From Haloarcula salinisoli (GTDB taxonomy: Archaea > Halobacteriota > Halobacteria > Halobacteriales > Haloarculaceae), in the NCBI RefSeq assembly GCF_019599405.1, contig NZ_RKLQ01000001.1:868001-932000 (forward strand): a stretch of DNA of 64,000 bases, given 5' to 3'. The notes beneath the pieces are model-generated. The model did not search any database. It saw nothing but the letters and a program-made list of their open reading frames with translations, and was not told where the DNA came from. This document shows positions 1-64,000 of this stretch, one piece after another (within the stretch, counting starts at the first letter, position 1; each line of letters begins with the position of its first letter). A program made the position numbers and the translations under genes.

Positions 1-108
1 GGGATGACGGACGTACAGCTGTGGCACATGTCCGAACGGACGGACCTCGACGGCCCGGAGTCTGTCGAGCGGGAGCGACTGGGCAGCTATCGCTGTGGAG
101 CGACGTGA
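1..108 (+). CDS. possible 3' end of a truncated upstream gene
   Basis: Frame 1 is open from the window edge to a TGA at 106-108 and encodes 35 residues ending in SYRCGAT. Third positions are mostly G or C, as in real genes here. It may be the C-terminus of a protein starting outside the window, or a short ORF from the ATG at 4. No family is recognisable. It lies 38 bp before the PadR-like gene on the same strand. Confidence 0.35.
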   Translation, partial: GMTDVQLWHMSERTDLDGPESVERERLGSYRCGAT

Positions 109-146
109 GTCGAAAGGACCGAGACGGGGCCGGTCGTGGTGCCCAT

Positions 147-434
147 ATGGCGAAGTGGCTCCAGAGCGGTCGACGACGCGACATCTGTATCCTGCTTGCG
201 GCAGCCGAGGACGGCGAACTGACCGGCCAGCGGCTGAAGACGCGCCTCGAATCGCGCTACGATACGCGCATCGACCCCAAGAGCTTCTACGGGGCCCTGG
301 AGGCGATGGTCGACAGCGGGTTCGTCGCCCAGCGGACCGACGGTATCGCCGACAAATACTCGCTGACCGAGGCCGGCGAGGCCCGGCTCCGCGAGCAGTT
401 CGAGTGGATGCGCGAGAGCCTGGGCGAGGCGTGA
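147..434 (+). CDS. PadR-family winged-helix transcriptional regulator
   Basis: 95 residues. The helix-turn-helix region reads LLAAAEDGELTGQRLKTRLE, followed by a wing segment with KSFYGALEAM and the C-terminal KYSLTEAGEARL typical of PadR and MarR-like proteins. The ATG at 147 is chosen over an in-frame start at 21 because the upstream 42 residues are basic and look non-coding. It probably binds DNA as a dimer; its target is unknown. The next gene converges on it, so it seems monocistronic or last in a short unit. The family call is firm, the ligand unknown. Confidence 0.8.
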   Translation: MAKWLQSGRRRDICILLAAAEDGELTGQRLKTRLESRYDTRIDPKSFYGALEAMVDSGFVAQRTDGIADKYSLTEAGEARLREQFEWMRESLGEA

Positions 435-456
435 GTGCTCCCGGTCGGCCCGCCGC

Positions 457-1314
457 TCAGTCGTACTCGTAGAAGCCCGCGCCAGTCTTCTTTCCGAGGT
501 CGCCGGCCTCGACCTTCCGTTTGAGCAAGTACGCCGGTTTGTAGCGGTCGCCGAGCTCTTCGTGGAGCGTCTCGCTGGACTCGAGGACCACGTCCAGTCC
601 GATGTGGTCGGCCAGCTCCAGGGGCCCCATCGGGACGTTCGTCCCCAGGCGCAGGCCCCGGTCGACGTCGCCCTTTGCCGCGACGCCCTCGTCGTAGGCC
701 CGGATGCCCTCGTTTATCCAGGGCATGAGGACGCGGTTGACGACGAAGCCGGGCCTGTCGTCGGCCTCCCAGGTTTCCTTGTCCAGGTCGGCGGCGAACG
801 CGTGGGCCAGCTCGACCGTTTCCCGACTCGTGTGTTCGCCGACGACAACTTCGACCCCGGTCATCACCGGGACCGGGTTCATGAAGTGGAGTCCGACGAC
901 CCGCGCCGGACGGTCGACGGCACTCGCGATACTCGTTATCGAGAGCGTGCTCGTGTTCGTCGCGAGCACCGTCTCCGGGCCGCAGGTCTCGGCGAGGTCG
1001 GCAAAGACCGACTGTTTGACACGGAGGTCCTCGGTGACGGCTTCGACCACGATGTCGGCCTCGCCCAGGGCGGCGAGGTCGGTCGTTCCCTCGATGCGCT
1101 CCCGGGCGCTCTCGGCCGCCGACTGATCGAGGTCGCCACGGTCGACAAACTGGTCGAGGCTCGCCTCGATGGTCTCGAAGCCGTGGTCGACGAACTGCTG
1201 TTCGACGTCGCGCATGACCACGCGGTACCCGTCGACCGCGGCCACCTGCGCGATACCGCTGCCCATCGTGCCCGCGCCGACGACGCCGACGGTGTCGATA
1301 TCGTCGAGGTCCAT
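457..1314 (-). CDS. 3-hydroxyacyl-CoA dehydrogenase, short single-function form
   Basis: 285 residues, the usual length of stand-alone 3-hydroxybutyryl-CoA dehydrogenases. The N-terminal Rossmann fold carries GVVGAGTMGSGIAQV at residues 10-24. The catalytic His region is GLHFMNPVPVM, and RPGFVVNRVLMPWINE opens the helical C-terminal domain. It should oxidise L-3-hydroxyacyl-CoA with NAD in beta-oxidation or butyryl-CoA metabolism. No enoyl-CoA hydratase domain is fused. Upstream on its strand, 1360-1378 is AT-rich and could hold the TATA box. The acyl-CoA dehydrogenase at 13.6 kb and the MaoC hydratase at 7.1 kb could supply adjacent steps. Confidence 0.93.
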   Translation of the reverse strand: MDLDDIDTVGVVGAGTMGSGIAQVAAVDGYRVVMRDVEQQFVDHGFETIEASLDQFVDRGDLDQSAAESARERIEGTTDLAALGEADIVVEAVTEDLRVKQSVFADLAETCGPETVLATNTSTLSITSIASAVDRPARVVGLHFMNPVPVMTGVEVVVGEHTSRETVELAHAFAADLDKETWEADDRPGFVVNRVLMPWINEGIRAYDEGVAAKGDVDRGLRLGTNVPMGPLELADHIGLDVVLESSETLHEELGDRYKPAYLLKRKVEAGDLGKKTGAGFYEYD

Positions 1315-1557
1315 AGGGTCAGTTGGGCCGGCCGGTGGGTAAGCGTGCCGCCGGGTCAGAAGTATACTAATACTGACTAATCAATTCGACTCAATTGCAT
1401 AGAATTCGATAATCCACAGATGGCTCGATGGTGAAGATATTTACTCGCATCGTAGTAAGTGTCAGCCTAAAGATACTTATGCCGGGCGCCAGAACGAACA
1501 GACGACGCGTTCCAGACTACCGCCCGACCTGTCAGGGCACTATACCTACCCCCATCA

Positions 1558-2436
1558 ATGAGCGAATCACTCGACGCCTCGGCACCGAACGCCGACGCCA
1601 CGGTCGCACAGGTCATCGACACCATCGCGGAAACCACGTCCGACGTCCGGACGGCAATCTTCACGGAGCGGGGCCATAGCGACTCGGTGAACCCGACCGG
1701 CGACGAGCAGCTCGCCGCGGATCTGCGAGCCGACGAGATATTCGAGCAGCGCTTGCTGGCCATCGACGGCGTGGCCAGCTACGCCAGCGAGGAGCGTGAG
1801 GATGTGACCACGGCCACCGGCCGGCTCCACGTCGCCGTCGACCCGCTGGACGGCTCCTCGAACCTCGAGCCAAACAGCGGCATGGGGACCATCTTCGCCG
1901 TCTACACCGAGCGCCCGCCGACCAGCGGACGGAACCTCGTCGCCGCCGGCTTCGTCATCTACGGCCCGGTCACCTCGATGCTGGTGGCCCGCGACGACCG
2001 CGTCCGCGAGTACCTGCTCGAGGACGGCGAGAAACGGCTCGTCGACAACGAGGTCACCGTCCCCGAGGACCCAACCGTCTTCGGCTTCGGCGGCGGCGTC
2101 GACTCCTGGACCGACGAGTTCGAACCGGTCGCCGAAGAGATTCGCGAGGAGCTGAAACTCCGCTACGGCGGCGCGATGGTGGCCGACATCAACCAGGTCC
2201 TCACCTACGGCGGCGTCTTCGCCTACCCCGCGCTGGAATCCCGGCCCGAGGGCAAACTGCGCCTCCAGTTCGAAGGTCACCCCATGGCCTACATCGTCGA
2301 ATCGGCCGGCGGGAGTTCCTCGAACGGCGACGGCTCGCTGCTTTCCGCCGAGCCCGACGGCCTCCACGAGCGGACGCCGCTGTATCTCGGAAACGACGAA
2401 CTCATCGACCGCATCGAATCCGCCGTCGAGCGGTAA
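1558..2436 (+). CDS. fbp: class I-type fructose-1,6-bisphosphatase
   Basis: 292 residues. The metal-binding loop VDPLDGSSN (about residues 98-106) is the class I FBPase and inositol-phosphatase signature. The rest, including GTIFAVYTE, YGGAMVADINQVL and EGHPMAYIVESAGG, fits FBPase rather than IMPase. It hydrolyses fructose 1,6-bisphosphate to fructose 6-phosphate in gluconeogenesis. The ATG at 1558 follows an AT-rich stretch (1366-1482) with a TATA-like ATACTTAT at 1473-1480. It converges on the PKD surface protein; the gap between them is filled by a 79-bp palindromic element. Confidence 0.9.
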   Translation: MSESLDASAPNADATVAQVIDTIAETTSDVRTAIFTERGHSDSVNPTGDEQLAADLRADEIFEQRLLAIDGVASYASEEREDVTTATGRLHVAVDPLDGSSNLEPNSGMGTIFAVYTERPPTSGRNLVAAGFVIYGPVTSMLVARDDRVREYLLEDGEKRLVDNEVTVPEDPTVFGFGGGVDSWTDEFEPVAEEIREELKLRYGGAMVADINQVLTYGGVFAYPALESRPEGKLRLQFEGHPMAYIVESAGGSSSNGDGSLLSAEPDGLHERTPLYLGNDELIDRIESAVER

Positions 2437-2453
2437 CGCGGTCTCGACCGTTT

Positions 2454-2532
2454 ATACTGCCGGCTGTAACAAACGCAAATAATTCTTCACCCGAGGTGGC
2501 GAATATTTTCACGAACGTACAGCCGGCAGTAT
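2454..2532. repeat. 79-bp element with perfect 14-bp terminal inverted repeats (copy 1)
   Basis: The left arm at 2454-2467 reads ATACTGCCGGCTGT, and the right arm at 2519-2532 is its exact reverse complement. A second element of exactly 79 bp with matching ends lies at 55818-55896; both share ATTTTC, CGAACGT and the right arm next to it. This copy sits between two convergent genes, and its last base is the first base of the neighbouring stop codon. It could act as a bidirectional terminator or be a small mobile or processed element. Confidence 0.8.
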
Positions 2533-4535
2533 TAGTACCCGAGATATATCGCCAGCGCCTTGAGGATGCTGTAGACCACGACCACGAGCCCGACGACTGC
2601 GCCCAGGACCGTACCGACGAGGCCGCCGGGCCACAGCGCCAGTGGGTTCGGCAGCCCCGACAGCAACCCGGCGACCGACGCGGGCAACAGCGACCCGCCG
2701 CTCGGCTCAGTCACGTTCGTGACCGGTGTTCCGGCGACCGACAGCTCCCCTTCGGTCGTGAGGTTCTGCTCGTAACTCCGCGTCACTGTGGCTCCCGCCG
2801 GGACCGATAGCTCGTGGGTGGCGACGCTGGTGCCGTTGAGCCGGACGCTGAACGGGTACGTCCCGTCAGCTGCGCCGCGGTTCGTCGCGGTGACGTTGAT
2901 GACGACTGTCTCGCCCACGCTCGGTGCCGTCTCGTTGACCGTCACGTTCGTGATAGTGATGTCGGAGCGAGCGACCGGGTCGGTGGTCGCCGTCGAGCCG
3001 GTGGCCGGGGACTCGGTGCCGGTCGGCGACTCGGCCGTCGGCTCGCCTGTCTCGGCTACCGTCGGCCCCGAGGGCTCCGGTGCGGTTCCGACAGCGAACT
3101 GTGAGAGCCCCGAGGCCGTGGCCTGGTAGACCACCCGGTCGTCCAGCCGGCTGACGACCGACGTGGACAGCGGCGTCCAGCCGTCGGCGTTCCGGTACAG
3201 TGCGACCGCTCCGGGGGCAACGCCGGTCCGATTCAGGCTCTCTCTATCGACACTGAACCTGATGCTCACGCGGTTGGCGGGCTGGTCGTGGTCGATTTCG
3301 AACAGCCCGAACGATGAGCCCTCGAGTGAGCCGGGGCGACTATCGCTGGCCCGGAACCGGAGCGACACCGACGTGTTCGCAGGGAAGGCGGCACTGAGTC
3401 GTTCGAGGGTGACGTTGTCCGTCCCGACGAGCGTGCCCTTCTCGGCTCGGACCTGCTGGACGAGCCCGGCGCCCTCGACGGTCGCGTTCGCGTGGGTCCC
3501 GTTGTGCACCGTGACCGACACCGGGCTGTCCGCGCTCTGTTCGACCTGAATCTCTCTTGTCTCGACCGCTGTGTACCCCTTGCTGTCGGTCACCGCGAGC
3601 GTGATATCGTGGCGCCCGGCGGCCGCGAAGGCTACCCGGATAGACGGCCCGGAGAGTACGGTCCCGCCGTCGATTCGCCACCGGTAGCTGTCGATACCGT
3701 CCTCGTCGACCGTCTCGGCGGCGCTGAAGTTCACCGACGTGTCGACCGTCGTCCTGGTCGGCCCGTCGAAGACGATTTCCGGCGCCGAATCCTCGTATCG
3801 GAACTGCCGCATCCGCGACATCACCCGTTGATTGTCGTACCGGTCGATGGCACGCTCCCAGACGAAGCTGTAGGCCCCGAACTCGGGGACGGTGTAGCGG
3901 GCCTCGAACGTCGTGTTCGCGTCGTCGACAGCGGTGAAATCCGCCATCGTGAGTCGGTCGTTGGTCGGGCCGGTCACGGCGACTCTCAGCCCGCTCAGCG
4001 GCTCGCTGGCTGCGACCCGTATGTCGACTGTGGAGTCGTTCACGCGGGTCAGGTCGAAGCTGCGGAAGTCGGGGACAGACGTGTCCATCCCGGTGACCGT
4101 CTTCGTGCCGTTCGTCAGCTCGTTGCCTTCCATGTCGGCTATCCCGCCCGCCTCCGAGAAGCGTACCGTGACGTTGTTCACGTTCAGCCGGTCCTCGAGG
4201 AGCAACAGCACGGACAGTCCCCCGTCGGTCGATTCGACCGAGACGTTGGCGACGCTCCCCGAGCTGAGGGCGAAGTCGGTGGCCGCTATCGTCTTCCGGT
4301 CGATGGTGCTGTTATCAGTGAAAATAAGCTCTATCTCTTCGGGCCCCGCCTTCGTCGCGTTCTCCCACGTGGGCGGTTCGGTGTCGTTTTCCTCCCCCAG
4401 CGCCTGTGTCCCGGCCGCCGTCGCCGACCCGGTAACCGCGAGGAAAACCACAAGCAGGCACAGCAGGCCGAGGAGCCAGCCGCCGGCGCGAACTCCTCGC
4501 GCGGTCGTCGCGCGCTCCGATCTGACCCCTCGCAT
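2532..4535 (-). CDS. cell-surface protein with PKD, PGF-pre-PGF and CARDB-like domains
   Basis: 667 residues. The N-terminus (RAGGWLLGLLCLLVVFLAV, then ATAA) is a Sec signal peptide, so the ATG at 4535 is preferred over an in-frame start 27 codons upstream. Residues about 30-230 are Ig-like, followed by a PKD-type domain (VDEDGIDSYRWRIDGG), a PGF-pre-PGF-like region (FGLFEIDHDQPANRVSIRFS to SGLSQFAVGT), a Thr/Ser/Pro-rich linker and a CARDB-like domain (VGETVVINVTATNRGAADG). A hydrophobic C-terminal segment (GTVLGAVVGLVVVVYSIL) anchors it. Many N-x-T/S sequons suggest N-glycosylation. There is no PGF archaeosortase motif at the C-terminus. It is probably an S-layer-associated or adhesive protein. 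Confidence 0.82.
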   Translation of the reverse strand: MRGVRSERATTARGVRAGGWLLGLLCLLVVFLAVTGSATAAGTQALGEENDTEPPTWENATKAGPEEIELIFTDNSTIDRKTIAATDFALSSGSVANVSVESTDGGLSVLLLLEDRLNVNNVTVRFSEAGGIADMEGNELTNGTKTVTGMDTSVPDFRSFDLTRVNDSTVDIRVAASEPLSGLRVAVTGPTNDRLTMADFTAVDDANTTFEARYTVPEFGAYSFVWERAIDRYDNQRVMSRMRQFRYEDSAPEIVFDGPTRTTVDTSVNFSAAETVDEDGIDSYRWRIDGGTVLSGPSIRVAFAAAGRHDITLAVTDSKGYTAVETREIQVEQSADSPVSVTVHNGTHANATVEGAGLVQQVRAEKGTLVGTDNVTLERLSAAFPANTSVSLRFRASDSRPGSLEGSSFGLFEIDHDQPANRVSIRFSVDRESLNRTGVAPGAVALYRNADGWTPLSTSVVSRLDDRVVYQATASGLSQFAVGTAPEPSGPTVAETGEPTAESPTGTESPATGSTATTDPVARSDITITNVTVNETAPSVGETVVINVTATNRGAADGTYPFSVRLNGTSVATHELSVPAGATVTRSYEQNLTTEGELSVAGTPVTNVTEPSGGSLLPASVAGLLSGLPNPLALWPGGLVGTVLGAVVGLVVVVYSILKALAIYLGY

Positions 4536-4645
4536 ACGTACCAGTTGCGCGGCCCTGACTATCAATGACCCGGCACCATTACAGCCGATGATAATCAGTT
4601 CCGGCAGGGGCAACACCTGTCACCCTCCGGACCGTGTGGTATGGT

Positions 4646-6415
4646 ATGAAGGTGCGTATCGCCGCGTCGGCCAGTCGGGACGAGGCCGCCGCTATCGCCG
4701 CGGCTGTGGCCGAACACGTCGGCGAGACCGTCGAGGTGTACGTCGGTGACAGCGACGAACCGACGCTGGTCCGGGAGGTGGCCGAGACCGACGATGCGGG
4801 CGAGGGCGAACCGGGTGACCAGGCGACCGAACCCGGTCCGACCGAGCGGGAACGCCGCCTCCGCGAGGAAATCGCCGACATCGAACGCGGTGGCCCCGAG
4901 AAGTACCGTGAACGGCTCGAAGAGCAGGGCAAACTGTTCGTCCGTGACCGACTGGAACTGTGGTTCGGCGCGGACGGCCTCGACTTCGAGGACGGTCGGT
5001 TCGCGAACTTCGATTCGTGGAGTCCGGAGAGTCCCGACGTCGACGAGTACGACCCGGACACCCGGCTGCCGGCTGACGGGCTCGTCACCGGCGCGGGCAC
5101 CCTCGAGGGGCGCAAACTCCACGTCGGGGCCAACGACTTCACGGTGAAGGCCGGCTCGGTGGCGAAACACGGCGTCGAGAAGTTCCTTCGGCTCCAGGAG
5201 CGCGCGCTGAAGACCGGGCGACCGGCGCTGTATCTCGTGGACTCCTCGGGCGGGCGAATCGACCAGCAGTCGGGCTTCTTCGCGAACCGGGAGGGCATCG
5301 GGAAGTTCTACTTCAACCACTCCCGCATTTCCGGCGTCGTTCCACAGATATGTGTCCTCTATGGCCCCTGTATCGCCGGTGCGGCCTACACGCCCGTCTT
5401 CTCGGATTTCACCGTGATGGTCCGCGGGATGAGCGCGCTGGCCATCGCCTCGCCGCGAATGGTCGAGATGGTCACCGGCGAGGAGATAGCCCTCGAAGAA
5501 CTTGGCGGGCCCGAGGTCCACGCCCGTCACTCTGGGAGCGCCGATCTGGTGGCCGACGACGAGGCCCACGCCCGGGAACTCGTCGCCAGCCTGGTCAGCT
5601 ATCTCCCGGACAACTGCGAGGAACGGCCCCCGAGCGCCGACCCCGTCGAGCCCGCCGAACCGCCGGCGGGGCTCGACGGTATCATCCCCCAGGAACCGAA
5701 CAAGGGGTACGACATGCACCGGGTCATCGAGCGCGTCGTCGACGGCGGCTCCTTCTTCGAACTCCAGTCCGAGTACGGCAACGAGATACTCACCGGGTTC
5801 GCCCGCATCGACGGCCGCTCGGTCGGGGTGGTCGCCAACCAGCCCGCCCACCGCGCCGGGGCCATCTTCCCGGATTCGGCCCGCAAAGCCGCCGAGTTCG
5901 TCTGGAAGTGCGACGCGTTCAACGTCCCGCTACTGTACCTCTGTGACACGCCGGGCTTTATGGCCGGCTCGGGCGTCGAGAAAGAGGGTATCCTGGAGGC
6001 GGGCAAGAAGATGATATACGCCACGAGCGAGGCGACGGTTCCCAAACAGTGTGTCGTCGTCCGGAAGGCCTACGGCGCCGGCATCTACGCCATGTCCGGC
6101 CCGGCCTACGACCCGGAGGCGACGCTGGCACTACCAAGCGGCGAGATTGCTATCATGGGGCCCGAGGCAGCCATCAACGCCGTCTACGCCAACAAACTGG
6201 ACGCCATCGACGACCCCGACGAGCGGGCCGAGCGCGAACGGGAACTCCGCGAGCAGTACCGCGAGGACATCGACGCCCACCGGATGGCCAGCGAGGTCGT
6301 CATCGACGAAATCGTGCCGCCGGGTGACCTCCGGGCCGAACTGGCTGCTCGGTTCGAACTGTACGAGACCGTCGAGAAGGACCGCCCCGAGAAAAAACAC
6401 GGGACGATTCTGTAA
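4646..6415 (+). CDS. acyl-CoA (propionyl-CoA type) carboxylase carboxyltransferase with N-terminal small-subunit-like module
   Basis: 589 residues. The carboxyltransferase halves span about residues 70-585: acyl-CoA binding in YLVDSSGGRIDQQ and GPCIAGAAYTPVF, carboxybiotin binding in GVVANQPAHRAGAIF, LYLCDTPGFMAG and YGAGIYAMSG. It should move CO2 from biotin to propionyl- or acetyl-CoA. The first ~45 residues (KVRIAASASRDEAAAIAAAV, then VEVYVG) are extra and resemble the small epsilon/PccX-type subunit of haloarchaeal carboxylases, joined by an acidic linker. The ATG at 4646 is chosen because this module starts MKVRIAA; a GTG lies at 4634. No biotin carboxylase or biotin carrier gene is nearby, so the partner must be encoded elsewhere. 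Confidence 0.88.
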   Translation: MKVRIAASASRDEAAAIAAAVAEHVGETVEVYVGDSDEPTLVREVAETDDAGEGEPGDQATEPGPTERERRLREEIADIERGGPEKYRERLEEQGKLFVRDRLELWFGADGLDFEDGRFANFDSWSPESPDVDEYDPDTRLPADGLVTGAGTLEGRKLHVGANDFTVKAGSVAKHGVEKFLRLQERALKTGRPALYLVDSSGGRIDQQSGFFANREGIGKFYFNHSRISGVVPQICVLYGPCIAGAAYTPVFSDFTVMVRGMSALAIASPRMVEMVTGEEIALEELGGPEVHARHSGSADLVADDEAHARELVASLVSYLPDNCEERPPSADPVEPAEPPAGLDGIIPQEPNKGYDMHRVIERVVDGGSFFELQSEYGNEILTGFARIDGRSVGVVANQPAHRAGAIFPDSARKAAEFVWKCDAFNVPLLYLCDTPGFMAGSGVEKEGILEAGKKMIYATSEATVPKQCVVVRKAYGAGIYAMSGPAYDPEATLALPSGEIAIMGPEAAINAVYANKLDAIDDPDERAERERELREQYREDIDAHRMASEVVIDEIVPPGDLRAELAARFELYETVEKDRPEKKHGTIL

Positions 6416-6424
6416 TCCCGGCTC

Positions 6425-6577
6425 TCAGTTGAGCCATGGCTTCTCTACGGGCTCGAACTGCTGTCCACAGGCCGGACAGACGACGACGCGGGCGCCGTCG
6501 ACCCGAACTGTTTCGAAGCGGGTGGTCCAGTCCCGGTGTCCACACTGCGGACAGCGCCGCCGAAGTGGTGGAATCAC
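6425..6577 (-). CDS. small two-CPxCG zinc-ribbon protein
   Basis: About 50 residues from a GTG at 6577; a TTG at 6607 would add ten residues. Two zinc knuckles, CPQCGH and CPACGQ, are separated by 23 residues, giving a single four-Cys zinc site. Haloarchaea carry many such small CPxCG proteins, mostly uncharacterised, with roles suggested in regulation or protein interaction. It converges on the carboxyltransferase with 9 bp between stops. The family type is clear; the function is unknown. Confidence 0.65.
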   Translation of the reverse strand: MIPPLRRRCPQCGHRDWTTRFETVRVDGARVVVCPACGQQFEPVEKPWLN

Positions 6578-6705
6578 GTCGTAGCTTACACATCCAGGGG
6601 GAAGCAACTGTCGGCGAGCCGACCGGAACAGTTATTTCTCACCCGTGAAAGAGTCGAATTAACGGGGCCGCAGGTGCGTGCAGGGGGGTGCTCCGGGGGT
6701 GCAAG

Positions 6706-7071
6706 ATGTGGCTATCTGACCGCACGGTCTCTCATGGGACCATCGAGACGTGGGGGCGTCGCGCGCTCGACCTGCTTTCGAGCGTCGAGCGAGAGCTGTG
6801 GGTCCTCGTCGTCGTGGCCCTGCTCGCGGACGTCTACCTGACACAGACCGGGCTCCAGGCAGGATTGAGAGAGGGCAACCCCGTCGCCCGGCACCTCATC
6901 GAGACGTTCGGCATCGGGGCGCTGGCCGTCTTCAAGTTCGCCGTGGTTGGGTTTGCCGGCGTCCTTCGCGAACTGGTGCCGGCCCGTCAGGCGCCGACGA
7001 TTCCGCTCGGGCTGGCCATCCCGTGGGTGGTCGCTGCCTGTATCAACGCGACGCTGTTGCTGGGGCAGTAG
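6706..7071 (+). CDS. DUF5658-type small membrane protein
   Basis: 121 residues with three predicted membrane segments: ELWVLVVVALLADVYLTQTG, ALAVFKFAVVGFAGVL and LGLAIPWVVAACINATLLL. The ADVYLTQTG and REGNPVARHLIE signatures (hydrophobic, small polar, then EGNP) match DUF5658. The ATG at 6706 is preferred to an upstream start at 6688. The function is unknown. It converges on the MaoC gene with a 5-bp gap. Confidence 0.72.
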   Translation: MWLSDRTVSHGTIETWGRRALDLLSSVERELWVLVVVALLADVYLTQTGLQAGLREGNPVARHLIETFGIGALAVFKFAVVGFAGVLRELVPARQAPTIPLGLAIPWVVAACINATLLLGQ

Positions 7072-7076
7072 CCCCG

Positions 7077-7526
7077 TCAACCGTCGGCCCGCTCGACCAG
7101 CGCAGTCCGCTCGAACGTACAGACGAGCGTGTCCTCGCCGGTGTAGGCGTCGACCTGCATCGTGACGACACCCCGGTCGCCGTCGCTGGTGAGTCGCGTT
7201 TCCAGAACCGTGGTCTCCGCCCGAATGGTGTCACCGTGGAACACCGGATTGGGGTGTTCGACCCCGTCGTAGCCGAGATTCGCGACGATGGTCCCGTCCG
7301 TGGTCTCGGGAATCGTCAGCCCGACCGCCAGCGACATCGTATAGAGGCCGTTGACCACCCGCTCGCCGAAGGTCGTCTCGGCGGCGAAGTCGGCGTCGAG
7401 GTGGAGCGGCTGCTGGTTCATCGTGAGGTCACAAAAGCGCTGGTTGTCGCTCTCGCTGACCGTCCGTCTGCGGTCGTGTTCGATGGTCTCGCCCTCGGTG
7501 AACCCCTCGTAGTACAGCCCGCTCAT
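7077..7526 (-). CDS. MaoC-family hot-dog (R)-hydratase
   Basis: 149 residues, a single hot-dog domain. The hydratase catalytic motif reads DLTMNQQPLHLDADFA, with the expected Asp, Asn and His, followed by FGERVVNGLYTMSLAVG. It should hydrate enoyl-CoA or a related dicarboxylic CoA ester. It diverges from the CitE-like lyase at 7602, a pairing common in haloarchaea that suggests one CoA-ester pathway. It is far too short to be the two-domain mesaconyl-CoA hydratase of the methylaspartate cycle. Confidence 0.85.
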   Translation of the reverse strand: MSGLYYEGFTEGETIEHDRRRTVSESDNQRFCDLTMNQQPLHLDADFAAETTFGERVVNGLYTMSLAVGLTIPETTDGTIVANLGYDGVEHPNPVFHGDTIRAETTVLETRLTSDGDRGVVTMQVDAYTGEDTLVCTFERTALVERADG

Positions 7527-7601
7527 ACCGAACCAACGCCTGCCTGACCCTTAGCGGTGTGGGCACCCATCACTTACCACGGTGGGTGACCAAGCCACAC
7601 C

Positions 7602-8435
7602 ATGGTCCGCCGAAGCGTCCTTTTCTCCCCAGGTGACGACCCCGAGAAGCTACGGAAGGCGGTCAGTTTCGAGGCCGACGTCGTGGTGTTCGACCTGGAA
7701 GACGCTGTCGTCCCCAGCGCGAAGGCGGCGGCCCGCGAGTCCGTGCGTGACGCACTCGCCGACGTCCTGCCCGCCGACGCCGAGGTCTGTGTCCGGGTCA
7801 ATCCGGTCGATCGAGGCGCGGCCGACGACGTGGCCGTCGCGCTCGCCGGTGGCGTCCCCGACTCGGTCATGCTCCCGAAGACCGGTGGCGCCGAAGACGT
7901 AACACGACTCGCGACACTGCTCTCCGAGAGGGGTCTCGACTGTCCGATACTTGCGCTGGTCGAGTCCGCCGCCGGCGTGCTCCACGCCGAGGCCATCGCC
8001 GCCCACGACGCCACCGACGCGCTCGTCTTCGGTGCGGAGGACCTCGCTGGCGACGTCGGTGCGACTCGCACCGCCGAGGGCGGGGAGCTGACCCACGCCC
8101 GCCAGCACGTCGTCCTCGCGGCGCGAGCTGCAGGGATTTCGCCAATCGACACGCACTATCCGAACTACACCGACGACGCTGGGCTCCGAGCCGAGGCTGA
8201 ACGCGCCGCCGAACTGGGCTACGACGGCAAGCTTGCCGTCCACCCGGGGCAAGTCACGGTCATCGACGACGTCTTTACCCCGAGTCCAGCACGCGTTCGG
8301 TGGGCCAAGCGCCTGCTGGCGGCTCGCGACGACGCCGACGGCGGCGTCTTCGTCCTCGACGGTGAGATGATAGACGCCCCCCAGATTCGCCAGGCCGAGC
8401 GGGTGCTAGAGCGGGCTGGGGCCGGCCGGGACTGA
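7602..8435 (+). CDS. HpcH/HpaI aldolase, CitE-like (malyl-CoA lyase or thioesterase type)
   Basis: 277 residues, a TIM-barrel lyase of the citrate-lyase beta-subunit family. Seen: SVLFSPGDDPEKLRKA (CoA binding), VVFDLEDAV, VRVNPVD (catalytic Arg), ILALVESAAGVLHAE (metal Glu) and FGAEDLAGD (metal Asp). The C-terminus has the HPGQ segment. Relatives cleave malyl- or beta-methylmalyl-CoA, or hydrolyse malyl-CoA in the haloarchaeal methylaspartate cycle; which activity applies cannot be read from sequence. Neighbours are the divergent MaoC gene and downstream glutamate dehydrogenase. Confidence 0.85.
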   Translation: MVRRSVLFSPGDDPEKLRKAVSFEADVVVFDLEDAVVPSAKAAARESVRDALADVLPADAEVCVRVNPVDRGAADDVAVALAGGVPDSVMLPKTGGAEDVTRLATLLSERGLDCPILALVESAAGVLHAEAIAAHDATDALVFGAEDLAGDVGATRTAEGGELTHARQHVVLAARAAGISPIDTHYPNYTDDAGLRAEAERAAELGYDGKLAVHPGQVTVIDDVFTPSPARVRWAKRLLAARDDADGGVFVLDGEMIDAPQIRQAERVLERAGAGRD

Positions 8436-8475
8436 GCGCCGTACTACTAACTGCCTCTGTACCGATAGCTGACAT

Positions 8476-8874
8476 ATGGCGTCGATACCCGAACAGTACC
8501 ACGACCTCTTCGAGAAGACGACGTTCGCACACGTGACAACGATGCTCCGGGACGGCCGGCCCCACACCACGCCCGTCTGGGTCGATTACGACGCCGACGA
8601 CGACCGCCTGCTCGTCAACACCGAACGTCACCGACGGAAGGCAAAGAACGTCGAGCGGGACCCGACAGTGTCGGTCAGCATGACGGACCCGGACGACCCC
8701 TACCGGTTCCTCTCTGTCACCGGCGAGGTCGAGACGGTGACGGCCGAGGGCGCTCGGGCACACATCGACGAACTCGCCAAGCGATACATGGGCGAAGCGG
8801 AGTATCCCCAGCCTATCCAGAGCGAGCGGATCATCCTCCGCATCCGGGCCGAGGACGTGTTCCACGGCGGCTGA
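8476..8874 (+). CDS. PPOX-class F420- or FMN-dependent oxidoreductase
   Basis: 132 residues, a split beta-barrel of the pyridoxamine-phosphate-oxidase-like superfamily. Seen: TMLRDGRPHTTPVWVDYD near the N-terminus, then RRKAKNVERDPTVSVSM and SVTGEVETV. Short archaeal members annotated TIGR03618-like usually bind F420. It lies between the lyase and glutamate dehydrogenase on the same strand, with a 40-bp gap upstream. The substrate is unknown. Confidence 0.8.
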   Translation: MASIPEQYHDLFEKTTFAHVTTMLRDGRPHTTPVWVDYDADDDRLLVNTERHRRKAKNVERDPTVSVSMTDPDDPYRFLSVTGEVETVTAEGARAHIDELAKRYMGEAEYPQPIQSERIILRIRAEDVFHGG

Positions 8875-8949
8875 GTGACCGTCGCTCGTGGGTCGGAAAC
8901 GTCCATGGCCGGCGGCATCCTTTTGTCCGCGCTCACTGATGTGTTGGGT

Positions 8950-10206
8950 ATGTCTGACGAGGTGAATCCGTTCGAGAGTCTGCAGGAGCAGATCGACGAC
9001 GCCGCCGCCTACCTCGAATACCCCACCGACGTTCTGGAGCGGCTGAAATACCCCGAGCGGCTGCTGGAGACGACGCTCTCGGTGGAGATGGACGACGGCT
9101 CCGTCGAGGTGTTCAAAGCTTTCCGCTCGCAGTTCAACGGTGACCGCGGCCCCTACAAGGGCGGTATCCGCTATCACCCGCAGGTCTCCCGCGACGAAGT
9201 GAAGGCTCTCTCGGGCTGGATGGTGTACAAGTGCGCCGCCGTCGGCATCCCCTACGGCGGCGGCAAGGGGGGTATCCGCATCGACCCACGTCGGTACTCC
9301 GCGAGCGAAATCGAGCGCATCACCCGCTCGTTCGCCAAAGAGCTGCGCCCGTTCATCGGCGAGGACAAGGACATCCCCGCCCCCGACGTCAACACCGGCC
9401 AGCGGGAGATGAACTGGATAAAAGACACCTACGAGACGCTGGAAAACACCACGGAGCCGGGCGTCATCACGGGGAAAGCGCCCGAATCGGGCGGCAGCGC
9501 GGGCCGCGTCGAGGCGACCGGCCGGTCGGTGATGCTCACCGCGCGGGAGGCCTTCGACTACCTCGGGAAAGACATCGAGAACGCGACGGTCGCCGTCCAG
9601 GGCTATGGCAACGCCGGCTCCGTCGCCGCGAAGCTCATCGAGGACCTCGGCGCGAAGGTGGTCGCCGCCTCCGACTCCTCCGGTGCTATCGTCAACCCCG
9701 ACGGCTTCGACGCTCGCGCGGCGAAAGACCACAAGCGTGAGACGGGCTCGCTTGCGGGCTTCGAGGGCGCGACCGAGGAGCTGTCGAACGAGGACCTGCT
9801 CACCATGGACGTCGACCTGCTGGTCCCCGCCGCACTGGAGAACGCCATCGACGGCGAGCTGGCCCAAAGCGTCGAGGCCGACATCATCGTCGAGGCCGCC
9901 AACGGCCCGCTCACCCCCCGGGCCGACGACGTGTTGACCGACCGTGACGTGGCTGTCTTCCCTGACATCCTCGCCAACGCCGGCGGCGTCACGGTGTCGT
10001 ACTTCGAGTGGGTCCAGAACCGCCAGCGCTTCTACTGGTCCGAGGAACGCGTCAACGACGAACTGGAGACCATCATCACGAACGCATTCGACAATCTCGT
10101 CGACACCTACGAGCGCACCGACGCGCCGAGCTTCCGAACGGCGATGTACGTCGTCGCCATCGAGCGCGTCGTCGACGCCGCCGAGGAAGGCGGTATCTGG
10201 CCCTGA
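8950..10206 (+). CDS. glutamate dehydrogenase (Glu/Leu/Phe/Val family)
   Basis: 418 residues, standard for hexameric GDH. The substrate domain shows [20 protein letters not shown], the catalytic-Lys segment [20 protein letters not shown], and [11 protein letters not shown]. The dinucleotide domain has [17 protein letters not shown]. It interconverts glutamate and 2-oxoglutarate plus ammonia. The ATG at 8950 starts the conserved N-terminus ([16 protein letters not shown]); an earlier GTG at 8875 would add 25 atypical residues. A T-rich CTTTTG just upstream at 8919-8924 may be the TATA box of a nearly leaderless transcript. Confidence 0.95.
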
Positions 10207-10271
10207 ATAGCTATCAGGGTCCGGGCTCGGAGAAGGATAAATTATTCACTCGACACACTGAATATAGGGGT

Positions 10272-11549
10272 ATGCGGAAAGTTTCTCGCCGTCACGCACT
10301 CTCATCGCTCGCAGCCGGCGGCGTCAGTCTTCTCGCGGGCTGTCTCAACGGGTTCGGCGGCGTGCAGAGTGACGACCACCACGTATCCAGGACCGTCGAC
10401 ATCTCCGGCACGTGGCCGATGCCTGATTTCGACGCGGCCAACACCCGACACGTGCCTGGGGCCCGCGGCCCGAGTTCCGGCCCCACGGAGGCCTGGCGCT
10501 ACTGTGCGCCGGAATCCACCGAGAACGCGAGAAACGGCATCCACGACGCCCCTGCCGTCCGAGGCGGGTCAATCTACTCTGTCGAGAGGGAGGCACTGCG
10601 TGCACGTAACGCGAGCGACGGGGCGGTCGAGTGGGAAGCGGGTCGAGTACCCGAGGGGATATACCGGGCACCGACGGTCATGGAAGACACCGTCTACCTC
10701 GTTGACTACACTGACCCGCCGGCGGTGCCGGAGGTGCTGGCGGTCTCGCGTGCGGACGGCTCGGTCAAGTGGTCCAAACGGCTCGGCAAACAGTGGGCGT
10801 TCTCCCCACTGGTCCACGACGGAACCGTCTACGGCCTGTCCAGCGGCCAAGATACGGGGCTTCTCCAGGCGTTCTCGACGGCCGACGGCACTGAACAGTT
10901 CCGAATCGAAGGCGAATTTTCGACGGTCCTAGCAGCAGTCGACGAGACGCTCGTGGCGGGATTCGAAACGGGGTCGATAGTGGCACTCTCGACGAGCGAC
11001 GGGAGCGAACGCTGGCGAGTCCAGACGGGAGGGGACCAGTTTTCGACCCCGGCTATTGCAAACGGGACTGTGTACATTGCCAGTTATGACGACAGCACAT
11101 CCGGGGGGAACGTAGACCTCAGAGCACTCCGTCTCAGTGACGGGACTCTCCGGTGGCGCGAGGTTCTCCAAAGTGGAACGGAGATAGCTGGACTCGCTGT
11201 GGGGGACGGCGCTGTCTATGCTGCCATGAACAAAAAGTTGGAATTTAACAACAGCACTACTATTGCCTTCGACGTCGACGACGGGTCACGTCGCTGGCAA
11301 TACGACGGCCTCAATATGAATTCACCGGTGGTCACCGAGGGAGGTATCTACGTTACTGAAACTAGACAGGGCTTCGATACAGTGGAAGGGTATCTCACCG
11401 CGCTCGCTCCCGAAGACGGGTCAGTTCGCTGGCGCCACGAGACGGGTCGGAATGTGTTCGGCCCTGTCATCGTTGACGATGTCGCCGTGCTCGTGACCAA
11501 GCCCCGCAATTACACGAAGAACTTCGGCTGTGTCCGTATTCTGGCCTGA
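10272..11549 (+). CDS. Tat-exported lipoprotein with PQQ-like beta-propeller
   Basis: 425 residues. The N-terminus has the twin-arginine motif SRRHALSSL and lipobox LLAGC with Cys24, so it is probably exported folded and lipid-anchored outside. Residues 60-420 form repeated blades (VYLVDY, DGSVKWSKRLG, VYGLSS, DGSERWRV, VYIASYD, DGSRRWQY, DGSVRWRHE) of the PQQ/YVTN propeller type. PQQ-dehydrogenase catalytic residues are not evident, so it is more likely a binding or assembly protein than an enzyme. It stands alone downstream of GDH. Confidence 0.85.
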   Translation: MRKVSRRHALSSLAAGGVSLLAGCLNGFGGVQSDDHHVSRTVDISGTWPMPDFDAANTRHVPGARGPSSGPTEAWRYCAPESTENARNGIHDAPAVRGGSIYSVEREALRARNASDGAVEWEAGRVPEGIYRAPTVMEDTVYLVDYTDPPAVPEVLAVSRADGSVKWSKRLGKQWAFSPLVHDGTVYGLSSGQDTGLLQAFSTADGTEQFRIEGEFSTVLAAVDETLVAGFETGSIVALSTSDGSERWRVQTGGDQFSTPAIANGTVYIASYDDSTSGGNVDLRALRLSDGTLRWREVLQSGTEIAGLAVGDGAVYAAMNKKLEFNNSTTIAFDVDDGSRRWQYDGLNMNSPVVTEGGIYVTETRQGFDTVEGYLTALAPEDGSVRWRHETGRNVFGPVIVDDVAVLVTKPRNYTKNFGCVRILA

Positions 11550-11605
11550 CAGTTCCACCCACCGGGACCACCGGAGTTTTGTTCCACTCGCCCCAACACG
11601 ATATC

Positions 11606-12091
11606 ATGCCCGTTTTCGAGCGCGAGGTCCGTGTGTCGGCGCCCTTAGAGGACGTCTGGGAGTTCCACGCGACGGCCGACGGCCTCGTGGCCCTGACGCC
11701 CGAGTGGATGCATCTCCGCGTGGACGAGACCCGCGGGCCCGACGGGGAGGCCGACCCCGACGAGCTGACGCCGGGCTCGGTCGTCGTCTCCTCGATACAG
11801 CCCTTCGGTGTCGGGCCGCGCCAGCGGTGGGTCTCCGAAATCGTCGCCCGGGAGGAGGGCGACCACGAAGCGATGTTCCGCGACGTGATGACCGAGGGGC
11901 CGTTCCCGGAGTGGGAACACACCCATCAGTTCCGTGCGGCCGGCGACCTCGCGACCATCGTCCACGACCGAGTGCGGTACGAGCTCCCGGGCGGGCGCTT
12001 GGGCGAACTTGCCGGACCGCTCGGCTTCGTCGGGATGGAGCCGATGTTTCGGTTCCGTCACCGGAAGACGAAGGAACTGCTGGAAGCCTGA
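11606..12091 (+). CDS. SRPBCC (START-like) family protein
   Basis: 161 residues from the ATG at 11606 (MPVFEREVRVSAPLEDVWEF). The start-strand, helix and PLEDVWEFHATADGLVALTP pattern is the helix-grip fold of the SRPBCC superfamily. The C-terminal MFRFRHRKTKELLEA closes the long helix. Such proteins bind hydrophobic ligands in a deep pocket; this subgroup resembles bacterial YfhP/cyclase-like cytosolic proteins. No ligand can be inferred. Confidence 0.8.
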   Translation: MPVFEREVRVSAPLEDVWEFHATADGLVALTPEWMHLRVDETRGPDGEADPDELTPGSVVVSSIQPFGVGPRQRWVSEIVAREEGDHEAMFRDVMTEGPFPEWEHTHQFRAAGDLATIVHDRVRYELPGGRLGELAGPLGFVGMEPMFRFRHRKTKELLEA

Positions 12092-12153
12092 TTTGGGCGG
12101 GAATACTGCGGGCTGGAACAGCCATTTCAGTGTCGACGGCGAACGGCCAGTGC

Positions 12154-12705
12154 ATGACAGACGTAGTCGTGGTCGGCGGCGGTCCCGCCGGCCTCAGCGC
12201 GGCACTGTTCACAGAGAAGAACGGCCTCGACACGGTCGTCTACGACACCGACGAGACGTGGATGCACAAGGCCCACCTGTTCAACTACCTCGGCATCGAC
12301 TCGATGGACGGGTCGGAGTACATGGAGGTCTCCCGCGAACAGGTCGAGGAATTCGGTGTCGACATCACGGAGAGCGAGGTCACGGATATCGAGCAGGGTG
12401 GTGACGGCTTCGTCGTTACCACCGCCGAGGGCGACACCGAGGCGACCTATCTGGTGTTGGCGACCGGCGCCGACCGCTCGCTGGCGGAGACGCTTGGCTG
12501 TGACTTCGACGGCGACCTCGTCGACGTGAACCTCTCGATGGAGACCAGCGTCGAGGACGCATACGCCACTGGTGCGATGGTACGGGACCAGGAGTGGCAG
12601 GCCATCATCTCCGCCGGCGACGGCGGGGCCGCGGCGCTCGATATCCTCTCGAAGGAGGAAGGCGAGCACTTCCACGACTTCGACACGCCGGCCGACGCGG
12701 CGTAG
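12154..12705 (+). CDS. minimal FAD-dependent oxidoreductase, thioredoxin-reductase-like, lacking NAD domain and redox Cys
   Basis: 183 residues. The FAD Rossmann motif VVVVGGGPAGLSAALF opens the protein, and YLVLATGADRSLAE and DAYATGAMVR match the second half of a TrxR FAD domain. The inserted NADPH-binding domain and the CxxC pair of true thioredoxin reductases are absent, so it cannot work as a classical TrxR alone. The ATG at 12154 begins right at the first beta strand. Similar short proteins occur in other haloarchaea; a partner reductase or ferredoxin is likely. Confidence 0.8.
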   Translation: MTDVVVVGGGPAGLSAALFTEKNGLDTVVYDTDETWMHKAHLFNYLGIDSMDGSEYMEVSREQVEEFGVDITESEVTDIEQGGDGFVVTTAEGDTEATYLVLATGADRSLAETLGCDFDGDLVDVNLSMETSVEDAYATGAMVRDQEWQAIISAGDGGAAALDILSKEEGEHFHDFDTPADAA

Positions 12706-12715
12706 CCAGTCACCC

Positions 12716-13558
12716 CTAATCGGCCGACCGCTCGATAGCGCCCCGGAGTACCGTCGCCTCGAAGTCGTGGTCCGGGCGGATGTTCACGAAGTCGAGGAAC
12801 TCCTCGGCGGCCAGGAGCTCCTCGGTCGTGTAGTACTCTCTGGCCGCGCTCACGGCGGCGTGGGCGCCGACGAGGGGCTCCAGCGCGCCGAGTGCACAGG
12901 CCACGTCGTAGGCTCTGGCGTCGGCGATAGCCCCCTCGCGGACGCTGGTCGCGTCGATGAAGTAGAGCCGGTCGTCGGCCACCAGAACGTTCTCGGAGCG
13001 GAAGTCGCCGTGGGCCAGGCCGGCATCGTGCATCCGGTGGAGGAACTGGAAGACGGTTTCGGCGTGGGATGCGACGGTCTTCGACGGGAGTTCGTCCAGC
13101 GTCCGGAACTCCTCGAGATACTCGAGGACGATGACGCCCAGCCCATCGTATTCGAACGCCTCGATGGGTTCGGGGGCGTTCACGCCGAGCTCGCGCATCC
13201 GCTCGGTCGCCGCGAGCTCGTGTTCGGCCATCTCGTAGGGCGTCCCGAAGTGTTCGAAGAAGCCGGCCGTTCCCGAGGAGAAGGCGCCGATGTTGCGGCC
13301 CGTAGTGAGGAGCGCGTGGACCAGCGAGTTCTGTGGAGTGATGACCTTCACGAACCAGCGGTCGTCGACGACCATCGGCGTCGAGAGCCAGTTGTCGGCC
13401 TCCAGAAAGCGAACGCGGCCGGCGGGCTCGCCGTACCGGTCGAGGACGGCCCGGGCTACCCCAACCAGTTGCGACCACGGGACTGTGCCTCGGAGGAGCC
13501 GTCGGAACGCCACGGGGTAGCAGAGGCGAGGCCGACTGATAGATGTTGTGTCCCACAT
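12716..13558 (-). CDS. RIO-like / aminoglycoside-phosphotransferase-fold protein kinase
   Basis: 280 residues from the ATG at 13558. Kinase landmarks: RWFVKVITPQNSL (ATP-anchoring Lys), VIVLEYLEEF hinge, LAHGDFRSENVLV (catalytic loop, HGD) and LYFIDATSV replacing DFG. The catalytic and metal Asp residues are present, so activity is expected. It resembles the haloarchaeal RIO1-like group rather than ribosome-assembly RIO1/RIO2, and lacks a DNA-binding N-terminus. It diverges from the acyl-CoA dehydrogenase with only 31 bp between start codons. Confidence 0.78.
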   Translation of the reverse strand: MWDTTSISRPRLCYPVAFRRLLRGTVPWSQLVGVARAVLDRYGEPAGRVRFLEADNWLSTPMVVDDRWFVKVITPQNSLVHALLTTGRNIGAFSSGTAGFFEHFGTPYEMAEHELAATERMRELGVNAPEPIEAFEYDGLGVIVLEYLEEFRTLDELPSKTVASHAETVFQFLHRMHDAGLAHGDFRSENVLVADDRLYFIDATSVREGAIADARAYDVACALGALEPLVGAHAAVSAAREYYTTEELLAAEEFLDFVNIRPDHDFEATVLRGAIERSAD

Positions 13559-13589
13559 GGTATTTGTCGACAGGACCCATACCAACCCC

Positions 13590-14729
13590 ATGGAGTTTTC
13601 GCTCCCGGCCGAACACCGGCACGTCCGGACGGCCGTACGGGAGTTCGCCGAGGACGAAATCGCCCCCATCGCTCAGGACATCGAGGACGAGGGACGCTTC
13701 CCGGCCGAGATATTCGAGCGGCTCGGCGAACTCGACGTGATGGGCGTCCCCGTCGACGAGCGCTGGGGCGGGCTGGGCGGCGATACGCTCATGTACGCCG
13801 TCGTCTGTGAAGAACTGGGTCGGGTCTCCGGAGCAGTCGGACTCTCCTACGCAGCGCACACCTCGCTGGGAAGCAAGCCAATCGAAACGTTCGGCACGGA
13901 CGCCCAACGAGAGCGCTGGCTGGAACCACTTGTGACCGGCGAGCACCTGGGCGCGTGGGCGCTAACAGAACCCGGTAGCGGGAGCGACGCCAGCGACATG
14001 GACACGACCGCCACTCGCGACGGCGACGAGTACGTCATCGACGGCATCAAGCAGTTCATCACGAACGCGTCGGTCGCCGGGAGCGTGCTCGTGAAGGCCG
14101 TCACCGACCCCGATGCCGGCTACGACGGCATCTCGACGTTCATCGTCTCGCCCGAGGACGACGGCTGGACGGTGACGACAGAGTGGGATAAGATGGGGCT
14201 GAACGCCTCACCGACGTGTGAACTGCAGTTCGACGAGTGCCGGGTGCCGGCCGACCGGTTGCTGGGCGAGGAAGGCGACGGCTGGACACAGACGAAACAG
14301 ACACTCGACGGCGGGCGCATCTCCATCGCGGCGCTGTCGGTGGGACTGGCACAGGGAGCCTTCGAGGCGGCGAAGTCATACGCCACCGAGCGCGAGCAGT
14401 TCGACCGGCCCATCTCGAAAATTGATGCAGTCCGGGACAAGCTAGTCGAGATGGACCGCAAGATAGAGCGCTCACGCTTGCTGACCCAGAAGGCGGCGAC
14501 GATGTACGACGACGGCGCCGACGTGACGCGAATCGCTTCCCTCGCCAAGCTCGACGCAAGCGAGACGGCCCGCGAGGTCGGCGAGGCGGCCGTGCAGGTC
14601 CTCGGTGGCTATGGCTACCTCACCGACTACGCCCCACAGCGGTTCTACCGCGACGCGAAGCTGATGGAAATCGGCGAGGGGACCAGCGAGATTCAGCGGC
14701 TGGTACTGGGCCGGGAACTGGGGCTGTAG
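13590..14729 (+). CDS. acyl-CoA dehydrogenase
   Basis: 379 residues, the standard length. Signatures: AWALTEPGSGSDASDMDTTA (FAD/substrate loop), YVIDGIKQFITNASVA, and near the C-terminus QVLGGYGYLTDYAPQRFYRD followed by IGEGTSEIQRLVLGREL. The catalytic Glu position falls in the YGYLTDYAPQRFYRDAK region as in short-chain members. It oxidises acyl-CoA to trans-2-enoyl-CoA, passing electrons to ETF. The ATG at 13590 (MEFSLPAEHRHV) is preferred; ATGs at 13548 and 13557 are in frame but overlap the divergent kinase start. Confidence 0.93.
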   Translation: MEFSLPAEHRHVRTAVREFAEDEIAPIAQDIEDEGRFPAEIFERLGELDVMGVPVDERWGGLGGDTLMYAVVCEELGRVSGAVGLSYAAHTSLGSKPIETFGTDAQRERWLEPLVTGEHLGAWALTEPGSGSDASDMDTTATRDGDEYVIDGIKQFITNASVAGSVLVKAVTDPDAGYDGISTFIVSPEDDGWTVTTEWDKMGLNASPTCELQFDECRVPADRLLGEEGDGWTQTKQTLDGGRISIAALSVGLAQGAFEAAKSYATEREQFDRPISKIDAVRDKLVEMDRKIERSRLLTQKAATMYDDGADVTRIASLAKLDASETAREVGEAAVQVLGGYGYLTDYAPQRFYRDAKLMEIGEGTSEIQRLVLGRELGL

Positions 14730-15140
14730 CTACTCCTCGAGCCGTGGGACGACGGTGACCGGCACCGTCGTCTCGTTGAGCACGGCGACGGCGGCGTCAC
14801 CGCTCCTGATGCGGCCGCGCAGCCCCTTCGGCTCGTGGCCCATCACGATGTGGGTGATGTCTACGTCTTCGGCGATTTCGAGCAGCTCGTGTGCGATGCG
14901 AGCGCCGGGTCGCCGGCTGTGACGGCCTACGTACTCCAGTGCGACCCGCGCCTCGACGGGCTCGTCGGCGAGTCGGTCTTTCAGCGCGTCACGCATCTTT
15001 TCGGCCGTCCGGTCCGCGTCGGCGTCGTCGACCAGATGGACGACGTACAGGCGCGTGGAAAGCGCCGCGCCCAGCCGTACGGCCGTCTCGATGACGCGCT
15101 CCGAGGTCTCGTCGTCGGCGACTGCGACCAGGATGGTCAT
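14730..15140 (-). CDS. universal stress protein (UspA family)
   Basis: 136 residues, one Usp domain. It starts TILVAVADDETSERVIETAV; the C-terminal nucleotide-binding region reads VMGHEPKGLRGRIRSGDAAV, close to the G-2x-G-9x-G-S/T ATP motif. The ATG at 15140 fits the domain start. It converges on and abuts the acyl-CoA dehydrogenase stop. An AT-rich AACGATATTTG (minus strand, about 15160-15170) could be its promoter. Confidence 0.88.
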   Translation of the reverse strand: MTILVAVADDETSERVIETAVRLGAALSTRLYVVHLVDDADADRTAEKMRDALKDRLADEPVEARVALEYVGRHSRRPGARIAHELLEIAEDVDITHIVMGHEPKGLRGRIRSGDAAVAVLNETTVPVTVVPRLEE

Positions 15141-15182
15141 ACACTGCCTACGTGCCGGCAACAAATATCGTTTATCTAACAA

Positions 15183-15389
15183 CTACGCGGAGCCGTCGAT
15201 GGCCGGGTCGAACAGCTCCTCGACCGTGCAGTCGAACTGCGCCGCGAGTTTGAAGGCGAGTTCCAGCGAGGGGTCGTAGCGCTCGCGCTCGATGGCGTTG
15301 ATGGTCTGGCGGCTGACGCCGACGGCCTCGGCGAGCTCGCCCTGGCTCAGCCCGTCACGGCTGCGGTACGTGTCGAGTTCGTTTTTCAT
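15183..15389 (-). CDS. Xre-family HTH regulator (YozG-like)
   Basis: 68 residues, almost entirely a Cro/C1-type helix-turn-helix: LSQGELAEAVGVSRQTINAI, then ERERYDPSLELAFKLAAQF and the YozG-like end CTVEELFDP. It overlaps the upstream DUF2178 gene by 4 bp (ATGA), so the two are co-translated. Two palindromes just before the operon probably bind this protein. In bacteria the same pair of YozG-like HTH plus DUF2178 membrane protein is common, suggesting the membrane protein modulates the regulator. Confidence 0.88.
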   Translation of the reverse strand: MKNELDTYRSRDGLSQGELAEAVGVSRQTINAIERERYDPSLELAFKLAAQFDCTVEELFDPAIDGSA

Positions 15390-15814
15390 AGACGGGAGCG
15401 GTGATAGAGGTAGGAGACGCCGAAGGCGACGACGAATCCGACGAGGCCATAGAATGCCCCCTGGAGCATCGCCTGAACCATCGGGGCGAACGTGTAGTCG
15501 GTGAGCCAGGTCAGCAGGCGGGCGGCTGAGAAACCCACCACGGCCACGGCACCGATTATCTGGAACGCCGTCAGACTCGCCCGCCGCTCGAGTTCCCAGT
15601 CACGCTCGTCGACCAGCTGGATATCTGTCCCTTTCCAGATGGCGAAAAATGCCAGTATACCGAGCCAGTAGACCGCTTCGCCGACTACCGGGTAGCCGAG
15701 GTTTCGGAGGACGAGCGCCACCGCGACGCCGACGAGTATCGACCCGAACATCAGCCGTCTGTACGTCTGCCGCCTGGAGAGCCAGTCAGTCGTGGAAGTG
15801 TCAGTGGTTGTCAT
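15386..15814 (-). CDS. DUF2178-like four-helix membrane protein
   Basis: 142 residues with four predicted membrane helices (RLMFGSILVGVAVALVL, VYWLGILAFFAIW, AFQIIGAVAVVGFSAARLL, ALQGAFYGLVGFVVAFGVSY-like at the end). The loop DIQLVDERDWELERRAS matches the conserved D-E-R-x-x-x-I/L-x-x-R-A-S of DUF2178. It is first in an operon with the HTH gene. Its role is unknown; by analogy it is a membrane sensor or anchor. Confidence 0.75.
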   Translation of the reverse strand: MTTTDTSTTDWLSRRQTYRRLMFGSILVGVAVALVLRNLGYPVVGEAVYWLGILAFFAIWKGTDIQLVDERDWELERRASLTAFQIIGAVAVVGFSAARLLTWLTDYTFAPMVQAMLQGAFYGLVGFVVAFGVSYLYHRSRL

Positions 15815-15829
15815 GGTCTGTCAGCGGGT

Positions 15830-15862
15830 GTAAAGTGCACTTTACAGTAAAGCGTACTTTAC
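15830..15862. promoter_or_regulatory. paired palindromic operator upstream of the DUF2178-HTH operon
   Basis: Site 1 (15830-15845) is a perfect 16-bp palindrome, GTAAAGTGCACTTTAC. Site 2 (15847-15862) is GTAAAGCGTACTTTAC, with perfect outer GTAAAG/CTTTAC arms. Their centres are 17 bp apart, under two DNA turns. The pair starts 16 bp before the ATG at 15814, where the TATA box and transcription start should lie, so binding would block transcription. Autorepression by the HTH protein is inferred. Confidence 0.8.
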
Positions 15863-15920
15863 ACACCCACTTAGTTCTGGTGGACGACACGAACGCCACG
15901 AGAAAACCGTCTAGAACTGC

Positions 15921-17387
15921 TCAGTCTGTCGATTTCAGATTGTGGACCGGGTCGAGCCACTCGATACGTTCGGCCGTGGGTTCGAGCGCCGCGGCGATGC
16001 GGTCGGCGTCCTTGTAGGCCATCGGGGCCTCGTCGCGGACACCCTCGACGACGGATTCGGAGTAGACGCCGGCCATCGCCGCGGCGAAGTGGTCCATCTC
16101 TACCACGTCGTGGGCCCGCCGACGGCTCATTACCCGCCCCGCGCCGTGGGGCGCGGTCTGGTGCCACTCGTCGTTGCCCTTCCCCCGAGCGATGACCGAC
16201 CCTTCGGCCATGTTGAACGGGACGATAAGCTGCTGGCCCTCGCGGGCCGGCGTGGCGCCCTTCCGGATGGTCATATCCCTGAAGTCGATGTAGTTGTGCA
16301 CACTCTGCCAGCGTTCGCCCGGCTCGACGCCCAGCGCCTCACAGATGGCCTCGCTCATCAGCTCGCGGTTCCAGCGAGCGTACTGCTGGGCGAACAGCAT
16401 ATCCACATAGTAGCCGTGGGCCTCTCGCCCCTCCAGCCAGTCGAGGTCGGTGTTCCGGTCGTCCTCCCCGAGGTCGTCCCGGACCGCCTCCTGGAGCTGG
16501 CCCAGCGTGTCGAAGGCGTCCTCGATGTCGCTGCCCGAAAGCTCCCGGCGCAGGCGCTCCTTGTCGATGTAGGACTCGCCCATCCCGCCGGTGACCCAGG
16601 TGTACAGGTCCCGAGACTCGACGGTGTCGGGGTCGAATTTCAGGTACTCGGTGTACTCGTCGGGAATCTCCGCCCGGATATCGCCGATGGCCCGGCGGTC
16701 CGTCGCCGTCGACTGCCAGTACTGGGCGATGGACATCCCCAGGTATCGGGAGCCGCTGTGGACGACGAGCCAGTAGTCGCCCGACTCGCGTCCCGTCGCG
16801 AACTCCACGAAGTGGTTGCCCCCGCCAAGCGTCCCCGCGCTCTTGATAACGTGGTCGACACCCTGGCGCTGGTCGGCCAGGACGCGGTCACAGAGCGCCT
16901 CGAAGTAGTCGGCGTCGTAGCCGTCGAAATCGAACTCGATGGGGTCGATGTGTTCGCCGAAGCGCTCGGCGAAGGCCTCGTCGAACTGGTCGAAGACGCG
17001 GTTCGCGCGCTCGAAGGGGAACTCAGAGACGAGATGTGGGGCGTCGCCGTAGTCGTGGACCGACCGGCCCATCGGGACGGCCTCGCGGACTCGTCGCTCC
17101 CGTTCGGCGTCTTCGAGCGGGAGTTCGTCACCGAGGTTCGTCACCGCCATCCCACAGCCCACGTCCACGCCGACGATGTTCGGGACGACGCGGTCGGCCA
17201 GTGGCATCGTGAAGCCGATGGGCGCGCCCGCGCCCCAGTGCGTGTCGGGCATGATACGAACCGGCTCGGTGAAGGCGGGGTGGTCGATGAGGGTCTGTAT
17301 CTGCTCCATACAGCCCTCCTCCACCAGCGACTCCTCGTCGACCATCACGCGTGCCGTGGTGTGGGCACCCTCCAGCTCGATAGGCAT
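15921..17387 (-). CDS. RtcB-family RNA ligase, non-canonical (RtcB2-like) paralogue
   Basis: 488 residues from the ATG at 17387. RtcB hallmarks: MPDTHWGAGAPIGF, VGVDVGCGM (Mn/Zn-binding Cys), LGGGNHFVEF, VVHSGSRYLG, TAPHGAGRVMSR (GMP-accepting His region) and a C-terminal VHNLKSTD. These ligate 2',3'-cyclic phosphate or 3'-phosphate ends to 5'-OH RNA. The motifs resemble the bacterial type (VGVDVGCGM) more than the tRNA-splicing archaeal enzyme (usually YDINCGVR). It is therefore probably a repair-type paralogue. The divergent neighbour is doxX. Confidence 0.88.
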   Translation of the reverse strand: MPIELEGAHTTARVMVDEESLVEEGCMEQIQTLIDHPAFTEPVRIMPDTHWGAGAPIGFTMPLADRVVPNIVGVDVGCGMAVTNLGDELPLEDAERERRVREAVPMGRSVHDYGDAPHLVSEFPFERANRVFDQFDEAFAERFGEHIDPIEFDFDGYDADYFEALCDRVLADQRQGVDHVIKSAGTLGGGNHFVEFATGRESGDYWLVVHSGSRYLGMSIAQYWQSTATDRRAIGDIRAEIPDEYTEYLKFDPDTVESRDLYTWVTGGMGESYIDKERLRRELSGSDIEDAFDTLGQLQEAVRDDLGEDDRNTDLDWLEGREAHGYYVDMLFAQQYARWNRELMSEAICEALGVEPGERWQSVHNYIDFRDMTIRKGATPAREGQQLIVPFNMAEGSVIARGKGNDEWHQTAPHGAGRVMSRRRAHDVVEMDHFAAAMAGVYSESVVEGVRDEAPMAYKDADRIAAALEPTAERIEWLDPVHNLKSTD

Positions 17388-17493
17388 CTTGTCGGAGGTA
17401 GTCCGGACGGCGGTTTGAACTTCACGGTGGGGCGCCACCGGCCAGTAGTCAGGTCGTGGTGTGAGCGGACCCGCCTCCCTTTTCTCAGCCGCT

Positions 17494-17507
17494 GGGAACA
17501 TGTTCCC
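17494..17507. promoter_or_regulatory. 14-bp perfect palindrome before doxX
   Basis: GGGAACATGTTCCC is fully self-complementary and lies directly upstream of an AT-rich GATTATATG (17508-17516), the likely TATA region for the gene starting at 17552. It is also 107 bp before the rtcB-like start. The position suits a repressor or activator operator. No cognate regulator is identifiable in the window. Confidence 0.55.
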
Positions 17508-17551
17508 GATTATATGTAGATTCCCACCGCATATTCACCTGTGAGGCACCG

Positions 17552-18073
17552 ATGAACTACCAAACTGCTCCCCTGACCGACACCGTCGAATTCGAACTGG
17601 ACGGACCGTGGACCGCCTACTGGCTGGCGTTCCTCCGGTTCGTGACCGGCTGGTGGTTCTTCCACGCCGGCGTGACCAAACTCATCGAGGACGGGCTGGC
17701 CTTCACGTACGGGCCGATGTACATGAAGGGGATGACCGGGACGGCACTGGGCCCCATCCCGGTCTGGATGGGCGAGAACCTGGCCTGGCTCATAGAGCCC
17801 GGCGTCCCCCTCTTCGAGACGCTCATCGGGCTGGCGCTGATAGTCGGCGCCCTGACCCGGCTGGCCGCTGTGGGCGGGGTCATCTTCATGACCCTGTTCT
17901 GGCTCGGCAACGCCGAGTTCGGCAACGGCCTGGTCAACGGTGACCTGATGGGCCTGCTGCTGTTCGCGACGGTGCTGGTCGTCGGCGCCGGCCGGTACTA
18001 CGGCCTCGACGGCATCCTCGAACAGACGGCGTTCGTGAAAGCGCACCCGAAACTCCGGTACATCATGGGGTGA
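17552..18073 (+). CDS. DoxX/DoxD-like membrane protein
   Basis: 173 residues with four predicted membrane segments: LAFLRFVTGWWFFHAGVTKL, FETLIGLALIVGALTRLAAV, GGVIFMTLFWLGN and LMGLLLFATVLVVGAGRYYG. The first segment with the HAGVTKL turn is typical of DoxX. Relatives include the small subunit of thiosulfate:quinone oxidoreductase (DoxD) and uncharacterised redox membrane proteins. It is followed at once by another small membrane protein in the same operon. Confidence 0.82.
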   Translation: MNYQTAPLTDTVEFELDGPWTAYWLAFLRFVTGWWFFHAGVTKLIEDGLAFTYGPMYMKGMTGTALGPIPVWMGENLAWLIEPGVPLFETLIGLALIVGALTRLAAVGGVIFMTLFWLGNAEFGNGLVNGDLMGLLLFATVLVVGAGRYYGLDGILEQTAFVKAHPKLRYIMG

Positions 18074-18078
18074 CAACA

Positions 18079-18366
18079 ATGACTGACACTATCCAGAAGG
18101 CGGCGATGGCACTGGGCGGCGGACTGATGGTCCTGGGCACTGCTGGCCTGGGCATCGTAGAGATGCTGGCGGGCGAGCCCTACGGCGCGGCGCCACTGAC
18201 GAACGAGGCCGGCGCGGTCATCGCGACCCCGGCGGTCGACCCGGTGCTCCGGACCGGGCTCGTGCTGGCTGGACTGGCCGTGCTGGGACTCTACGCGGCC
18301 TACGCGGCGGTGACGGCAGACGAAGCGGCCGAGCAGGCGACCGCCGCCGAGACGATGGCCGATTAG
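18079..18366 (+). CDS. small two-helix membrane protein of unknown function
   Basis: 95 residues. It has two hydrophobic stretches (AMALGGGLMVLGTAGLGIVE and GLVLAGLAVLGLYAAYAAV) separated by a loop, and an Ala/Glu-rich tail. A GTG at 18070 overlapping the doxX stop is in frame, but the ATG at 18079 is more likely. Translational coupling with doxX suggests a shared complex. No family is recognised. Confidence 0.65.
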   Translation: MTDTIQKAAMALGGGLMVLGTAGLGIVEMLAGEPYGAAPLTNEAGAVIATPAVDPVLRTGLVLAGLAVLGLYAAYAAVTADEAAEQATAAETMAD

Positions 18367-18403
18367 GCGACCACTTTTCTCACTGCCGCTGTTTCGTCCG
18401 GAT

Positions 18404-18889
18404 ATGCTCGACGCCGGCGACCCTGCACCCGATTTCGACCTGGACGGCACTGACGGCGAGCGGACTGGGGCCTACCGCCTCTCTGCGGCGGCCCAGCGGG
18501 CGCCCGTGCTCGTCGCGTTCTACACGGCGGATTTCGAGCCCCGATGCCGGGCGTTTCTCGAAGCGCTCCGGGACACGGACTGGGCCGACCTGACCGACGC
18601 CATCGCCGTCTTGGGCGTCGCGCCCGGCACGATAGACGACCATCGGCAGTTCGCCACAGACCTCGAGTTGCCGTTCCCGCTGCTGGTCGACCACCCCGGC
18701 GTCGACGGGCAGTTCGGCGTCCAGCGACCCGACGGCTCGACGCGACGGGCTGCTTTCCTCGTCGACCGGCGCTGCCGGGTGACGTTCTCGTGGGCCGACC
18801 CCGAGCCCGGCAGTGAGACTGCCGTCGCGCCCGACATCGCTCCTATCCGGTCGGCGGTCGCGGGGCTCAGAGAGAGTGGAAAGGAGTAA
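18404..18889 (+). CDS. peroxiredoxin-like redoxin (AhpC/TSA fold)
   Basis: 161 residues. The N-terminus GDPAPDFDLDGTDG is the thioredoxin-fold opening of peroxiredoxins, and the active-site region reads VAFYTADFEPRCRAFLEAL, keeping a Cys at the peroxidatic position although the usual TPVCT context is altered. LELPFPLLVD follows as in AhpC/TSA proteins. No resolving Cys is obvious apart from one in RRCRVTFSW. It is either a divergent 1-Cys peroxidase or a thiol-disulfide protein linked to the doxX operon upstream. Confidence 0.75.
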   Translation: MLDAGDPAPDFDLDGTDGERTGAYRLSAAAQRAPVLVAFYTADFEPRCRAFLEALRDTDWADLTDAIAVLGVAPGTIDDHRQFATDLELPFPLLVDHPGVDGQFGVQRPDGSTRRAAFLVDRRCRVTFSWADPEPGSETAVAPDIAPIRSAVAGLRESGKE

Positions 18890-18914
18890 GCGGCCGCCGC
18901 CACCACCACCCCGC

Positions 18915-19562
18915 ATGGAGGACCGTTCACGGGCCGGCGTCCGTCGCACCTACGAGCGCATCGGCACCCACTTCTCGAAGACCCGAGAGTACGCTTGGCC
19001 CGAGGTCGAGTCGTTCGTCGACGAGGCCGACGCCTGTGAGACAGCACTCGATATCGGCTGTGGCAACGGCCGCCACGCCGCCTTGCTCGCCGACGTGGCC
19101 GACCGCGTCGTCGGGCTGGACGCCAGCCGCTCACTGCTCGACGCTGCCACAGAACGTGTCGGGAGCCGTGTGTCGCTGCTGCTCGGCGACGCTTCTCGCC
19201 TGCCGTTGGCCGACGATTGTGTCGACCTGGCGGTCTACGTCGCCACGCTGCATCACCTCCCCTCGGCCGCCGATCGGCGCGCGAGCCTGGACGAACTCGC
19301 CCGCGTGCTCGGGCCCGAGGGCCGCGCTCTCGTCAGTGTCTGGAGCACGGCCCACGACCGCTTCGACGCGCCCGAAGACGCCGAGACGGGCTTTGACACC
19401 ACCGTCGACTGGACACTGCCCGGCGGCGAGACGGTGCCGCGGTTCTACCACATCTACGCCCCGGCCGAGTTCGAGCGGGAACTGGACGACAGCGGGCTCG
19501 AAACAGTGTCGTTCGAGATATCCAGCGGGAACTGCTACGCCGTGGTCGTGGCGGAGACCTGA
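18915..19562 (+). CDS. class I SAM-dependent methyltransferase (TRM9-like)
   Basis: 215 residues. SAM-binding motif I is ALDIGCGNGRHAALLA; motif II is VVGLDASRSLLDAA, and VDLAVYVATLHHLPS corresponds to motif IV. The layout, including RTYERIGTHFSKTRE before the domain and FYHIYAPAEFERELDDSG near the C-terminus, resembles the yeast Trm9/ALKBH8 wobble-uridine methyltransferase group. The substrate in haloarchaea is not established. The ATG at 18915 is preferred; the ORF upstream overlaps the redoxin. Confidence 0.83.
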   Translation: MEDRSRAGVRRTYERIGTHFSKTREYAWPEVESFVDEADACETALDIGCGNGRHAALLADVADRVVGLDASRSLLDAATERVGSRVSLLLGDASRLPLADDCVDLAVYVATLHHLPSAADRRASLDELARVLGPEGRALVSVWSTAHDRFDAPEDAETGFDTTVDWTLPGGETVPRFYHIYAPAEFERELDDSGLETVSFEISSGNCYAVVVAET

Positions 19563-19632
19563 CGCGGCGAGCAGGTGGATAGTCGTGGTGGCATCGTCGC
19601 CGCCGGTCGGGCTGTCACCACGACAGTCCGTC

Positions 19633-21924
19633 TCAGTCGCTCACCCCGGCCGGCGTCGGCGCCTCGAAGTCAGGTGCGTCCCCGAAGGCCCGGACTCCCC
19701 CGTCGCCGAGGACGAGCCAGTACCCCTCGCCGCTGGTGGTGGCCTCGATATCGACGACCGGACTGTCGACCTGTTCGTCGAGCGAGCCGTGGAACTGGGC
19801 GTCACCGAAGGCGTACACCGTGCCGTCGCTGTCGACCAGGTAGAAGCCGCCGCCAGACGGTGTCGGTGTCATCCCGACGACGTTCTGTGGTACGTTCGCG
19901 CCGGTCGCGACGGGCCCGCCGGTGGGCTCGTCCGTGGCCGTCTCGCTTTCGGCCGGTTCGGCCTCGGGGGTCGGCTGTCGCCCCGGCTCTACCGAGTAGT
20001 CGGCCTCGATACCTTCGAGCGACGGGCCGAGGCAGGTGGCATCGGGACCCATCCCGTAGGTAGCGAAGGACCGCCAGACGGCGACCTCGACAGCGTCGGC
20101 CCGTTTTTGGTCGTACTGCCCGCTCTGGCGCTTGTTCGCCACCTCCGAGAGGATGGCGTCCCGTGAGTCGAGCATGCTCGGGTTCGACGGGGTGAGCTTC
20201 AGCGCGTCCACGACGAGTTGCATGGCGTCCGCGACCCCGATTTCGCGGTTCAGCTTCATCAGCGCCGCACACCAGACGGTGCCGATGGCGTGTGGGCCGG
20301 TGTAGGGCTCCGTTCCAAGGTCGTCGAACCCGTCGGGGAACGACTCGTCGTAGGGGTGTCGACGGATACCGCTCGGGTCGTCGACGACCCAGTCTCCGAC
20401 GACGACGCTGTCGTTTATCGAGCAGGCCACGTAGTCGCTCCACCCCTCGCCCTGGCCGCGGCTCTGGGGTTCCAGGAGGGCTCGGGAATTCATCGGCCCC
20501 CCGACCAGCCTGTTCGTGACGCCGTGAGCGTACTCGTGGTAGACGACGCTGGAATCCAGCGCAGTGTGGCGACCAGTGCGTCGGACGAGCCCGAGGTTCA
20601 TCCGTGGCTGCTGTCCGTCCACCGGTGTCCCCATCGTCGCGACACCCTGGACCGCCCCCGGGACGTACCGGACGTCGACGGCGTCGGAGGGGTTGCCGCC
20701 GCGGTCGAAGTTCCGCCGCTGGAAGTTGCCGTCGTCCTCCTGGAACCCCAGCAGGTAGAACACGTCGTGCATCACGTTCGTGAAGTAGAAGGCGTTGAGC
20801 AGCCCCTGTTCCTCGCCGCGCTCGGCGACCGGGTCGAAGACGACGGTGTCGCCGTCGAACTCCCCTTCGTAGGGGCTGCCCAGCGCGCCGAAGACCCACT
20901 CCGGGTTGCGCTGGGGGCGTACGACCGCGTTGATTCCTTCGGTGGCGTCGTCATCGACCCACTCCGGGAACGTCAGCTCGTCCGACCCGTCGGTGGCGCC
21001 GACCGGGTAGGCGTCGGCCGACTGTGGGAACGGCCGCATCTCACGCTGGTCGCTGCCGTCCTCCGGACAGACGTTCCCCCGGGCCGCGGTGTGTTGCGTG
21101 AGCGGTCTGACGTACAGTACCGACCCGTCGGCGGCGTCCACCATGACGAGGTACCGCTGGAAGCCGTCGGGCATCGTGAGCTCTATGTCCCACGCGAGAC
21201 GGACGTCCTCGGGCGAGAGCGGGAACCAGATCTGTCGGGCCTTGAACGGTGCCCCGAAAGGGCCGGCCGCGAGGACGGTCGGCCGCTCGTGGATGTCGGG
21301 AAAAGTCGCGAGGACCGTCGGTTCGAACCCCTCGAGATCTATCGGTACCTGCTCCAGGGGTTCGCCGAACTGGTCGGTCATCTCCTCCGTCTCTGGCTGT
21401 TGCGTGGCCGCGTACTCGGCGGCCTGCATGACCGCCTCCTCGGCCCGTATCGTCGGTTCGCTATCGTCGAGCTTCGGGAGCGGGACGCCCCGGTTCACCA
21501 CCTTCTGAATCCGGCCGTCGGGGGCGAACTGCACCGTCTGGTTCGCCTCGAATATCTTGCGGCCCCTGTACGCGGGCTGGAGTTTGACCGCGACGCCGTT
21601 TGACGTGGTCCGCTGGTACCCCGAGTCGGCGAGGTACTCCACCGGCTGCTGGTCGGGCTCGTCGACGAGCCCTAGTGCCGGGCTAATCTGCTTGATGTGG
21701 GCCACGGCCCGGTCGACGTAGTCGCCGTCCGCCGAGGGGGCGTCGCTCGACGTGACCTCGGCCGCGGTTCCGCTGGTACTGTCGAACCGGTCTATCTCTA
21801 TCCGGTGGTCCTCCGGGAGGCTGTCGTCGGACACCGCCGTTGCTCGCTCCTGGAGTCGCTGTTCGCGTGTCTCGGTCTCGGTTACTTCCCGTTGCTTTCG
21901 CTGGTCGAGTTCTCTGAGTATCAT
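19633..21924 (-). CDS. M36-family (fungalysin) metallopeptidase with C-terminal WLV/GDA repeats
   Basis: 763 residues. The zinc site is VVYHEYAHGVTNRLVGG (HExxH), with the third ligand in GEGWSDYVA. The N-terminal ~250 residues form an FTP-like propeptide, as in M36 enzymes. After a Thr/Glu/Pro linker, the last ~90 residues repeat a short module (GGGFYLVDSDGTVYAFGDAQ and EGYWLVLGDGGVRAFGDAPD) resembling cell-wall or carbohydrate-associated repeats of actinobacteria. No signal peptide is visible at the start MILRELDQRKQREVTE, unusual for this normally secreted family. It is cotranscribed with the PHB-depolymerase-like gene 43 bp upstream. Confidence 0.88.
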   Translation of the reverse strand: MILRELDQRKQREVTETETREQRLQERATAVSDDSLPEDHRIEIDRFDSTSGTAAEVTSSDAPSADGDYVDRAVAHIKQISPALGLVDEPDQQPVEYLADSGYQRTTSNGVAVKLQPAYRGRKIFEANQTVQFAPDGRIQKVVNRGVPLPKLDDSEPTIRAEEAVMQAAEYAATQQPETEEMTDQFGEPLEQVPIDLEGFEPTVLATFPDIHERPTVLAAGPFGAPFKARQIWFPLSPEDVRLAWDIELTMPDGFQRYLVMVDAADGSVLYVRPLTQHTAARGNVCPEDGSDQREMRPFPQSADAYPVGATDGSDELTFPEWVDDDATEGINAVVRPQRNPEWVFGALGSPYEGEFDGDTVVFDPVAERGEEQGLLNAFYFTNVMHDVFYLLGFQEDDGNFQRRNFDRGGNPSDAVDVRYVPGAVQGVATMGTPVDGQQPRMNLGLVRRTGRHTALDSSVVYHEYAHGVTNRLVGGPMNSRALLEPQSRGQGEGWSDYVACSINDSVVVGDWVVDDPSGIRRHPYDESFPDGFDDLGTEPYTGPHAIGTVWCAALMKLNREIGVADAMQLVVDALKLTPSNPSMLDSRDAILSEVANKRQSGQYDQKRADAVEVAVWRSFATYGMGPDATCLGPSLEGIEADYSVEPGRQPTPEAEPAESETATDEPTGGPVATGANVPQNVVGMTPTPSGGGFYLVDSDGTVYAFGDAQFHGSLDEQVDSPVVDIEATTSGEGYWLVLGDGGVRAFGDAPDFEAPTPAGVSD

Positions 21925-21967
21925 GGCTAAATCGTTCGGATTGCAGGGCCGCTCGACCCGTGCTGGG

Positions 21968-23227
21968 TCACGACTGGCCCTCGATGTGGACGGTCCGGGT
22001 ATCCGTCGCGGTCGCGCCGCTGTCGTCGTGGACAGTCAGCGTGACGGTGTACTCGCCCGGTTCCCCGTAGGCGTGTGACACCGTGTGGCCGGTGGCCGTC
22101 TCGCCGTCGCCGAACTCCCACTCGTAACGGACGACGCTCCCGTCGGGGTCGTAGGACCCGCGCCCGTAGAACGGGATGGACTCGCCCACGTCAGTGACGA
22201 CGCTCGTCGCGTCGGCGACCGGCCGACGGGCCGTTCCGTGACTGGCGAAGAAGGCCCAGAAGAGTTCGCTCGCGTTCGGGCCGAACGCGTCCACGAACGA
22301 GCCGCCCGGGTTCCCGCCCGACCAGGCGTGGCCCATCCCCTCGACGACGTATTCGACGACGACCGGCCGTTCGTGGCCGTCGTGGAACTCTGCGCGGGTG
22401 AACTGGCGGCTCAACGCGCCGCCCTCGGACGTCCCGCGGACGAGACGGTCCGGAACGTACTCGATGCTGTCGTCGTCGGTGCCGTTGTCCGCAAGGTCGT
22501 TCATCTGGGTCGCCTGTTCGGCGGCGTGGCTGCCGTGTTCGGGGTCCACGATTCGGTCGGCGGAGCCGTGGACGACGATGGTCGGAACGACGCGTGACAG
22601 GTCGCCCATGGCCTCGTGTGCCGCGGTCCCCTTCGCCTGCGGGTCGTACTGTGACGGGTCGTCCATCACCGCGGTCGCCTCGTCGACGGACTCCGCGGCG
22701 TCGTACCCCAGCCCCGAGTGGATACCCGCGGCCGCGAACGTGTCGGGGTAGGCCACGACCAGGTTCGACGCCATCGACGCTCCGGCCGAGAGCCCGGCGA
22801 CGAAGACGCGCTCGTCGTCGATGGCGAACTCCGTCGTGAGCTGCTCGGTGAGGTCGGCGAGGATGGCGGCCTCGCCTTCGCCGCGGGACGTGTCGTCGTC
22901 CTCGAACCAGGTCCAGCACAGCTGGAAGTTCCGACGCCGCGACTGGGCCGGATAGACGACGATGAACGTCTCGCGTTCGGCTATCTCGTTCATCCGTGTT
23001 CCCCTGGCGAAGTCCGCCGGCGTCTGGAGGCAGCCGTGTAGCATCACGACGAGTGGCACCGCTTCGCTCTCGTCGTAGCCCGTCGGCACGAACGTCTTGT
23101 ACTCCAGTTCCTCGCCGGCCGTCGTCCGATGGACGCTGTGTTCTTCGGGCAGGGCGCTGACGAGCGGTTCGACGGCGGGCGTACCGTCGTGCTCTCCGGG
23201 CAGTTCTGTCGTTGACTCGGTTCTCAT
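21968..23227 (-). CDS. PHB depolymerase-family esterase with C-terminal PKD domain
   Basis: 419 residues. The alpha/beta hydrolase core shows VVMLHGCLQTPADFARG (oxyanion region), the nucleophile elbow FVAGLSAGASMAS, SADRIVDPEHG for the Asp, and EGMGHAWSGGNPGG for the His. This matches the LpqC/PhaZ extracellular esterase group acting on poly(3-hydroxybutyrate) or feruloyl-type esters. Residues ~335-415 form a PKD domain (YDPDGSVVRYEWEFGDG). No signal peptide is seen at MRTESTTELPGEHDG. It is first in an operon with the M36 peptidase; the region 23276-23310 upstream is AT-rich and probably the promoter. Confidence 0.87.
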   Translation of the reverse strand: MRTESTTELPGEHDGTPAVEPLVSALPEEHSVHRTTAGEELEYKTFVPTGYDESEAVPLVVMLHGCLQTPADFARGTRMNEIAERETFIVVYPAQSRRRNFQLCWTWFEDDDTSRGEGEAAILADLTEQLTTEFAIDDERVFVAGLSAGASMASNLVVAYPDTFAAAGIHSGLGYDAAESVDEATAVMDDPSQYDPQAKGTAAHEAMGDLSRVVPTIVVHGSADRIVDPEHGSHAAEQATQMNDLADNGTDDDSIEYVPDRLVRGTSEGGALSRQFTRAEFHDGHERPVVVEYVVEGMGHAWSGGNPGGSFVDAFGPNASELFWAFFASHGTARRPVADATSVVTDVGESIPFYGRGSYDPDGSVVRYEWEFGDGETATGHTVSHAYGEPGEYTVTLTVHDDSGATATDTRTVHIEGQS

Positions 23228-23482
23228 TCGTGGTCACCTGCTGGCGTCTCGGTGGCCGCTCCGCCGTCTGCCGTAGCATTTAATGTCATAAACACAATAA
23301 CTAAGTTATAGCTCTCCTAGCGGTGGGGCGGGAAAACCGCGCGTCCGTTGGCCGCTCTTACCACCGCTCCGACCGGCACCACACTCCGGACATCGGCGGT
23401 GGCTCGATGAAAGGAAAAGCCCTTATTTGCCCCGCGGGAACATCCGTGTACAGTCCCTGTCGGGCGGTAAGACGGGACAACA
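23228..23482. other. gene-free region before the tRNA-Gly locus
   Basis: No supportable gene is seen. The AT-rich 23276-23310 probably carries the promoter of the minus-strand esterase operon. Farther right, GGAAAAGCCCTTATTTGCC (about 23411-23429) looks like a haloarchaeal tRNA or housekeeping promoter facing right. That is about 185 bp before tRNA-Gly, farther than usual, because repeated 5'-end-like segments lie between. Confidence 0.4.
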
Positions 23483-23612
23483 GACGCGGCGGTGGTGAAC
23501 AAATCGACGGGTTTGTGAGTCAGGCCGCGCGAACGTAACGATGTGCGGCGGTGGTGAGCAAATCCAACGGATTTGCGAACGACGCCGCACGAGCGAACGA
23601 AGTGAGCGACGT
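23483..23612 (+). repeat. two tandem partial copies of the tRNA-Gly 5' end with hairpins
   Basis: The first 11 bases of tRNA-Gly, GCGGCGGTGGT, occur also at 23486-23496 and 23545-23555, followed by related sequence (GARCAAATC...). The second copy contains a perfect hairpin, GCAAATCC-aac-GGATTTGC, and ends in GCCGCAC, which is complementary to GTGCGGC at the tRNA start. The spacing is 59 and 68 bp. These look like stepwise duplications between promoter and tRNA. Confidence 0.7.
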
Positions 23613-23683
23613 GCGGCGGTGGTCTAGTGGTAGGACCTGAGCCTTCCAAGCTCATGGCCCGGGTTCAAATCCCGGCCGCCGCA
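23613..23683 (+). tRNA. tRNA-Gly (anticodon UCC)
   Basis: 71 nt, cloverleaf complete. The acceptor stem is GCGGCGG/CCGCCGC with discriminator A; D arm GTC-TAGTGGTAG-GAC; anticodon stem TGAGC/GCTCA with loop CTTCCAA (anticodon TCC at 23645-23647); T arm CCGGG-TTCAAAT-CCCGG. It reads GGA and probably other GGN codons by wobble. CCA is not encoded. No intron. It is flanked on both sides by copies of its own end sequences. Confidence 0.97.
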
Positions 23684-23899
23684 TCCTGCGACGAACGAAC
23701 GTGAGGAGCGGATGCTGAATTGAGGGATTTGAAGTAGAGAAGACGAGCGAAGCGAGTCTCGCCATCGGGTTCAAATCCATTGAGACGCAGTCGGCGTCTC
23801 ACGATGTTCGTAAACGCGGAGCGGTTGCTCACTTCCGGAAGACGCAGTCTGTCTTCTGTCGCTCACCTCGCTCTGCTCGGTGAACTCCCGACCGCCGCA
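23684..23899 (+). repeat. composite tRNA-tail element ending in a second tRNA-Gly 3' end
   Basis: The last 14 bases of the tRNA (23670-23683) recur at 23886-23899 with one mismatch. In between are a T-arm-like segment GGGTTCAAATCC (23767-23778), matching the TTCAAAT T-loop of this tRNA, hairpins around AGACGAGCG...GTCT and GAGACGC...GCGTCT, and a ~93-bp core (23742-23834) closely similar to the tail of tRNA-Arg (26648-26739). It looks like att-type duplication, but no integrase lies between the repeats. Confidence 0.75.
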
Positions 23900-23949
23900 A
23901 TTTGTGCGAGCAATCCGCGCCCAGCGAACGCTGTCGGTGAGAAAGCCGG

Positions 23950-24309
23950 CTACCGCTCGACGGGCTCCCAGGTGTCCGAACTGATGGTCGCGTCGGGGTT
24001 GTCGACGGCTTCGACGGTGAGGGTGTCGTCGGTCTCGGTGCTGACCACCTCGACCTGGCCACCTACTGGCCCGCCTGGGAGCGCGGCCGGTGTGTCCCGC
24101 TCGGGCGAGGTGTCGTCCTCGGTGGTGTCGACGGCCGCCTCGCTCCGGGCGCTGGCCTGAGGGCTCGTCAGCGCCGAGACGCCGGGCAGTGCGAGCAGGA
24201 CCGCCCTCACGCCGGACAGGAAGCGGTCGACGAGAGAAGGGTCTGTCGGGCTGTCTCCGCCAGCGTCTGGCCCGTCACCCCGCGGCTCGTCGAGGGGTAT
24301 GAGACTCAT
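23950..24309 (-). CDS. uncharacterised acidic haloarchaeal protein
   Basis: 119 residues from the ATG at 24309. Residues 30-45 (FLSGVRAVLLALPGVSAL) are moderately hydrophobic, the middle is Thr/Glu/Asp-rich and disordered-looking, and the C-terminal part (GGQVEVVSTETDDTLTVEAV) looks beta-rich. No family is recognised. It sits between the tRNA-Gly tail and the HD hydrolase on the same strand as the latter. Confidence 0.55.
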   Translation of the reverse strand: MSLIPLDEPRGDGPDAGGDSPTDPSLVDRFLSGVRAVLLALPGVSALTSPQASARSEAAVDTTEDDTSPERDTPAALPGGPVGGQVEVVSTETDDTLTVEAVDNPDATISSDTWEPVER

Positions 24310-24366
24310 GCACAAAGATTGGGTTCGCCGGTACTAAACAGTTATGTCGCTCACAGGTTGTCCGTC

Positions 24367-25179
24367 TCAGAGCTCGATTCGCTCGACGATTCGGTCCCCG
24401 TTCTCGTGGCTGTTGAGCGCCACGATACGGATGCTCTCTTCGAGGCCGGAGTCGGTCAGCTTCGCCTTCAAGAGGTTGTCGACCTGATAGACGCCGGCGG
24501 CGTTGTTCATCTCTATCTCGACCAGGACGGGGTAGTCGTCGCCGTTCGTGAGCGTCACGGTCTCGATGGCCTGACTGGAGACCGTGTTGATGCCACGGCC
24601 GCCCCGCTCGTAGGGGATGCGCGAGCGGCCCCGCTCCATGTCCAGGGCGTCGGCAATCCGGACCACGCCAGCCTCCAGCGTCAGGGGCTCTTCCTCGGTG
24701 TGGTGACAGAGGATAGCGTGTAACACCTCGCCTTTCATACGGACGCGCTCGCCCACGTCGTAGTACGGTTCGAGCAGTCGGTCCAGCAGGTCGGCGGCGA
24801 GGGGAATCGAGTAGTAGGGGTGTTCGTCGCGGTGGACGACGTGGCCGATGTCGTGCAGCGTCGCCGCGAGCGCGATGACGACCGCCTCGTCTGCCTCTTC
24901 GAGGCCCTGCTCGGCCGCGCCGTTGAACTCGACGCCGCCCTGCTTGAGCAGGTCGTAGAGACAGAGCGCACGGTTCCGGACGATGCTGATGTGTTTGGTC
25001 CCGTGGTCGTTGTAGCGTTTGCGAGCCACTGGGTTGACGTTCTGGGCTTCGAGATACGCCTGCACTTCCTCGTCGGCGGCCAGCATGGCGAGGACGTCGT
25101 TGACCCGTTCGTCGGGGAACGCGTGGTCGGCGTCGGGGTCGTATATGCGGCCGCCCGCCTCGTCGTCGCTCTCACTCAT
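24367..25179 (-). CDS. HD-domain phosphohydrolase
   Basis: 270 residues. The metal-binding H...HD...D set appears as HGTKHISIVRNRALCLYDLL, ALAATLHDIGHVVHRDEH and VRIADALDM, with ILCHHTEEEPLT between. This is the archaeal HD group (often annotated as metal-dependent phosphohydrolase), expected to hydrolyse a nucleotide or phosphoester. The C-terminal ~80 residues form a separate beta-rich domain (YPVLVEIEMNNAAGVYQVDN). The substrate is unknown. The peroxiredoxin precedes it on the same strand with a 39-bp gap. Confidence 0.83.
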   Translation of the reverse strand: MSESDDEAGGRIYDPDADHAFPDERVNDVLAMLAADEEVQAYLEAQNVNPVARKRYNDHGTKHISIVRNRALCLYDLLKQGGVEFNGAAEQGLEEADEAVVIALAATLHDIGHVVHRDEHPYYSIPLAADLLDRLLEPYYDVGERVRMKGEVLHAILCHHTEEEPLTLEAGVVRIADALDMERGRSRIPYERGGRGINTVSSQAIETVTLTNGDDYPVLVEIEMNNAAGVYQVDNLLKAKLTDSGLEESIRIVALNSHENGDRIVERIEL

Positions 25180-25218
25180 GGGTCTAGCAACTGCAGCCAG
25201 CGAGAAAAAGCCGGGCGT

Positions 25219-25692
25219 TCAGTCGTCCTGGACCGCCGCGACTACCTCGTCGTAGTCGGGTTCGACCCCGGGGTCGTCGCTGACCCACGCGTACGTGACG
25301 GTGCGGTCCTCGTCGACGACGAACACCGCTCGCTTGGCGAGGTTGTGGACACCCAGCGCAGTGAAATCCATCGCGATGTCGTAGGCGTCGACGATGTCAC
25401 GGTTGCTGTCGCTGACGAGGCCGAAGCCCAGCCCCAGCTCCTCGCGGAAGGCGTTCTGGGCGAAAGGTGTGTCGATGCTGACGCCGTAGACGGTGACGCC
25501 CGCGTCGGCGAACTCCTCGAGACGCTCGTCGAACGTTTCCATCTCGTGGCTGCAGACGCTCGTGAACGCGCCCGGGAAGAAGGCGAGTACGACCGGCCCG
25601 TCCGCGACGGCGTCTGAGAGGGTAACTTCGGCTACGTCACCGTTCGCGAGCGGGGCGGTGAAATCGGGCGCTTCGTCGCCGACTGAGATCAT
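25219..25692 (-). CDS. peroxiredoxin (BCP/AhpE type)
   Basis: 157 residues from the ATG at 25692 (MISVGDEAPDFTAPLANGD). The peroxidatic Cys is in AFFPGAFTSVCSHEMETFDE; VYGVSIDTPFAQNAFREELG and the RAVFVVDEDRTVTYAWV end are typical. It reduces hydroperoxides. No second Cys is present, so it works as a 1-Cys enzyme with an external thiol. It shares an AT-rich divergent promoter region with the small gene at 25784. Confidence 0.92.
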   Translation of the reverse strand: MISVGDEAPDFTAPLANGDVAEVTLSDAVADGPVVLAFFPGAFTSVCSHEMETFDERLEEFADAGVTVYGVSIDTPFAQNAFREELGLGFGLVSDSNRDIVDAYDIAMDFTALGVHNLAKRAVFVVDEDRTVTYAWVSDDPGVEPDYDEVVAAVQDD

Positions 25693-25752
25693 ATCGCTGG
25701 CTCGGGGTGCAAGACAGATGAGTCCCGTGGTCCAGCCCACTCTGCGGGGTTG

Positions 25753-25760
25753 TTTAAATA
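25753..25760. promoter_or_regulatory. TATA box in divergent promoter (TTTAAATA)
   Basis: TTTAAATA lies 24-31 bp before the ATG at 25784, the spacing expected for a leaderless haloarchaeal transcript. It is nearly self-complementary, so it may also serve the peroxiredoxin gene starting at 25692, which would then have a leader of about 35 nt. Confidence 0.65.
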
Positions 25761-25783
25761 CCAGCCGGCACATAGGGTGAGGT

Positions 25784-26020
25784 ATGCCCGACACGATGGA
25801 GGTCTACACCGGTATCGAGGTGACGGTCGAACACGTCTCGACGCTGGCCAACGGCGGCGCCCGGTTCAACATCACCGCCGAGGACGGTCGCAAGTGGCAG
25901 ATAGACCTCACGCGCGGCGGCGAGACCGAGGTCGTCACGACCTGGCGCGACGGCACGCTCGCCGACCTCGACGTGCCCGACTGGCTCGACGACGTCACTG
26001 CGCGGCTCGTCCAGCAGTAA
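25784..26020 (+). CDS. small conserved-looking haloarchaeal protein
   Basis: 78 residues, acidic, probably a small alpha/beta domain (VTVEHVSTLANGGARFNITA, then a DDV helix at the end). No Cys and no membrane segment. A TATA box at leaderless spacing supports expression. Strong G/C third-position bias supports coding. No family can be named. Confidence 0.65.
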   Translation: MPDTMEVYTGIEVTVEHVSTLANGGARFNITAEDGRKWQIDLTRGGETEVVTTWRDGTLADLDVPDWLDDVTARLVQQ

Positions 26021-26149
26021 GCGCTGTCGCCGTGCCAGTACCAGCAAAAGGTTGATATCGGTGTCCCTTACTGCCGACCGAAATGCCGATATTAGTGATT
26101 TCACCCCTGTTAAAAGGCCGTTCAGGAATCCGAGGACAGACAAAAAGAC

Positions 26150-26156
26150 TATAATA
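26150..26156 (+). promoter_or_regulatory. TATA box for tatA
   Basis: TATAATA at 26150-26156 follows an A-rich CAAAAAGAC, which fits the BRE/TATA arrangement, and lies 25-31 bp before the ATG at 26181. This predicts a leaderless mRNA. Confidence 0.65.
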
Positions 26157-26180
26157 GCAACCGCGTAATTTCCCATCACA

Positions 26181-26489
26181 ATGTCAGGGACCATCGTACC
26201 ACTGTTCCCAGGTGTGCCCGGTGGGGTGGAGCTGCTCGTTATCCTCCTCATCGCCGTGCTCCTGTTCGGCGCCAACAAGATTCCGAAGCTCGCTCGCTCG
26301 ACCGGCGAGGCCATGGGCGAGTTCCAGAAAGGCCGCGAAGAAGTCGAGCAAGAACTCGAAGAGATGCGCGAGGGCGCGACCCCCAGCGACTCGACGACCG
26401 AGGCTGCGAGTGACTCCAAGACCGAGGCTGCGGGCGACTCCGCGACCGAGACGACTGAAGAGAAAACCACCGAATCCAGCAGCAACTAA
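26181..26489 (+). CDS. tatA: twin-arginine translocase subunit TatA/TatE
   Basis: 102 residues. One N-terminal transmembrane helix (GGVELLVILLIAVLLFGANK) is followed by the Tat hinge FGANKIPKLARSTGEAMGEF, an amphipathic helix and an acidic Ser/Thr/Glu-rich tail with repeats (TTEAASDSKTEAAGDS). It forms the pore-like oligomer for export of folded Tat substrates, the main export route of haloarchaea; several Tat lipoproteins are encoded in this window. No tatC is adjacent. Confidence 0.92.
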   Translation: MSGTIVPLFPGVPGGVELLVILLIAVLLFGANKIPKLARSTGEAMGEFQKGREEVEQELEEMREGATPSDSTTEAASDSKTEAAGDSATETTEEKTTESSSN

Positions 26490-26519
26490 TCGGTTTTCGG
26501 ACCTTTTTCATTTCCAAGA

Positions 26520-26593
26520 GGGCGTGTGGCCTAGTGGACGAGGGTGAGGGGTTCCTAACCCCTAGAGCGCGGGTTCGAATCCCGCCACGCCCG
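26520..26593 (+). tRNA. tRNA-Arg (anticodon CCU)
   Basis: 74 nt. Acceptor GGGCGTG/CACGCCC with discriminator G; D arm with TAGTGGACGA loop; anticodon stem AGGGG/CCCCT with loop TTCCTAA (anticodon CCT at 26554-26556); T arm GCGGG-TTCGAAT-CCCGC. It reads AGG. No intron and no encoded CCA. It starts 30 bp after the tatA stop on the same strand. Confidence 0.97.
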
Positions 26594-26751
26594 TTCTGCT
26601 CCGAACGAACGTGAGGAGCGAACGGGCTCGGGATTCGAATCACGCGAGACGAGCGCAGCGAGTCTCGCCTCGGGTTCGAATCCCGAGAGACGCCGCCGGC
26701 GTCTCTCGATGTTCGCAAACGCTTCGCGTTTGCTCACTCCCGCCACGCCCG
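26594..26751 (+). repeat. composite tRNA-tail element ending in a second tRNA-Arg 3' end
   Basis: The last 14 bases of the tRNA, TCCCGCCACGCCCG (26580-26593), recur perfectly at 26738-26751. In between lie two T-arm-like segments, CGGGATTCGAATCACG and CTCGGGTTCGAATCCCGAG, both with the TTCGAAT T-loop of tRNA-Arg, and palindromes AGACGAGCGCAGCGAGTCT, GAGACGCCGCCGGCGTCTC and AAACGCTTCGCGTTT. The 26648-26739 core closely matches the tRNA-Gly tail. No ORF is supportable inside. Confidence 0.8.
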
Positions 26752-26778
26752 CTCTCCAGCGATGCCGTTCGAGCGACG

Positions 26779-27246
26779 CTATTCCACGACCACGGCGCCG
26801 CGCATATTGAACCCGAGATGCGGGGCGCAGTAGTAGAGATACGTTCCGGTCGACTCGAAGGTGTGTTCGAACTCGTTGTCTGCCTCGGCGGTCGTCTCGC
26901 TCTCGAACTCGCCCTGTTCGTGGACGACGTTGTGGCCGCTCCCGTTGCCCGTCCAGACCCACGTGACGGTCGTTCCCGAGTCGATGCGGACGGCCGGCGG
27001 CGCGAATGCGTAGGCGCCGCCGTTGCCCTCGGCGCCGACGTCGACGGTGACGCTGTCGCTGCCGGTCTCGTCCTGTATCGTGCCGTCGTAGTTGTCGGTC
27101 TCGTTGAGGTACTGGTCGACGGTCTGCTGTGGGCTGCCGGTCTCGGAGGGGACGCCGCCGTCCGAGCTACTACACCCGGCCAGGAGCCCCGCTGCCGTGG
27201 CCGCCGTGATTCCGAGGAACGCCCGCCGGTCCGGATTTGCTGTCAT
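26779..27246 (-). CDS. halocyanin-like blue copper lipoprotein
   Basis: 155 residues. Tat signal DRRAFLGITAATAAGLLAGC with lipobox Cys25 anchors it outside the membrane. The cupredoxin domain has the type 1 copper ligands His in GSGHNVVHEQG, then Cys, His and Met in YYCAPHLGFNMRG. It carries electrons between membrane complexes. A ~40-residue acidic linker precedes the domain. The ATG at 27246 is selected because the Tat signal starts there. It diverges from the photolyase gene. Confidence 0.92.
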   Translation of the reverse strand: MTANPDRRAFLGITAATAAGLLAGCSSSDGGVPSETGSPQQTVDQYLNETDNYDGTIQDETGSDSVTVDVGAEGNGGAYAFAPPAVRIDSGTTVTWVWTGNGSGHNVVHEQGEFESETTAEADNEFEHTFESTGTYLYYCAPHLGFNMRGAVVVE

Positions 27247-27365
27247 ACGCGCACTTGACGGGTGCAGTGTGAAAACGCCACTCATTCCCGACGAGCACCT
27301 CCGGATACCTACGTGGTTCGGAGGGGGGTTCATGACGGTCCCGCGGGTAGTGAAACGTATGCGAG

Positions 27366-28901
27366 GTGCCAGCCGTGACGGTGTGGCTCCGGGGTGACCA
27401 TCTGGTCCGCCATCGGGGTCCAGTGGCCCGACGGCCCGACGAGCGTGTGCTGCTCGTCGAGGCCGAATCGTTCGCCCGCAAACTGCCCTACCATCCGCAC
27501 AAGCTGACGCTGGTCTTTGGCGCGATGCGGCGGCTCCGGGACGAGCTGCGCGAGGCGGGCCGAACCGTCCACTACCGTCAAGTCGGGACGTTCGAAGACG
27601 GGCTGACCGCCCACTTCGAGACCCATCCCGACGACCGGCTGGTGACGACGGCGCCACAGGCCGACGGCGCGCGCGAACGCATCGAGTCTCTCGTCTCGGA
27701 TGCCGGCGGCACCGTCGAGTTCGTCCCCGACGAACGGTTCTGCTGCTCGCCCGAGCAGTTCGACGAGTGGGCGGGCGACGGCCGGTATCGCCACGAGAAT
27801 TTCTATCGGTTCATGCGCCGTGAGACCGGCTATCTCATGGACGGTGGCGACCCCGTCGGCGGCGAGTGGAACTACGACGACCAGAACCGCGAGACGCCGC
27901 CAGCGGACTGGTCACCGGCCGACCCGCCCAGCTTCGACTACGACGATATCGTCCACGAGACAGCGGCGTGGGTCGAGCAGACCTTCGCTGGCGGCTACGA
28001 GGACCCGCCCTACGGCGGCGACTGGGCCGACCCCGAACCCTTCCGCTGGCCGGTGACGCGCCGTCAGGCGGTGCGAGCCCTGGACCACTTCGTCACCCAC
28101 CGGCTCGCCGACTTCGGCCCGTACCAGGACGCGATGCGGGGCGGGGAGTGGGCGATGAGCCACAGTCTGCTGTCGACGTCGCTGAATCTCGGCTTGCTCC
28201 TGCCCGACGAGGTCATCGAGCGTGCTATCGAGGCCTACGAGGACGGTTCGGTCCCGCTCAACAGCGTCGAGGGGTTCGTCAGGCAGGTGCTTGGCTGGCG
28301 GGAGTTCATGCGCCACGTCTACCGCCGGGAGATGCCCGACCTGGCGACGGCCAATCAGCTGGGGGCCGACGAGCCGTTGCCGGAGCTGTACTGGACCGGC
28401 GACACCGACATGGCCTGTCTCTCGGACGTGGTCGACGGTGTCAGAGAGCGGGGATACTCACACCACATCGAGCGGCTGATGATTCTGGCGAACTTCGGGC
28501 TCGTCTACGGTGTCGAGCCCGCACAGCTGAACCGGTGGTTCCACGCGGGCTACGTCGACGCCTTCCACTGGGTGACGACGCCCAACGTCGTCGAGATGGG
28601 GCTGTACGGCGCCGGCGTCTTCGCGACGAAACCGTACGCCGCCTCGGCCAACTACGTCGACAAGATGAGCGACTACTGTTCGGGCTGTCCCTACTACAAG
28701 ACCAAGACCACCGGCGAGGGGGCCTGTCCGTTCAATGCGCTGTACTGGGACTTTCTGGACCGCAACGAAGACCAACTCAGGTCGAACCACCGTATGGGGC
28801 TGATGTACAGCCACGTGGACAACAAGGACGAGGAGGAGTGGAACGACATTCGCGAGCGGGCCGACGAGATACGGACGCTGGCCGAGCGAGGGGACCTGTG
28901 A
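27366..28901 (+). CDS. iron-sulfur bacterial-type cryptochrome/photolyase (FeS-BCP, PhrB-like)
   Basis: 511 residues from a GTG. Four cluster-binding Cys at residues 351, 438, 441 and 454 (DMACLSD, YCSGCPYYK, GEGACPFN) match the spacing of PhrB-type 4Fe-4S (6-4) photolyases almost residue for residue. The N-terminus VTVWLRGDHLVRHRGPVA and LPYHPHKLTLVFGAMRRLRD belong to this DPRP group, not the classical CPD photolyase family. It should bind FAD and repair (6-4) photoproducts under light, which suits an organism of sunlit brine. Confidence 0.92.
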   Translation: MPAVTVWLRGDHLVRHRGPVARRPDERVLLVEAESFARKLPYHPHKLTLVFGAMRRLRDELREAGRTVHYRQVGTFEDGLTAHFETHPDDRLVTTAPQADGARERIESLVSDAGGTVEFVPDERFCCSPEQFDEWAGDGRYRHENFYRFMRRETGYLMDGGDPVGGEWNYDDQNRETPPADWSPADPPSFDYDDIVHETAAWVEQTFAGGYEDPPYGGDWADPEPFRWPVTRRQAVRALDHFVTHRLADFGPYQDAMRGGEWAMSHSLLSTSLNLGLLLPDEVIERAIEAYEDGSVPLNSVEGFVRQVLGWREFMRHVYRREMPDLATANQLGADEPLPELYWTGDTDMACLSDVVDGVRERGYSHHIERLMILANFGLVYGVEPAQLNRWFHAGYVDAFHWVTTPNVVEMGLYGAGVFATKPYAASANYVDKMSDYCSGCPYYKTKTTGEGACPFNALYWDFLDRNEDQLRSNHRMGLMYSHVDNKDEEEWNDIRERADEIRTLAERGDL

Positions 28902-28902
28902 G

Positions 28903-30633
28903 CTACCTCTGGTCCTCGCGGCGACGCATCTCGTGGCGCGTGAACTGCGGCGAGCCGAGACTGCTGCCACGCGACCGGCGGAACGACCACACGAGAGCGG
29001 CGAGTGAGAACCCCGTGACCCCCAGTGCCAGCGTCATCGACGGGAGCGTCGCGTCGACGTAGAAGAGAGCCGCAACTGGAATCCCGGCGGCCGCGACGAA
29101 GCCAAGCAACAGCCGCTTTGCCATCTGTCGGGCGAGGCCGTCGCCGTCTTTGAGGACAGTCGCCAGTGTCAGCTCCCCGCGCTCGGCGATATCGAGGGCC
29201 CGCTCGGCCCGTGGCGCCGTCGTCACGAGCGACCGGGCGCCCCGGGTGACGGTCTCCTGAATCTCCTCGCGAATCGCCTCGCCGGCGTCGGCCTGCCCCT
29301 GTTCCATCACGTAGTCAGTGATTATCTCGATGAAGTCGAACTCGGGGTCCAGTGTGCGACAGACCCCCTCAAGTACCGTGGTCACGCGGACCACGAGCGC
29401 CAGGTCCTGTGGCAGGCGCATCGGGAACTCGTAGAGCTGGCTCTCGAACTGGCCCACGAGCTGCTCGACGCGATACTCGCTGATGTCCTCGCCCCGGAAC
29501 TGCTCGATGACGATTTCGAACGCTTCGGCCATTACGTCGCGGTTCGCCGCCGGGTCCAGTGCGCCCATCGCGACGAAGGCGTCCATCACCCGCTCGACGT
29601 CGTCGGCCGCCAGCCCGACGTAGAACTCCATCAGCTGCTCGCGGGTACGGGGGCCCAGCTGTCCGGTCATCCCGAAGTCGTAGAATACCAGCGTCCCGTC
29701 GGCCTGCACCGCCAGGTTCCCGGGGTGGGGGTCGGCGTGGAATCGGCCGTCCTCGACTATCATCTGGATGTACACCTCCTCCAGTCGCTGGACCAGCTCA
29801 CCACGGTCGACGCCCAGCTCGTCGATTCGTTCGACGGCGTCTATCTTCACGCCGTCGAGATACGTCATCGTCACCACGCGGTCCGTCGAGTGGCTCGCGA
29901 CGACCTCGGGGATAGCCACGTCGTCGCGGTCGGCGAAGCTCGCACCGATATCCCGCAACATCCGCGCCTCGTGGGCGTAGTCCATCTCCTCACGGATGGT
30001 GGCCGCGAACTCCTCGCTCAGGTTCTCGAGGGTGTAGGCCTGGGCCGGCTCCGCCCCTCTGGCAAGCACCGGTGTCAGCGTCTCCAGGACGCGCAGGTCG
30101 GACTCGACGCGCTCGCGGATATCTGGCCGGAGGACTTTGACCGCGACGCGCTGGCCGTCGATGCTCGCCTCGTACACCTGTCCCAGCGACGCGCCGCTGA
30201 TGGGGTCGGTGTCGAACTCGTCGAAGCGCTCGTCGACGGGCGCGCCCAGTTCCGACGCTAACAGCGGTTCGATTTCCGCCCACGGTTCGGGCGGCACCTT
30301 GTCCTGTAGCTCCGAGAGTACCTCGATGTACTCCGCCGGGAGGGCGTCGGGCCGCGTCGACAGCATCTGCCCGAGCTTGATAAAGGCCGGCCCGAGCTCG
30401 ACGAAGGTCGTCTTGAGTCGCCGCGCCCGCTGGACGCGCTGCTCGCTCGTAACGTCTCTCGACCGGCCGAAAAACAGGAACCGCTTGCGGTCTCTGGCCC
30501 ACGCCCAGAGGAAGGGGACGAACTGCCAGGCGACCACCAGCGCACGCCACAGGGCCCGCAGCCGAACCCCGAGACCTGACGGCTGTCGGCGCTGGGACGA
30601 CTGGCTCCGCTCGGCCGGCTGCGACTCACTCAC
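28903..30633 (-). CDS. ABC1/AarF/UbiB-family atypical kinase
   Basis: 576 residues from a GTG. The KxGQ motif of the family is FIKLGQMLSTRPDALP; then VAVKVLRPDIRERVESDLR (Lys), FHADPHPGNLAV (catalytic loop) and VFYDFGMTGQLGP (metal Asp). A C-terminal pair of hydrophobic helices (LLLGFVAAAGIPVAALFYVD and LALGVTGFSLAALVWSF) anchors it. Homologues support quinone or isoprenoid lipid metabolism; in archaea the substrate is unproven. Its stop lies 1 bp from the photolyase stop (convergent). Confidence 0.9.
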   Translation of the reverse strand: MSESQPAERSQSSQRRQPSGLGVRLRALWRALVVAWQFVPFLWAWARDRKRFLFFGRSRDVTSEQRVQRARRLKTTFVELGPAFIKLGQMLSTRPDALPAEYIEVLSELQDKVPPEPWAEIEPLLASELGAPVDERFDEFDTDPISGASLGQVYEASIDGQRVAVKVLRPDIRERVESDLRVLETLTPVLARGAEPAQAYTLENLSEEFAATIREEMDYAHEARMLRDIGASFADRDDVAIPEVVASHSTDRVVTMTYLDGVKIDAVERIDELGVDRGELVQRLEEVYIQMIVEDGRFHADPHPGNLAVQADGTLVFYDFGMTGQLGPRTREQLMEFYVGLAADDVERVMDAFVAMGALDPAANRDVMAEAFEIVIEQFRGEDISEYRVEQLVGQFESQLYEFPMRLPQDLALVVRVTTVLEGVCRTLDPEFDFIEIITDYVMEQGQADAGEAIREEIQETVTRGARSLVTTAPRAERALDIAERGELTLATVLKDGDGLARQMAKRLLLGFVAAAGIPVAALFYVDATLPSMTLALGVTGFSLAALVWSFRRSRGSSLGSPQFTRHEMRRREDQR

Positions 30634-30676
30634 TGGGCGTGGCTCGGGGCTCTGTTCGTATGAACGTACTGGATGC

Positions 30677-33295
30677 TCAGGGCCGCAGTCGACCCAGCAG
30701 CTCGTAGTCCTCGTCGGGCGTGTAGCGGCGGAAGGCCAGACTGTTTGCCAGGACCGACACCGACGAGGCGGCCATCGCTCCGGCGGCCAGCGCGGGCTGG
30801 AGCAGCCCCAGCGAGGCCAGCGGAATCATCACCGTGTTGTACCCCAGCGCCCAGAAGAGGTTCTGTTTTATCTTCCGGAGGCTGGCCTCGGAGATGCGGA
30901 TGGTCTTCAACACGTCGGCGGGGTCGTCCCGCAGCAGCGTCACGTCGGCGGCCTCGATGGCCACGTCGGTCCCCGAACCGATAGCACACCCCACGGTGGC
31001 CGTCGCCAGCGCCGGCGCGTCGTTGACGCCGTCGCCGACCATCATCGCCCGACTCCCATCGCGCTGAATCTCCTCGACCGCGGCAGCCTTCTCCTCGGGG
31101 AGGACCTCGGCCTGGACGTTGTCGGGGTCGATACCGACCTGCTCGGCGACCGCGCGGGCGGTCCGGCCGTTGTCGCCCGTAATCATCCATACGTCGAGCC
31201 CGCGCTCGCGGAGGTCCGAGACGGCCCGGGTCGCGCTGTCCTTGACTGTGTCCGCGTCGGCGACGACGCCGACCAGTCTGTAATCGCCGTCGCCGTCGTC
31301 CGCCAGCGCAACTAACATCGCCGTCTTCCCCTCCCGCTCCAGGGCGTCCATGCGCTCCTCGGCGGGGGCGGTGTCGACGCCGTTGTCCTCGAGGAGCTTG
31401 CGGTTCCCGACCAGTACCTCGCCGTGCTCGGTCGTCGCGCGGACCCCCTGGCCGGGGACGTTCTCGAACTCCTCGGCGTCGGCGAAGTCGACGCCGCGCT
31501 CGCGGGCCCCCTCGACGATGGCTTCCGCGAGGGGGTGTTCGCTCCCGCTCTCGGCGCTGGCGGCGAGTTCGAGGACGAACGCCTCGGTGAGTTCGGGTCG
31601 TTCTTCGAGGGTCCCCCCGTCCGCGGCAGCATCGGGGCCGCTCCCGTCGGTGGCCGGCCCGACGACCTCGACGTCAGTCAGCTCCATCGCCCCCTCGGTC
31701 AGCGTCCCGGTCTTGTCGAAGACGACGGTGTCGATGTCCCGGACCGTCTCCAGTACGTCGCCGCCCTTGAAGAGGACGCCGTTGCGGGCGCCGATTGTGG
31801 TCCCGACCATCGTCGCGGCGGGCGTCGCCAGCCCAAGCGCGCAGGGACAGGCGATGAGGACGGCGGAGGCGAAGACGACGACGGCGAACTCGGTGACGCC
31901 GACGGCGGCGGGGCCGCCCGCTGCGAGCCCCCAGATGGGCAGCGCCGCGACGAAGCCCGAGAGCGCGTCGGGGAACAGTGCCCAGACGACCGCCCAGAGG
32001 ACGGCGTTGGCGATGACAGCCGGGACGAAGTACGCGGAGATGCGGTCGGCGACGTTCTGGATGTCGGGCTGGCGGGACTGGGCGGCTTTGACACGCTCGA
32101 CAATCTGCTGGAGCGCGGTCTCCGAGCCGACCCTCGTCGCCTCGACTTCGAGGACGCCGTTCTGGTTGACCGTCGCGCCGATGACCTCGTCGCCCTCGCT
32201 CTTCTCGACGGGGACCGACTCCCCCGTGACCATCGACTCGTCGACTGCGCTGCCGCCGTCCCGGACGATACCGTCCGTCGGAATCTTCTCGCCGGGGCGG
32301 ACCTTCAGCCGGTCGCCGACGGCGACCTCGTCGAGGGGAATCTCCGCTTCGCTCCCATCTTCGCGGACGACCGTCGCGGTGTCGGCCTCCATCTCCAGCA
32401 GCTCCCGGATTGCCGCGCCGGCCTGGGACTTCGAGCGGGCTTCGAGGTAGTTGCCAAGCGTGATGAACACGAGGATGAACGCGGCCGTGTCGAAGTACAG
32501 CCCCGTGCTCGCGATGATATCGAGCAGGGCGACGACCGAGTAGCCGTAGGCCGTCGTCGAGCCCAGCGCGATGAGCACGTCCATGTTCGCCCGGCGGTTC
32601 TTCACCAGCGCTTTGTACGCGTTCTCGTAGAACGGCTTGCCCAGCGCTATCTGGACCGGCGTCGCGAGCGCGAACTGCACCCAGCCAAGCGGCACGCCCA
32701 GCAGGGTCGCCTCGAAGAGGCCCAGCGAGAGGAGGTGATTGGCCATGAACACGGCCAGCGGCAGCGAGAGCGCCGCGCCGAAGAGGGTCAGCCGGCGCTG
32801 TTTTCGGACCTCCTCGTTCCGGGCGGCGTCGCGGCGGTCCGCCGACGACTGGCCGTCGTCACTGTCGCCGCCCTCTTGACGGACCGGCGAGTAACCGGCC
32901 GCTTCGATGGCGTCGTAGAGGTCCGCGAGTGACACGACAGACGGGAGATAGGTGACCTGTGCCTCGTCGGTGGCGTAGTTGACGTCCGCGGAGACGACGC
33001 CCGCCACCTCTTCGAGGGCCTCGGTGTTGGTCTGGGCGCAGTTCGAACAGGTCATGTCCGTGATACCGATCGTCGCCGTCTCGGTGTCGACGCCGTAGCC
33101 GGCGTCGTGGACGGCGTCGACGATATCGGCCACCGACACCTGTTCGGGGTCGTAGGTGACGCTCCCCTCGTCGGTCGCGTAGTTCGCGTCGACCGACGAG
33201 ACGCCGTCGAGGCCGCCGACCCGGTCCTCGATGGTCCCCGAGCAGTTCGCACAGCTCATCCCCGTCAGTTCCAGGCGTATGGTGCGGTCCGTCAT
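30677..33295 (-). CDS. copper-translocating P1B-type ATPase (CopA-like) with two HMA domains
   Basis: 872 residues. Two N-terminal metal-binding domains carry MSCANCSG and MTCSNCAQT. The membrane domain holds the CPC motif [20 protein letters not shown]; then [11 protein letters not shown] (phosphorylation Asp), [11 protein letters not shown] (HP motif) and [17 protein letters not shown] with CxxC HMA domains indicates Cu(I) export. No metallochaperone or copper regulator is adjacent. A dyad TTTCGA-A-TCGAAA lies 73-85 bp upstream (33368-33380). It is preceded on its strand by the manganese-type operon. Confidence 0.93.
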
Positions 33296-33367
33296 CCTGG
33301 GTACTAGTAGGGCCTACCCGTTGATGCGGTTTGTCACTGGGATTGTTAGGTGATATCGGAATGAAAT

Positions 33368-33380
33368 TTTCGAATCGAAA
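33368..33380. promoter_or_regulatory. 13-bp dyad in the copA-like promoter region
   Basis: TTTCGAATCGAAA has perfect 6-bp arms around one base. On the minus strand it directly precedes AAAATTTCA, a weak BRE/TATA-like run, within the 117-bp gap before the ATPase start at 33295. It could bind a copper-responsive regulator; AT-rich dyads also arise by chance. Confidence 0.4.
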
Positions 33381-33412
33381 GTAAAGTACCGCGAGTACCT
33401 TGGGTCAGAAAT

Positions 33413-34120
33413 TCAGAACGGCAGCGCGTTCGCCATCGCGGTGACGGCGGTCTCCCACAGCGAGAAGCCAAAGGCGACCTTCACCGCGAAGTCGGCGGCG
33501 AAAAACAGGAACAGCCCGGCGCCGACGAAGTGGGCCTTCCGGAGGTCGAACCGGTGTGAGAACTTGTGGAAGAACAGGGCGTTGGCGATGCTGACGGGGA
33601 TGATGGCGAGCATCTCACCGGTCCAGATGGCGGTTCCGAACGCGGGGTACTGGGCGGCCAGCGAGATGGTGATGAGCTGGGTCTTGTCGCCGAACTCGCC
33701 GAAGGCCATCATCGCGAAGATGGGCAGGAAGCCCCCCAGCTTGTTCGGGACCTGCCGGTCGACGACGGGGACGGTCACGTCCAGTTCGCCGCCGTCGGTC
33801 AGGACGCCCGTCGCGGCCTCTTTGTCCGGTGCGTCTTTCGCTGGTGCCGTGCGCACGAGCAGGTAAGCAAAGAGGACAAAGAGCGCAGCCGTCATCGCGT
33901 CGAGGTAGATGCCCGGCAGAAGTTCCGTGACCGCGCTGCCGAGCCAGACTTCCAGCGCCGTCCAGCCGGCGAAGGCGGTCCCCGCCGCAGCGACGACCAT
34001 CGCCGGGTGGAATCGCGTCGAGAGCCCCGCGATGATGAACTGGACCTTCTCGCCGGGGAGGACGGCCAGTTGTGCGCCGGCGGCGATAGCGACGACGCCG
34101 AGCCAGGTGACCTCGCTCAC
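33413..34120 (-). CDS. GDT1/TMEM165 (UPF0016) cation transporter, probable Mn exporter
   Basis: 235 residues, six predicted membrane helices in two halves. The second family motif FGEFGDKTQLITISLA is intact (E-x-G-D-K-T), while the first is degenerate, reading AVLPGEKVQFIIAG. Family members export Mn or exchange Ca/Mn for protons. The GTG start overlaps the upstream DtxR-family stop by 4 bp, so the regulator and transporter are co-translated, supporting a manganese role. Confidence 0.83.
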   Translation of the reverse strand: MSEVTWLGVVAIAAGAQLAVLPGEKVQFIIAGLSTRFHPAMVVAAAGTAFAGWTALEVWLGSAVTELLPGIYLDAMTAALFVLFAYLLVRTAPAKDAPDKEAATGVLTDGGELDVTVPVVDRQVPNKLGGFLPIFAMMAFGEFGDKTQLITISLAAQYPAFGTAIWTGEMLAIIPVSIANALFFHKFSHRFDLRKAHFVGAGLFLFFAADFAVKVAFGFSLWETAVTAMANALPF

Positions 34121-34806
34121 ACCTCGCTCACCTCTTCGGCGGCCTCGTCGGGGTTGCGGACCTGAATCGCGTCGGCGATGTGGTCGGGCAGCGCCACCGT
34201 CTCACCGCTGTCCAGCCGTACCGTCACCATCCCGATAGGGGCGACCTCCTCGACGACGAGTTCGACGCCCGGCCGGATGCCAGCGCCGTCGAGGTACGTC
34301 AGCTCCTCCGGGTCGCGGTCTCGCACGCGAGCGACCAGCAGCCGGGTTCCCTCGCCATGGTCGGCCAGCGCCGAGGCCGGAATGTCGTCGATGGGGTCCA
34401 GCGTGTCGCTGGGAATCGGGTCACCGTGGGGGTCGACTTCGGGGTCGTCCAGCGCGGCGGCGACGCGGCGCTCGAACTCCTCGCTGATGTGGTGTTCCAG
34501 AATCTCGGCCTCCTCGTGGACCTCCGACCAGTCGTATCCCAGCTCCTCGGTGAGGAAGGTCTCCAGTAGCCGATGGTGGCGGATGACCTCCAGCGCGACC
34601 GTCTCGCCCTCGGGGGATAGCTGTACACCCTTGTACTTCTCGCGTTCGACGAGGTCGCGGTCGGCGAGCTTCTCGACCATGCTCGTCGCGGTCGGCGGTG
34701 TCACCTCCAGCGTCTCGGCGATAGTCGAGGTCGCCACGGGTGGCTCGCCCTCCCGTTCGAGCCGGTAGATAGCCTTCAGATAGTCCTCCATCTTCGCGCT
34801 CAACAT
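34117..34806 (-). CDS. DtxR/SirR/MntR-family metal-dependent regulator
   Basis: 229 residues. N-terminal winged helix MLSAKMEDYLKAIYRLEREG, then ATSTIAETLEVTPPTATSMV; the dimerisation and metal domain has HHRLLETFLTEELGYDWSEV, HEEAEILEHHISEEFERRVA and DPHGDPIP, with the expected His and Glu ligands. A C-terminal SH3-like FeoA domain (RPGVELVVEEVAPIGMVTVR) completes it. It should sense Mn or Fe and repress transport genes. A dyad 9 bp before its ATG suggests autoregulation. Confidence 0.93.
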   Translation of the reverse strand: MLSAKMEDYLKAIYRLEREGEPPVATSTIAETLEVTPPTATSMVEKLADRDLVEREKYKGVQLSPEGETVALEVIRHHRLLETFLTEELGYDWSEVHEEAEILEHHISEEFERRVAAALDDPEVDPHGDPIPSDTLDPIDDIPASALADHGEGTRLLVARVRDRDPEELTYLDGAGIRPGVELVVEEVAPIGMVTVRLDSGETVALPDHIADAIQVRNPDEAAEEVSEV

Positions 34807-34814
34807 GGGGTAAT

Positions 34815-34828
34815 TTAGACTCGTCTAA
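34815..34828. promoter_or_regulatory. TTAGAC-TC-GTCTAA dyad, probable DtxR-family operator
   Basis: Perfect 6-bp arms around a 2-bp centre lie 9-22 bp before the regulator's ATG at 34806, overlapping the expected transcription start. The half-site TTAG...CTAA is characteristic of DtxR/SirR-type boxes. This predicts metal-dependent autorepression of the regulator-transporter operon. Confidence 0.7.
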
Positions 34829-34906
34829 CTGAAAAGCGTAGTGCTTCAAAACAATAATTGGGGACGGTCATATCCGTCCCCAGCCGCGTGTCACGGCCTG
34901 GACCTG

Positions 34907-35059
34907 TCAGGACTGGTCGTCGGTGTACGTCTCCCGGCGGGCCCGGGTTACCAGATAGAGGAACAGGTAGCCGATGGCACCCAGCACGAAAAGCGTCGCC
35001 GGAATGAGAAACGGGCCAAAGGTCGCGATCAGCGTCTCGACGACCGCCGGCAGTAACAT
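34907..35059 (-). CDS. 50-residue single-helix membrane protein
   Basis: It starts at the ATG at 35059 (MLLPAVVETLIATFGPFLIP). One long hydrophobic stretch, FLIPATLFVLGAIGYLFLYL, is followed by a basic VTRARRE and acidic end YTDDQS, giving an inside C-terminus. Function unknown; short haloarchaeal membrane proteins of this style are common. It lies in the divergent space upstream of the 35145 gene. Confidence 0.6.
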   Translation of the reverse strand: MLLPAVVETLIATFGPFLIPATLFVLGAIGYLFLYLVTRARRETYTDDQS

Positions 35060-35144
35060 GGCCTTACTTGGCCCGCCGGCCACATAAGCCTCGCCACGGA
35101 GCCGGACCGACAGTTTAGAAGCTATCGGGGACAAACTGACTGGT

Positions 35145-35630
35145 ATGTACAGGCTGGGCCATCAGGGGGCCGCACTCGTCGTGTACGCGCCGCTGGGACT
35201 GGTGCTGTTGCTGCTGGGTCGGCCGCCGCTCGCTGTCGTCGGTGGCGCCGTCTCGGTCGCGCTTGCCTCACTGCCCGACGTCGACCAGCGTCTGCCAGGC
35301 GTCCAACACAGGGGCGCCACGCACACCCTTGGATTTGCGGTCGCTGTCGGCATCGTTCTCGGCGCGGTCGGCTGGCTCCTGGGCCGTGGGACCGGCGTCG
35401 GAACGGCAGTCGAGTTCGCCGCTGTCGGGTTCGCGGTCGGCACGACCGCCGTCGTCTCCCACCTGCTCGCGGACGTCATCACGCCGATGGGTATCACGCC
35501 CTTCTGGCCGGTCTCTGACCGACACTACACGTTCGGGGTCTGTCGAGCGGACAACACGCTGGCGAACTACGCGCTGCTGGGGCTCGGTATCGCGCTCACG
35601 GTCGCGGTCCTCGCAATCGCCCCTAGATGA
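35145..35630 (+). CDS. DUF457/YdjM-like membrane-bound metal-dependent hydrolase
   Basis: 161 residues with four to five membrane helices. Conserved features: MYRLGHQGAALVVYAPL near the N-terminus, LASLPDVDQRLPGVQHRGATHTL (Asp and His residues of the YdjM/LexA-induced family) and VSHLLADVITPMGITPFWPV. The family may have phospholipase-like or other hydrolase activity. It overlaps the convergent MTH865 gene by 8 bp at the 3' end. Confidence 0.8.
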   Translation: MYRLGHQGAALVVYAPLGLVLLLLGRPPLAVVGGAVSVALASLPDVDQRLPGVQHRGATHTLGFAVAVGIVLGAVGWLLGRGTGVGTAVEFAAVGFAVGTTAVVSHLLADVITPMGITPFWPVSDRHYTFGVCRADNTLANYALLGLGIALTVAVLAIAPR

Positions 35631-35871
35631 GGTCCTGCGATTCCAGCGACGCCATCACGTCGTCGACGAAGTCGTCGACGGTCTCGTAGGGGAACTCCCC
35701 GTTGAGTTTGGTGTTCAGTTCCATCGCCGTCATCGAGAAATCGCCAGATTCGAACTTCGTCGACGGGCCAGCGGGCAGGGCCGGCACGAGGTCCATCGGA
35801 CTGGAGATGGGGTAGTCTGCGTCCTGGAACGCCTCGGTGAACTGCTCGCGGAGTTCGGCTTTATCGGCCAT
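35623..35871 (-). CDS. MTH865-family small protein
   Basis: 82 residues from the ATG at 35871 (MADKAELREQFTEAFQDADY). The EF-hand-like pattern FQDADYPISSPMDLVPALPA and FETVDDFVDDVM-like C-terminus match the MTH865 fold, whose function is unknown. A TATA box (TTTATT, minus strand) at leaderless distance supports the start. Confidence 0.75.
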   Translation of the reverse strand: MADKAELREQFTEAFQDADYPISSPMDLVPALPAGPSTKFESGDFSMTAMELNTKLNGEFPYETVDDFVDDVMASLESQDLI

Positions 35872-35894
35872 ATTATCGGTTGCACAACCCAGCC

Positions 35895-35900
35895 AATAAA
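35895..35900 (-). promoter_or_regulatory. TATA box for the MTH865-family gene
   Basis: The minus strand reads CCCTTTATTGG, with TTTATT 24-29 bp before the ATG at 35871, as expected for a leaderless transcript. Confidence 0.6.
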
Positions 35901-35958
35901 GGGTTCGACATTGGTACACTTTCCCGTTGTTGGGAGTTTATTGGAAGGTTCGCCGCGT

Positions 35959-35975
35959 TAGGCCCGCCGGGCCTA
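35959..35975 (-). terminator. hairpin over the stop codon of the HAD phosphatase gene
   Basis: TAGGCCC-GCC-GGGCCTA forms a perfect 7-bp stem; the stop codon TAG (minus strand, 35973-35975) is the start of the stem. It could help end transcription or protect the 3' end. Archaeal termination usually depends on T-runs, and none is obvious here, so the role is tentative. Confidence 0.35.
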
Positions 35976-36755
35976 CGGCAGAATCGTGTCTATCTCGACC
36001 AGCGAGTCCAGCACGTGGTCTGGTTTCACGTCACTGGCGGCGAGCGTCGCGTCGTCGGTGACACCCGTCATCACGAGCGCCGTTTGCATCCCCGCTCGCT
36101 CGCCCAGCAGGATGTCGGTTCCCAGACGGTCACCGACGACGAGGATGTCCTCGGGCTCGTGGCCCAGCTGGTCGAGCGCTGCATCGATAGCGACGTCCGA
36201 TGGCTTGCCCAGTACCCGGTCGGGTTCACGTTCCGTGACACCAGTGATGGCCCGGAGTATCGCGCCGGAGCCGGGCACCGGGTGGCCGTTGGGTCCCGGG
36301 AAGGTCGGGTCGGGGTCCGTGCCCAGATAGACGGTGCCGGTGTCGAGCGCGCGGAGCGCGTCGGTCATGTCGTCGTAGTGGAACTCGTCGGTCCAGGAGG
36401 CAAGCAGTACGTCGGCCTCGCCCGGTTCGGCGACCACGTCGGCCCGCCCGCGGGCGATACGTTCCCGAATCGAGTCCGAGCCGACGACGAACACGTCGTC
36501 GCCGGCGTGGTGCGCGTCGACGTACTCCCGCGTGACCACGGCCGAGGAGCAGGCCTCGCCGGGGCGGGCGTCGATTCCCAGCGACTGCAGTCGCTCGACG
36601 TACTCCTGGCCGCCGTGGAGCGGGTTGTTCGAGAAGAACGATATCGAGAGTCCGCGTTCGCGCAGGCGGTCGACTGTTTCGGGTGCCCCGGGCAGGGGGT
36701 CGTCGTGGTGATACACCGTTCCGTCGAGGTCCAGCAGCACGCCCCGGACTGTCAT
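35973..36755 (-). CDS. HAD-IIA family phosphatase (NagD/PGP-like)
   Basis: 260 residues. Motif I is GVLLDLDGTVYHHDDPLPGA with nucleophile Asp; motif II is ISFFSNNPLHGGQEYVERL; motif III/IV are VLGKPSDVAIDAALDQLG and LVVGDRLGTDILLGERAG. The inserted C2 cap of NagD-type enzymes fits the length. It probably dephosphorylates small metabolites such as phosphoglycolate, glycerol phosphate or nucleotides. Monocistronic on the minus strand. Confidence 0.9.
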   Translation of the reverse strand: MTVRGVLLDLDGTVYHHDDPLPGAPETVDRLRERGLSISFFSNNPLHGGQEYVERLQSLGIDARPGEACSSAVVTREYVDAHHAGDDVFVVGSDSIRERIARGRADVVAEPGEADVLLASWTDEFHYDDMTDALRALDTGTVYLGTDPDPTFPGPNGHPVPGSGAILRAITGVTEREPDRVLGKPSDVAIDAALDQLGHEPEDILVVGDRLGTDILLGERAGMQTALVMTGVTDDATLAASDVKPDHVLDSLVEIDTILP

Positions 36756-36789
36756 GGGTCCCGGTATGGTGGCATAGTTGAAAAGCCCC

Positions 36790-38154
36790 TCATTCGCGGC
36801 TGACCACGCCAGTCACGTCGAAGCGGGCGCCGCCGTCCGCGCTGTCGGCGAGTTCGAGCCCCCACCCGTGAGCGTCGGCGATCTGGGCGACGATGGCCAG
36901 CCCGATGCCAGTTCCGTCGTCGGCCGTCGAGTGGCCCATCTCGAACACGTCGCTCTCATCGTCGATTCCCGTCCCGTCGTCGGCGACGTAGAAGCCGTCG
37001 TCGCGAGCGCCGACGGTCACTGTCACGGGGCCGTCGTTGTGCTCGACAGCGTTGCGAAAGAGGTTCGCAAAGAGGTCACGGGCCCGTGTGGGGTCGGCCT
37101 CTATCTCGCCCGTCACTGTCACCGAGAGGGTCGCGCCGTCGGTCGCGACGTCGGCCCAGGCTTCCTCTGCCAGCGACTCGATGGCGACCCACTCGGGCTC
37201 GTGGACGGCCCGCCCCTCGCGAGCCAGTGTCAGGACGTCTTCGATGATATCGCTCATCCGGTCGAGCGACCGGTCTATCTTCGCTACCATCTCGTTGTCT
37301 TCCTCGACGTCGAGCAGTTCCAGGGCGCTGGCAGCGACGTTCAGCGGGTTCCTGAGGTCGTGGCTGACGACGCTGGCGAACTCCTCTAGGCGCTCGTTCT
37401 GTCGTTCGAGCTCCCGTTCGCGCTCGACCCGTTCCGTGACGTCCCGGGAGACGAGCTGGGCCGTGGCCCGCTCGCGGTGGCTCTCGACGGGGACGAACTG
37501 GTTCTGGTAGTGGCGCCCGTCGAGGGAGTCCGTCGTCTCGACCGTCTCGCCCTCGTCGATGGCCTCGCGGAGGGCGGCGACCCGCCGGCGAGCGATTTCG
37601 GTGTCCATCACGTCGGTCAGGCGCTCACCGGCCAGCGCCGTGGGGGTCGTCCCGAGCCGGTCGGCCAGCGAGGGGTTAGCCGACAGCAGGACCCCCTTCT
37701 GGGTGATGTGGGCGATACCGTCCGGCGAGTTCGCGACCAGTGACTCGAACTTCTTGCGTGTGCGGTCCTGTTTGACGACGCTCTCGATGCGATTGGCCAG
37801 CCGGCCGTACTGCTTGTCCTCGACGACCTCGAGTTTCAGCAGATAGTCGGCCACGCCGGCCCGTATCGCCTTGCTCGCCGTCTCCTCGTCTCCCCGTCCG
37901 GTCAGGAGGATAAAGGGCAGCGAGGGGTCCTCCTCGCGCACCGTCGACAGCAGTTCCAGCCCGTCCATCTCCGGCATCTCGTAGTCGCTGACGACGCAGT
38001 CGAACTCCTCCTCGGCCAGCCGTTCGGCGGCGGTGGCGCCGCTGTGGACCGAGACCGCGTCCATGCCGTGTTCCTGGGTCAACGTCTCCGCCGTCATATC
38101 CGCGAAGAACTCGCTGTCGTCGACCACCAGCGTTCTGATAGTTCCCTCGGCCAT
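36790..38154 (-). CDS. hybrid sensor: receiver-PAS-histidine kinase
   Basis: 454 residues from the ATG at 38154. The receiver (residues 1-120) has LVVDDSEFF, phosphoacceptor Asp in CVVSDYEMPEMDGLELL and LTGRGDEETASKAIRAG. A PAS domain follows (FESLVANSPDGIAHITQKGV), then HisKA with SVVSHDLRNPLNVAASALEL (His) and HATPase_c with FRNAVEHNDGP, VADDGTGID and DDGTGIGLAIVAQIADAHGW. There are no membrane helices, so it senses cytoplasmic signals. It is typical of haloarchaeal kinases with N-terminal receivers; no partner regulator is adjacent. Confidence 0.92.
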   Translation of the reverse strand: MAEGTIRTLVVDDSEFFADMTAETLTQEHGMDAVSVHSGATAAERLAEEEFDCVVSDYEMPEMDGLELLSTVREEDPSLPFILLTGRGDEETASKAIRAGVADYLLKLEVVEDKQYGRLANRIESVVKQDRTRKKFESLVANSPDGIAHITQKGVLLSANPSLADRLGTTPTALAGERLTDVMDTEIARRRVAALREAIDEGETVETTDSLDGRHYQNQFVPVESHRERATAQLVSRDVTERVERERELERQNERLEEFASVVSHDLRNPLNVAASALELLDVEEDNEMVAKIDRSLDRMSDIIEDVLTLAREGRAVHEPEWVAIESLAEEAWADVATDGATLSVTVTGEIEADPTRARDLFANLFRNAVEHNDGPVTVTVGARDDGFYVADDGTGIDDESDVFEMGHSTADDGTGIGLAIVAQIADAHGWGLELADSADGGARFDVTGVVSRE

Positions 38155-38227
38155 GTGATCTACTCGTATACCCTCCACAAACACGTTTCACCACTTGTAG
38201 CTACGGCAAACTGTCGGTGTGGTGCCA

Positions 38228-39622
38228 TCATCTCCTGAGTCGTCCCTCCCACCGCGGACCGGCACGACCCGTCAGCCACCAGCCGACGGCGCCGGCCAGG
38301 CCGGCCAGTCCCACCGCGCCGCCGACGGCGGCCAGGGGCGCGACCGAGACCACGAGCGCGGCGACCAGTAGCGGGACCGCCAGCGCGGCCAGCGCGGCCC
38401 CGAAGACGGCAAACAGCGCGGTATCGAACAGCAACTCGTTGGGCGACAGTCCCGTGAGATAGGCCGCCACGCCGAAGACGTAGACGGCCACCCCGGGAAC
38501 TACGAGCGCTCCGACCGCGACCGCCGCGAGGGGATACCACAGCGTCGCCACGGCCAGATAGAGCGCCGCTGCCGACAGCGAGAGCACGAGATACGCCCGC
38601 AACGTCCCGGCGAAGACGTCGGCGTAGGCCACCGGATAGCGCAGATACGAGCGGGGCGAATCGAACTGCGTGACCCAGCTGTACGTCGTGAACGCACCCA
38701 GCCCCAGCAGCGTTCCGAACGCGACGCCGGGCTGGGGTCGGATACCGGTCGCGCCGGTAATCCGGTCCAGTAACAGCGCCGTGACGGCAAAGAGCACGCC
38801 TATCGAGAAGACGACCTTGCCGACCGAGCCCGAGGAGCGCGCGACCGACAGCAGCGACTGTCTGGTCAGCGGGTCCGAGACGCCCGTAAAGAGCCGTTCG
38901 GTCGCCCGGTGACGAGCCGAGCCGGTGTCGTCGACCGGCTCGAAGAGCGCGATGCCGACCACCGCGAGCGCGAGCGTCGGCGCCACGCCGCGAACGGCCG
39001 TGGCCACGGATGGGTCGGCGTACAGGGCGTACGGCGTGTACGCGACGGGGTCGACGCCAAGCGCGAGGACGGAAAGCGTCCCGGCGACGAGCCCGCCCAC
39101 GAACGCCGGCCGGCTCCGGGTCGCCACGGCAACGAGTGTGAGCGACAGCGAGGCGCCGAAGGCGAAGGCCGCGACGACGGCGAGCCACAGCAGGGCGACG
39201 CTCGCCGGGGCGGTTCCCGACGCGATGGCCACGACACCGTAGCCCAGCACCGCCGGCGTGAGCACGAACCCGGTGTAGTAGCAGACGTCCTTCAGGAGGA
39301 AGGTCGCGAGCAGTCGCCGAAAGGACAGCGGGAGGGTGCGTGCCGAGAAGACCAGCAGCGTCATCTCGCCCAGCACGTCCCGCAGGGCGTCCCGACCGAC
39401 CAGGCCGATGGTCCCGACCTGCAGCCCGAAGAAGGCCACGAGCGCGACCAGCCCGCCCGCGACGGTATCGGTTGGGGTTCCCGTCATCGGCAACAGCCAC
39501 GTCCCGACCGCCGTTAGTGCGGCCACGACGAGCGGGAACGCCGCGAAGCGAGCCCCGCCGAAGAGGTGGCTGTGGAGGCGCCACTCCTCGCGGACCATCC
39601 ACCGGAACAGCGTCCCGGTCAC
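38228..39622 (-). CDS. ABC-2 type permease, multi-helix
   Basis: 464 residues from a GTG, with about 11-12 hydrophobic segments, including GARFAAFPLVVAALTAVGTW at the start and LVAALVVSVAPLAAVGGAVG at the end. The cytosolic loop with GRDALRDVLGEMTLLVFSAR and LLATFLLKDVCYYTGF is like CcmB/ABC-2 permeases. It lies 42 bp after an ATPase gene on the same strand, so the two form an exporter of unknown substrate. Confidence 0.82.
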   Translation of the reverse strand: MTGTLFRWMVREEWRLHSHLFGGARFAAFPLVVAALTAVGTWLLPMTGTPTDTVAGGLVALVAFFGLQVGTIGLVGRDALRDVLGEMTLLVFSARTLPLSFRRLLATFLLKDVCYYTGFVLTPAVLGYGVVAIASGTAPASVALLWLAVVAAFAFGASLSLTLVAVATRSRPAFVGGLVAGTLSVLALGVDPVAYTPYALYADPSVATAVRGVAPTLALAVVGIALFEPVDDTGSARHRATERLFTGVSDPLTRQSLLSVARSSGSVGKVVFSIGVLFAVTALLLDRITGATGIRPQPGVAFGTLLGLGAFTTYSWVTQFDSPRSYLRYPVAYADVFAGTLRAYLVLSLSAAALYLAVATLWYPLAAVAVGALVVPGVAVYVFGVAAYLTGLSPNELLFDTALFAVFGAALAALAVPLLVAALVVSVAPLAAVGGAVGLAGLAGAVGWWLTGRAGPRWEGRLRR

Positions 39623-39664
39623 GTAGGACCCTCCCGCACCGTCATACTCGCATCACCGTCCACG

Positions 39665-40450
39665 TCATGGCTGTACCGCCACCCCGCTTCCGCGGCGCTC
39701 CCCGCCGACCTCGGCGATGAAGTACTCCAGCAGCTCGTCCTCGCTCATCTCGCGGGGGTCACACTCGGCGACCAGTTCGCCGTCCTCGACGATGCCGACG
39801 TGCGTACAGAGCTCGGCGGCCACGTCGACGTAATGTGTCGAGAGAAAGAGCGTGTTCCCTCGCTCGCAGTAGTCCGAAAGCACTGCCTTGACCTGCTCCT
39901 GCATGATGGGGTCTAGGTTCACGAGCGGCTCGTCGATGAACACGAGGTCGGGGTCGTGCAGGAACGCGGCGGCGAGCATCACCCGCTGGCGCTCCCCCTC
40001 CGACAGTCCCGTCGACAGGGCGTCCAGTACGCCCGCAAACTCCAGGCGCTCGGCCCACGTCTCGATGCGGTCGTCGATGGTTCGCGGGCGCTGCCCGCTC
40101 ACGTCTTCCGAGGCGCTCTGTGCCTCGCTACCCAGGTCGCGTACCTCGCCGACGAAGGTGAGATACTCCCTGGGCGTCAGAAAGCTCGGGGGGTCCTCCC
40201 GCTCGGGCAGGATGCCGATAGCTCGCTTGACTGCCATCGGCTCCGTGACCGGGTCGTGGCCGACGACGGTGGCCGAACCACCGGAGGGCTCGCGCTGCCC
40301 GGTCAGCAGTTCGATGGTCGTCGTCTTCCCGGAGCCGTTGGGGCCCAACAGCCCGAAGAGGGCGCCCTCGTCCACGGAGAGAGTGAGCCCTGACAGCGCC
40401 GTCACCTCGCCGAAGCGGCGTGTCAGGTCCGTCGTCTCGATAGCTACCAT
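39665..40450 (-). CDS. ABC transporter ATP-binding protein
   Basis: 261 residues. Walker A GPNGSGKTTTIELL, signature GLSEGERQRVMLAAAF, Walker B LVFIDEPLVNLDP and the switch His in TLFLSTHYVDVA. The DrrA/CcmA-like form with an extended C-terminal tail serves the ABC-2 permease downstream. About 15 residues between Walker A and the signature (ASEDVSGQRPRTIDD) are an acidic insertion. Confidence 0.93.
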   Translation of the reverse strand: MVAIETTDLTRRFGEVTALSGLTLSVDEGALFGLLGPNGSGKTTTIELLTGQREPSGGSATVVGHDPVTEPMAVKRAIGILPEREDPPSFLTPREYLTFVGEVRDLGSEAQSASEDVSGQRPRTIDDRIETWAERLEFAGVLDALSTGLSEGERQRVMLAAAFLHDPDLVFIDEPLVNLDPIMQEQVKAVLSDYCERGNTLFLSTHYVDVAAELCTHVGIVEDGELVAECDPREMSEDELLEYFIAEVGGERRGSGVAVQP

Positions 40451-40515
40451 GTCCCGACCTACCGTCCAGTCCCCCCTTTAGCTGTTCGGCCCGGTTGCCG
40501 CATTTGATACTGGTC

Positions 40516-41112
40516 TCACGCCGGGCCCCGTCGGTCCGACGCTATCAGGACCACCCACGCGGCGAAGACCCCTGCGCCGAGCAGCTCCGGGATAGCCAGT
40601 CCGGGGCGCAACACGGGGCCGCTGGCGGCCCACCACCACCAGCCGGCGACGTGGACGGCGACGAGCGAGCTCGTCACCGCGGCGCGCCGTCGCCCGCCGG
40701 CCAGCGCGGTGCCGGCGCCGTCGACCGCCATCGCGACCATCGAGGCGAGATACAGCGTTAACGCGGCCGGGAGGTGGAGCGGCCGCCCAGCTGGAAAGAG
40801 GCCGACGCCGACCATCCCGAGCAGTGCAACGCTAAAGGGGACGACGGCCGCCTGCCCGAGTCGGGTCTCGCTCCGTCGCCAGAGGACGACGGCGAAGGGG
40901 AGCCCGACCACACCCGCGAGGACCAGCCCGCCGTCGAACAGCAGCGTCGTCACCGGCGTCGCGACCGGGTCGCCCGGCTGCCCGAGGTCAGAGAGAGCGT
41001 TCCCGGTGACTGCGAAGGTGGGCGAGGCGAGGGCCGCGCCGGCGATGCCGATTGCTGCGATGCAGACAGCGGCCACGCCGGCGAGACGCCCCGCTCGCGT
41101 CAGTTCGTCCAT
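40516..41112 (-). CDS. DUF998-family membrane protein
   Basis: 198 residues with six predicted membrane helices, starting GRLAGVAAVCIAAIGIAGAA and including the loop TGNALSDLGQPGDP, a DUF998 landmark. The second half has VGLFPAGRPLHLPAALTLYL, another conserved spot. Function unknown. It sits 65 bp upstream of the ABC ATPase gene on the same strand but is probably separate. Confidence 0.8.
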   Translation of the reverse strand: MDELTRAGRLAGVAAVCIAAIGIAGAALASPTFAVTGNALSDLGQPGDPVATPVTTLLFDGGLVLAGVVGLPFAVVLWRRSETRLGQAAVVPFSVALLGMVGVGLFPAGRPLHLPAALTLYLASMVAMAVDGAGTALAGGRRRAAVTSSLVAVHVAGWWWWAASGPVLRPGLAIPELLGAGVFAAWVVLIASDRRGPA

Positions 41113-41169
41113 GGGCGCCGAAAACGGCGGGCCGCCTGTTGTAACCTTCGGGGGTAACTGGCGACAGCC

Positions 41170-41859
41170 TCAATCCAGCCAGAGTGGTTTGAACGGCGAG
41201 ACGCCGAGTTCGTTGCCGGGGCTGTAGTGGACCAGCGGGTCACCGACCGGCTCGGGCAGGGACAGTACCGACAGCAGGTCCCCCTCGACCGTCGCCTCGA
41301 CTGGCCCGAGTTCCCAGGGGTCGTGGCCGACGTGACCCACGAACTTCGTCCCCAGGGGCCCGTCACCGAAGACGCGGAACCGCTCGACGAAGAACGCGGG
41401 TAGCGAGTCCGGCGGCGCCGTCGACGCGGGCTCCTCGCCCGGCGTGTACCGGACCGTCAGCGCACGCCGACCGTCGACGTCCAGCGTCCGCTCGGTCCGG
41501 CCCTCCCCGTCGGCGTCACGGCGAGTGACCTCCCCGTCGCGGTAGTTCAGCCGGAGGAGTGGACCGGCGACGCTGGCTATCGGGTCCGTGGTGAAGGCAG
41601 CGAAGAAGTACAGCCCGCGCTGGCCATCGGGGCCCGTGACGTACGTCCGGACCGTGACCGACTGAGCCGGATTCCCCAGGTCGATATCGAACGCCGAGAC
41701 GCCGGCGACAGTGTGGTGGATGGCGGTTATCCAGGCGTCGTCGGCCGCTCGCTCGACGCTGAGCCAGTTCGGTATCGCCCGCTCCAGCGCGCCCGGGTCG
41801 ACGGGCCAGTGAGAGAAGCAGACGTCTTCGACGCGGACGGTCAGCGGCTTCCTCGACAT
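41170..41859 (-). CDS. DUF2071 (YqjF-like) protein, paralogue 1
   Basis: 229 residues. DUF2071 hallmarks: VCFSHWPVDPGALERAIPNW, the VTVRTYVTGPDGQRGLYFFA strand region and a C-terminal GNELGVSPFKPLWLD. It shares the overall plan with the protein at 42378 (38 W-P and Y-V residues line up), so the two are paralogues. The fold is related to acetoacetate decarboxylase-like barrels; the function is unknown. Confidence 0.82.
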   Translation of the reverse strand: MSRKPLTVRVEDVCFSHWPVDPGALERAIPNWLSVERAADDAWITAIHHTVAGVSAFDIDLGNPAQSVTVRTYVTGPDGQRGLYFFAAFTTDPIASVAGPLLRLNYRDGEVTRRDADGEGRTERTLDVDGRRALTVRYTPGEEPASTAPPDSLPAFFVERFRVFGDGPLGTKFVGHVGHDPWELGPVEATVEGDLLSVLSLPEPVGDPLVHYSPGNELGVSPFKPLWLD

Positions 41860-41988
41860 ATCCGCTATCAGGACTCGGGCGTCTTGAGTGTAGGGCAGGG
41901 CGTGGGGGCCAGCGATGCTGATACCGGTGGGCCGTGGCTCCGGGGTACGGCGCTCTCTCCAACCTAACGGGGTTCCCGAGATGTGCCG

Positions 41989-42306
41989 TCAGGTCTCGCG
42001 CCACTTGTGGCCGCATTCGACGCAGGTGAACAGCCGAACCTCGTAGGAGCCACCCGGCTTTGGCATCATCTCGTAGTAGGCCTCGTCGCTGTCGCAGTCC
42101 CCGGCCGGACAGGTTTCTTCCATCGTCTCGGAGGAGTCCTGGGTCGCATCGGCCACCTCGGGTGCCCCGTCGTCTCGCTGTCCATCCTGGGTCGCCATCG
42201 CCGCCTCGGCCTGCGAGTCTCGCTGCTCTTCGTTCTCACAGGAGCGACACACCCACGTGTCGCCTTCCGTGTGCATCAGCGAACCGCAGTCGTCACAGAA
42301 CTTCAT
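41989..42306 (-). CDS. TFS/RPB9-like transcription factor paralogue without the acidic tip
   Basis: 105 residues from the ATG at 42306. The N-terminal ribbon is MKFCDDCGSLMHTEGDTWVC with RSCENE; the C-terminal TFIIS-type ribbon runs CPAGDCDSDEAYYEM to TCVECGHKWRET. True TFS stimulates RNA cleavage with an Asp-Glu pair in the hairpin between these halves (usually RSADE). Here that hairpin reads PKPGGSYEVR, with no DE pair. It may therefore be a regulator or inhibitor of RNA polymerase, as proposed for TFS4 in Sulfolobus. The linker is Gln/Asp/Glu-rich. Confidence 0.8.
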   Translation of the reverse strand: MKFCDDCGSLMHTEGDTWVCRSCENEEQRDSQAEAAMATQDGQRDDGAPEVADATQDSSETMEETCPAGDCDSDEAYYEMMPKPGGSYEVRLFTCVECGHKWRET

Positions 42307-42377
42307 ATACCGTAGCAATACTCCGGTGTCGGGTAAATGTGTTAACTTCCGCTCCGCCGCGGATTGCAGGCCACTGC

Positions 42378-43064
42378 TCACAGCCGCCGCAACCGACCCG
42401 CAGTCACGTCGATGCCGGGGCTGTAGTACACCACCGGGTCGCCCAGCGGGTGGTCGAACCCGTTGGCTGCGAAGAGGTCGTTCGCCCGAATCTCCGCGGT
42501 TCCATCCAGCAGCGGCCACGGGTCGTGGTCGATGTCGGCGTAGTAGATGGTCCCCGCATCGTCGGCGACGTAGAACCGATACCGGGAGACCAGAAAGGAT
42601 TCCAGCGACCGGGGCGTCGGCTCGTGGGTCTCCGCACCGTCAGCGGGGCCGTAGGTCGCGTCGAAGTCGGCCCGCTGCGCGCGGTCGTCGGTCCGCCGGC
42701 TCTGGAACCGGACACCGTCGCCGGTCCGGCCCAACTCCATCGACGCGCCGTAGTAGGGCAACTCGAACAGCCGTCGGGCGAGGGCGACGCTTACGCGGTC
42801 GTCGGCGTCGAGATTGTAGAAGTAGACGCCGGGTGTTTCGCCGTCAGTGACGTAGGTCCGGAGGTTCAACTCGCCGAAAGAGCGACCGATGGGACTCCCG
42901 AGGGGCCGGATGTCGGCCATCTCGAAGGGGACGACGCCGAGCCATGCCTGGCCGTCCTTGCTATCGACGGTCAGCCCGTCGGGCAGCGTCGCCGCGACGA
43001 CGCTCGGCTCGGCCGGCCAGTGCAGGAAGCCCACGTCCCGCCAGGTCATCCCCAGGAGGTCCAT
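42378..43064 (-). CDS. DUF2071 (YqjF-like) protein, paralogue 2
   Basis: 228 residues. DUF2071 landmarks VGFLHWPAEPSVVAATLPDG, WLGVVPFEMADIRPLG and FGELNLRTYVTDGETPGVYF are all present, followed by YYSPGIDV near the C-terminus. A paralogue lies at 41170, with the TFS-like gene in between; all three run the same way. It may form a loose cluster with them. Function unknown. Confidence 0.85.
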   Translation of the reverse strand: MDLLGMTWRDVGFLHWPAEPSVVAATLPDGLTVDSKDGQAWLGVVPFEMADIRPLGSPIGRSFGELNLRTYVTDGETPGVYFYNLDADDRVSVALARRLFELPYYGASMELGRTGDGVRFQSRRTDDRAQRADFDATYGPADGAETHEPTPRSLESFLVSRYRFYVADDAGTIYYADIDHDPWPLLDGTAEIRANDLFAANGFDHPLGDPVVYYSPGIDVTAGRLRRL

Positions 43065-43157
43065 ACGCCCGCTTGGTACTCGACAGCTATCGAACTGGCG
43101 TGAGGAGCGTCACCACGTCCTAGTAAGCCTATGGGTGCGACGGTCCCATCCGCTCGT

Positions 43158-43658
43158 ATGGAGTTCGACGTCATTCAGGGCGATATCGCGGCCCAGTCGG
43201 CCGACGCGCTGGTCAACGCGGCGAACACCAGCCTCCGGATGGGGTCCGGCGTCGCCGGGGCGCTCAAGCGGGCGGCTGGGTCCGGCATCGACGACGAGGC
43301 CGTCGCCAAGGGACCGGTCGAGCTCGGCGGCGTCGCGACGACGGACGCCTACCAGCTGGACGCCGACTACGTCGTCCACGCCGCGGCGATGCCCGCAGGC
43401 GGCCAGGCGACGGCCGAGAGCATCCGCGACGCGACTCGGAACGCGCTGGCCGAGGCCGACGCGCTCGACTGTGACTCGGTGGTCCTGCCGGCGCTGGGCT
43501 GTGGTATCGCCGGCTTCGACTTCGACGAGGGTGTGCGCATCATCTGTGAGGAGATCGCGGCCTTCGAGCCCGATTCGCTCTCGGAGGTCGAACTCATCGC
43601 GTACGACGACGACGAGTTCGAACGGATGCGACAGGTAGCCGGGGAGGTACGGGCGTGA
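43158..43658 (+). CDS. macro-domain protein (ADP-ribose or O-acetyl-ADP-ribose binding)
   Basis: 166 residues from the ATG at 43158 (MEFDVIQGDIAAQSADALVN). The macro fold shows VNAANTSLRMGSGVAGALKR, DYVVHAAAMPAGGQATAE and LPALGCGIAGFDFDEGV. These bind ADP-ribose and may hydrolyse it from proteins or deacetylate O-acetyl-ADP-ribose made by sirtuins; a sirtuin is encoded 11 kb away. It heads a three-gene operon with 4-bp overlaps. Confidence 0.9.
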   Translation: MEFDVIQGDIAAQSADALVNAANTSLRMGSGVAGALKRAAGSGIDDEAVAKGPVELGGVATTDAYQLDADYVVHAAAMPAGGQATAESIRDATRNALAEADALDCDSVVLPALGCGIAGFDFDEGVRIICEEIAAFEPDSLSEVELIAYDDDEFERMRQVAGEVRA

Positions 43659-43933
43659 GCGACGGGGACGGCCCACCGGACAGCACTGGCGGTTCCGACG
43701 CGACCAGCGGCCCGGCGGAGCCGGTCATCTGCCCGGTCTGTGGGACCGACTTCGAGACGGTGTCGGTCCACGACGAGGGGCTGATGGTGAACATGCGCGA
43801 CAACGACCGCTACCAGCGGGTCTGTCTGGAGCCGGTCAGCGACGATGGGACGGCGCTCATCCGCTTTTTCCACCACACACACGAGCAGACCGGCACCGAC
43901 CAGCCGGGCACTGCGGGAGGGCGGATTCCGTGA
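43655..43933 (+). CDS. small protein with CPVC motif
   Basis: 92 residues, GTG start overlapping the macro-domain stop by 4 bp (GTGA). A disordered Ser/Gly/Asp N-terminus precedes ICPVCGTDFETVSVHDEGLM, a zinc knuckle; later VCLEPVSD and FFHHTHEQ could supply the other zinc ligands. No family is recognised. Translational coupling suggests a job linked to the macro domain. Confidence 0.72.
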   Translation: MSDGDGPPDSTGGSDATSGPAEPVICPVCGTDFETVSVHDEGLMVNMRDNDRYQRVCLEPVSDDGTALIRFFHHTHEQTGTDQPGTAGGRIP

Positions 43934-44244
43934 CCACCGAGACGGCCGGTGGCGAATCCCTGCCACCCTCTCGCTGGTGGCTCCCAATCGCCGGTATCGT
44001 CGTGGTGATGCTCGTTCAGGCGGACGCGGTCCCGGTGATGCCACCGGACCCAGTCACGGCGCTGCCGCTCCTGCCGGTTGTCGTCGCGGGGTTCGTCCTT
44101 ACACTCTGCTCGCCGGTCTGTGTCAATCCGGACCGGCGCTACGTGACGGCCGTCTCCGACTGGGTGCTCTCGGGCTGGTACTACTGGATAATGCTGGCGC
44201 CGCTGTATCTCCTCAGGCGCCACCAGCACGTCGGGGTGCCGTGA
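43930..44244 (+). CDS. three-helix membrane protein of the macro-domain operon
   Basis: 104 residues from a GTG overlapping the previous stop by 4 bp. Hydrophobic segments: WWLPIAGIVVVMLVQADAV, ALPLLPVVVAGFVLTLCSPV and WYYWIMLAPLYLL. Function unknown. As the last gene of a tightly overlapping trio (macro domain, zinc ribbon, membrane), it may recruit the other two to the membrane. Confidence 0.7.
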   Translation: MTTETAGGESLPPSRWWLPIAGIVVVMLVQADAVPVMPPDPVTALPLLPVVVAGFVLTLCSPVCVNPDRRYVTAVSDWVLSGWYYWIMLAPLYLLRRHQHVGVP

Positions 44245-44670
44245 TTAGGGCTCGTTGAGGAACCGCCTGATTGCGACGGCCGCCTCCTCGAAGGCCTCGA
44301 CGTCCATGTCGTCGGTCGTCAGGAGGACGCCGTCGTCATCAGCCAGCACCCGGACGACGAACCCCTCGCCGTGGACGCGGACGGTGAAGTCGTACGCGCC
44401 GATACCGTCCTCGGCGGTCGGCGGCGAGAGCGCCGTCCGGACCGGCGCTTCCGCGAATCCGACGCGCTCGAACTCCACGAGCCGGGCCTTGGCCTCGACG
44501 GCTCGCTGTCGCGACTCGTAGAGGTCCTGCCGGACGTAGAGTACGTCCATCGCTCCGGGAGTGAAGTAGACCACGCTCCGGAGCGTGTCCCCGAGACTCG
44601 TCCGGGCGGCACTGACGACGCTGTCGGCGAACGTCGTCTCGATATCTGTCTGGAACGGGACTTCGTACAT
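44245..44670 (-). CDS. conserved haloarchaeal protein (DUF7522-like)
   Basis: 141 residues. The central pattern LGDTLRSVVYFTPGAMDVLY, VRQDLY and the end GAYDFTVRVHGEGFVVRVLA, DDDGVLLTTDDMDVEAFEEA resembles the haloarchaeal group I recall as DUF7522, a predicted small sensor-like domain. It converges on the macro operon with no gap. The function is unknown and the family name is from memory. Confidence 0.62.
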   Translation of the reverse strand: MYEVPFQTDIETTFADSVVSAARTSLGDTLRSVVYFTPGAMDVLYVRQDLYESRQRAVEAKARLVEFERVGFAEAPVRTALSPPTAEDGIGAYDFTVRVHGEGFVVRVLADDDGVLLTTDDMDVEAFEEAAVAIRRFLNEP

Positions 44671-44775
44671 GCCACTTCTACGCTGGCAGCAGTATTAACT
44701 ACGACTGACACTAAACCGTCAGAATCCGGGGCCGGCGACCTGTCCTATATGTATCGAGCCCTGCGGCCCGTCCCG

Positions 44776-45345
44776 TCATCCGTTTTCCGGAATCGGCAAC
44801 CGGAGCTCCCCGGTGAGGCGGTAGTCGGTGGCCAGCCACCCGCCATCGGTCAGCGCTATACTGGTGTCTATCGCGAGTTCCGGCGCGGGCTCGCGGGGCC
44901 TGACGAGGAAATCGAGCGTGCTGATGGTCTCGTCGGCGAGGTCGTCCAGGTCGGTGACTTCGACCAGTACCCCTGGCTCCCGGTCTGGATACGACAGCGT
45001 AATCGACGGCGGTGGCGAGCTGTCACCCTCTACCGGGGCGATAAGGGAAATTTCGGCCGGGGAGCTGGTCTCGGGCAGCCACATCCTGAGCGTGACCGTA
45101 TTCAGTCTCGTCCCGTCTCGGTGTGGAATCTCCGTCGAGAGTGCGAGCGTCTCCCGGCTCATCCGTCCGGAGACACCGAACGAACAGAGGCTCTCACCGT
45201 CGAGGAGCCACTCTAGCTCCCGTTCGCCGGGTTCCGAGTACGTCGACGGGTCCGACAGCTCTGTCGGCCCACCGAACCCACCGCACCCGGCGACGCCGGT
45301 ACAGCCCGCACCCGCGAGAACGCCGAGCCACTCGCGTCTGTCCAT
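44776..45345 (-). CDS. lipoprotein of unknown function
   Basis: 189 residues from the ATG at 45345. It begins MDRREWLGVLAGAGCTGVAG: an RR-containing signal followed by candidate lipobox Cys at 15 and 21. The remainder is beta-rich with no recognised domain, so it is probably an anchored extracellular protein. It lies 65 bp downstream of the ABC export operon in the same direction and may belong to it. Confidence 0.68.
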   Translation of the reverse strand: MDRREWLGVLAGAGCTGVAGCGGFGGPTELSDPSTYSEPGERELEWLLDGESLCSFGVSGRMSRETLALSTEIPHRDGTRLNTVTLRMWLPETSSPAEISLIAPVEGDSSPPPSITLSYPDREPGVLVEVTDLDDLADETISTLDFLVRPREPAPELAIDTSIALTDGGWLATDYRLTGELRLPIPENG

Positions 45346-45409
45346 ACGGGCCAGACAGCCGTCGGCCCGAAAACACTCACGGCCGGTCGCCGTGACGGAC
45401 CAGCGACAG

Positions 45410-46498
45410 TCAGAACGCGCTGGCGTCGACGCTGCCGACGTACTTCCTGGCCGCCGCGTAGGCCAGGATAGCCACTGCGAGGGTCCCGAAGACCGTCGCG
45501 TAGGTCGACAACGTCGGGCTGTCGACGGCGAGCTTTGCGACCGTCGTCGCCGGGTGTTCGGGCAACACCACCGCCGCACCGAACGCCACGAGCGTCAGCA
45601 CGGAGTACAGCAGCTGTGCAGGCCGTCGTTTCCCGGTTGCGACCCCCAGCACGACGCCGATGGTGACGACCAGCGCAGCGACCGCCGTGACAAAGAGCAG
45701 TATGACCGAGACGTTCGCCACGCGGATACCGTTGACCGACAGCAACAGTATCCACAGCAGCGACTGGGCGGGCGCCAGCAGCGCCATCCCCAGGGCCTTC
45801 CCGTCGACGATGTCGAGCAAGGAGACGGGCGCGACGCGCAACAGTTCCAGGGTCCCGCGTTCCATCTCCTCGGTGATGGTGTCGACGGCCACCGACCCGC
45901 TGATGAACGCCGGCAGGAAGAGCAGTAGCGGAATCAACACCGTGTAGGTGAAGCCGAAGTACGGGCTGGCAGGGACCTGGGGCGGCAGGGGCACCGGGTC
46001 CTCGTCCAGCGAGCCGGCCCGATCGAACCGCTCCTGGCGCTCCAGGGTCTCCAGCACCCGGCGGACGTTGACGACGATGAGCGTCGAGCGAATCGACCCC
46101 TCGGGGATGCGAGCCGTGACGGATATCTTCTTTCCGGGCCCGGCACTCGACTCGACGTAACTGGCGTTCAGCAGGGCGTCGACGCGGCGCTCCTCGAAGG
46201 CCCGCTGGGCGTCCCGGCTGTTGTTGTACGCCTGTATCTCCACGCTGTCGTGTTCGGCGGCCGCTTCCTCTAGTTCGTCCTGGGCATCGCCGGTGACGGC
46301 CATCTCGACCTCGCCGGTCGAGACGGAGCCGGGGTCGTACAGCGACGTGAGTCCGACCACCAGGAACGACGAGAAGCCGGCCACGAACAGCTGGATGAGC
46401 AGGGCCAGCACGATGGTCTTCTCGCGAGAGAGCGAGCGGACGTCCCGGCGGGCGACTACGATTCGCGGGTCCCGATACCAGGGGCGGTCGTCAGGCAA
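45410..46498 (-). CDS. ABC-2 permease (NatB-like) with large extracytoplasmic loop
   Basis: 362 residues from a TTG that overlaps the previous gene by 8 bp. The N-terminal segment RDVRSLSREKTIVLALLIQL leads to the first helix; an extracellular ~150-residue loop (VDALLNASYVES region) follows; then FISGSVAVDTITEEMERGTL, the conserved cytosolic EMERGTLELL loop of NatB/YhaP permeases, and more helices. It is the second permease of the operon with ATPase 48414 and permease 46491. Confidence 0.87.
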   Translation of the reverse strand: MPDDRPWYRDPRIVVARRDVRSLSREKTIVLALLIQLFVAGFSSFLVVGLTSLYDPGSVSTGEVEMAVTGDAQDELEEAAAEHDSVEIQAYNNSRDAQRAFEERRVDALLNASYVESSAGPGKKISVTARIPEGSIRSTLIVVNVRRVLETLERQERFDRAGSLDEDPVPLPPQVPASPYFGFTYTVLIPLLLFLPAFISGSVAVDTITEEMERGTLELLRVAPVSLLDIVDGKALGMALLAPAQSLLWILLLSVNGIRVANVSVILLFVTAVAALVVTIGVVLGVATGKRRPAQLLYSVLTLVAFGAAVVLPEHPATTVAKLAVDSPTLSTYATVFGTLAVAILAYAAARKYVGSVDASAF

Positions 46499-48413
46499 GG
46501 CTACTCACCACCGTGAGGTTGTAGGCGAAGTGAACGACGACGGCCACTCCGACGCCGGCGACGTAGGCCCAGCGGCCTCGACTGGCGCCGAGCGAGGAGA
46601 TGGCCGCGGTCACCGCGTGCAGGGCGAGCGGGGCGAAGAGGAACAGTAGCGCCACGGCCCAGAGCGGGACGCCGGCGGGCGGTGTCGCACCCTGGACGGC
46701 GGCGTCGCCGATGGGTAGACTCTCCAGGTCCGACAGGCGGACGATGAGCAGTCCCTTCTCGGCGATGAAAAATCCAAGGCCCGAGAGTGCGCCAAGTCCG
46801 AGCGCCGACCGGAGCGTCCGCTCGTAGCGAGCGTGGGCGTAGCCGGCATAAAGGTGGAGGCTCTTGCCCAGCTCTTCGACGAGGGCGACGACGCCCAGTA
46901 CGAGCACGATGCCAAGCGACTGGTTCGTCCCGAAGACGTTCAGCGACACCGAATCGAGGACGAACAGGAACGCGATGGCGCCCAGTTCGGCGACGATGAC
47001 GAAGGGGATGAGAATAGCACTCATCTTCAGCGCGCTCTTGCGGCTCTTTATCTGGCCCGCCAGGGCGTCCAGTACCTTCAGCGGAATCGAACGCTGGGTG
47101 AACATATCCTCCTCGCGGTACAGGCCCGCGCCGAGGCCAAAGAGGACGAGCGCGGTAAACAGCGGCGGGAGCGTCGAGAAGGCGAACTCACCCAGCGTTA
47201 TCGACCGGCCGGTGAGGTCCATCACGACCAGGGTCAGCGGCGAGATGAGCGCGATGGGGGTCACGTCCGTGAAGATGGCCGGCACGAACGCGTAGGAGGT
47301 CAGCGTCACCGTGATAGTGACCGTGACGAAGGTCAGTTCCTTGAACGACCGCGCGAACATCGCACCACAGAACGTCGCCGCCAGGAAGAGCATGGCGATG
47401 GGCAGGACTGCGGCCACCGCGACGAGGCTTCCGCTCGGGGCGATGCCGGAAAACCGAAGCAGCGCGGTTATTGCGGTCGCGACCCCCATCGCGCCGAGGA
47501 AGTACGGCAGCGTCTTCCCGCCGATGATGTCCCCACGGGAGGCCGGTGTCACGAGCAACAGTTCGCCCCGGCGGTTCAGCCGCTCGGAGAGCATCGAGGA
47601 GCCGTAGGCCTGGATGACGAAGTTCATCGGGACGATGTAGAGGAAGGCGAGCACGAGCGACTCGAATGGGAAGGGGGGTGAGATATCCCCGGGGGTTCTG
47701 CTGTCGACGTCCCCGGTGAGCTGGGCGCCGATGCCACCCAGGTTCGCGCCGCCGCCACCTGCCGCCGCGTCGCCGCTGCCGTCGCTCCCGTCGCCGCCGG
47801 CTCCGCCGTCACCGCCGGAGCCGTCGTCGGTCGCCGTCCCCTCTGACCCGGCTGTAGTCCCTCCGTCGGTCCCGTTATCCCCGGACGACGAGCCTTCGTT
47901 GCCGCTCCCATCGCCGGATGTTCCGTCATCACCGTTGGTGCGAGTGTCCAGCGCGCTCGTGCCGTTCTGTTCCTGATAGACCAGCGTCACAGAGACCGGG
48001 AACGCCGCGGTCTGGTTGTCGGCGCGGGTCATCGTCCGGTCGTTGTACGCCTCCGTACTGCTCCGGAGCGCCTCCAGTGCGGCCGCCTGTTTCTCCGTCT
48101 GTGGGCGGGTGAGTCGGTTCGACCCGTAGAAGGTGAGGTCCTGGTCACGTCGCTCGAACGCTTCCTGGTCGGGTTCCTGCACCCTGAAGCTCGGGTCCTC
48201 ACTGGCGACGTCGTAGTAGGGGTTCGACTCCTCGACGCCGACGCGGTAGATGTCCGCGTTCAGTCCGGGACCGCTCCCGCTGGCCGCGACAGCCGCGACC
48301 GACCCCATCGCGAGGATAGCCAGGACCATCACCACGATGGTCTTCCTGTCGACACCGCCGGCGTTTTTCGTCACCTCCCACTTCGCGACCCGCAGCAGCT
48401 TCGCGGGTCGCAT
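46491..48413 (-). CDS. ABC-2 permease fused to a C-terminal PrsW-like intramembrane protease domain
   Basis: 640 residues. The first helix near residues 26-45 is followed by an extracytoplasmic region that ends in a ~70-residue Gly/Ser/Asp linker (47700-47940). ABC-2 helices follow with SERLNRRGELLLVTPASRGD, a NatB-type loop. The last ~200 residues carry PrsW/CPBP-type protease motifs: ALVEELGKSLHLYAGYA (Glu-Glu), LGFFIAEKGLLI and VVVHFAYNLTVV (His). The ATPase at 48414 ends right before it. It probably exports a substrate and cleaves a membrane protein, but no target is evident. Confidence 0.8.
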   Translation of the reverse strand: MRPAKLLRVAKWEVTKNAGGVDRKTIVVMVLAILAMGSVAAVAASGSGPGLNADIYRVGVEESNPYYDVASEDPSFRVQEPDQEAFERRDQDLTFYGSNRLTRPQTEKQAAALEALRSSTEAYNDRTMTRADNQTAAFPVSVTLVYQEQNGTSALDTRTNGDDGTSGDGSGNEGSSSGDNGTDGGTTAGSEGTATDDGSGGDGGAGGDGSDGSGDAAAGGGGANLGGIGAQLTGDVDSRTPGDISPPFPFESLVLAFLYIVPMNFVIQAYGSSMLSERLNRRGELLLVTPASRGDIIGGKTLPYFLGAMGVATAITALLRFSGIAPSGSLVAVAAVLPIAMLFLAATFCGAMFARSFKELTFVTVTITVTLTSYAFVPAIFTDVTPIALISPLTLVVMDLTGRSITLGEFAFSTLPPLFTALVLFGLGAGLYREEDMFTQRSIPLKVLDALAGQIKSRKSALKMSAILIPFVIVAELGAIAFLFVLDSVSLNVFGTNQSLGIVLVLGVVALVEELGKSLHLYAGYAHARYERTLRSALGLGALSGLGFFIAEKGLLIVRLSDLESLPIGDAAVQGATPPAGVPLWAVALLFLFAPLALHAVTAAISSLGASRGRWAYVAGVGVAVVVHFAYNLTVVSSLA

Positions 48414-49316
48414 CTACTCGCCGTCCTCCCCGACGTACCGGGTCCCCCGGGTGCCGGCCTCGGCGACGTTGAGGAACACCTCTTCGAGGCTGGACTCCTC
48501 TGTCCTGATATCGACCACCTGCCCGCCGGCCTCCTCCGCGGCGGTTCGGGTTTCTTCGACGGCGTCCATGCTCTCGACTTCCGTCCGGAAGTTGCCGTTC
48601 TCACGAACTGCGTCAGGCACCTCGACGGTGGTGTAGACGTGATAGCGCGTCTCGCCGTACTCCGCCTGAAGTTCGTCCAGGTCCCCTCTGGCGACGATTT
48701 GCCCCTCGTTCATGATGGCGACCCGGTCGCAGATAGACTCGACGTGAAAGAGGTTGTGCGCCGAGAAGACGATGGTCTTGCCGTCTTCTGCTAGCTGCTC
48801 GGTGAACTCGATGACGTAGTTCGTCGTCAGCGGGTCCAGCCCCGAGGCGGGCTCGTCGTAGATGAGCACGTCGGGGTCGTTGATGAGCGACCGGGCGATG
48901 GCCACCTTGCGTTTCATCCCCTTGGACATATCGCCCAGCTTGCGCTCCTTGTGTTCGAGCTGCAGTTCGTCCAGAGTCTCGTGCATCCGTTCCTCGGCCA
49001 CGTCGCCGGGGACGTCGTAGAGGTCCGCAAAGAACTGCAGATAGGAGATGGGCGTCATCTCCTCGTACAGTGGCGACTCCTCCGGGAGAAAGCCGAGTTG
49101 CTGGCGCATCTCCGTCGTCTCGGTGTCCATGCCGGCAATTTCGGCGGTACCGCCCGTCGGTTCGAGCAGGCCGGCGAGCATCTTCAGGGTTGTCGTCTTC
49201 CCGGCTCCGTTGGGACCGATGACCCCGAACACCTCACCCCGGTCCACCGAGAACGTGCTCCCCTCGACGGCGACGAAATCGCCGTACTCCTTCCGAAGGT
49301 CACGGGCGTCTATCAT
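48414..49316 (-). CDS. ABC transporter ATP-binding protein (NatA-like)
   Basis: 300 residues. Walker A GPNGAGKTTTLKML, signature DMSKGMKRKVAIARSL (a degenerate LSGGQ), Walker B VLIYDEPASGLDP, H-loop FSAHNLFHVESI. The C-terminal ~80 residues form the extra domain of NatA/Gld-like ATPases. It heads an operon with two permeases (48413 and 46498) and perhaps the lipoprotein at 45345. A TATA-like TATAGG region at 49343-49352 serves both this gene and the divergent SRPBCC gene. Confidence 0.93.
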   Translation of the reverse strand: MIDARDLRKEYGDFVAVEGSTFSVDRGEVFGVIGPNGAGKTTTLKMLAGLLEPTGGTAEIAGMDTETTEMRQQLGFLPEESPLYEEMTPISYLQFFADLYDVPGDVAEERMHETLDELQLEHKERKLGDMSKGMKRKVAIARSLINDPDVLIYDEPASGLDPLTTNYVIEFTEQLAEDGKTIVFSAHNLFHVESICDRVAIMNEGQIVARGDLDELQAEYGETRYHVYTTVEVPDAVRENGNFRTEVESMDAVEETRTAAEEAGGQVVDIRTEESSLEEVFLNVAEAGTRGTRYVGEDGE

Positions 49317-49344
49317 CTGGCAAGCGGTTATGCCCGGACTAACC

Positions 49345-49352
49345 TATACTTT
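49345..49352. promoter_or_regulatory. shared TATA region in the ABC operon/SRPBCC divergent promoter
   Basis: CTATACTTT lies about 27-32 bp before the ATG at 49377 and about 29-34 bp before the ATG at 49316 on the other strand. Both are leaderless distances, so the two genes may use one bidirectional core promoter. Confidence 0.5.
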
Positions 49353-49376
49353 GGTACCGTTCTATCCCTTCTGATA

Positions 49377-49850
49377 ATGCCACTCGCAGTTGGCGAGACC
49401 GACTACGCCATCGAACAGACGCCGGATGGCCGTCGACTCCTCGTCAGACGGGCCGTCGAAGCCCCGGTCGACGTCGTCTGGGACGTGCTAACCGACACGG
49501 AGCGATGGCCCGACTGGGGCCCCTCGATAACCGCCGTCGAACTTACAGCCCGACGTGGTTCGTCTCACTCCGTTCGACGAACTGCCGTCGAGTCACCGGA
49601 CCGCTACATTTCCGCCGGGAGTCGCGGTCGAGTCCGGGCGCTCGGCGCCGTCTGGCTGCCCTTCGAGATAACGTCCTGCAAGAACTACCGGTGGACGTGG
49701 AGAGTCGCCCGCGTCCCGGCCACCGGCCACTTCGTCGAGACCCACCCTGCGGGAAGTGTCGTCGGCTTCGAACTCCCACCGCTCGCCGCCGGTTACGTAC
49801 CCGTCTGTCGGCGCGCGTGTGCCCGTATCGCAGCACTCGCTGAGTCGTGA
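49377..49850 (+). CDS. SRPBCC-family protein with a 17-residue internal insertion
   Basis: 157 residues. It starts MPLAVGETDYAIEQTPDGRR, then VEAPVDVVWDVLTDTERWPD, the SRPBCC opening; SAGSRGRVRALGAVWLPFEI and WTWRVARVPATGHFVE follow. Between SITAVE and SPDRYI there is an extra LTARRGSSHSVRRTAVE, which is rich in Arg and Ser and breaks the family pattern; it is flanked by an 8-bp direct repeat. The ligand is unknown. The C-terminal long helix seems intact, so the protein may still fold. Confidence 0.78.
   Translation: MPLAVGETDYAIEQTPDGRRLLVRRAVEAPVDVVWDVLTDTERWPDWGPSITAVELTARRGSSHSVRRTAVESPDRYISAGSRGRVRALGAVWLPFEITSCKNYRWTWRVARVPATGHFVETHPAGSVVGFELPPLAAGYVPVCRRACARIAALAES
49533..49591 (+). 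repeat. 51-bp in-frame insertion with 8-bp direct repeats
   Basis: GCCGTCGA occurs at 49533-49540 and again at 49584-49591, 51 bp (17 codons) apart. The inserted DNA contains a 7-bp inverted repeat GTTCGTC...GACGAAC around TCACTCCGTTC, a pattern like haloarchaeal intergenic palindromes. Removing 51 bp restores a plausible protein junction AVES-PDRY. Confidence 0.65.
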
Positions 49851-49913
49851 CTCGACAGCAGGATTCGACTGCAGAGAACGCCGGACTGGACAGTAGAAAG
49901 CCGGTGTGGAGAA

Positions 49914-50150
49914 CTACTGTTTCGCGACTCGCGCGTCAGATACCTGATGAATGTCGTCGTCGATACCGCTGCCGTCACAGTCCTCGTTCGGACAGCGATA
50001 GTGCCACCCGTCCTCCGTCGCCGCTCGCTCGGTGAACCGACCGCCACACTCGTCGCAGTACAGCTGCCCGGCCGAGCAGGTGTCCAGATGGAGTTCGAGT
50101 TCGAGTTCGGTCCCGAATGTCCGCTTGCAGTTCCGGCAGGTGTGGGGCAT
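49914..50150 (-). CDS. zinc-finger protein with C2H2-like and CxxC knuckles
   Basis: 78 residues from the ATG at 50150. The first finger is CRNCKRTFGTELELELHLDT, with a following Cys (C2HC-like), then CDECGGRF, CPNEDCDG. Three zinc knuckles in so short a protein suggest nucleic-acid or protein binding. There is no membrane or enzyme domain. It stands between the SRPBCC gene and the kinase. Confidence 0.78.
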   Translation of the reverse strand: MPHTCRNCKRTFGTELELELHLDTCSAGQLYCDECGGRFTERAATEDGWHYRCPNEDCDGSGIDDDIHQVSDARVAKQ

Positions 50151-50377
50151 ATCCGAATGTTCATATTCCGCCCTTATAGCTACACCGGAACGTTCACAAC
50201 GCGCGAAGGGAGCGGCAGAAAAGCCCTGTTCTGGGCGGTTTTCCGACAATACCGACAAGTTCGGCCCGCCGCTATCGTCCCCGTGTCACACGGTTCGGTG
50301 ACCCTACTTCTCGGGGTATCGTGTTGTCTGTCCCACTGGGCGTCGACTATACTGATAAGTGGTAACTTGTGCCGTGA

Positions 50378-51370
50378 TTATCTGGCCCGGACCTCGAACC
50401 TGGCGCCGCCGGCCTCGCTCTCGCCCGCGACGATATCCCACCCGTGCGACGTGGCGATGCTCTCGGCGACGAACAGGCCGTACCCTTCCCCATCGCGGGC
50501 TGTGCCGTACCCCTGCTCGAAGACGCGTTGCCGGTCCTCGGCGGGGATGCCGGGGCCGTCGTCGGCGACGTAGAATCCCGACTCGGCGTCACCCACGGTG
50601 ACTGTGGCGTCGTCGCCGTGGACGACGGCGTTCTCGAAGAGCCGTTCGAGGATGAGTCGGAGACAGTCGGGGTCCGCCTGCACTGTCGCCGTGGTCTCGA
50701 CCCTGAGCCGCTCGGCCGAGCCGCCGCTGTCCCGCCACACCCGCTCGGCCATCTCGGCGAGGTCGACGGGTTCGGTGCCCTCGATAGGGCCGGCCACGCT
50801 TGCGACCGTCGAGAGCTCCGACAGCAGCGACTGGACCCGCCCGACGGAGCGGTCGATAGCGTCGGTGTGTGTGTCCTCGACGTCGAGCAGTTCGAGCCGA
50901 CCGGTGACGACGTTCAGCGGGTTCTTCGCGTCGTGGGCGAGCGCCCCGACGATGGTCTTCCAGCGCTCGGCCTGGACGATGCCGTCCAGCGCCGGCGTCC
51001 TGACGTGGGCCTCGATACGAGCGGCCAGTTCCTCGACCCGGTCTGCCGACCACCCCGTGAGATATTCCGTGACACCGGCCGAGAGAGCGGTCTGGACGCG
51101 GTCGCCGTCGACGTCTTCGCTGACCAGCACGACCGGGAGCGTCCAGTCGTTTCGACGGACACGCCGAAACGTCTCCACGCCGTCTGCCCCCGGCGGGTCG
51201 TCGACGACGACGAGCGCGTCCGCATCGTTCAGTTCGGCCTCCAGCCCGTCCGCGCCAGCGGTCACGACGGTGAGACGACTCCGTTCGGCCAGTCCCGTCG
51301 GTAATCCACCGATTCCCCCCGACTCAGCACCTGTGACAACGACCGTCCGTTCGGCTGCCCGCTCACTCAT
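50378..51370 (-). CDS. histidine kinase with N-terminal pseudo-receiver
   Basis: 330 residues. Residues 1-115 align with a receiver (LVVVDDPPGADGVETFRRVR, then PVVLVSEDVDGDRVQTALSA), but the first strand ends VTGAESGG without the paired acidic residues, so metal binding and phosphorylation are doubtful. HisKA follows with GALAHDAKNPLNVVTGRLEL, and HATPase_c with FENAVVHGDD, VADDGPGIPAEDRQ and YGTARDGEGYGLFVAESIA. No membrane helix. It is the leftward neighbour of the sucD hairpin array, which forms its 5' region. Confidence 0.87.
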   Translation of the reverse strand: MSERAAERTVVVTGAESGGIGGLPTGLAERSRLTVVTAGADGLEAELNDADALVVVDDPPGADGVETFRRVRRNDWTLPVVLVSEDVDGDRVQTALSAGVTEYLTGWSADRVEELAARIEAHVRTPALDGIVQAERWKTIVGALAHDAKNPLNVVTGRLELLDVEDTHTDAIDRSVGRVQSLLSELSTVASVAGPIEGTEPVDLAEMAERVWRDSGGSAERLRVETTATVQADPDCLRLILERLFENAVVHGDDATVTVGDAESGFYVADDGPGIPAEDRQRVFEQGYGTARDGEGYGLFVAESIATSHGWDIVAGESEAGGARFEVRAR

Positions 51371-51760
51371 TCAGTATGAATTTGAAAACCTAGGTAAAGA
51401 AGCCGTCGGCCGTCTAGGGGTGTTTCGGCGGCTCTGGTTGTCGACCGGCTGAACCCGGTCGACGTGTGCCGCAGACTTCTTTTCGTACTCCGGCGGCTCT
51501 TTATACCAATACGTCTGCGGCTCTGCTTGGCGACGCGAAAATACGCGTCGCCGTTCGCCGCAGACCTATAACAATCCGTCTGCGGCTCTGCTTGGCGACG
51601 CGAAAATACGCGTCGCCGTTCGCCGCAGACCTATAACAATCCGTCTGCGGCTCTGCTTGGCGACGCGAAAATACGCGTCGCCGTTCGCCGCAGACCTATA
51701 GCAATCCGTCTGCGGCTCTGCTTGGCGGCCGGCTAAACCCGGCCGCCGTTCGCCGCAGAC
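51371..51760. repeat. tandem array of 65-bp nested hairpins between sucD and the kinase gene
   Basis: Four consecutive units start at 51513, 51578, 51643 and 51708 (exact 65-bp period), with a degenerate unit around 51425-51472. Each has an outer stem GTCTGCGGC/GCCGCAGAC and an inner 9-bp stem. The inner stem is GGCGACGCG/CGCGTCGCC with loop AAAATA in units 1-3, GGCGGCCGG/CCGGCCGCC with loop CTAAAC in unit 4, and GTCGACCGG/CCGGTCGAC with loop CTGAAC in the degenerate unit. Read from the sucD strand, each unit is preceded by a copy of TGCTATAG or TGTTATAG, the end of sucD. No ORF is supportable here. The remainder (51371-51420) is the kinase 5' region. Confidence 0.92.
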
Positions 51761-52629
51761 CTATAGCAGGTCTTCCACGTGTTCTGCTACTTCGTTCGGC
51801 GTGTCGCCGACGGCGACACCGTTGTTCTCCAGCGCGGAGATCTTGGACTCGGCGGTGCCGGTCCCGGAGCCGGAGACGATGGCGCCGGCGTGGCCCATTC
51901 GTTTGCCAGGCGGCGCGGTGCGGCCGGCGATGAAGCCGACCACGGGCGTGTCCATGTGCTCGCCGATGTAGCGGGCTGCTTCCTCCTCGTCCTCGCCGCC
52001 GATTTCGCCACACATGGCGACGACGTGGGTGTCGGGGTCTGCCTCGAACAGTTCGAGGGCGTCGATGAAGTCCGTCCCGATGATGGGGTCGCCGCCGATA
52101 CCGATAGCGGTCGACTGGCCCAGCCCGCGCTCGGTGAGGTTGTCGACGACCTGGTACGTAAGCGTGCCAGAGCGTGACACAAGGCCCACGTTACCCGACG
52201 AGAAGATGTTGCCTGGCAGGATGCCGAGCTTGGCGACGCCGGGCGTGATGAGGCCAGGGCAGTTCGGCCCGACGAGGTGCGTGTCGGTCTCCTGTAGCTT
52301 ACGGTAGACCCGAGCCATGTCCTGGGTCGGGATACCCTCGGTGATGGCGACGACGAGGTCCAGCCCGTCGGCGTCGAGTGCCTCGAAGCAGGCGTCACCG
52401 GCGAAGGCCGGTGGGACGAACACGACGGAGGCGTTGGCGTCCTCCTCGCGGGCGGCCTGGTGGACGGTGTCGTACACCGGGACCCCGGCCACCTCCTGGC
52501 CGCCGCGGCCGGGCACCGCGCCGGCGACGACGTTGGTGCCGTATTCGAGCATCTGCTCGGTGTGGAACTTCCCTTCGCCGCCCGTGATACCCTGTACAAC
52601 GACGCGTGTGTCTTCGTCGACTAGTACGC

Positions 52630-52633
<4 letters not shown>
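51761..52633 (-). CDS. sucD: succinate-CoA ligase alpha subunit
   Basis: 290 residues. CoA-binding Rossmann start [20 protein letters not shown], phosphohistidine region [16 protein letters not shown] and [15 protein letters not shown]. With SucC it makes succinyl-CoA reversibly with ATP or GTP in the TCA cycle. Its start overlaps the sucC stop by 4 bp. The stop codon TAG is the first base set of a hairpin array that extends downstream. Confidence 0.95.
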
Positions 52634-53778
<1,145 letters not shown>

Positions 53779-53805
53779 GTCATGCGGAAGGGCGGGGCGG
53801 GGCGG

Positions 53806-53811
53806 TTTAAA
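53806..53811 (-). promoter_or_regulatory. TATA box of the sucCD operon
   Basis: The minus strand reads CGAAAGACGGATTTAAACC, with TTTAAA 28-33 bp before the ATG at 53778 and a purine-rich BRE just upstream. This predicts a transcript starting within a few bases of the start codon. Confidence 0.75.
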
Positions 53812-53926
53812 TCCGTCTTTCGCGGACGGTCCCGCCGGGTGTCTCGGTGGCAGATTCGTACAGAAATGCCCCGTAGAATCGAACGTTCCGGTAGCTATCT
53901 GGCCCGCTGTCGGTACTGCCGTGGAG

Positions 53927-54208
53927 TTATGTCGACGTCCCGCGCCGACTTTCCTGCCAGCGCGCCCTGGCTCGCAGGACGCCCGCACCGGCGAGCAACA
54001 CGGCCTGATGGAGGGCCGTCCCGAGGGCGAGGGCCCCGGTGACGCTTACGCCGACGACCCAGACCGGCGCGCCCTGGACCAGCAAGACGACGAGCACCAT
54101 CGCGGCAGCCATCGCACCGTTTCGCACCGCACAGCGCCACTCCGCGGCGAGCAACGCGGAGAGACTGGCCTCCAGTGTCTCCTCGTCCGCGAGACGGTCG
54201 AAGCACAT
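53927..54208 (-). CDS. small two-helix membrane protein
   Basis: 93 residues. An amphipathic N-terminus (DRLADEETLEASLSALLAAE) leads to two hydrophobic helices (GAMAAAMVLVVLLVQGAPVWVVGV-like, then GALALGTALHQAVLLAGAGV), ending with basic RARARWQESRR. The function is unknown. It is monocistronic and located upstream of sucCD on the same strand, but 148 bp separate them. Confidence 0.65.
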   Translation of the reverse strand: MCFDRLADEETLEASLSALLAAEWRCAVRNGAMAAAMVLVVLLVQGAPVWVVGVSVTGALALGTALHQAVLLAGAGVLRARARWQESRRGTST

Positions 54209-54260
54209 ACTCGTAATTTGGGCCGAAGCGGCCTAAATCCTCGCAAGAAACCCTGTCTTT

Positions 54261-54428
54261 TCAGGGCAGGAAATCGGCCTGACAGGCGGGGCAGGTGAGC
54301 ATCCCACAGCGGTCGGTGCAGTGTCGTTCGTTCTCGCACAGTTCGCACTCGGTTATCTCGCCGTACCGCGGTCCGTCGCTCGTTGAGCCGTTCGTCAACG
54401 CCGATATGTCGCGACTGGCGGGATTCAT
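54261..54428 (-). CDS. small zinc-ribbon protein with CxxC pairs
   Basis: 55 residues from the ATG at 54428. The C-terminal half has CELCENERHCTDRCGMLTCP and CPACQADF, giving six Cys and one His for one or two zinc ions. A TATA box (TTATAA, 54458-54463) at 30-35 bp supports this start. Function unknown; typical of haloarchaeal small zinc proteins. Confidence 0.68.
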   Translation of the reverse strand: MNPASRDISALTNGSTSDGPRYGEITECELCENERHCTDRCGMLTCPACQADFLP

Positions 54429-54457
54429 CTGGGAGTCGTAATGTAGATTATCCAACC

Positions 54458-54463
54458 TTATAA
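54458..54463 (-). promoter_or_regulatory. TATA box for the zinc-ribbon gene
   Basis: The minus strand reads GGTTATAAGG, with TTATAA 30-35 bp upstream of the ATG at 54428, as expected for a leaderless or nearly leaderless transcript. The palindromic box could also serve the sirtuin gene on the plus strand, though its start is 95 bp away. Confidence 0.55.
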
Positions 54464-54557
54464 CCCCAATTTTCCCACGGTCCAGCGAGCGTAGATTACG
54501 GTGACAGTGGCGCTGCCGTGCGACGCTGTTTTGGCCATCGGGCTCGCTCGTGGACCT

Positions 54558-55328
54558 ATGAACGAGGACGCGCTCGATTCGCTCGCGGCCGCGGTCCGAA
54601 CCGCCGACACCACCGTGGCGCTGTCGGGGGCGGGCGTCTCGACGGCTTCCGGCATCCCCTCGTTCCGGGGGGAAGACGGCATCTGGAACGACTGGGACCC
54701 GAAGACGTTCCATCGCCGGCGCCTCGATGCCGACCCGGCCGGGTTCTGGGCCGACCGGGTCGAGCTTCGAGCGGAGCTGGTCGGTGGCGACCCCGAGCCC
54801 AACGCCGCTCACGACGCGCTCGCGGCGATGGAAGGCGACGGCCACCTCGAAGCGGTACTCACACAGAACGTCGACGGGCTCCACACGGCCGCTGGGAGCG
54901 CCCGCGTCGTCGAACTCCACGGGACGAATCGACGGGTGCGCTGTGAGGACTGCGGGGCGACCGAACCGGCCGAGCCGGTGTTCGACCGGGCGGCCGACGC
55001 GGCGAGTGCGGGCACAGACGGTGGCTCGCTCCCGCCCCGCTGTGACTGTGGCGGTATCTACCGGCCAGACGTGGTGCTGTTTGGCGAGTCACTCGCCGAC
55101 GCGGTGCTGGCGGAGGCCCAGCGGCTGGCCCGCGAGAGCGACGTGTTCCTGGCCGTGGGGTCGTCGCTGTCGGTCCGGCCCGCCGCGCTGTTGCCCAGGA
55201 TCGCCCGGGAGGCGGGCGCGACGCTGGCTATCGTTAACTTCGAGGCGACGCCCCACGACGAGACGTCGGAGTATCTGTTTCGCGAGGACGTGACGACCGT
55301 GCTCCCGGCACTCTGGGACCGGCTCTAG
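54558..55328 (+). CDS. Sir2-family NAD-dependent protein deacylase
   Basis: 256 residues from the ATG at 54558. NAD-binding GAGVSTASGIPSFRGEDGIW, catalytic LTQNVDGLHTAAGS (His), zinc Cys in VRCEDCGA and RCDCGGIYRPDVVLFGE, and VGSSLSVRPAALLP. The GAGxS, TQNxDGLH and GTSLxVxPA elements define the sirtuin family. It removes acyl groups from lysine, giving O-acetyl-ADP-ribose, a ligand of macro domains. An in-frame start at 54501 is less likely. Confidence 0.92.
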   Translation: MNEDALDSLAAAVRTADTTVALSGAGVSTASGIPSFRGEDGIWNDWDPKTFHRRRLDADPAGFWADRVELRAELVGGDPEPNAAHDALAAMEGDGHLEAVLTQNVDGLHTAAGSARVVELHGTNRRVRCEDCGATEPAEPVFDRAADAASAGTDGGSLPPRCDCGGIYRPDVVLFGESLADAVLAEAQRLARESDVFLAVGSSLSVRPAALLPRIAREAGATLAIVNFEATPHDETSEYLFREDVTTVLPALWDRL

Positions 55329-55756
55329 AGTTCGACGCTGCCCGGAATGAGGCTGCGGCTGCGCAGGAGGTTCCCGCCCTCGTCGTACACCAGCAGTGTC
55401 GACTTCTCGTACACGAGCGACTTCCCGTTGCTGTCGGTCAGTCGAACCTCGTACTCACCGTCTCCGTCGTGTCGCTGGGCCGCCGAGACGAGTGTATCCA
55501 CCGCTTCGACCGGCGCGGCCACCTCGAAGATGAACTCCCCGGTCAGTCGGTCGGTCAGCGAGAGGACACCGTCCTCGGAGTCGGCCTGGTGACGGACGGC
55601 CACGTCCAGCTCGCTGGAGTCGAGCGTCGCCTCCGCCGTCTCGGTGAGACGGTCCCGAAGCCCGCCAGACGGGCCCGTGTACTCTATCGCTATCGTGGGG
55701 ATACCGTCGTCGCCCGGTTCCGGCCGGAAGTCGATGGTGAAGTAGTCGCGCCTCAT
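55325..55756 (-). CDS. uncharacterised beta-rich haloarchaeal protein
   Basis: 143 residues from the ATG at 55756 (MRRDYFTIDFRPEPGDDGIP). It is rich in beta-strand patterns (TIAIEYTGP, LDVAVRHQ, YEVRLTDSNGK, TLLVYDEGGNLLRSRSL). No Cys or membrane segments. It overlaps the sirtuin stop by 4 bp in convergent orientation. Not recognised. Confidence 0.62.
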   Translation of the reverse strand: MRRDYFTIDFRPEPGDDGIPTIAIEYTGPSGGLRDRLTETAEATLDSSELDVAVRHQADSEDGVLSLTDRLTGEFIFEVAAPVEAVDTLVSAAQRHDGDGEYEVRLTDSNGKSLVYEKSTLLVYDEGGNLLRSRSLIPGSVEL

Positions 55757-55817
55757 TCGGATACGGTAGTTTGGATGGCCGTCCCAAAGAACGTATCGGC
55801 GCGCTATCCCGTGACTG

Positions 55818-55896
55818 ATACTCCCAGCTGTCCCAAACTGAGATACTCGCCACCCCGGTGGGGCGGATATTTTCTCGAACGTACAGCTGGCAGTAT
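55818..55896. repeat. 79-bp element with 14-bp terminal inverted repeats (copy 2)
   Basis: The left arm ATACTCCCAGCTGT (55818-55831) pairs with the right arm ACAGCTGGCAGTAT (55883-55896) at 13 of 14 positions. Copy 1 at 2454-2532 has the same length, and its arm differs at CCGG against CCAG/CTGG with the pairing preserved. The two share ATATTTTC, CGAACGTACAGC and CAGTAT. Here it is in the divergent space before the DUF7549-like gene. Confidence 0.8.
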
Positions 55897-55939
55897 GACC
55901 GGTAGATTTTACCGGGTCGACGGTGGCCCTGCAAACAGC

Positions 55940-56440
55940 ATGGCGTGGGTCAAATCCGAATACGCCGGTGAACTGGCAGTACTGTCGACGTGGCTCGTGG
56001 CCGTCGCGCCCTGGTCGGTCTCTATCTTCCGGGAGGGTCCGCTGACGGCCGTCGTGTTTCGGTTTCTCCCCTTCCGAATCCAGTATCTGTACGGCGTCTC
56101 CATCTCGAACGAACTGAACTTCGTCTGGGCCTGGCGGGCGATGCAGTTCCCGGACAACACCGGCCGTGCGGCCGTCCTCTGGACGCTCGCACTGGCTGTG
56201 GTGGCCGTCGCCGTCTGCGCCAGCGCCTACTACTACCATCGCGAGGCGGAGTTCACCGACCGGTTGCCGCTCCACCCGGTCCGGTTCTTCGGTGGCCTGC
56301 TCGGCGTCGGCGGCCTGCTTGTGCTGGTCGCGACGGTCTTGCTGAACCTGGCGGGCGGATTCTTCGGGACGACGATTCCCGTCGGCGCGCTGGTCGCGCC
56401 AGTGCTCGCCGCCGTCCTGCTTACCGTCGACCTGACATAG
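55940..56440 (+). CDS. DUF7549-like four-helix membrane protein
   Basis: 166 residues from the ATG at 55940 (MAWVKSEYAGELAVLSTWLV), a characteristic haloarchaeal start I recall as DUF7549. Four membrane segments: STWLVAVAPWSVSIF, VLWTLALAVVAVAVCASAYY, FFGGLLGVGGLLVLVATVLL and IPVGALVAPVLAAVLLTVDL. YGVSISNELNFVWAWRAMQF is in the loop between the first two. Function unknown. An in-frame start at 55895 would add 15 residues; the later ATG matches the family start. Confidence 0.75.
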   Translation: MAWVKSEYAGELAVLSTWLVAVAPWSVSIFREGPLTAVVFRFLPFRIQYLYGVSISNELNFVWAWRAMQFPDNTGRAAVLWTLALAVVAVAVCASAYYYHREAEFTDRLPLHPVRFFGGLLGVGGLLVLVATVLLNLAGGFFGTTIPVGALVAPVLAAVLLTVDLT

Positions 56441-56549
56441 TGTCGGCCGACCAGTTCTCAGGTCTGAACACAGTTGCCGAGTCGGCGAGCGAATTTAAGT
56501 AGCTGGCAACCAAACCCAGTCTACATCCACGGTACCTATCTCTTGACCG

Positions 56550-58172
56550 ATGTCTAACCCCGAAACACCCGAGGCCGGTGACAGCGTCCAGAACCCACTG
56601 GGCCAGATACAGGCGTGGCTCTCACGGACCGCCACCATCCTGTCGGGGACGGCGGTGCCCGAATCGAACTACGACCCGGCCCGCCACGGGACGCTGGCGC
56701 GCTTTACCGGTCTGGAGGGGTGGGAGGAACTCGAACGCTACTGGCTCAACGCGCCCTTCGCCTTCGTCTCTATCAACCGAGACCCCGAGACCGACGAAAA
56801 GCGCTACCAGGTCGTCGAGCCCTCGCTGACCGACTTCGAGTCCGAGCTCCTGGACCGACTGTACGAGGACATCCGGGGGCCGCTCATCTACCGCGAATCG
56901 GTCGATACGGACCCCGAGCAAGCGCTCCGCGAGGAGCTGTACGACCGGCTGGAGGAGTACGGCGTCGTCATCGAGGCCGAAACGTTCTACCGGCTCTTTT
57001 ACTACCTCTATCGGTCGTTCCAGGGCTATGGCCGCATCGACCCGCTGATGCACGACCCGGCCATCGAGGACATCTCCTGTGACGGCTCGGACCTCCCCAT
57101 CTTCGTCTACCACGACGAGTACACCGACATCGAGACGAACATCGCCTTCGAGGAGCAGGAGCTGAACAACTTCGTCATCCAGCTCGCCCAGCGGTCGGGC
57201 CGGCACGTCTCGATTTCGGACCCCGTCGTCTCGACGACGCTGCCGGACGGCTCCCGCATCGAACTGGCACTGGGCGAGGAGGTCACCCCGCGCGGGTCGG
57301 CATTCACTATCCGGAAGTACGCCGACGAACCGTTCACGCCTATCGACCTGCTGAACTTCGGCACCTTCTCCCTGGAGATGCTCGCCTATCTGTGGCTGGC
57401 CATCGAGTCCAACAAGTCGCTCATCTTCGCCGGTGGGACGGCGGCGGGCAAGACCACCTCGATGAACGCGCTGGCGATGTTCATCCCGCCCCGCTCGAAG
57501 GTGCTGACCATCGAGGACACCCGCGAGCTCTCGCTGTATCACGACAACTGGCTCTCCTCGGTCACCCGGGAACGGCTGGACGACTCCGACATCACGATGT
57601 ATGACTTGCTCCGGTCCGCGCTGCGTCACCGCCCGGAGTACATCATCGTCGGCGAGGTCCGTGGCGAGGAGGCTATTACGCTGTTCCAGGCGATGAACAC
57701 CGGTCACACGACTTTCTCGACGATGCACGCCGACTCCGTCCAGACGGTCATCAACCGGCTGGAGAACGAGCCCATCAACGTCCCCCGGCCGATGGTCCAG
57801 AGCCTCGATATCCTCTGTGTCCAGGTGCTGGCCCGCTCGGGCGAGGAGCGGGTCCGTCGGGCGAAGACGCTCGCGGAGATTGAGGGTATCGACCAGCGGA
57901 CCGGTGAACTGGACTACTCGACGACCTACGCCTGGGAAGCCACGCGAGACACCTTCCAGGAGCGCAACAGCGAGCTCGTCGACGAGATACGCGAGGAACG
58001 GGGGTGGAGCCAGTCCGAGCTGCTCACCGAGATAAACGACCGCAAGCGCTTCCTCACCTTCCTCCAGGACCGGGGCGTCACCGACTACCGGCGCTTCACC
58101 GCGATGGTCAACAAGTACTACGCGGACAAAGCCCGAGTGATGGAGCGAATCGGCTCCACAGAGTCAGCGTAA
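56550..58172 (+). CDS. type II/IV secretion ATPase, PilB-like (pilus assembly)
   Basis: 540 residues. Walker A FAGGTAAGKTTSMNALAMF, the Asp box LTIEDTRELSLYHDNW, Walker B region EYIIVGEVRGEEAITLFQAM and the His box GHTTFSTMHADS are all intact. N-terminal YGRIDPLMHDPAIEDISCDG fits the GspE/TadA/VirB11 superfamily as used by archaeal type IV pili (PilB-like). It powers pilin assembly at the membrane. The platform protein follows 1 bp later. An AATTTAAG at about 56490 is the likely TATA box. Confidence 0.92.
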   Translation: MSNPETPEAGDSVQNPLGQIQAWLSRTATILSGTAVPESNYDPARHGTLARFTGLEGWEELERYWLNAPFAFVSINRDPETDEKRYQVVEPSLTDFESELLDRLYEDIRGPLIYRESVDTDPEQALREELYDRLEEYGVVIEAETFYRLFYYLYRSFQGYGRIDPLMHDPAIEDISCDGSDLPIFVYHDEYTDIETNIAFEEQELNNFVIQLAQRSGRHVSISDPVVSTTLPDGSRIELALGEEVTPRGSAFTIRKYADEPFTPIDLLNFGTFSLEMLAYLWLAIESNKSLIFAGGTAAGKTTSMNALAMFIPPRSKVLTIEDTRELSLYHDNWLSSVTRERLDDSDITMYDLLRSALRHRPEYIIVGEVRGEEAITLFQAMNTGHTTFSTMHADSVQTVINRLENEPINVPRPMVQSLDILCVQVLARSGEERVRRAKTLAEIEGIDQRTGELDYSTTYAWEATRDTFQERNSELVDEIREERGWSQSELLTEINDRKRFLTFLQDRGVTDYRRFTAMVNKYYADKARVMERIGSTESA

Positions 58173-58173
58173 G

Positions 58174-60627
58174 ATGGCGCTGAACCCGCTGGGACTGGCA
58201 CCGCTTCTGGTCGTCGTGGGGATTCTCGGCCTCGTCTTGCTCTCCTCGGCCAGCGAGGCCGTCGAACGACGGCTGACGCGTATCGCCCGACGGCTCTTCG
58301 GTCGGTACGTCAGTGACTCGCCGGAGCGCGAGCGCCAGCTCGAAGCCGCCTACGTCGGCCAGTCCTACCGGACCTACGCCACGCGGACCTACTTTTACAC
58401 CGGGCTGGCAGCTATCGGGGGCGCCGTCGCCGGCGCCTACGCCGTCGGCGGGTTCCTCCTGCTCGTCCCCACCATCATCGACCTCATGATGGGGCTCCCG
58501 CGGACGATGGTCAACGCGCTCGGCATCCGGGGGTTCGAACTCGTCCTTTCGGAGACCCAGACACTGGTCATCCTCGTCGCGAGCGGCGTCGTCTTCGGGG
58601 CCGTCACGGCGCTTTTGACCTACGTGATGCGCTGGGAGATGCCGAAAAACAGGGCCGACGTGCGCCAGCGCAACATCGACGCGGGGATGGCCCGGACCAT
58701 CGCGTTCATGTACGCCCTCTCCCGGGGAGGGATGTCTTTCCCGGAGGTGATGGCGGTCCTGGCGAAAAACGAGGAGATATACGGCGAGAACGCCCGGGAG
58801 TTCGGCGTCGCCGTCCGCGAGATGGACCTGTTCGGCCAGGACATGATATCGGCCATCAAACGGATGAACCGGCGGACGCCCAGCGAGCGGTTCAAGACCT
58901 TCTCGGAGAACCTCTCGTCGGTCCTCCAGAGCGGCCAGTCGCTCTCGTCGTTCCTGCACAACCAGTACGAGCGCCACCAGGAGGAGGCCGAAGAGCGTCA
59001 GGCGGACCTGCTGGAGTCGCTGGCCACCGTCGCCGAGGCGTACGTCACCATCTTCGTCGCCGGCGTCCTCTTCCTCATCACTATCCTGATGGTGTTCGGG
59101 CTGACGACGACGGACACCCTTCCGTTCCTCCAGTTGCTTGGCTATCTCGCGATTCCGCTCGCGAACATCGGGTTCATGGTGTACCTCAACCAGAAGCTCT
59201 CCGCGCTGGGTATCGGTGAGACCGGCACGACGAGGGCACTGGAACGTGTTACGACTGCTACGCTCGGGCGCCCGTCGGACGCCAGTGACGCGACTGGGCT
59301 GACGGACGGCGGCACCGTGCGCGAGGGGGACCCCAACTGGGCACGGTTGCGATTCCACGATCGTATCGGGTCCCTGAAATCGGCCCTGCGCTCGCCCGCT
59401 CGCACCCTCGTCTGGAACCCGACCCACGTGCTCTATATCGCGGTCCCCGTCGCACTCTTGCTGTTTGCTGTCCGTCTCCCGTCGGCGTTCCAGACCAGTT
59501 CTGTCAACGTCCGGATTCTGGACGACCTGCTGGTGCAGTCGCTACTCCTGGTGCTTGGCTCCTTTGCCGTCGTCCGGACCATCTACGCCCGGCGGGTCAG
59601 CCGCATCGAGGCGGCGACCCCAGAGCTTCTGGAACGGCTCGCCAGCCTCAACGAGGCCGGGATGACACTCGTCGAGAGCCTCCGGCGGGTCCGGGGGAGC
59701 GACGTGGGCGTTCTCACCCCCGAGGTCGAACGCATCTGGGCCGACATCAGCATGGGCGCAAACGTCGACGACGCGCTCGTCCGATTCGGCCGCCGTATCC
59801 GGACTACCGCCATCTCCCGTGTCGTGACGCTGCTGACGAACGCGATGCACGCCTCGGGCCAGCTGGGGTCAGTGTTGCGCATCGCGGCCACGCAGGCACG
59901 GGCCGACCACCGCCTGCGCAACCGCCGGCGCCAGCAGATGCTGACGTATCTCGTGGTCATCTACATCGCTTTCTTCGTCTTCCTGGTCATCATCGTCGCC
60001 GTCCAGGAGGTGCTCGTGCCGGCGCTCCCGTCGTCGGTGCCCACGCCCGAGAACGCGAACCGTCTGGCCGTCAACACCGACCAGTTCGCCCGCCTCGGCC
60101 AGGTGGACAAGGCCGCCTACACGCTCGTGTTCTTCCATATCGCGCTCATCCAGGCCCTCCTGACCGGGTTCATCGGTGGCCAGCTCGGCGAGGGGAGCCT
60201 CAAAGACGGGGCCAAACACGCCGCCGTCCTGCTGGGCATCGCCTACGTCGCCTTTGTCCTGCTCTCCTCACCGGTGGCCTCGATGACCGTCGAGAACCCC
60301 AGCGTCGAGGGCGGACAGCTCACCGTCGACTCGGCGTCGGTGTCCACTGGCGGGTTCATCGTCGTCCACGCCCAGGACGCCAACGGCACCGTCCTGGGCA
60401 CCTCGGGGTATCTCGAACCCGGCTCGCACGAGGACGTGGTGATCACGCTCGACCAACAGCCGCCCGACCGGCAGCCGCTGGTGCTGGTCGCCCATCGGGA
60501 CACCAACGAGAACCAGCGGCTGGACTACGACTTCGAGAACCCGGGTGAGACCGACGGGCCGTATCCCGCGGCCGGGCAGAGCGAATTCGTCTCCATAACC
60601 GTGGAATTGCCCGAAGAGAGAAGGTAG
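58174..60627 (+). CDS. PilC/TadC-like pilus platform protein with C-terminal DUF7282 domain
   Basis: 817 residues. Two GspF/TadC halves each with a cytosolic helical bundle (GMARTIAFMYALSRGGMSFP, ERLASLNEAGMTLVESLRRV) and membrane helices (IFVAGVLFLITILMVFGLTT, YLVVIYIAFFVFLVIIVAVQ). The final ~115 residues after the last helix match DUF7282: STGGFIVVHAQDANGTVLGT, SGYLEPGSHEDVVITLD and ETDGPYPAAGQSEFVS, predicted to be extracellular. It anchors the PilB-like ATPase. No pilin, prepilin peptidase or accessory gene is adjacent, so pilins are elsewhere. Confidence 0.88.
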   Translation: MALNPLGLAPLLVVVGILGLVLLSSASEAVERRLTRIARRLFGRYVSDSPERERQLEAAYVGQSYRTYATRTYFYTGLAAIGGAVAGAYAVGGFLLLVPTIIDLMMGLPRTMVNALGIRGFELVLSETQTLVILVASGVVFGAVTALLTYVMRWEMPKNRADVRQRNIDAGMARTIAFMYALSRGGMSFPEVMAVLAKNEEIYGENAREFGVAVREMDLFGQDMISAIKRMNRRTPSERFKTFSENLSSVLQSGQSLSSFLHNQYERHQEEAEERQADLLESLATVAEAYVTIFVAGVLFLITILMVFGLTTTDTLPFLQLLGYLAIPLANIGFMVYLNQKLSALGIGETGTTRALERVTTATLGRPSDASDATGLTDGGTVREGDPNWARLRFHDRIGSLKSALRSPARTLVWNPTHVLYIAVPVALLLFAVRLPSAFQTSSVNVRILDDLLVQSLLLVLGSFAVVRTIYARRVSRIEAATPELLERLASLNEAGMTLVESLRRVRGSDVGVLTPEVERIWADISMGANVDDALVRFGRRIRTTAISRVVTLLTNAMHASGQLGSVLRIAATQARADHRLRNRRRQQMLTYLVVIYIAFFVFLVIIVAVQEVLVPALPSSVPTPENANRLAVNTDQFARLGQVDKAAYTLVFFHIALIQALLTGFIGGQLGEGSLKDGAKHAAVLLGIAYVAFVLLSSPVASMTVENPSVEGGQLTVDSASVSTGGFIVVHAQDANGTVLGTSGYLEPGSHEDVVITLDQQPPDRQPLVLVAHRDTNENQRLDYDFENPGETDGPYPAAGQSEFVSITVELPEERR

Positions 60628-60666
60628 TGTCGGGCGTCAGCGGGGAGAGAGCGGACCGAGGAGCGA

Positions 60667-61422
60667 TTACTGCCCGAGGTCGGAGAGGACCGCGGCGACC
60701 GAGTCCGGAGCCGACTGAATCCCCACGTGGCCGGCGTCGACCTCGACGAGGCGGCTCTCCGGGAGGCGAGTTTCGAGCTCTTGGGCAGCCCCACGGAGAT
60801 GGGGGGCGCTTTGCTCGCCTGTCAGCAGTGCCACCGGGGAGTCGATGTCTGGTGCCTCCGGCAGTTCGTAGGCGTCGAGTGCGGCCTGCTCACGGAGGAC
60901 CGTGTCGGCGAGCGCGAAGTCGATGCCGTCCGGCCAGACCGGGAGCCGTTCGGGGTCGGGGATACCGACCTCCTCCCGGTAGAACAGTTTCATCGCGCCC
61001 ACCCGGTCACCGGCCACACAGTGCTCTCGTAACCGTCCCGTCAGGTCATCGGTGTCACGGTCACCGACTGGTACAGGCGGTTCGTACAGCACCAGTCGGT
61101 CGATATCCGTCTCCCGGGCCGTCTCCAGAGCGACGACGGCACCGTAGGAGTGACCGAAGACGGACACGTCGCCGTCGATGTCGTCGAGGACCGCACGCAG
61201 GTCGGCTACTTCGCGAGCCAGACTGTACGCCGCGGCGTCGCCGCTGTCGCCCCGGCCCCGTCGGTCGGGGACGACGAATCTGAACTCGGGACCGAGCGCG
61301 CGGCGAAGCGGCTCCCAGGCGTGGCGTGTCGCCGACCCGCCGTGGAGGAGGACGAGCGGGTGGCCGTCGCCGTGGTCTTCGTATGCGATACTGGTACCGT
61401 CTGTCGATGTCACTGTCTGCAT
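60667..61422 (-). CDS. alpha/beta hydrolase
   Basis: 251 residues from the ATG at 61422 (MQTVTSTDGTSIAYEDHGDG). The oxyanion region is VLLHGGSATRHAWEPL, nucleophile elbow VFGHSYGAVVALE, then PVALLTGEQSAPHLRG for the acid and VDAGHVGIQSAPDSVA for the His. A serine hydrolase of unknown substrate. It converges on the pilus operon and is preceded by the HTH_10 regulator gene. Confidence 0.87.
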   Translation of the reverse strand: MQTVTSTDGTSIAYEDHGDGHPLVLLHGGSATRHAWEPLRRALGPEFRFVVPDRRGRGDSGDAAAYSLAREVADLRAVLDDIDGDVSVFGHSYGAVVALETARETDIDRLVLYEPPVPVGDRDTDDLTGRLREHCVAGDRVGAMKLFYREEVGIPDPERLPVWPDGIDFALADTVLREQAALDAYELPEAPDIDSPVALLTGEQSAPHLRGAAQELETRLPESRLVEVDAGHVGIQSAPDSVAAVLSDLGQ

Positions 61423-61481
61423 TCCGGACCTACTGGTCCGTGACCGCGAGGAAAGGCCCTGACTCGCAATACTCCGGCCGT

Positions 61482-62180
61482 TTAAGTACTCTCCCCAGCG
61501 GGCAGCGGCGACCACGTCCGCGCGACCGTCTCCTCGATGAGCTCCGTCTGGGCACGCCGGAGGCGTTCGGACAGCGCCGACGGAGACAGCGACAGTTCCG
61601 CGGCGACCGCCGCGAGCGACGCCGCACGGGGAATGTCGAAGTAGCCCATCGCGTAGGCCGTCCGAAGCGCCTCGCGCTGGCGGTCGGTCAGCCCCTCGCC
61701 CGGTGGCTCCGGGTCGCCGTCCTCGGTGAGTCGGCGGAGCGTAAACCGGTCTTCCTGCTGCCAGAACGCCCTGAACTGGTCGAAGGCCGCCCGGTCGGCG
61801 AACCAGCCGGTCTGTCGCCAGCCGTCGGCGGTCACCTCGATTCGCTCGACGATAGCGTCGGCCGTCGCGAGCTGTTCCAGTCCGTCGAGGTCCTCGAGGT
61901 GGGCGCCCAGCTGTTCCTCGAAACTCAGTGCCGGACGGAGCTGGTAGTGGCGGGTGTCGCCAGCCCGGCCGACGAGCGTCCAGTGGTCGACGTCGTGAGC
62001 GCTATCGAAGGCCGACTCGACCGACCCGTCGGGGTCGCCGGTGACGGTGACCAGAAACCGTGGTCGGTTCCCGTGGTTGTACTGCAGTTCCAGTACGAGC
62101 GTCGCCGTCGGTCTCGCGGCTGCGACGCCGACCAGCGGGAGCGCTTCGCAGGCGATATCGAACTCGGCGACGAGACCCAT
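61482..62180 (-). CDS. Bat-like HTH_10-family transcriptional regulator
   Basis: 232 residues. The C-terminal HTH_10 domain reads LTDRQREALRTAYAMGYFDI and SLAAVAAELSLSPSALSERL, RRAQ, typical of haloarchaeal Bat relatives. The N-terminal ~150 residues are a ligand-sensing domain of the DmsR/HTH-type with no PAS signature visible. It is divergent from the MBL-fold gene and adjacent to the hydrolase; it may control either. Confidence 0.87.
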   Translation of the reverse strand: MGLVAEFDIACEALPLVGVAAARPTATLVLELQYNHGNRPRFLVTVTGDPDGSVESAFDSAHDVDHWTLVGRAGDTRHYQLRPALSFEEQLGAHLEDLDGLEQLATADAIVERIEVTADGWRQTGWFADRAAFDQFRAFWQQEDRFTLRRLTEDGDPEPPGEGLTDRQREALRTAYAMGYFDIPRAASLAAVAAELSLSPSALSERLRRAQTELIEETVARTWSPLPAGEST

Positions 62181-62314
62181 AGGGGCGACTCAGTGCTGAC
62201 ACTGATATATCGGTCGAACTCCGGTAGCGACGCTGGTGCCGGCCCCGCGACACCGACGGCCCGTCGGGTCGTGGGGACCGACAGTCGTAACTCGGCGCTG
62301 GCACAACGGTGGGT

Positions 62315-63061
62315 ATGACCATCCGTCACGACGGCATCACCGCGGAGTGGCTCGGCTACGCGACGCTTCGCCTGGCGAGCGACGACACCGTCGTCTATCT
62401 CGACCCCGGCCGCTACGGCGTGCTCACCGGCGAGTGGGAGCCGGACACTCCTGGCGTCGGGCATCCGCCGGCACGGGACTACGCGCCCCGGGACGGTGAC
62501 ATCGTCTGTGTGACCCACGTCCACCACTACGACCCGGACGGCATCCGCCGTGTGGCCAGCGAGGACGCCACGGTCGTCGCGTTCGACGGCATCAACGTCC
62601 ACGCGACCGACCGCGACCTCGACCGGTTCGCGGACCTCGACTACGACGTCCGAACGGTGTCGATGGAAGCGGAGCTCCTCGTCGACGGCGTCCCCATCTG
62701 GACGATGCCGGCGTACAACCGCGAGGACGGCCCGAACGTTCGCGCCGACGGCAGCCCCATCCACCCGAAGGGTATCGGCTGTGGCTTCCTCCTCGCGCTC
62801 GACGACACACGGGTGTTCTGGCCCGGTGACACCGACGTCCTCGATGGCCACGCGGAACTGGACGTCTCGCTGTTCTGTCCCTCCATCGCGAGCAGCTTCA
62901 CGATGGACCGTCACGACGCCGCCGACCTCGCCGAGGCGATGGACCCCGACCTCGTCCTCCCGATTCACTACAACACGTTCGAGGCGCTCGAAGCCGATTC
63001 GGGAGCGTTCGCCGAGGACGTCGCGAAACGCGGCGTCCCGGTCGTGCTGGACGAACAGTAG
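62315..63061 (+). CDS. MBL-fold metallo-hydrolase
   Basis: 248 residues from the ATG at 62315. The core strand VVYLDPGRYGVLTGEWEPDT, the metal-site region CVTHVHHYDPDGIRRVA, ALDDTRVFWPGDTDVLDG (the later metal Asp) and VLPIHYNTFEALEADSG (His) match the UlaG-like MBL group. The first site lacks the final His of THxHxDH, reading HVHHYDP, so metal binding may differ. The substrate is unknown. It is divergent from the HTH_10 gene. Confidence 0.85.
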   Translation: MTIRHDGITAEWLGYATLRLASDDTVVYLDPGRYGVLTGEWEPDTPGVGHPPARDYAPRDGDIVCVTHVHHYDPDGIRRVASEDATVVAFDGINVHATDRDLDRFADLDYDVRTVSMEAELLVDGVPIWTMPAYNREDGPNVRADGSPIHPKGIGCGFLLALDDTRVFWPGDTDVLDGHAELDVSLFCPSIASSFTMDRHDAADLAEAMDPDLVLPIHYNTFEALEADSGAFAEDVAKRGVPVVLDEQ

Positions 63062-63302
63062 CCGGCCCTGTCGAGATAGTAGTGTTCGAGTACCGCCACC
63101 CCCGGGACAGCGCTGTCTCTGTCGCGCCCGGAACCCGACGACAGCTTGTACTCTGCCATATTTATTAACATGTAGGGAATTTAGACTACATATGCAACTC
63201 TGATTCGGAAAATAACTGAAAACTCGAATATATTCCCAATACCCAACTTATTGAACATTCTTGGCAGCAAAACTATTATGTCTGCTGTCCGAAATTAGCC
63301 CA
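63062..63302. other. AT-rich gap before the DUF7344 gene
   Basis: From about 63158 to 63300 the sequence is strikingly AT-rich for this chromosome (long runs such as ATATTTATTAACATG and GAAAATAACTGAAAACTCG), in contrast to the flanking genes. No ORF is supported. It could be the promoter region of the DUF7344 gene or the edge of transferred DNA. Confidence 0.45.
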
Positions 63303-63662
63303 ATGCCCGTCGCCGACGAACTTACTCTCTCCGAGCTACTCGAACTGCTCAGCCACCGTCGTCGCCGCTTCGTTCTCGGTACCCTCGACGAGACAGATGG
63401 CGACGTGCCGATGGACTCGCTGGCAAAGCGTCTCGCAGCATGGGAGGAGAGTGATTCACCGGCGGACGCAACTCCACCCGCTGTCGAGGACGTGAAACTG
63501 TCGCTCTACCACACGCATCTCCCGAAACTCGAAACGGCCGGCCTCGTCACGTTCGACTCGAGACACGTCCGTTACGACGTGGGCGAGCCGACGCCGACCG
63601 ACCTGTCACTGGACGGGCTCCTCCAGGAAGAACGAGAGCTGATGCTCGCAAACTGCTGCTGA
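63303..63662 (+). CDS. DUF7344-type winged-helix protein
   Basis: 119 residues from the ATG at 63303 (MPVADELTLSELLELLSHRR). The SHRRRRFVLGTLDETDGDVP and LYHTHLPKLETAGLVTFDSR pattern is the DUF7344 winged helix common in haloarchaea (ordinary members have L-S-x-x-R-R-R-x-x-L). Probably a transcriptional regulator. The final CC pair is unusual. It lies next to the AT-rich gap. Confidence 0.8.
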   Translation: MPVADELTLSELLELLSHRRRRFVLGTLDETDGDVPMDSLAKRLAAWEESDSPADATPPAVEDVKLSLYHTHLPKLETAGLVTFDSRHVRYDVGEPTPTDLSLDGLLQEERELMLANCC

Positions 63663-63702
63663 ACGGGTCTGTCGTCCCTTTCCTGGACAACGGACAGCAG
63701 AC

Positions 63703-63864
63703 TCACGACACCTCTGTGAGCGACTCGAACTCGCTCCAGCACTCACAGTCTAAGTCGTCGATAGAAGAGACCTCGTCGGGAAACGAGGAGATGGGCATCC
63801 CGTCGTCGAACTCCCCGCAGTCCTCCCGGTGCAGGGAGAAGTCGTCGCTCGACATGACTGGCAT
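63703..63864 (-). CDS. possible small acidic protein
   Basis: 53 residues from the ATG at 63864 (or 50 from 63855). It is rich in Asp, Glu and Ser, with four Cys or near-Cys positions (EDCGEF, DLDCECWSEF). The protein is typical in charge for haloarchaea and third positions are mostly G or C. It lies directly downstream of the truncated gene at the window end, on the same strand. No family is recognised. Confidence 0.45.
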   Translation of the reverse strand: MPVMSSDDFSLHREDCGEFDDGMPISSFPDEVSSIDDLDCECWSEFESLTEVS

Positions 63865-63926
63865 ACGCCCAGCTACGGAGTGGCAGCGTAAAACACGTTT
63901 GGAGCCGCCGAAATTGGCCGTCAGAC

Positions 63927-64000
63927 CTATTGGATGACGCCCATCTCAGTGAGACGTTCCGGGAGGTACGTATCAGTCACGAAGTCGAGCCCACGGGAGG
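63927..64000 (-). CDS. C-terminal end of a gene running off the window
   Basis: Reading from the right edge, the frame gives SRGLDFVTDTYLPERLTEMG then VIQ and stop at 63927-63929. At least 24 codons are present. The start and most of the protein lie outside the window, so the function cannot be named. Confidence 0.55.
   Translation of the reverse strand, partial: SRGLDFVTDTYLPERLTEMGVIQ

Follow-up and report, generated by a model that had tools for sequence, protein, structure and literature searches.

Downstream of the tRNA-Arg(CCT) gene we identified a palindromic unit belonging to a widespread type of modular array, in which each array carries copies of the 3' tail of the tRNA gene that it follows. 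These arrays are best read as DNA-level, integron-like cassette arrays that recombine at T-loop and acceptor-end sites. The exchange of modules, the edges of the tail copies and their specificity for the host tRNA are shown insofar as sequence comparison alone can show them. Our searches of the open-access literature turned up work on tRNA fragments and on integration at tRNA genes, and no description of arrays of tRNA-tail palindrome cassettes with gain, loss, reordering and interspecies recombination; an earlier description cannot be excluded, since subscription journals lie mostly outside the literature covered.

The tRNA-Arg(CCT) gene that hosts the array lies at 26520..26593 on the plus strand of the window, the 64-kb stretch of DNA that was analysed, and was identified by ARAGORN and by Rfam RF00005 (66.6 bits). 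Its tail proper, tRNA positions 53-73 from the T-loop to the discriminator base (26573..26593, plus strand), is the segment copied by T-type modules, with a sharp edge at position 53 in position-by-position identity. D-type modules copy only the 14-nt tail, positions 60-73 (26580..26593, plus strand). The sequence of this shorter tail, TCCCGCCACGCCCG, occurs exactly twice in the window, first in the gene itself and again as an exact 14-nt second copy of positions 60-73 at 26738..26751 (plus strand), at a spacing of 158, and the initial annotation was correct in reporting an exact 14-bp repeat at both ends of a 158-bp element. Between the two copies lie 144 bp of hairpins, and we found neither an integrase nor any other cargo in this interval.

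The unit begins with a hairpin, H1 (26589..26627, plus strand, identified from the fold), the stem of which takes in the final bases of the tRNA tail and which belongs to a class, TTCTGC...GAGGAGCGAA, common to the tails of other tRNAs. It is followed by an inverted T-arm copy of tRNA-Arg, or antitail, GGGATTCGAATC (26630..26641, minus strand), which is complementary to the T-arm and is the breakpoint at which the 5' halves of modules swap, and by the core palindrome H2 (26642..26670, plus strand), of class CACGCGAGACGAGCGNAGCGAGTCTCGC, also found in the tRNA-Gly unit. Then comes a direct T-arm copy, CGGGTTCGAATCCCG (26671..26685, plus strand), the start of a T-type tail copy that is broken off after TCCCG, and a D-type insert of two nested hairpins (GAGAGACGCC..GGCGTCTCTC and GCAAACG..CGTTTGC; 26685..26737, plus strand), with TCCCG on either side. 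Both of the T-arm-like pieces noted previously in this element exist, with the qualification that the first is inverted and only the second direct. The two pieces pair mutually through 13-nt arms of 100% complementarity, 12 bp of which are paired in the predicted fold.

Judged from its sequence, the Arg unit is a composite, in which a D-type hairpin pair splits a T-type copy just behind TCCCG. This composite is also found, with a like nested arrangement at the direct T-arm copy, at the Arg locus of a congener (G004), and also at an intron-bearing tRNA (C1:1109345) and at tRNA-Glu(CTC) of the same genome as the window; an Arg locus from a Halorussus (L140) likewise has a T-type copy broken by a D-type-like hairpin pair. 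The D-type insert of the Arg unit is also present in tRNA-Trp-like and tRNA-Glu tails. A weak tRNA-Sec covariance match lies over the palindromes (26636-26715, minus strand; 27.7 bits, below the cut-off of 47) and is most likely a chance match arising from the T-arm copies. The gene just past the array (26779-27657, minus strand) resembles a halocyanin-type copper protein, on a reading of its sequence only. The array stands at a rearrangement boundary, since other Haloarcula species have a different gene after tRNA-Arg.

A homologous array follows the tRNA-Gly(TCC) gene (23613..23683, plus strand), which lies 2.9 kb upstream of tRNA-Arg(CCT). Its tail unit (23684..23899, plus strand) has the plan and core of the Arg unit with the T-loop letters of tRNA-Gly, as had been proposed from the sequence: the T-arm pieces are GATTTGAA and GGTTCAAATCC in the matching layout, and the unit terminates in TCCCGACCGCCGCA, with one mismatch to the tRNA-Gly tail. 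The Arg and Gly units align with a score of 163, whereas 500 dinucleotide shuffles score 27.8 +/- 6.3 and reach 50 at most. The core claimed as common to both elements is thereby upheld, although at 78% identity it is not nearly the same in the two. Separately, the 5' end and leader of tRNA-Gly, GTGCGGCGGTGGT, recur 68 bp upstream, the two copies flanking a palindrome (23543-23555 and 23611-23623). This is no general effect, with 5'-end copies found upstream of 2/42 tRNA genes in this genome and 0/41 in G004.

A full unit, placed directly after the tRNA, consists of tail, H1, inverted tail, H2 and tail. T-type Arg copies match their own tRNA at 97-100% over positions 53-73, 91% at position 52 and 19% at position 51, and D-type copies at 97-100% over positions 60-73 and 13% at position 59. 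The tail copies have fixed edges: T-type copies begin at tRNA position 53, D-type copies at 60, and both end at 73, and the edges at 53 and 60 repeat for different tRNAs and module classes. Splitting 147 T-type modules into halves yielded recurring 5'-half classes (TTCTGC.., TGCAGCGA.. and TTTTCCGGC..) and six 3'-half classes that recur across families with paired motifs (CAGGGA/CCGTG, CCTG/TCCG, CACGCGAG/CACCGGG, GAGAGAA/CGCGTG, TAGAC/GGGCGTG and CACGGAACG/TTCAGGCG), and the two sets of classes combine freely.

We investigated the distribution of these units within the genome and across the Halobacteria. A search for the Arg element, suggested in the initial annotation, gave 22 matches in the genome (4.03 Mb), mostly next to tRNA genes and with the tail of the tRNA concerned, which bears out the inference of a shared core combined with host-specific tRNA sequence. 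Among the 41 tRNA genes with enough flank, 16 are followed within 600 bp by a copy of their own 22-nt tail (at least 20/22 identity), whereas foreign tRNA tails reach this threshold in 0.06% of comparisons, and no own-tail copy was found upstream of any of the 41. When 14-nt copies are included, at least one own-tail copy is present at 21/41 tRNAs in this genome and at 17/40 in G004. Across Halobacteria species with 600 bp of sequence downstream of the tRNA-Arg(CCT) locus, a tail copy is present in 70/103, against 0/108 loci in the upstream control.

A diagnostic pattern (an inverted T-loop, 22-52 nt and a direct T-loop) was searched for in 296 Halobacteriota genomes. By tabulated count it is present in 59 of the 60 Halobacteria, mostly with several matches each, and in 9 of the 236 other Halobacteriota, with two matches at most in each, which is background level; the reversed-pattern control over the same 296 genomes was almost empty. 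By this pattern, the arrays are class-wide and, within the Halobacteriota, confined to the Halobacteria. Near-identical patterns on viral contigs were background, mainly the anticodon loops of tRNA-Ser(GA), and the one haloarchaeal match in the viral scan (L270) was a tRNA-Glu with its own array. A search for a vehicle of the units found no relatives of the Arg unit in phage or plasmid records.

The arrays turn over: at orthologous tRNAs of two congeners most of them differ, including presence versus absence. The copies carry the tail variant of their own host species in 71/90 cases, against 27.7 expected (maximum 45) when species are shuffled, a signal that is due partly to shared ancestry. 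For Arg modules, 46 pairs have a like 5' half (at least 0.9 identity), of which 12 share and 19 have unrelated 3' halves, and 117 pairs have a like 3' half, the 5' halves being unrelated in 33 of them; the Arg units of G004 and of this genome themselves have a common 3' half and different H1 hairpins. These pairings show, as a deduction from aligned modules, that half-modules have been exchanged at the inverted T-loop. Related arrays share modules in changed, and also reversed, order. Of 29 triples, 8 have alternate modules more than 85% alike, an X-Y-X block duplication (one species entered this count twice), whereas adjacent identical duplicates are found in 1/98. One within-genome block duplication is the D-T-D array (L095) of the tRNA at G000:C2:656927-656999 (minus strand), with D modules 97% alike. 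Decay is seen in the final copy of an array, which matches at 7.7 of 11 acceptor positions compared to 10.8 for the inner copies, which are perfect. Unshared modules lie on both sides, 87 tRNA-proximal and 93 distal, and insertion only at the tRNA-proximal end, which the decay of the last copy had suggested, finds no support in the order of modules.

Our preferred reading, at slightly less than even confidence, is that the units are miniature cassettes recombined at tRNA sites by tRNA-targeting tyrosine recombinases, with the enzyme step inferred. Recombination would take place at the acceptor end and at the T-loop in either orientation. Because their edges match two tRNA sub-sites of these enzymes, the units would then be miniature integrative cassettes without genes, mobilised in trans. 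The T-loop and the acceptor end are both among such sub-sites, and the attachment site of SNJ2 is about 13 bp at the tRNA acceptor end (PMC8371274); the D-type copies have 14 nt at this end, although no SNJ2-type enzyme has been tied to the arrays. Deletion or insertion of cassettes could turn any tail copy into the real 3' end of the gene, and each copy would stay correct since a working tRNA is selected. That the whole constitutes a gene-less site-specific system on a tRNA platform, in which two-half cassettes recombine at T-loops and the 3' end is repeatedly replaced from reserve copies, is a speculation that we consider rather unlikely as it stands.

Six tyrosine recombinases in the genome are above the family cut-off, and one of them belongs to the 11-kb element in tRNA-Ala described below. 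Four tyrosine recombinase matches and several tRNA genes are located on one 220-kb contig (G000:C3), which suggests that it is an integration hot region. We found no recombinase linked to the units, and neither an excised circle nor an empty-site pair at base resolution. Against the reading by tyrosine recombinases, insertion solely next to the tRNA is unsupported and no relative of the Arg unit turned up among phage or plasmid records. Furthermore, an exact-site enzyme alone would not spread one core among tRNAs with different tails; such spread would also take either gene conversion or recombination at the inverted T-loop.

Cassette movement by tyrosine recombinases is favoured over general recombination and conversion, which remains possible if less probable: the arrays would be tRNA-tail satellite repeats, shuffled by homologous recombination, gene conversion and template switching at palindromes without a dedicated recombinase. 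Polyploid haloarchaea readily equalise sequences, and the 21-bp tail repeats, together with the universal T-loop blocks (GGTTCRAATCC and its complement), provide homology everywhere. Fold-back replication would yield the order tail-H1-antitail-H2-tail, the X-Y-X blocks fit unequal exchange, and the decay of last copies beside perfect inner ones is compatible with such shuffling. However, unequal exchange should also leave adjacent identical duplicates, which are almost absent, and the recurrence of edges 53 and 60 across tRNAs and module classes is not accounted for; site constraints are suggested by the way six 3'-half classes recur in different families with their paired motifs.

Site-specific recombination of cassettes is likewise preferred to a reading of the arrays as deletion remnants, which we regard as improbable, and in which every tail copy would mark the distal attachment site of a once larger element, reduced by deletion to 60-110 bp. 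The tail copies are as long as attachment repeats should be, and tRNA-Ala provides one complete case, an element of 11 kb (L263, G000:C3:151000-163600) integrated with a 32-bp exact repeat, past the far end of which lies a D-type module. Its genes encode an integrase (PF00589), a 1299-aa Eco57I-type restriction-methylase and a Schlafen AlbA_2 protein, and it is possibly a small defence island. The position of the D-type module beyond the far end implies that integration put the element between the tRNA gene and its array. The repeat is nevertheless 32 bp rather than 21 or 14, and the end of the element is without an inverted tail. Across tRNAs and families, deletion would not be expected to produce the same ordered arrangement of an inverted tail and two hairpins, nor to leave six core classes in common.

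A still less probable explanation is that the arrays act as RNA, as structured 3' trailers or small RNAs that are produced together with the tRNA and govern its maturation, or that pair with tRNA 3' ends. The Arg stretch folds strongly as RNA compared to dinucleotide shuffles (z = -6.3), but folded as DNA it likewise lies well under the shuffled sequences (z = -4.6). Pairing with the own tail is better than with foreign tails for the 3' half (p = 2e-10) and, only slightly, for H1 (p = 0.006); such a preference is to be expected if the arms descend from the tail, and it does not prove a function. Helices selected as RNA should contain more G-U than A-C mismatches. In the module helices we counted 67 G-T against 91 A-C, compared to 18 against 1 for tRNA genes by the same method, and the absence of a G-U excess gives no sign that a transcript from the tRNA strand is under selection. 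An RNA function of the sense strand was rejected by this test, which also leaves unsupported the processing by RNase Z or tRNA endonuclease raised in the initial annotation. In addition, presence at a given tRNA is not kept between congeners, and no Rfam family fits.

Chance likeness of GC-rich palindromes, which would unlink the Arg and Gly elements and had been named beforehand as the outcome that would refute their relationship, has practically no support left: although haloarchaeal intergenic DNA abounds in GAGCGAAGCGAG-type palindromes, an Arg/Gly score about 21 standard deviations above the shuffles excludes it, as do own-tail specificity and the class-wide restriction with its clean reversed-pattern control.

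Mobile DNA lands more often in tRNA genes than anywhere else, and why these genes tolerate it is an old question. In the two genomes checked, around half of the tRNA genes (21/41 and 17/40) possess modular arrays with spare 3' ends, and such arrays occur across a class to which the genetically tractable genus Haloferax belongs. If confirmed, the arrays would offer a natural system for studies of T-loop recombination and a source of tRNA-tail variation, and would call for caution in annotating haloarchaeal tRNA fragments and integration sites.

Several known systems resemble these arrays in part. At tyrT of Escherichia coli, 178-bp repeats contain 19 bp of the tRNA 3' end (the rtT RNA region), at one locus and with one repeat sequence, and to our knowledge without an inverted tail. 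As at tyrT, the haloarchaeal units follow a tRNA gene in tandem and each include a copy of its 3' end; unlike tyrT, the arrays have two edge types and swappable half-modules and are class-wide. The rtT family of Rfam gave no match even at E <= 1, and only tRNA was above the gathering score. Integron attC arrays similarly comprise imperfect palindromic sites, with modules gained, lost and reordered and with DNA folding rather than RNA function, but the haloarchaeal arrays have no cassette genes and their conserved part is the host tRNA tail. Membership of the integrons by an IntI-type integrase was rejected, as the integron integrase (TIGR02249) had no match in this genome. On the further integron trait of recombination at one class of site by an integrase that acts on a folded strand, the exchange of half-modules and the changes of module order show only consequences in the sequence. 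REP and REPIN elements are also short, GC-rich, intergenic palindromes in many copies, but the haloarchaeal palindromes stand behind tRNA genes and contain the tRNA's own sequence in both orientations.

The attachment repeats of archaeal tyrosine recombinases of SNJ2 and SSV types are likewise direct, tRNA-specific 3'-end copies that begin either within the T-loop or close to the acceptor end and leave the tRNA gene intact (PMC8371274). A direct repeat of the tRNA 3' end that restores the gene, as in attL/attR pairs, is present here (exact 14 nt, with edges at 53/60 and 73), while the integrase or cargo of a mobile element of this type is not, with only hairpins in the 144 bp. Unlike attachment repeats, the haloarchaeal repeats enclose gene-free palindromes of 60-130 bp, form multi-copy arrays behind about half of the tRNA genes, and hold an inverted tail and recombined modules common to different tRNAs. 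Since each of these relatives shares some features of the arrays and fails others, we place them outside the named families, as a variant of tRNA-targeted recombination.
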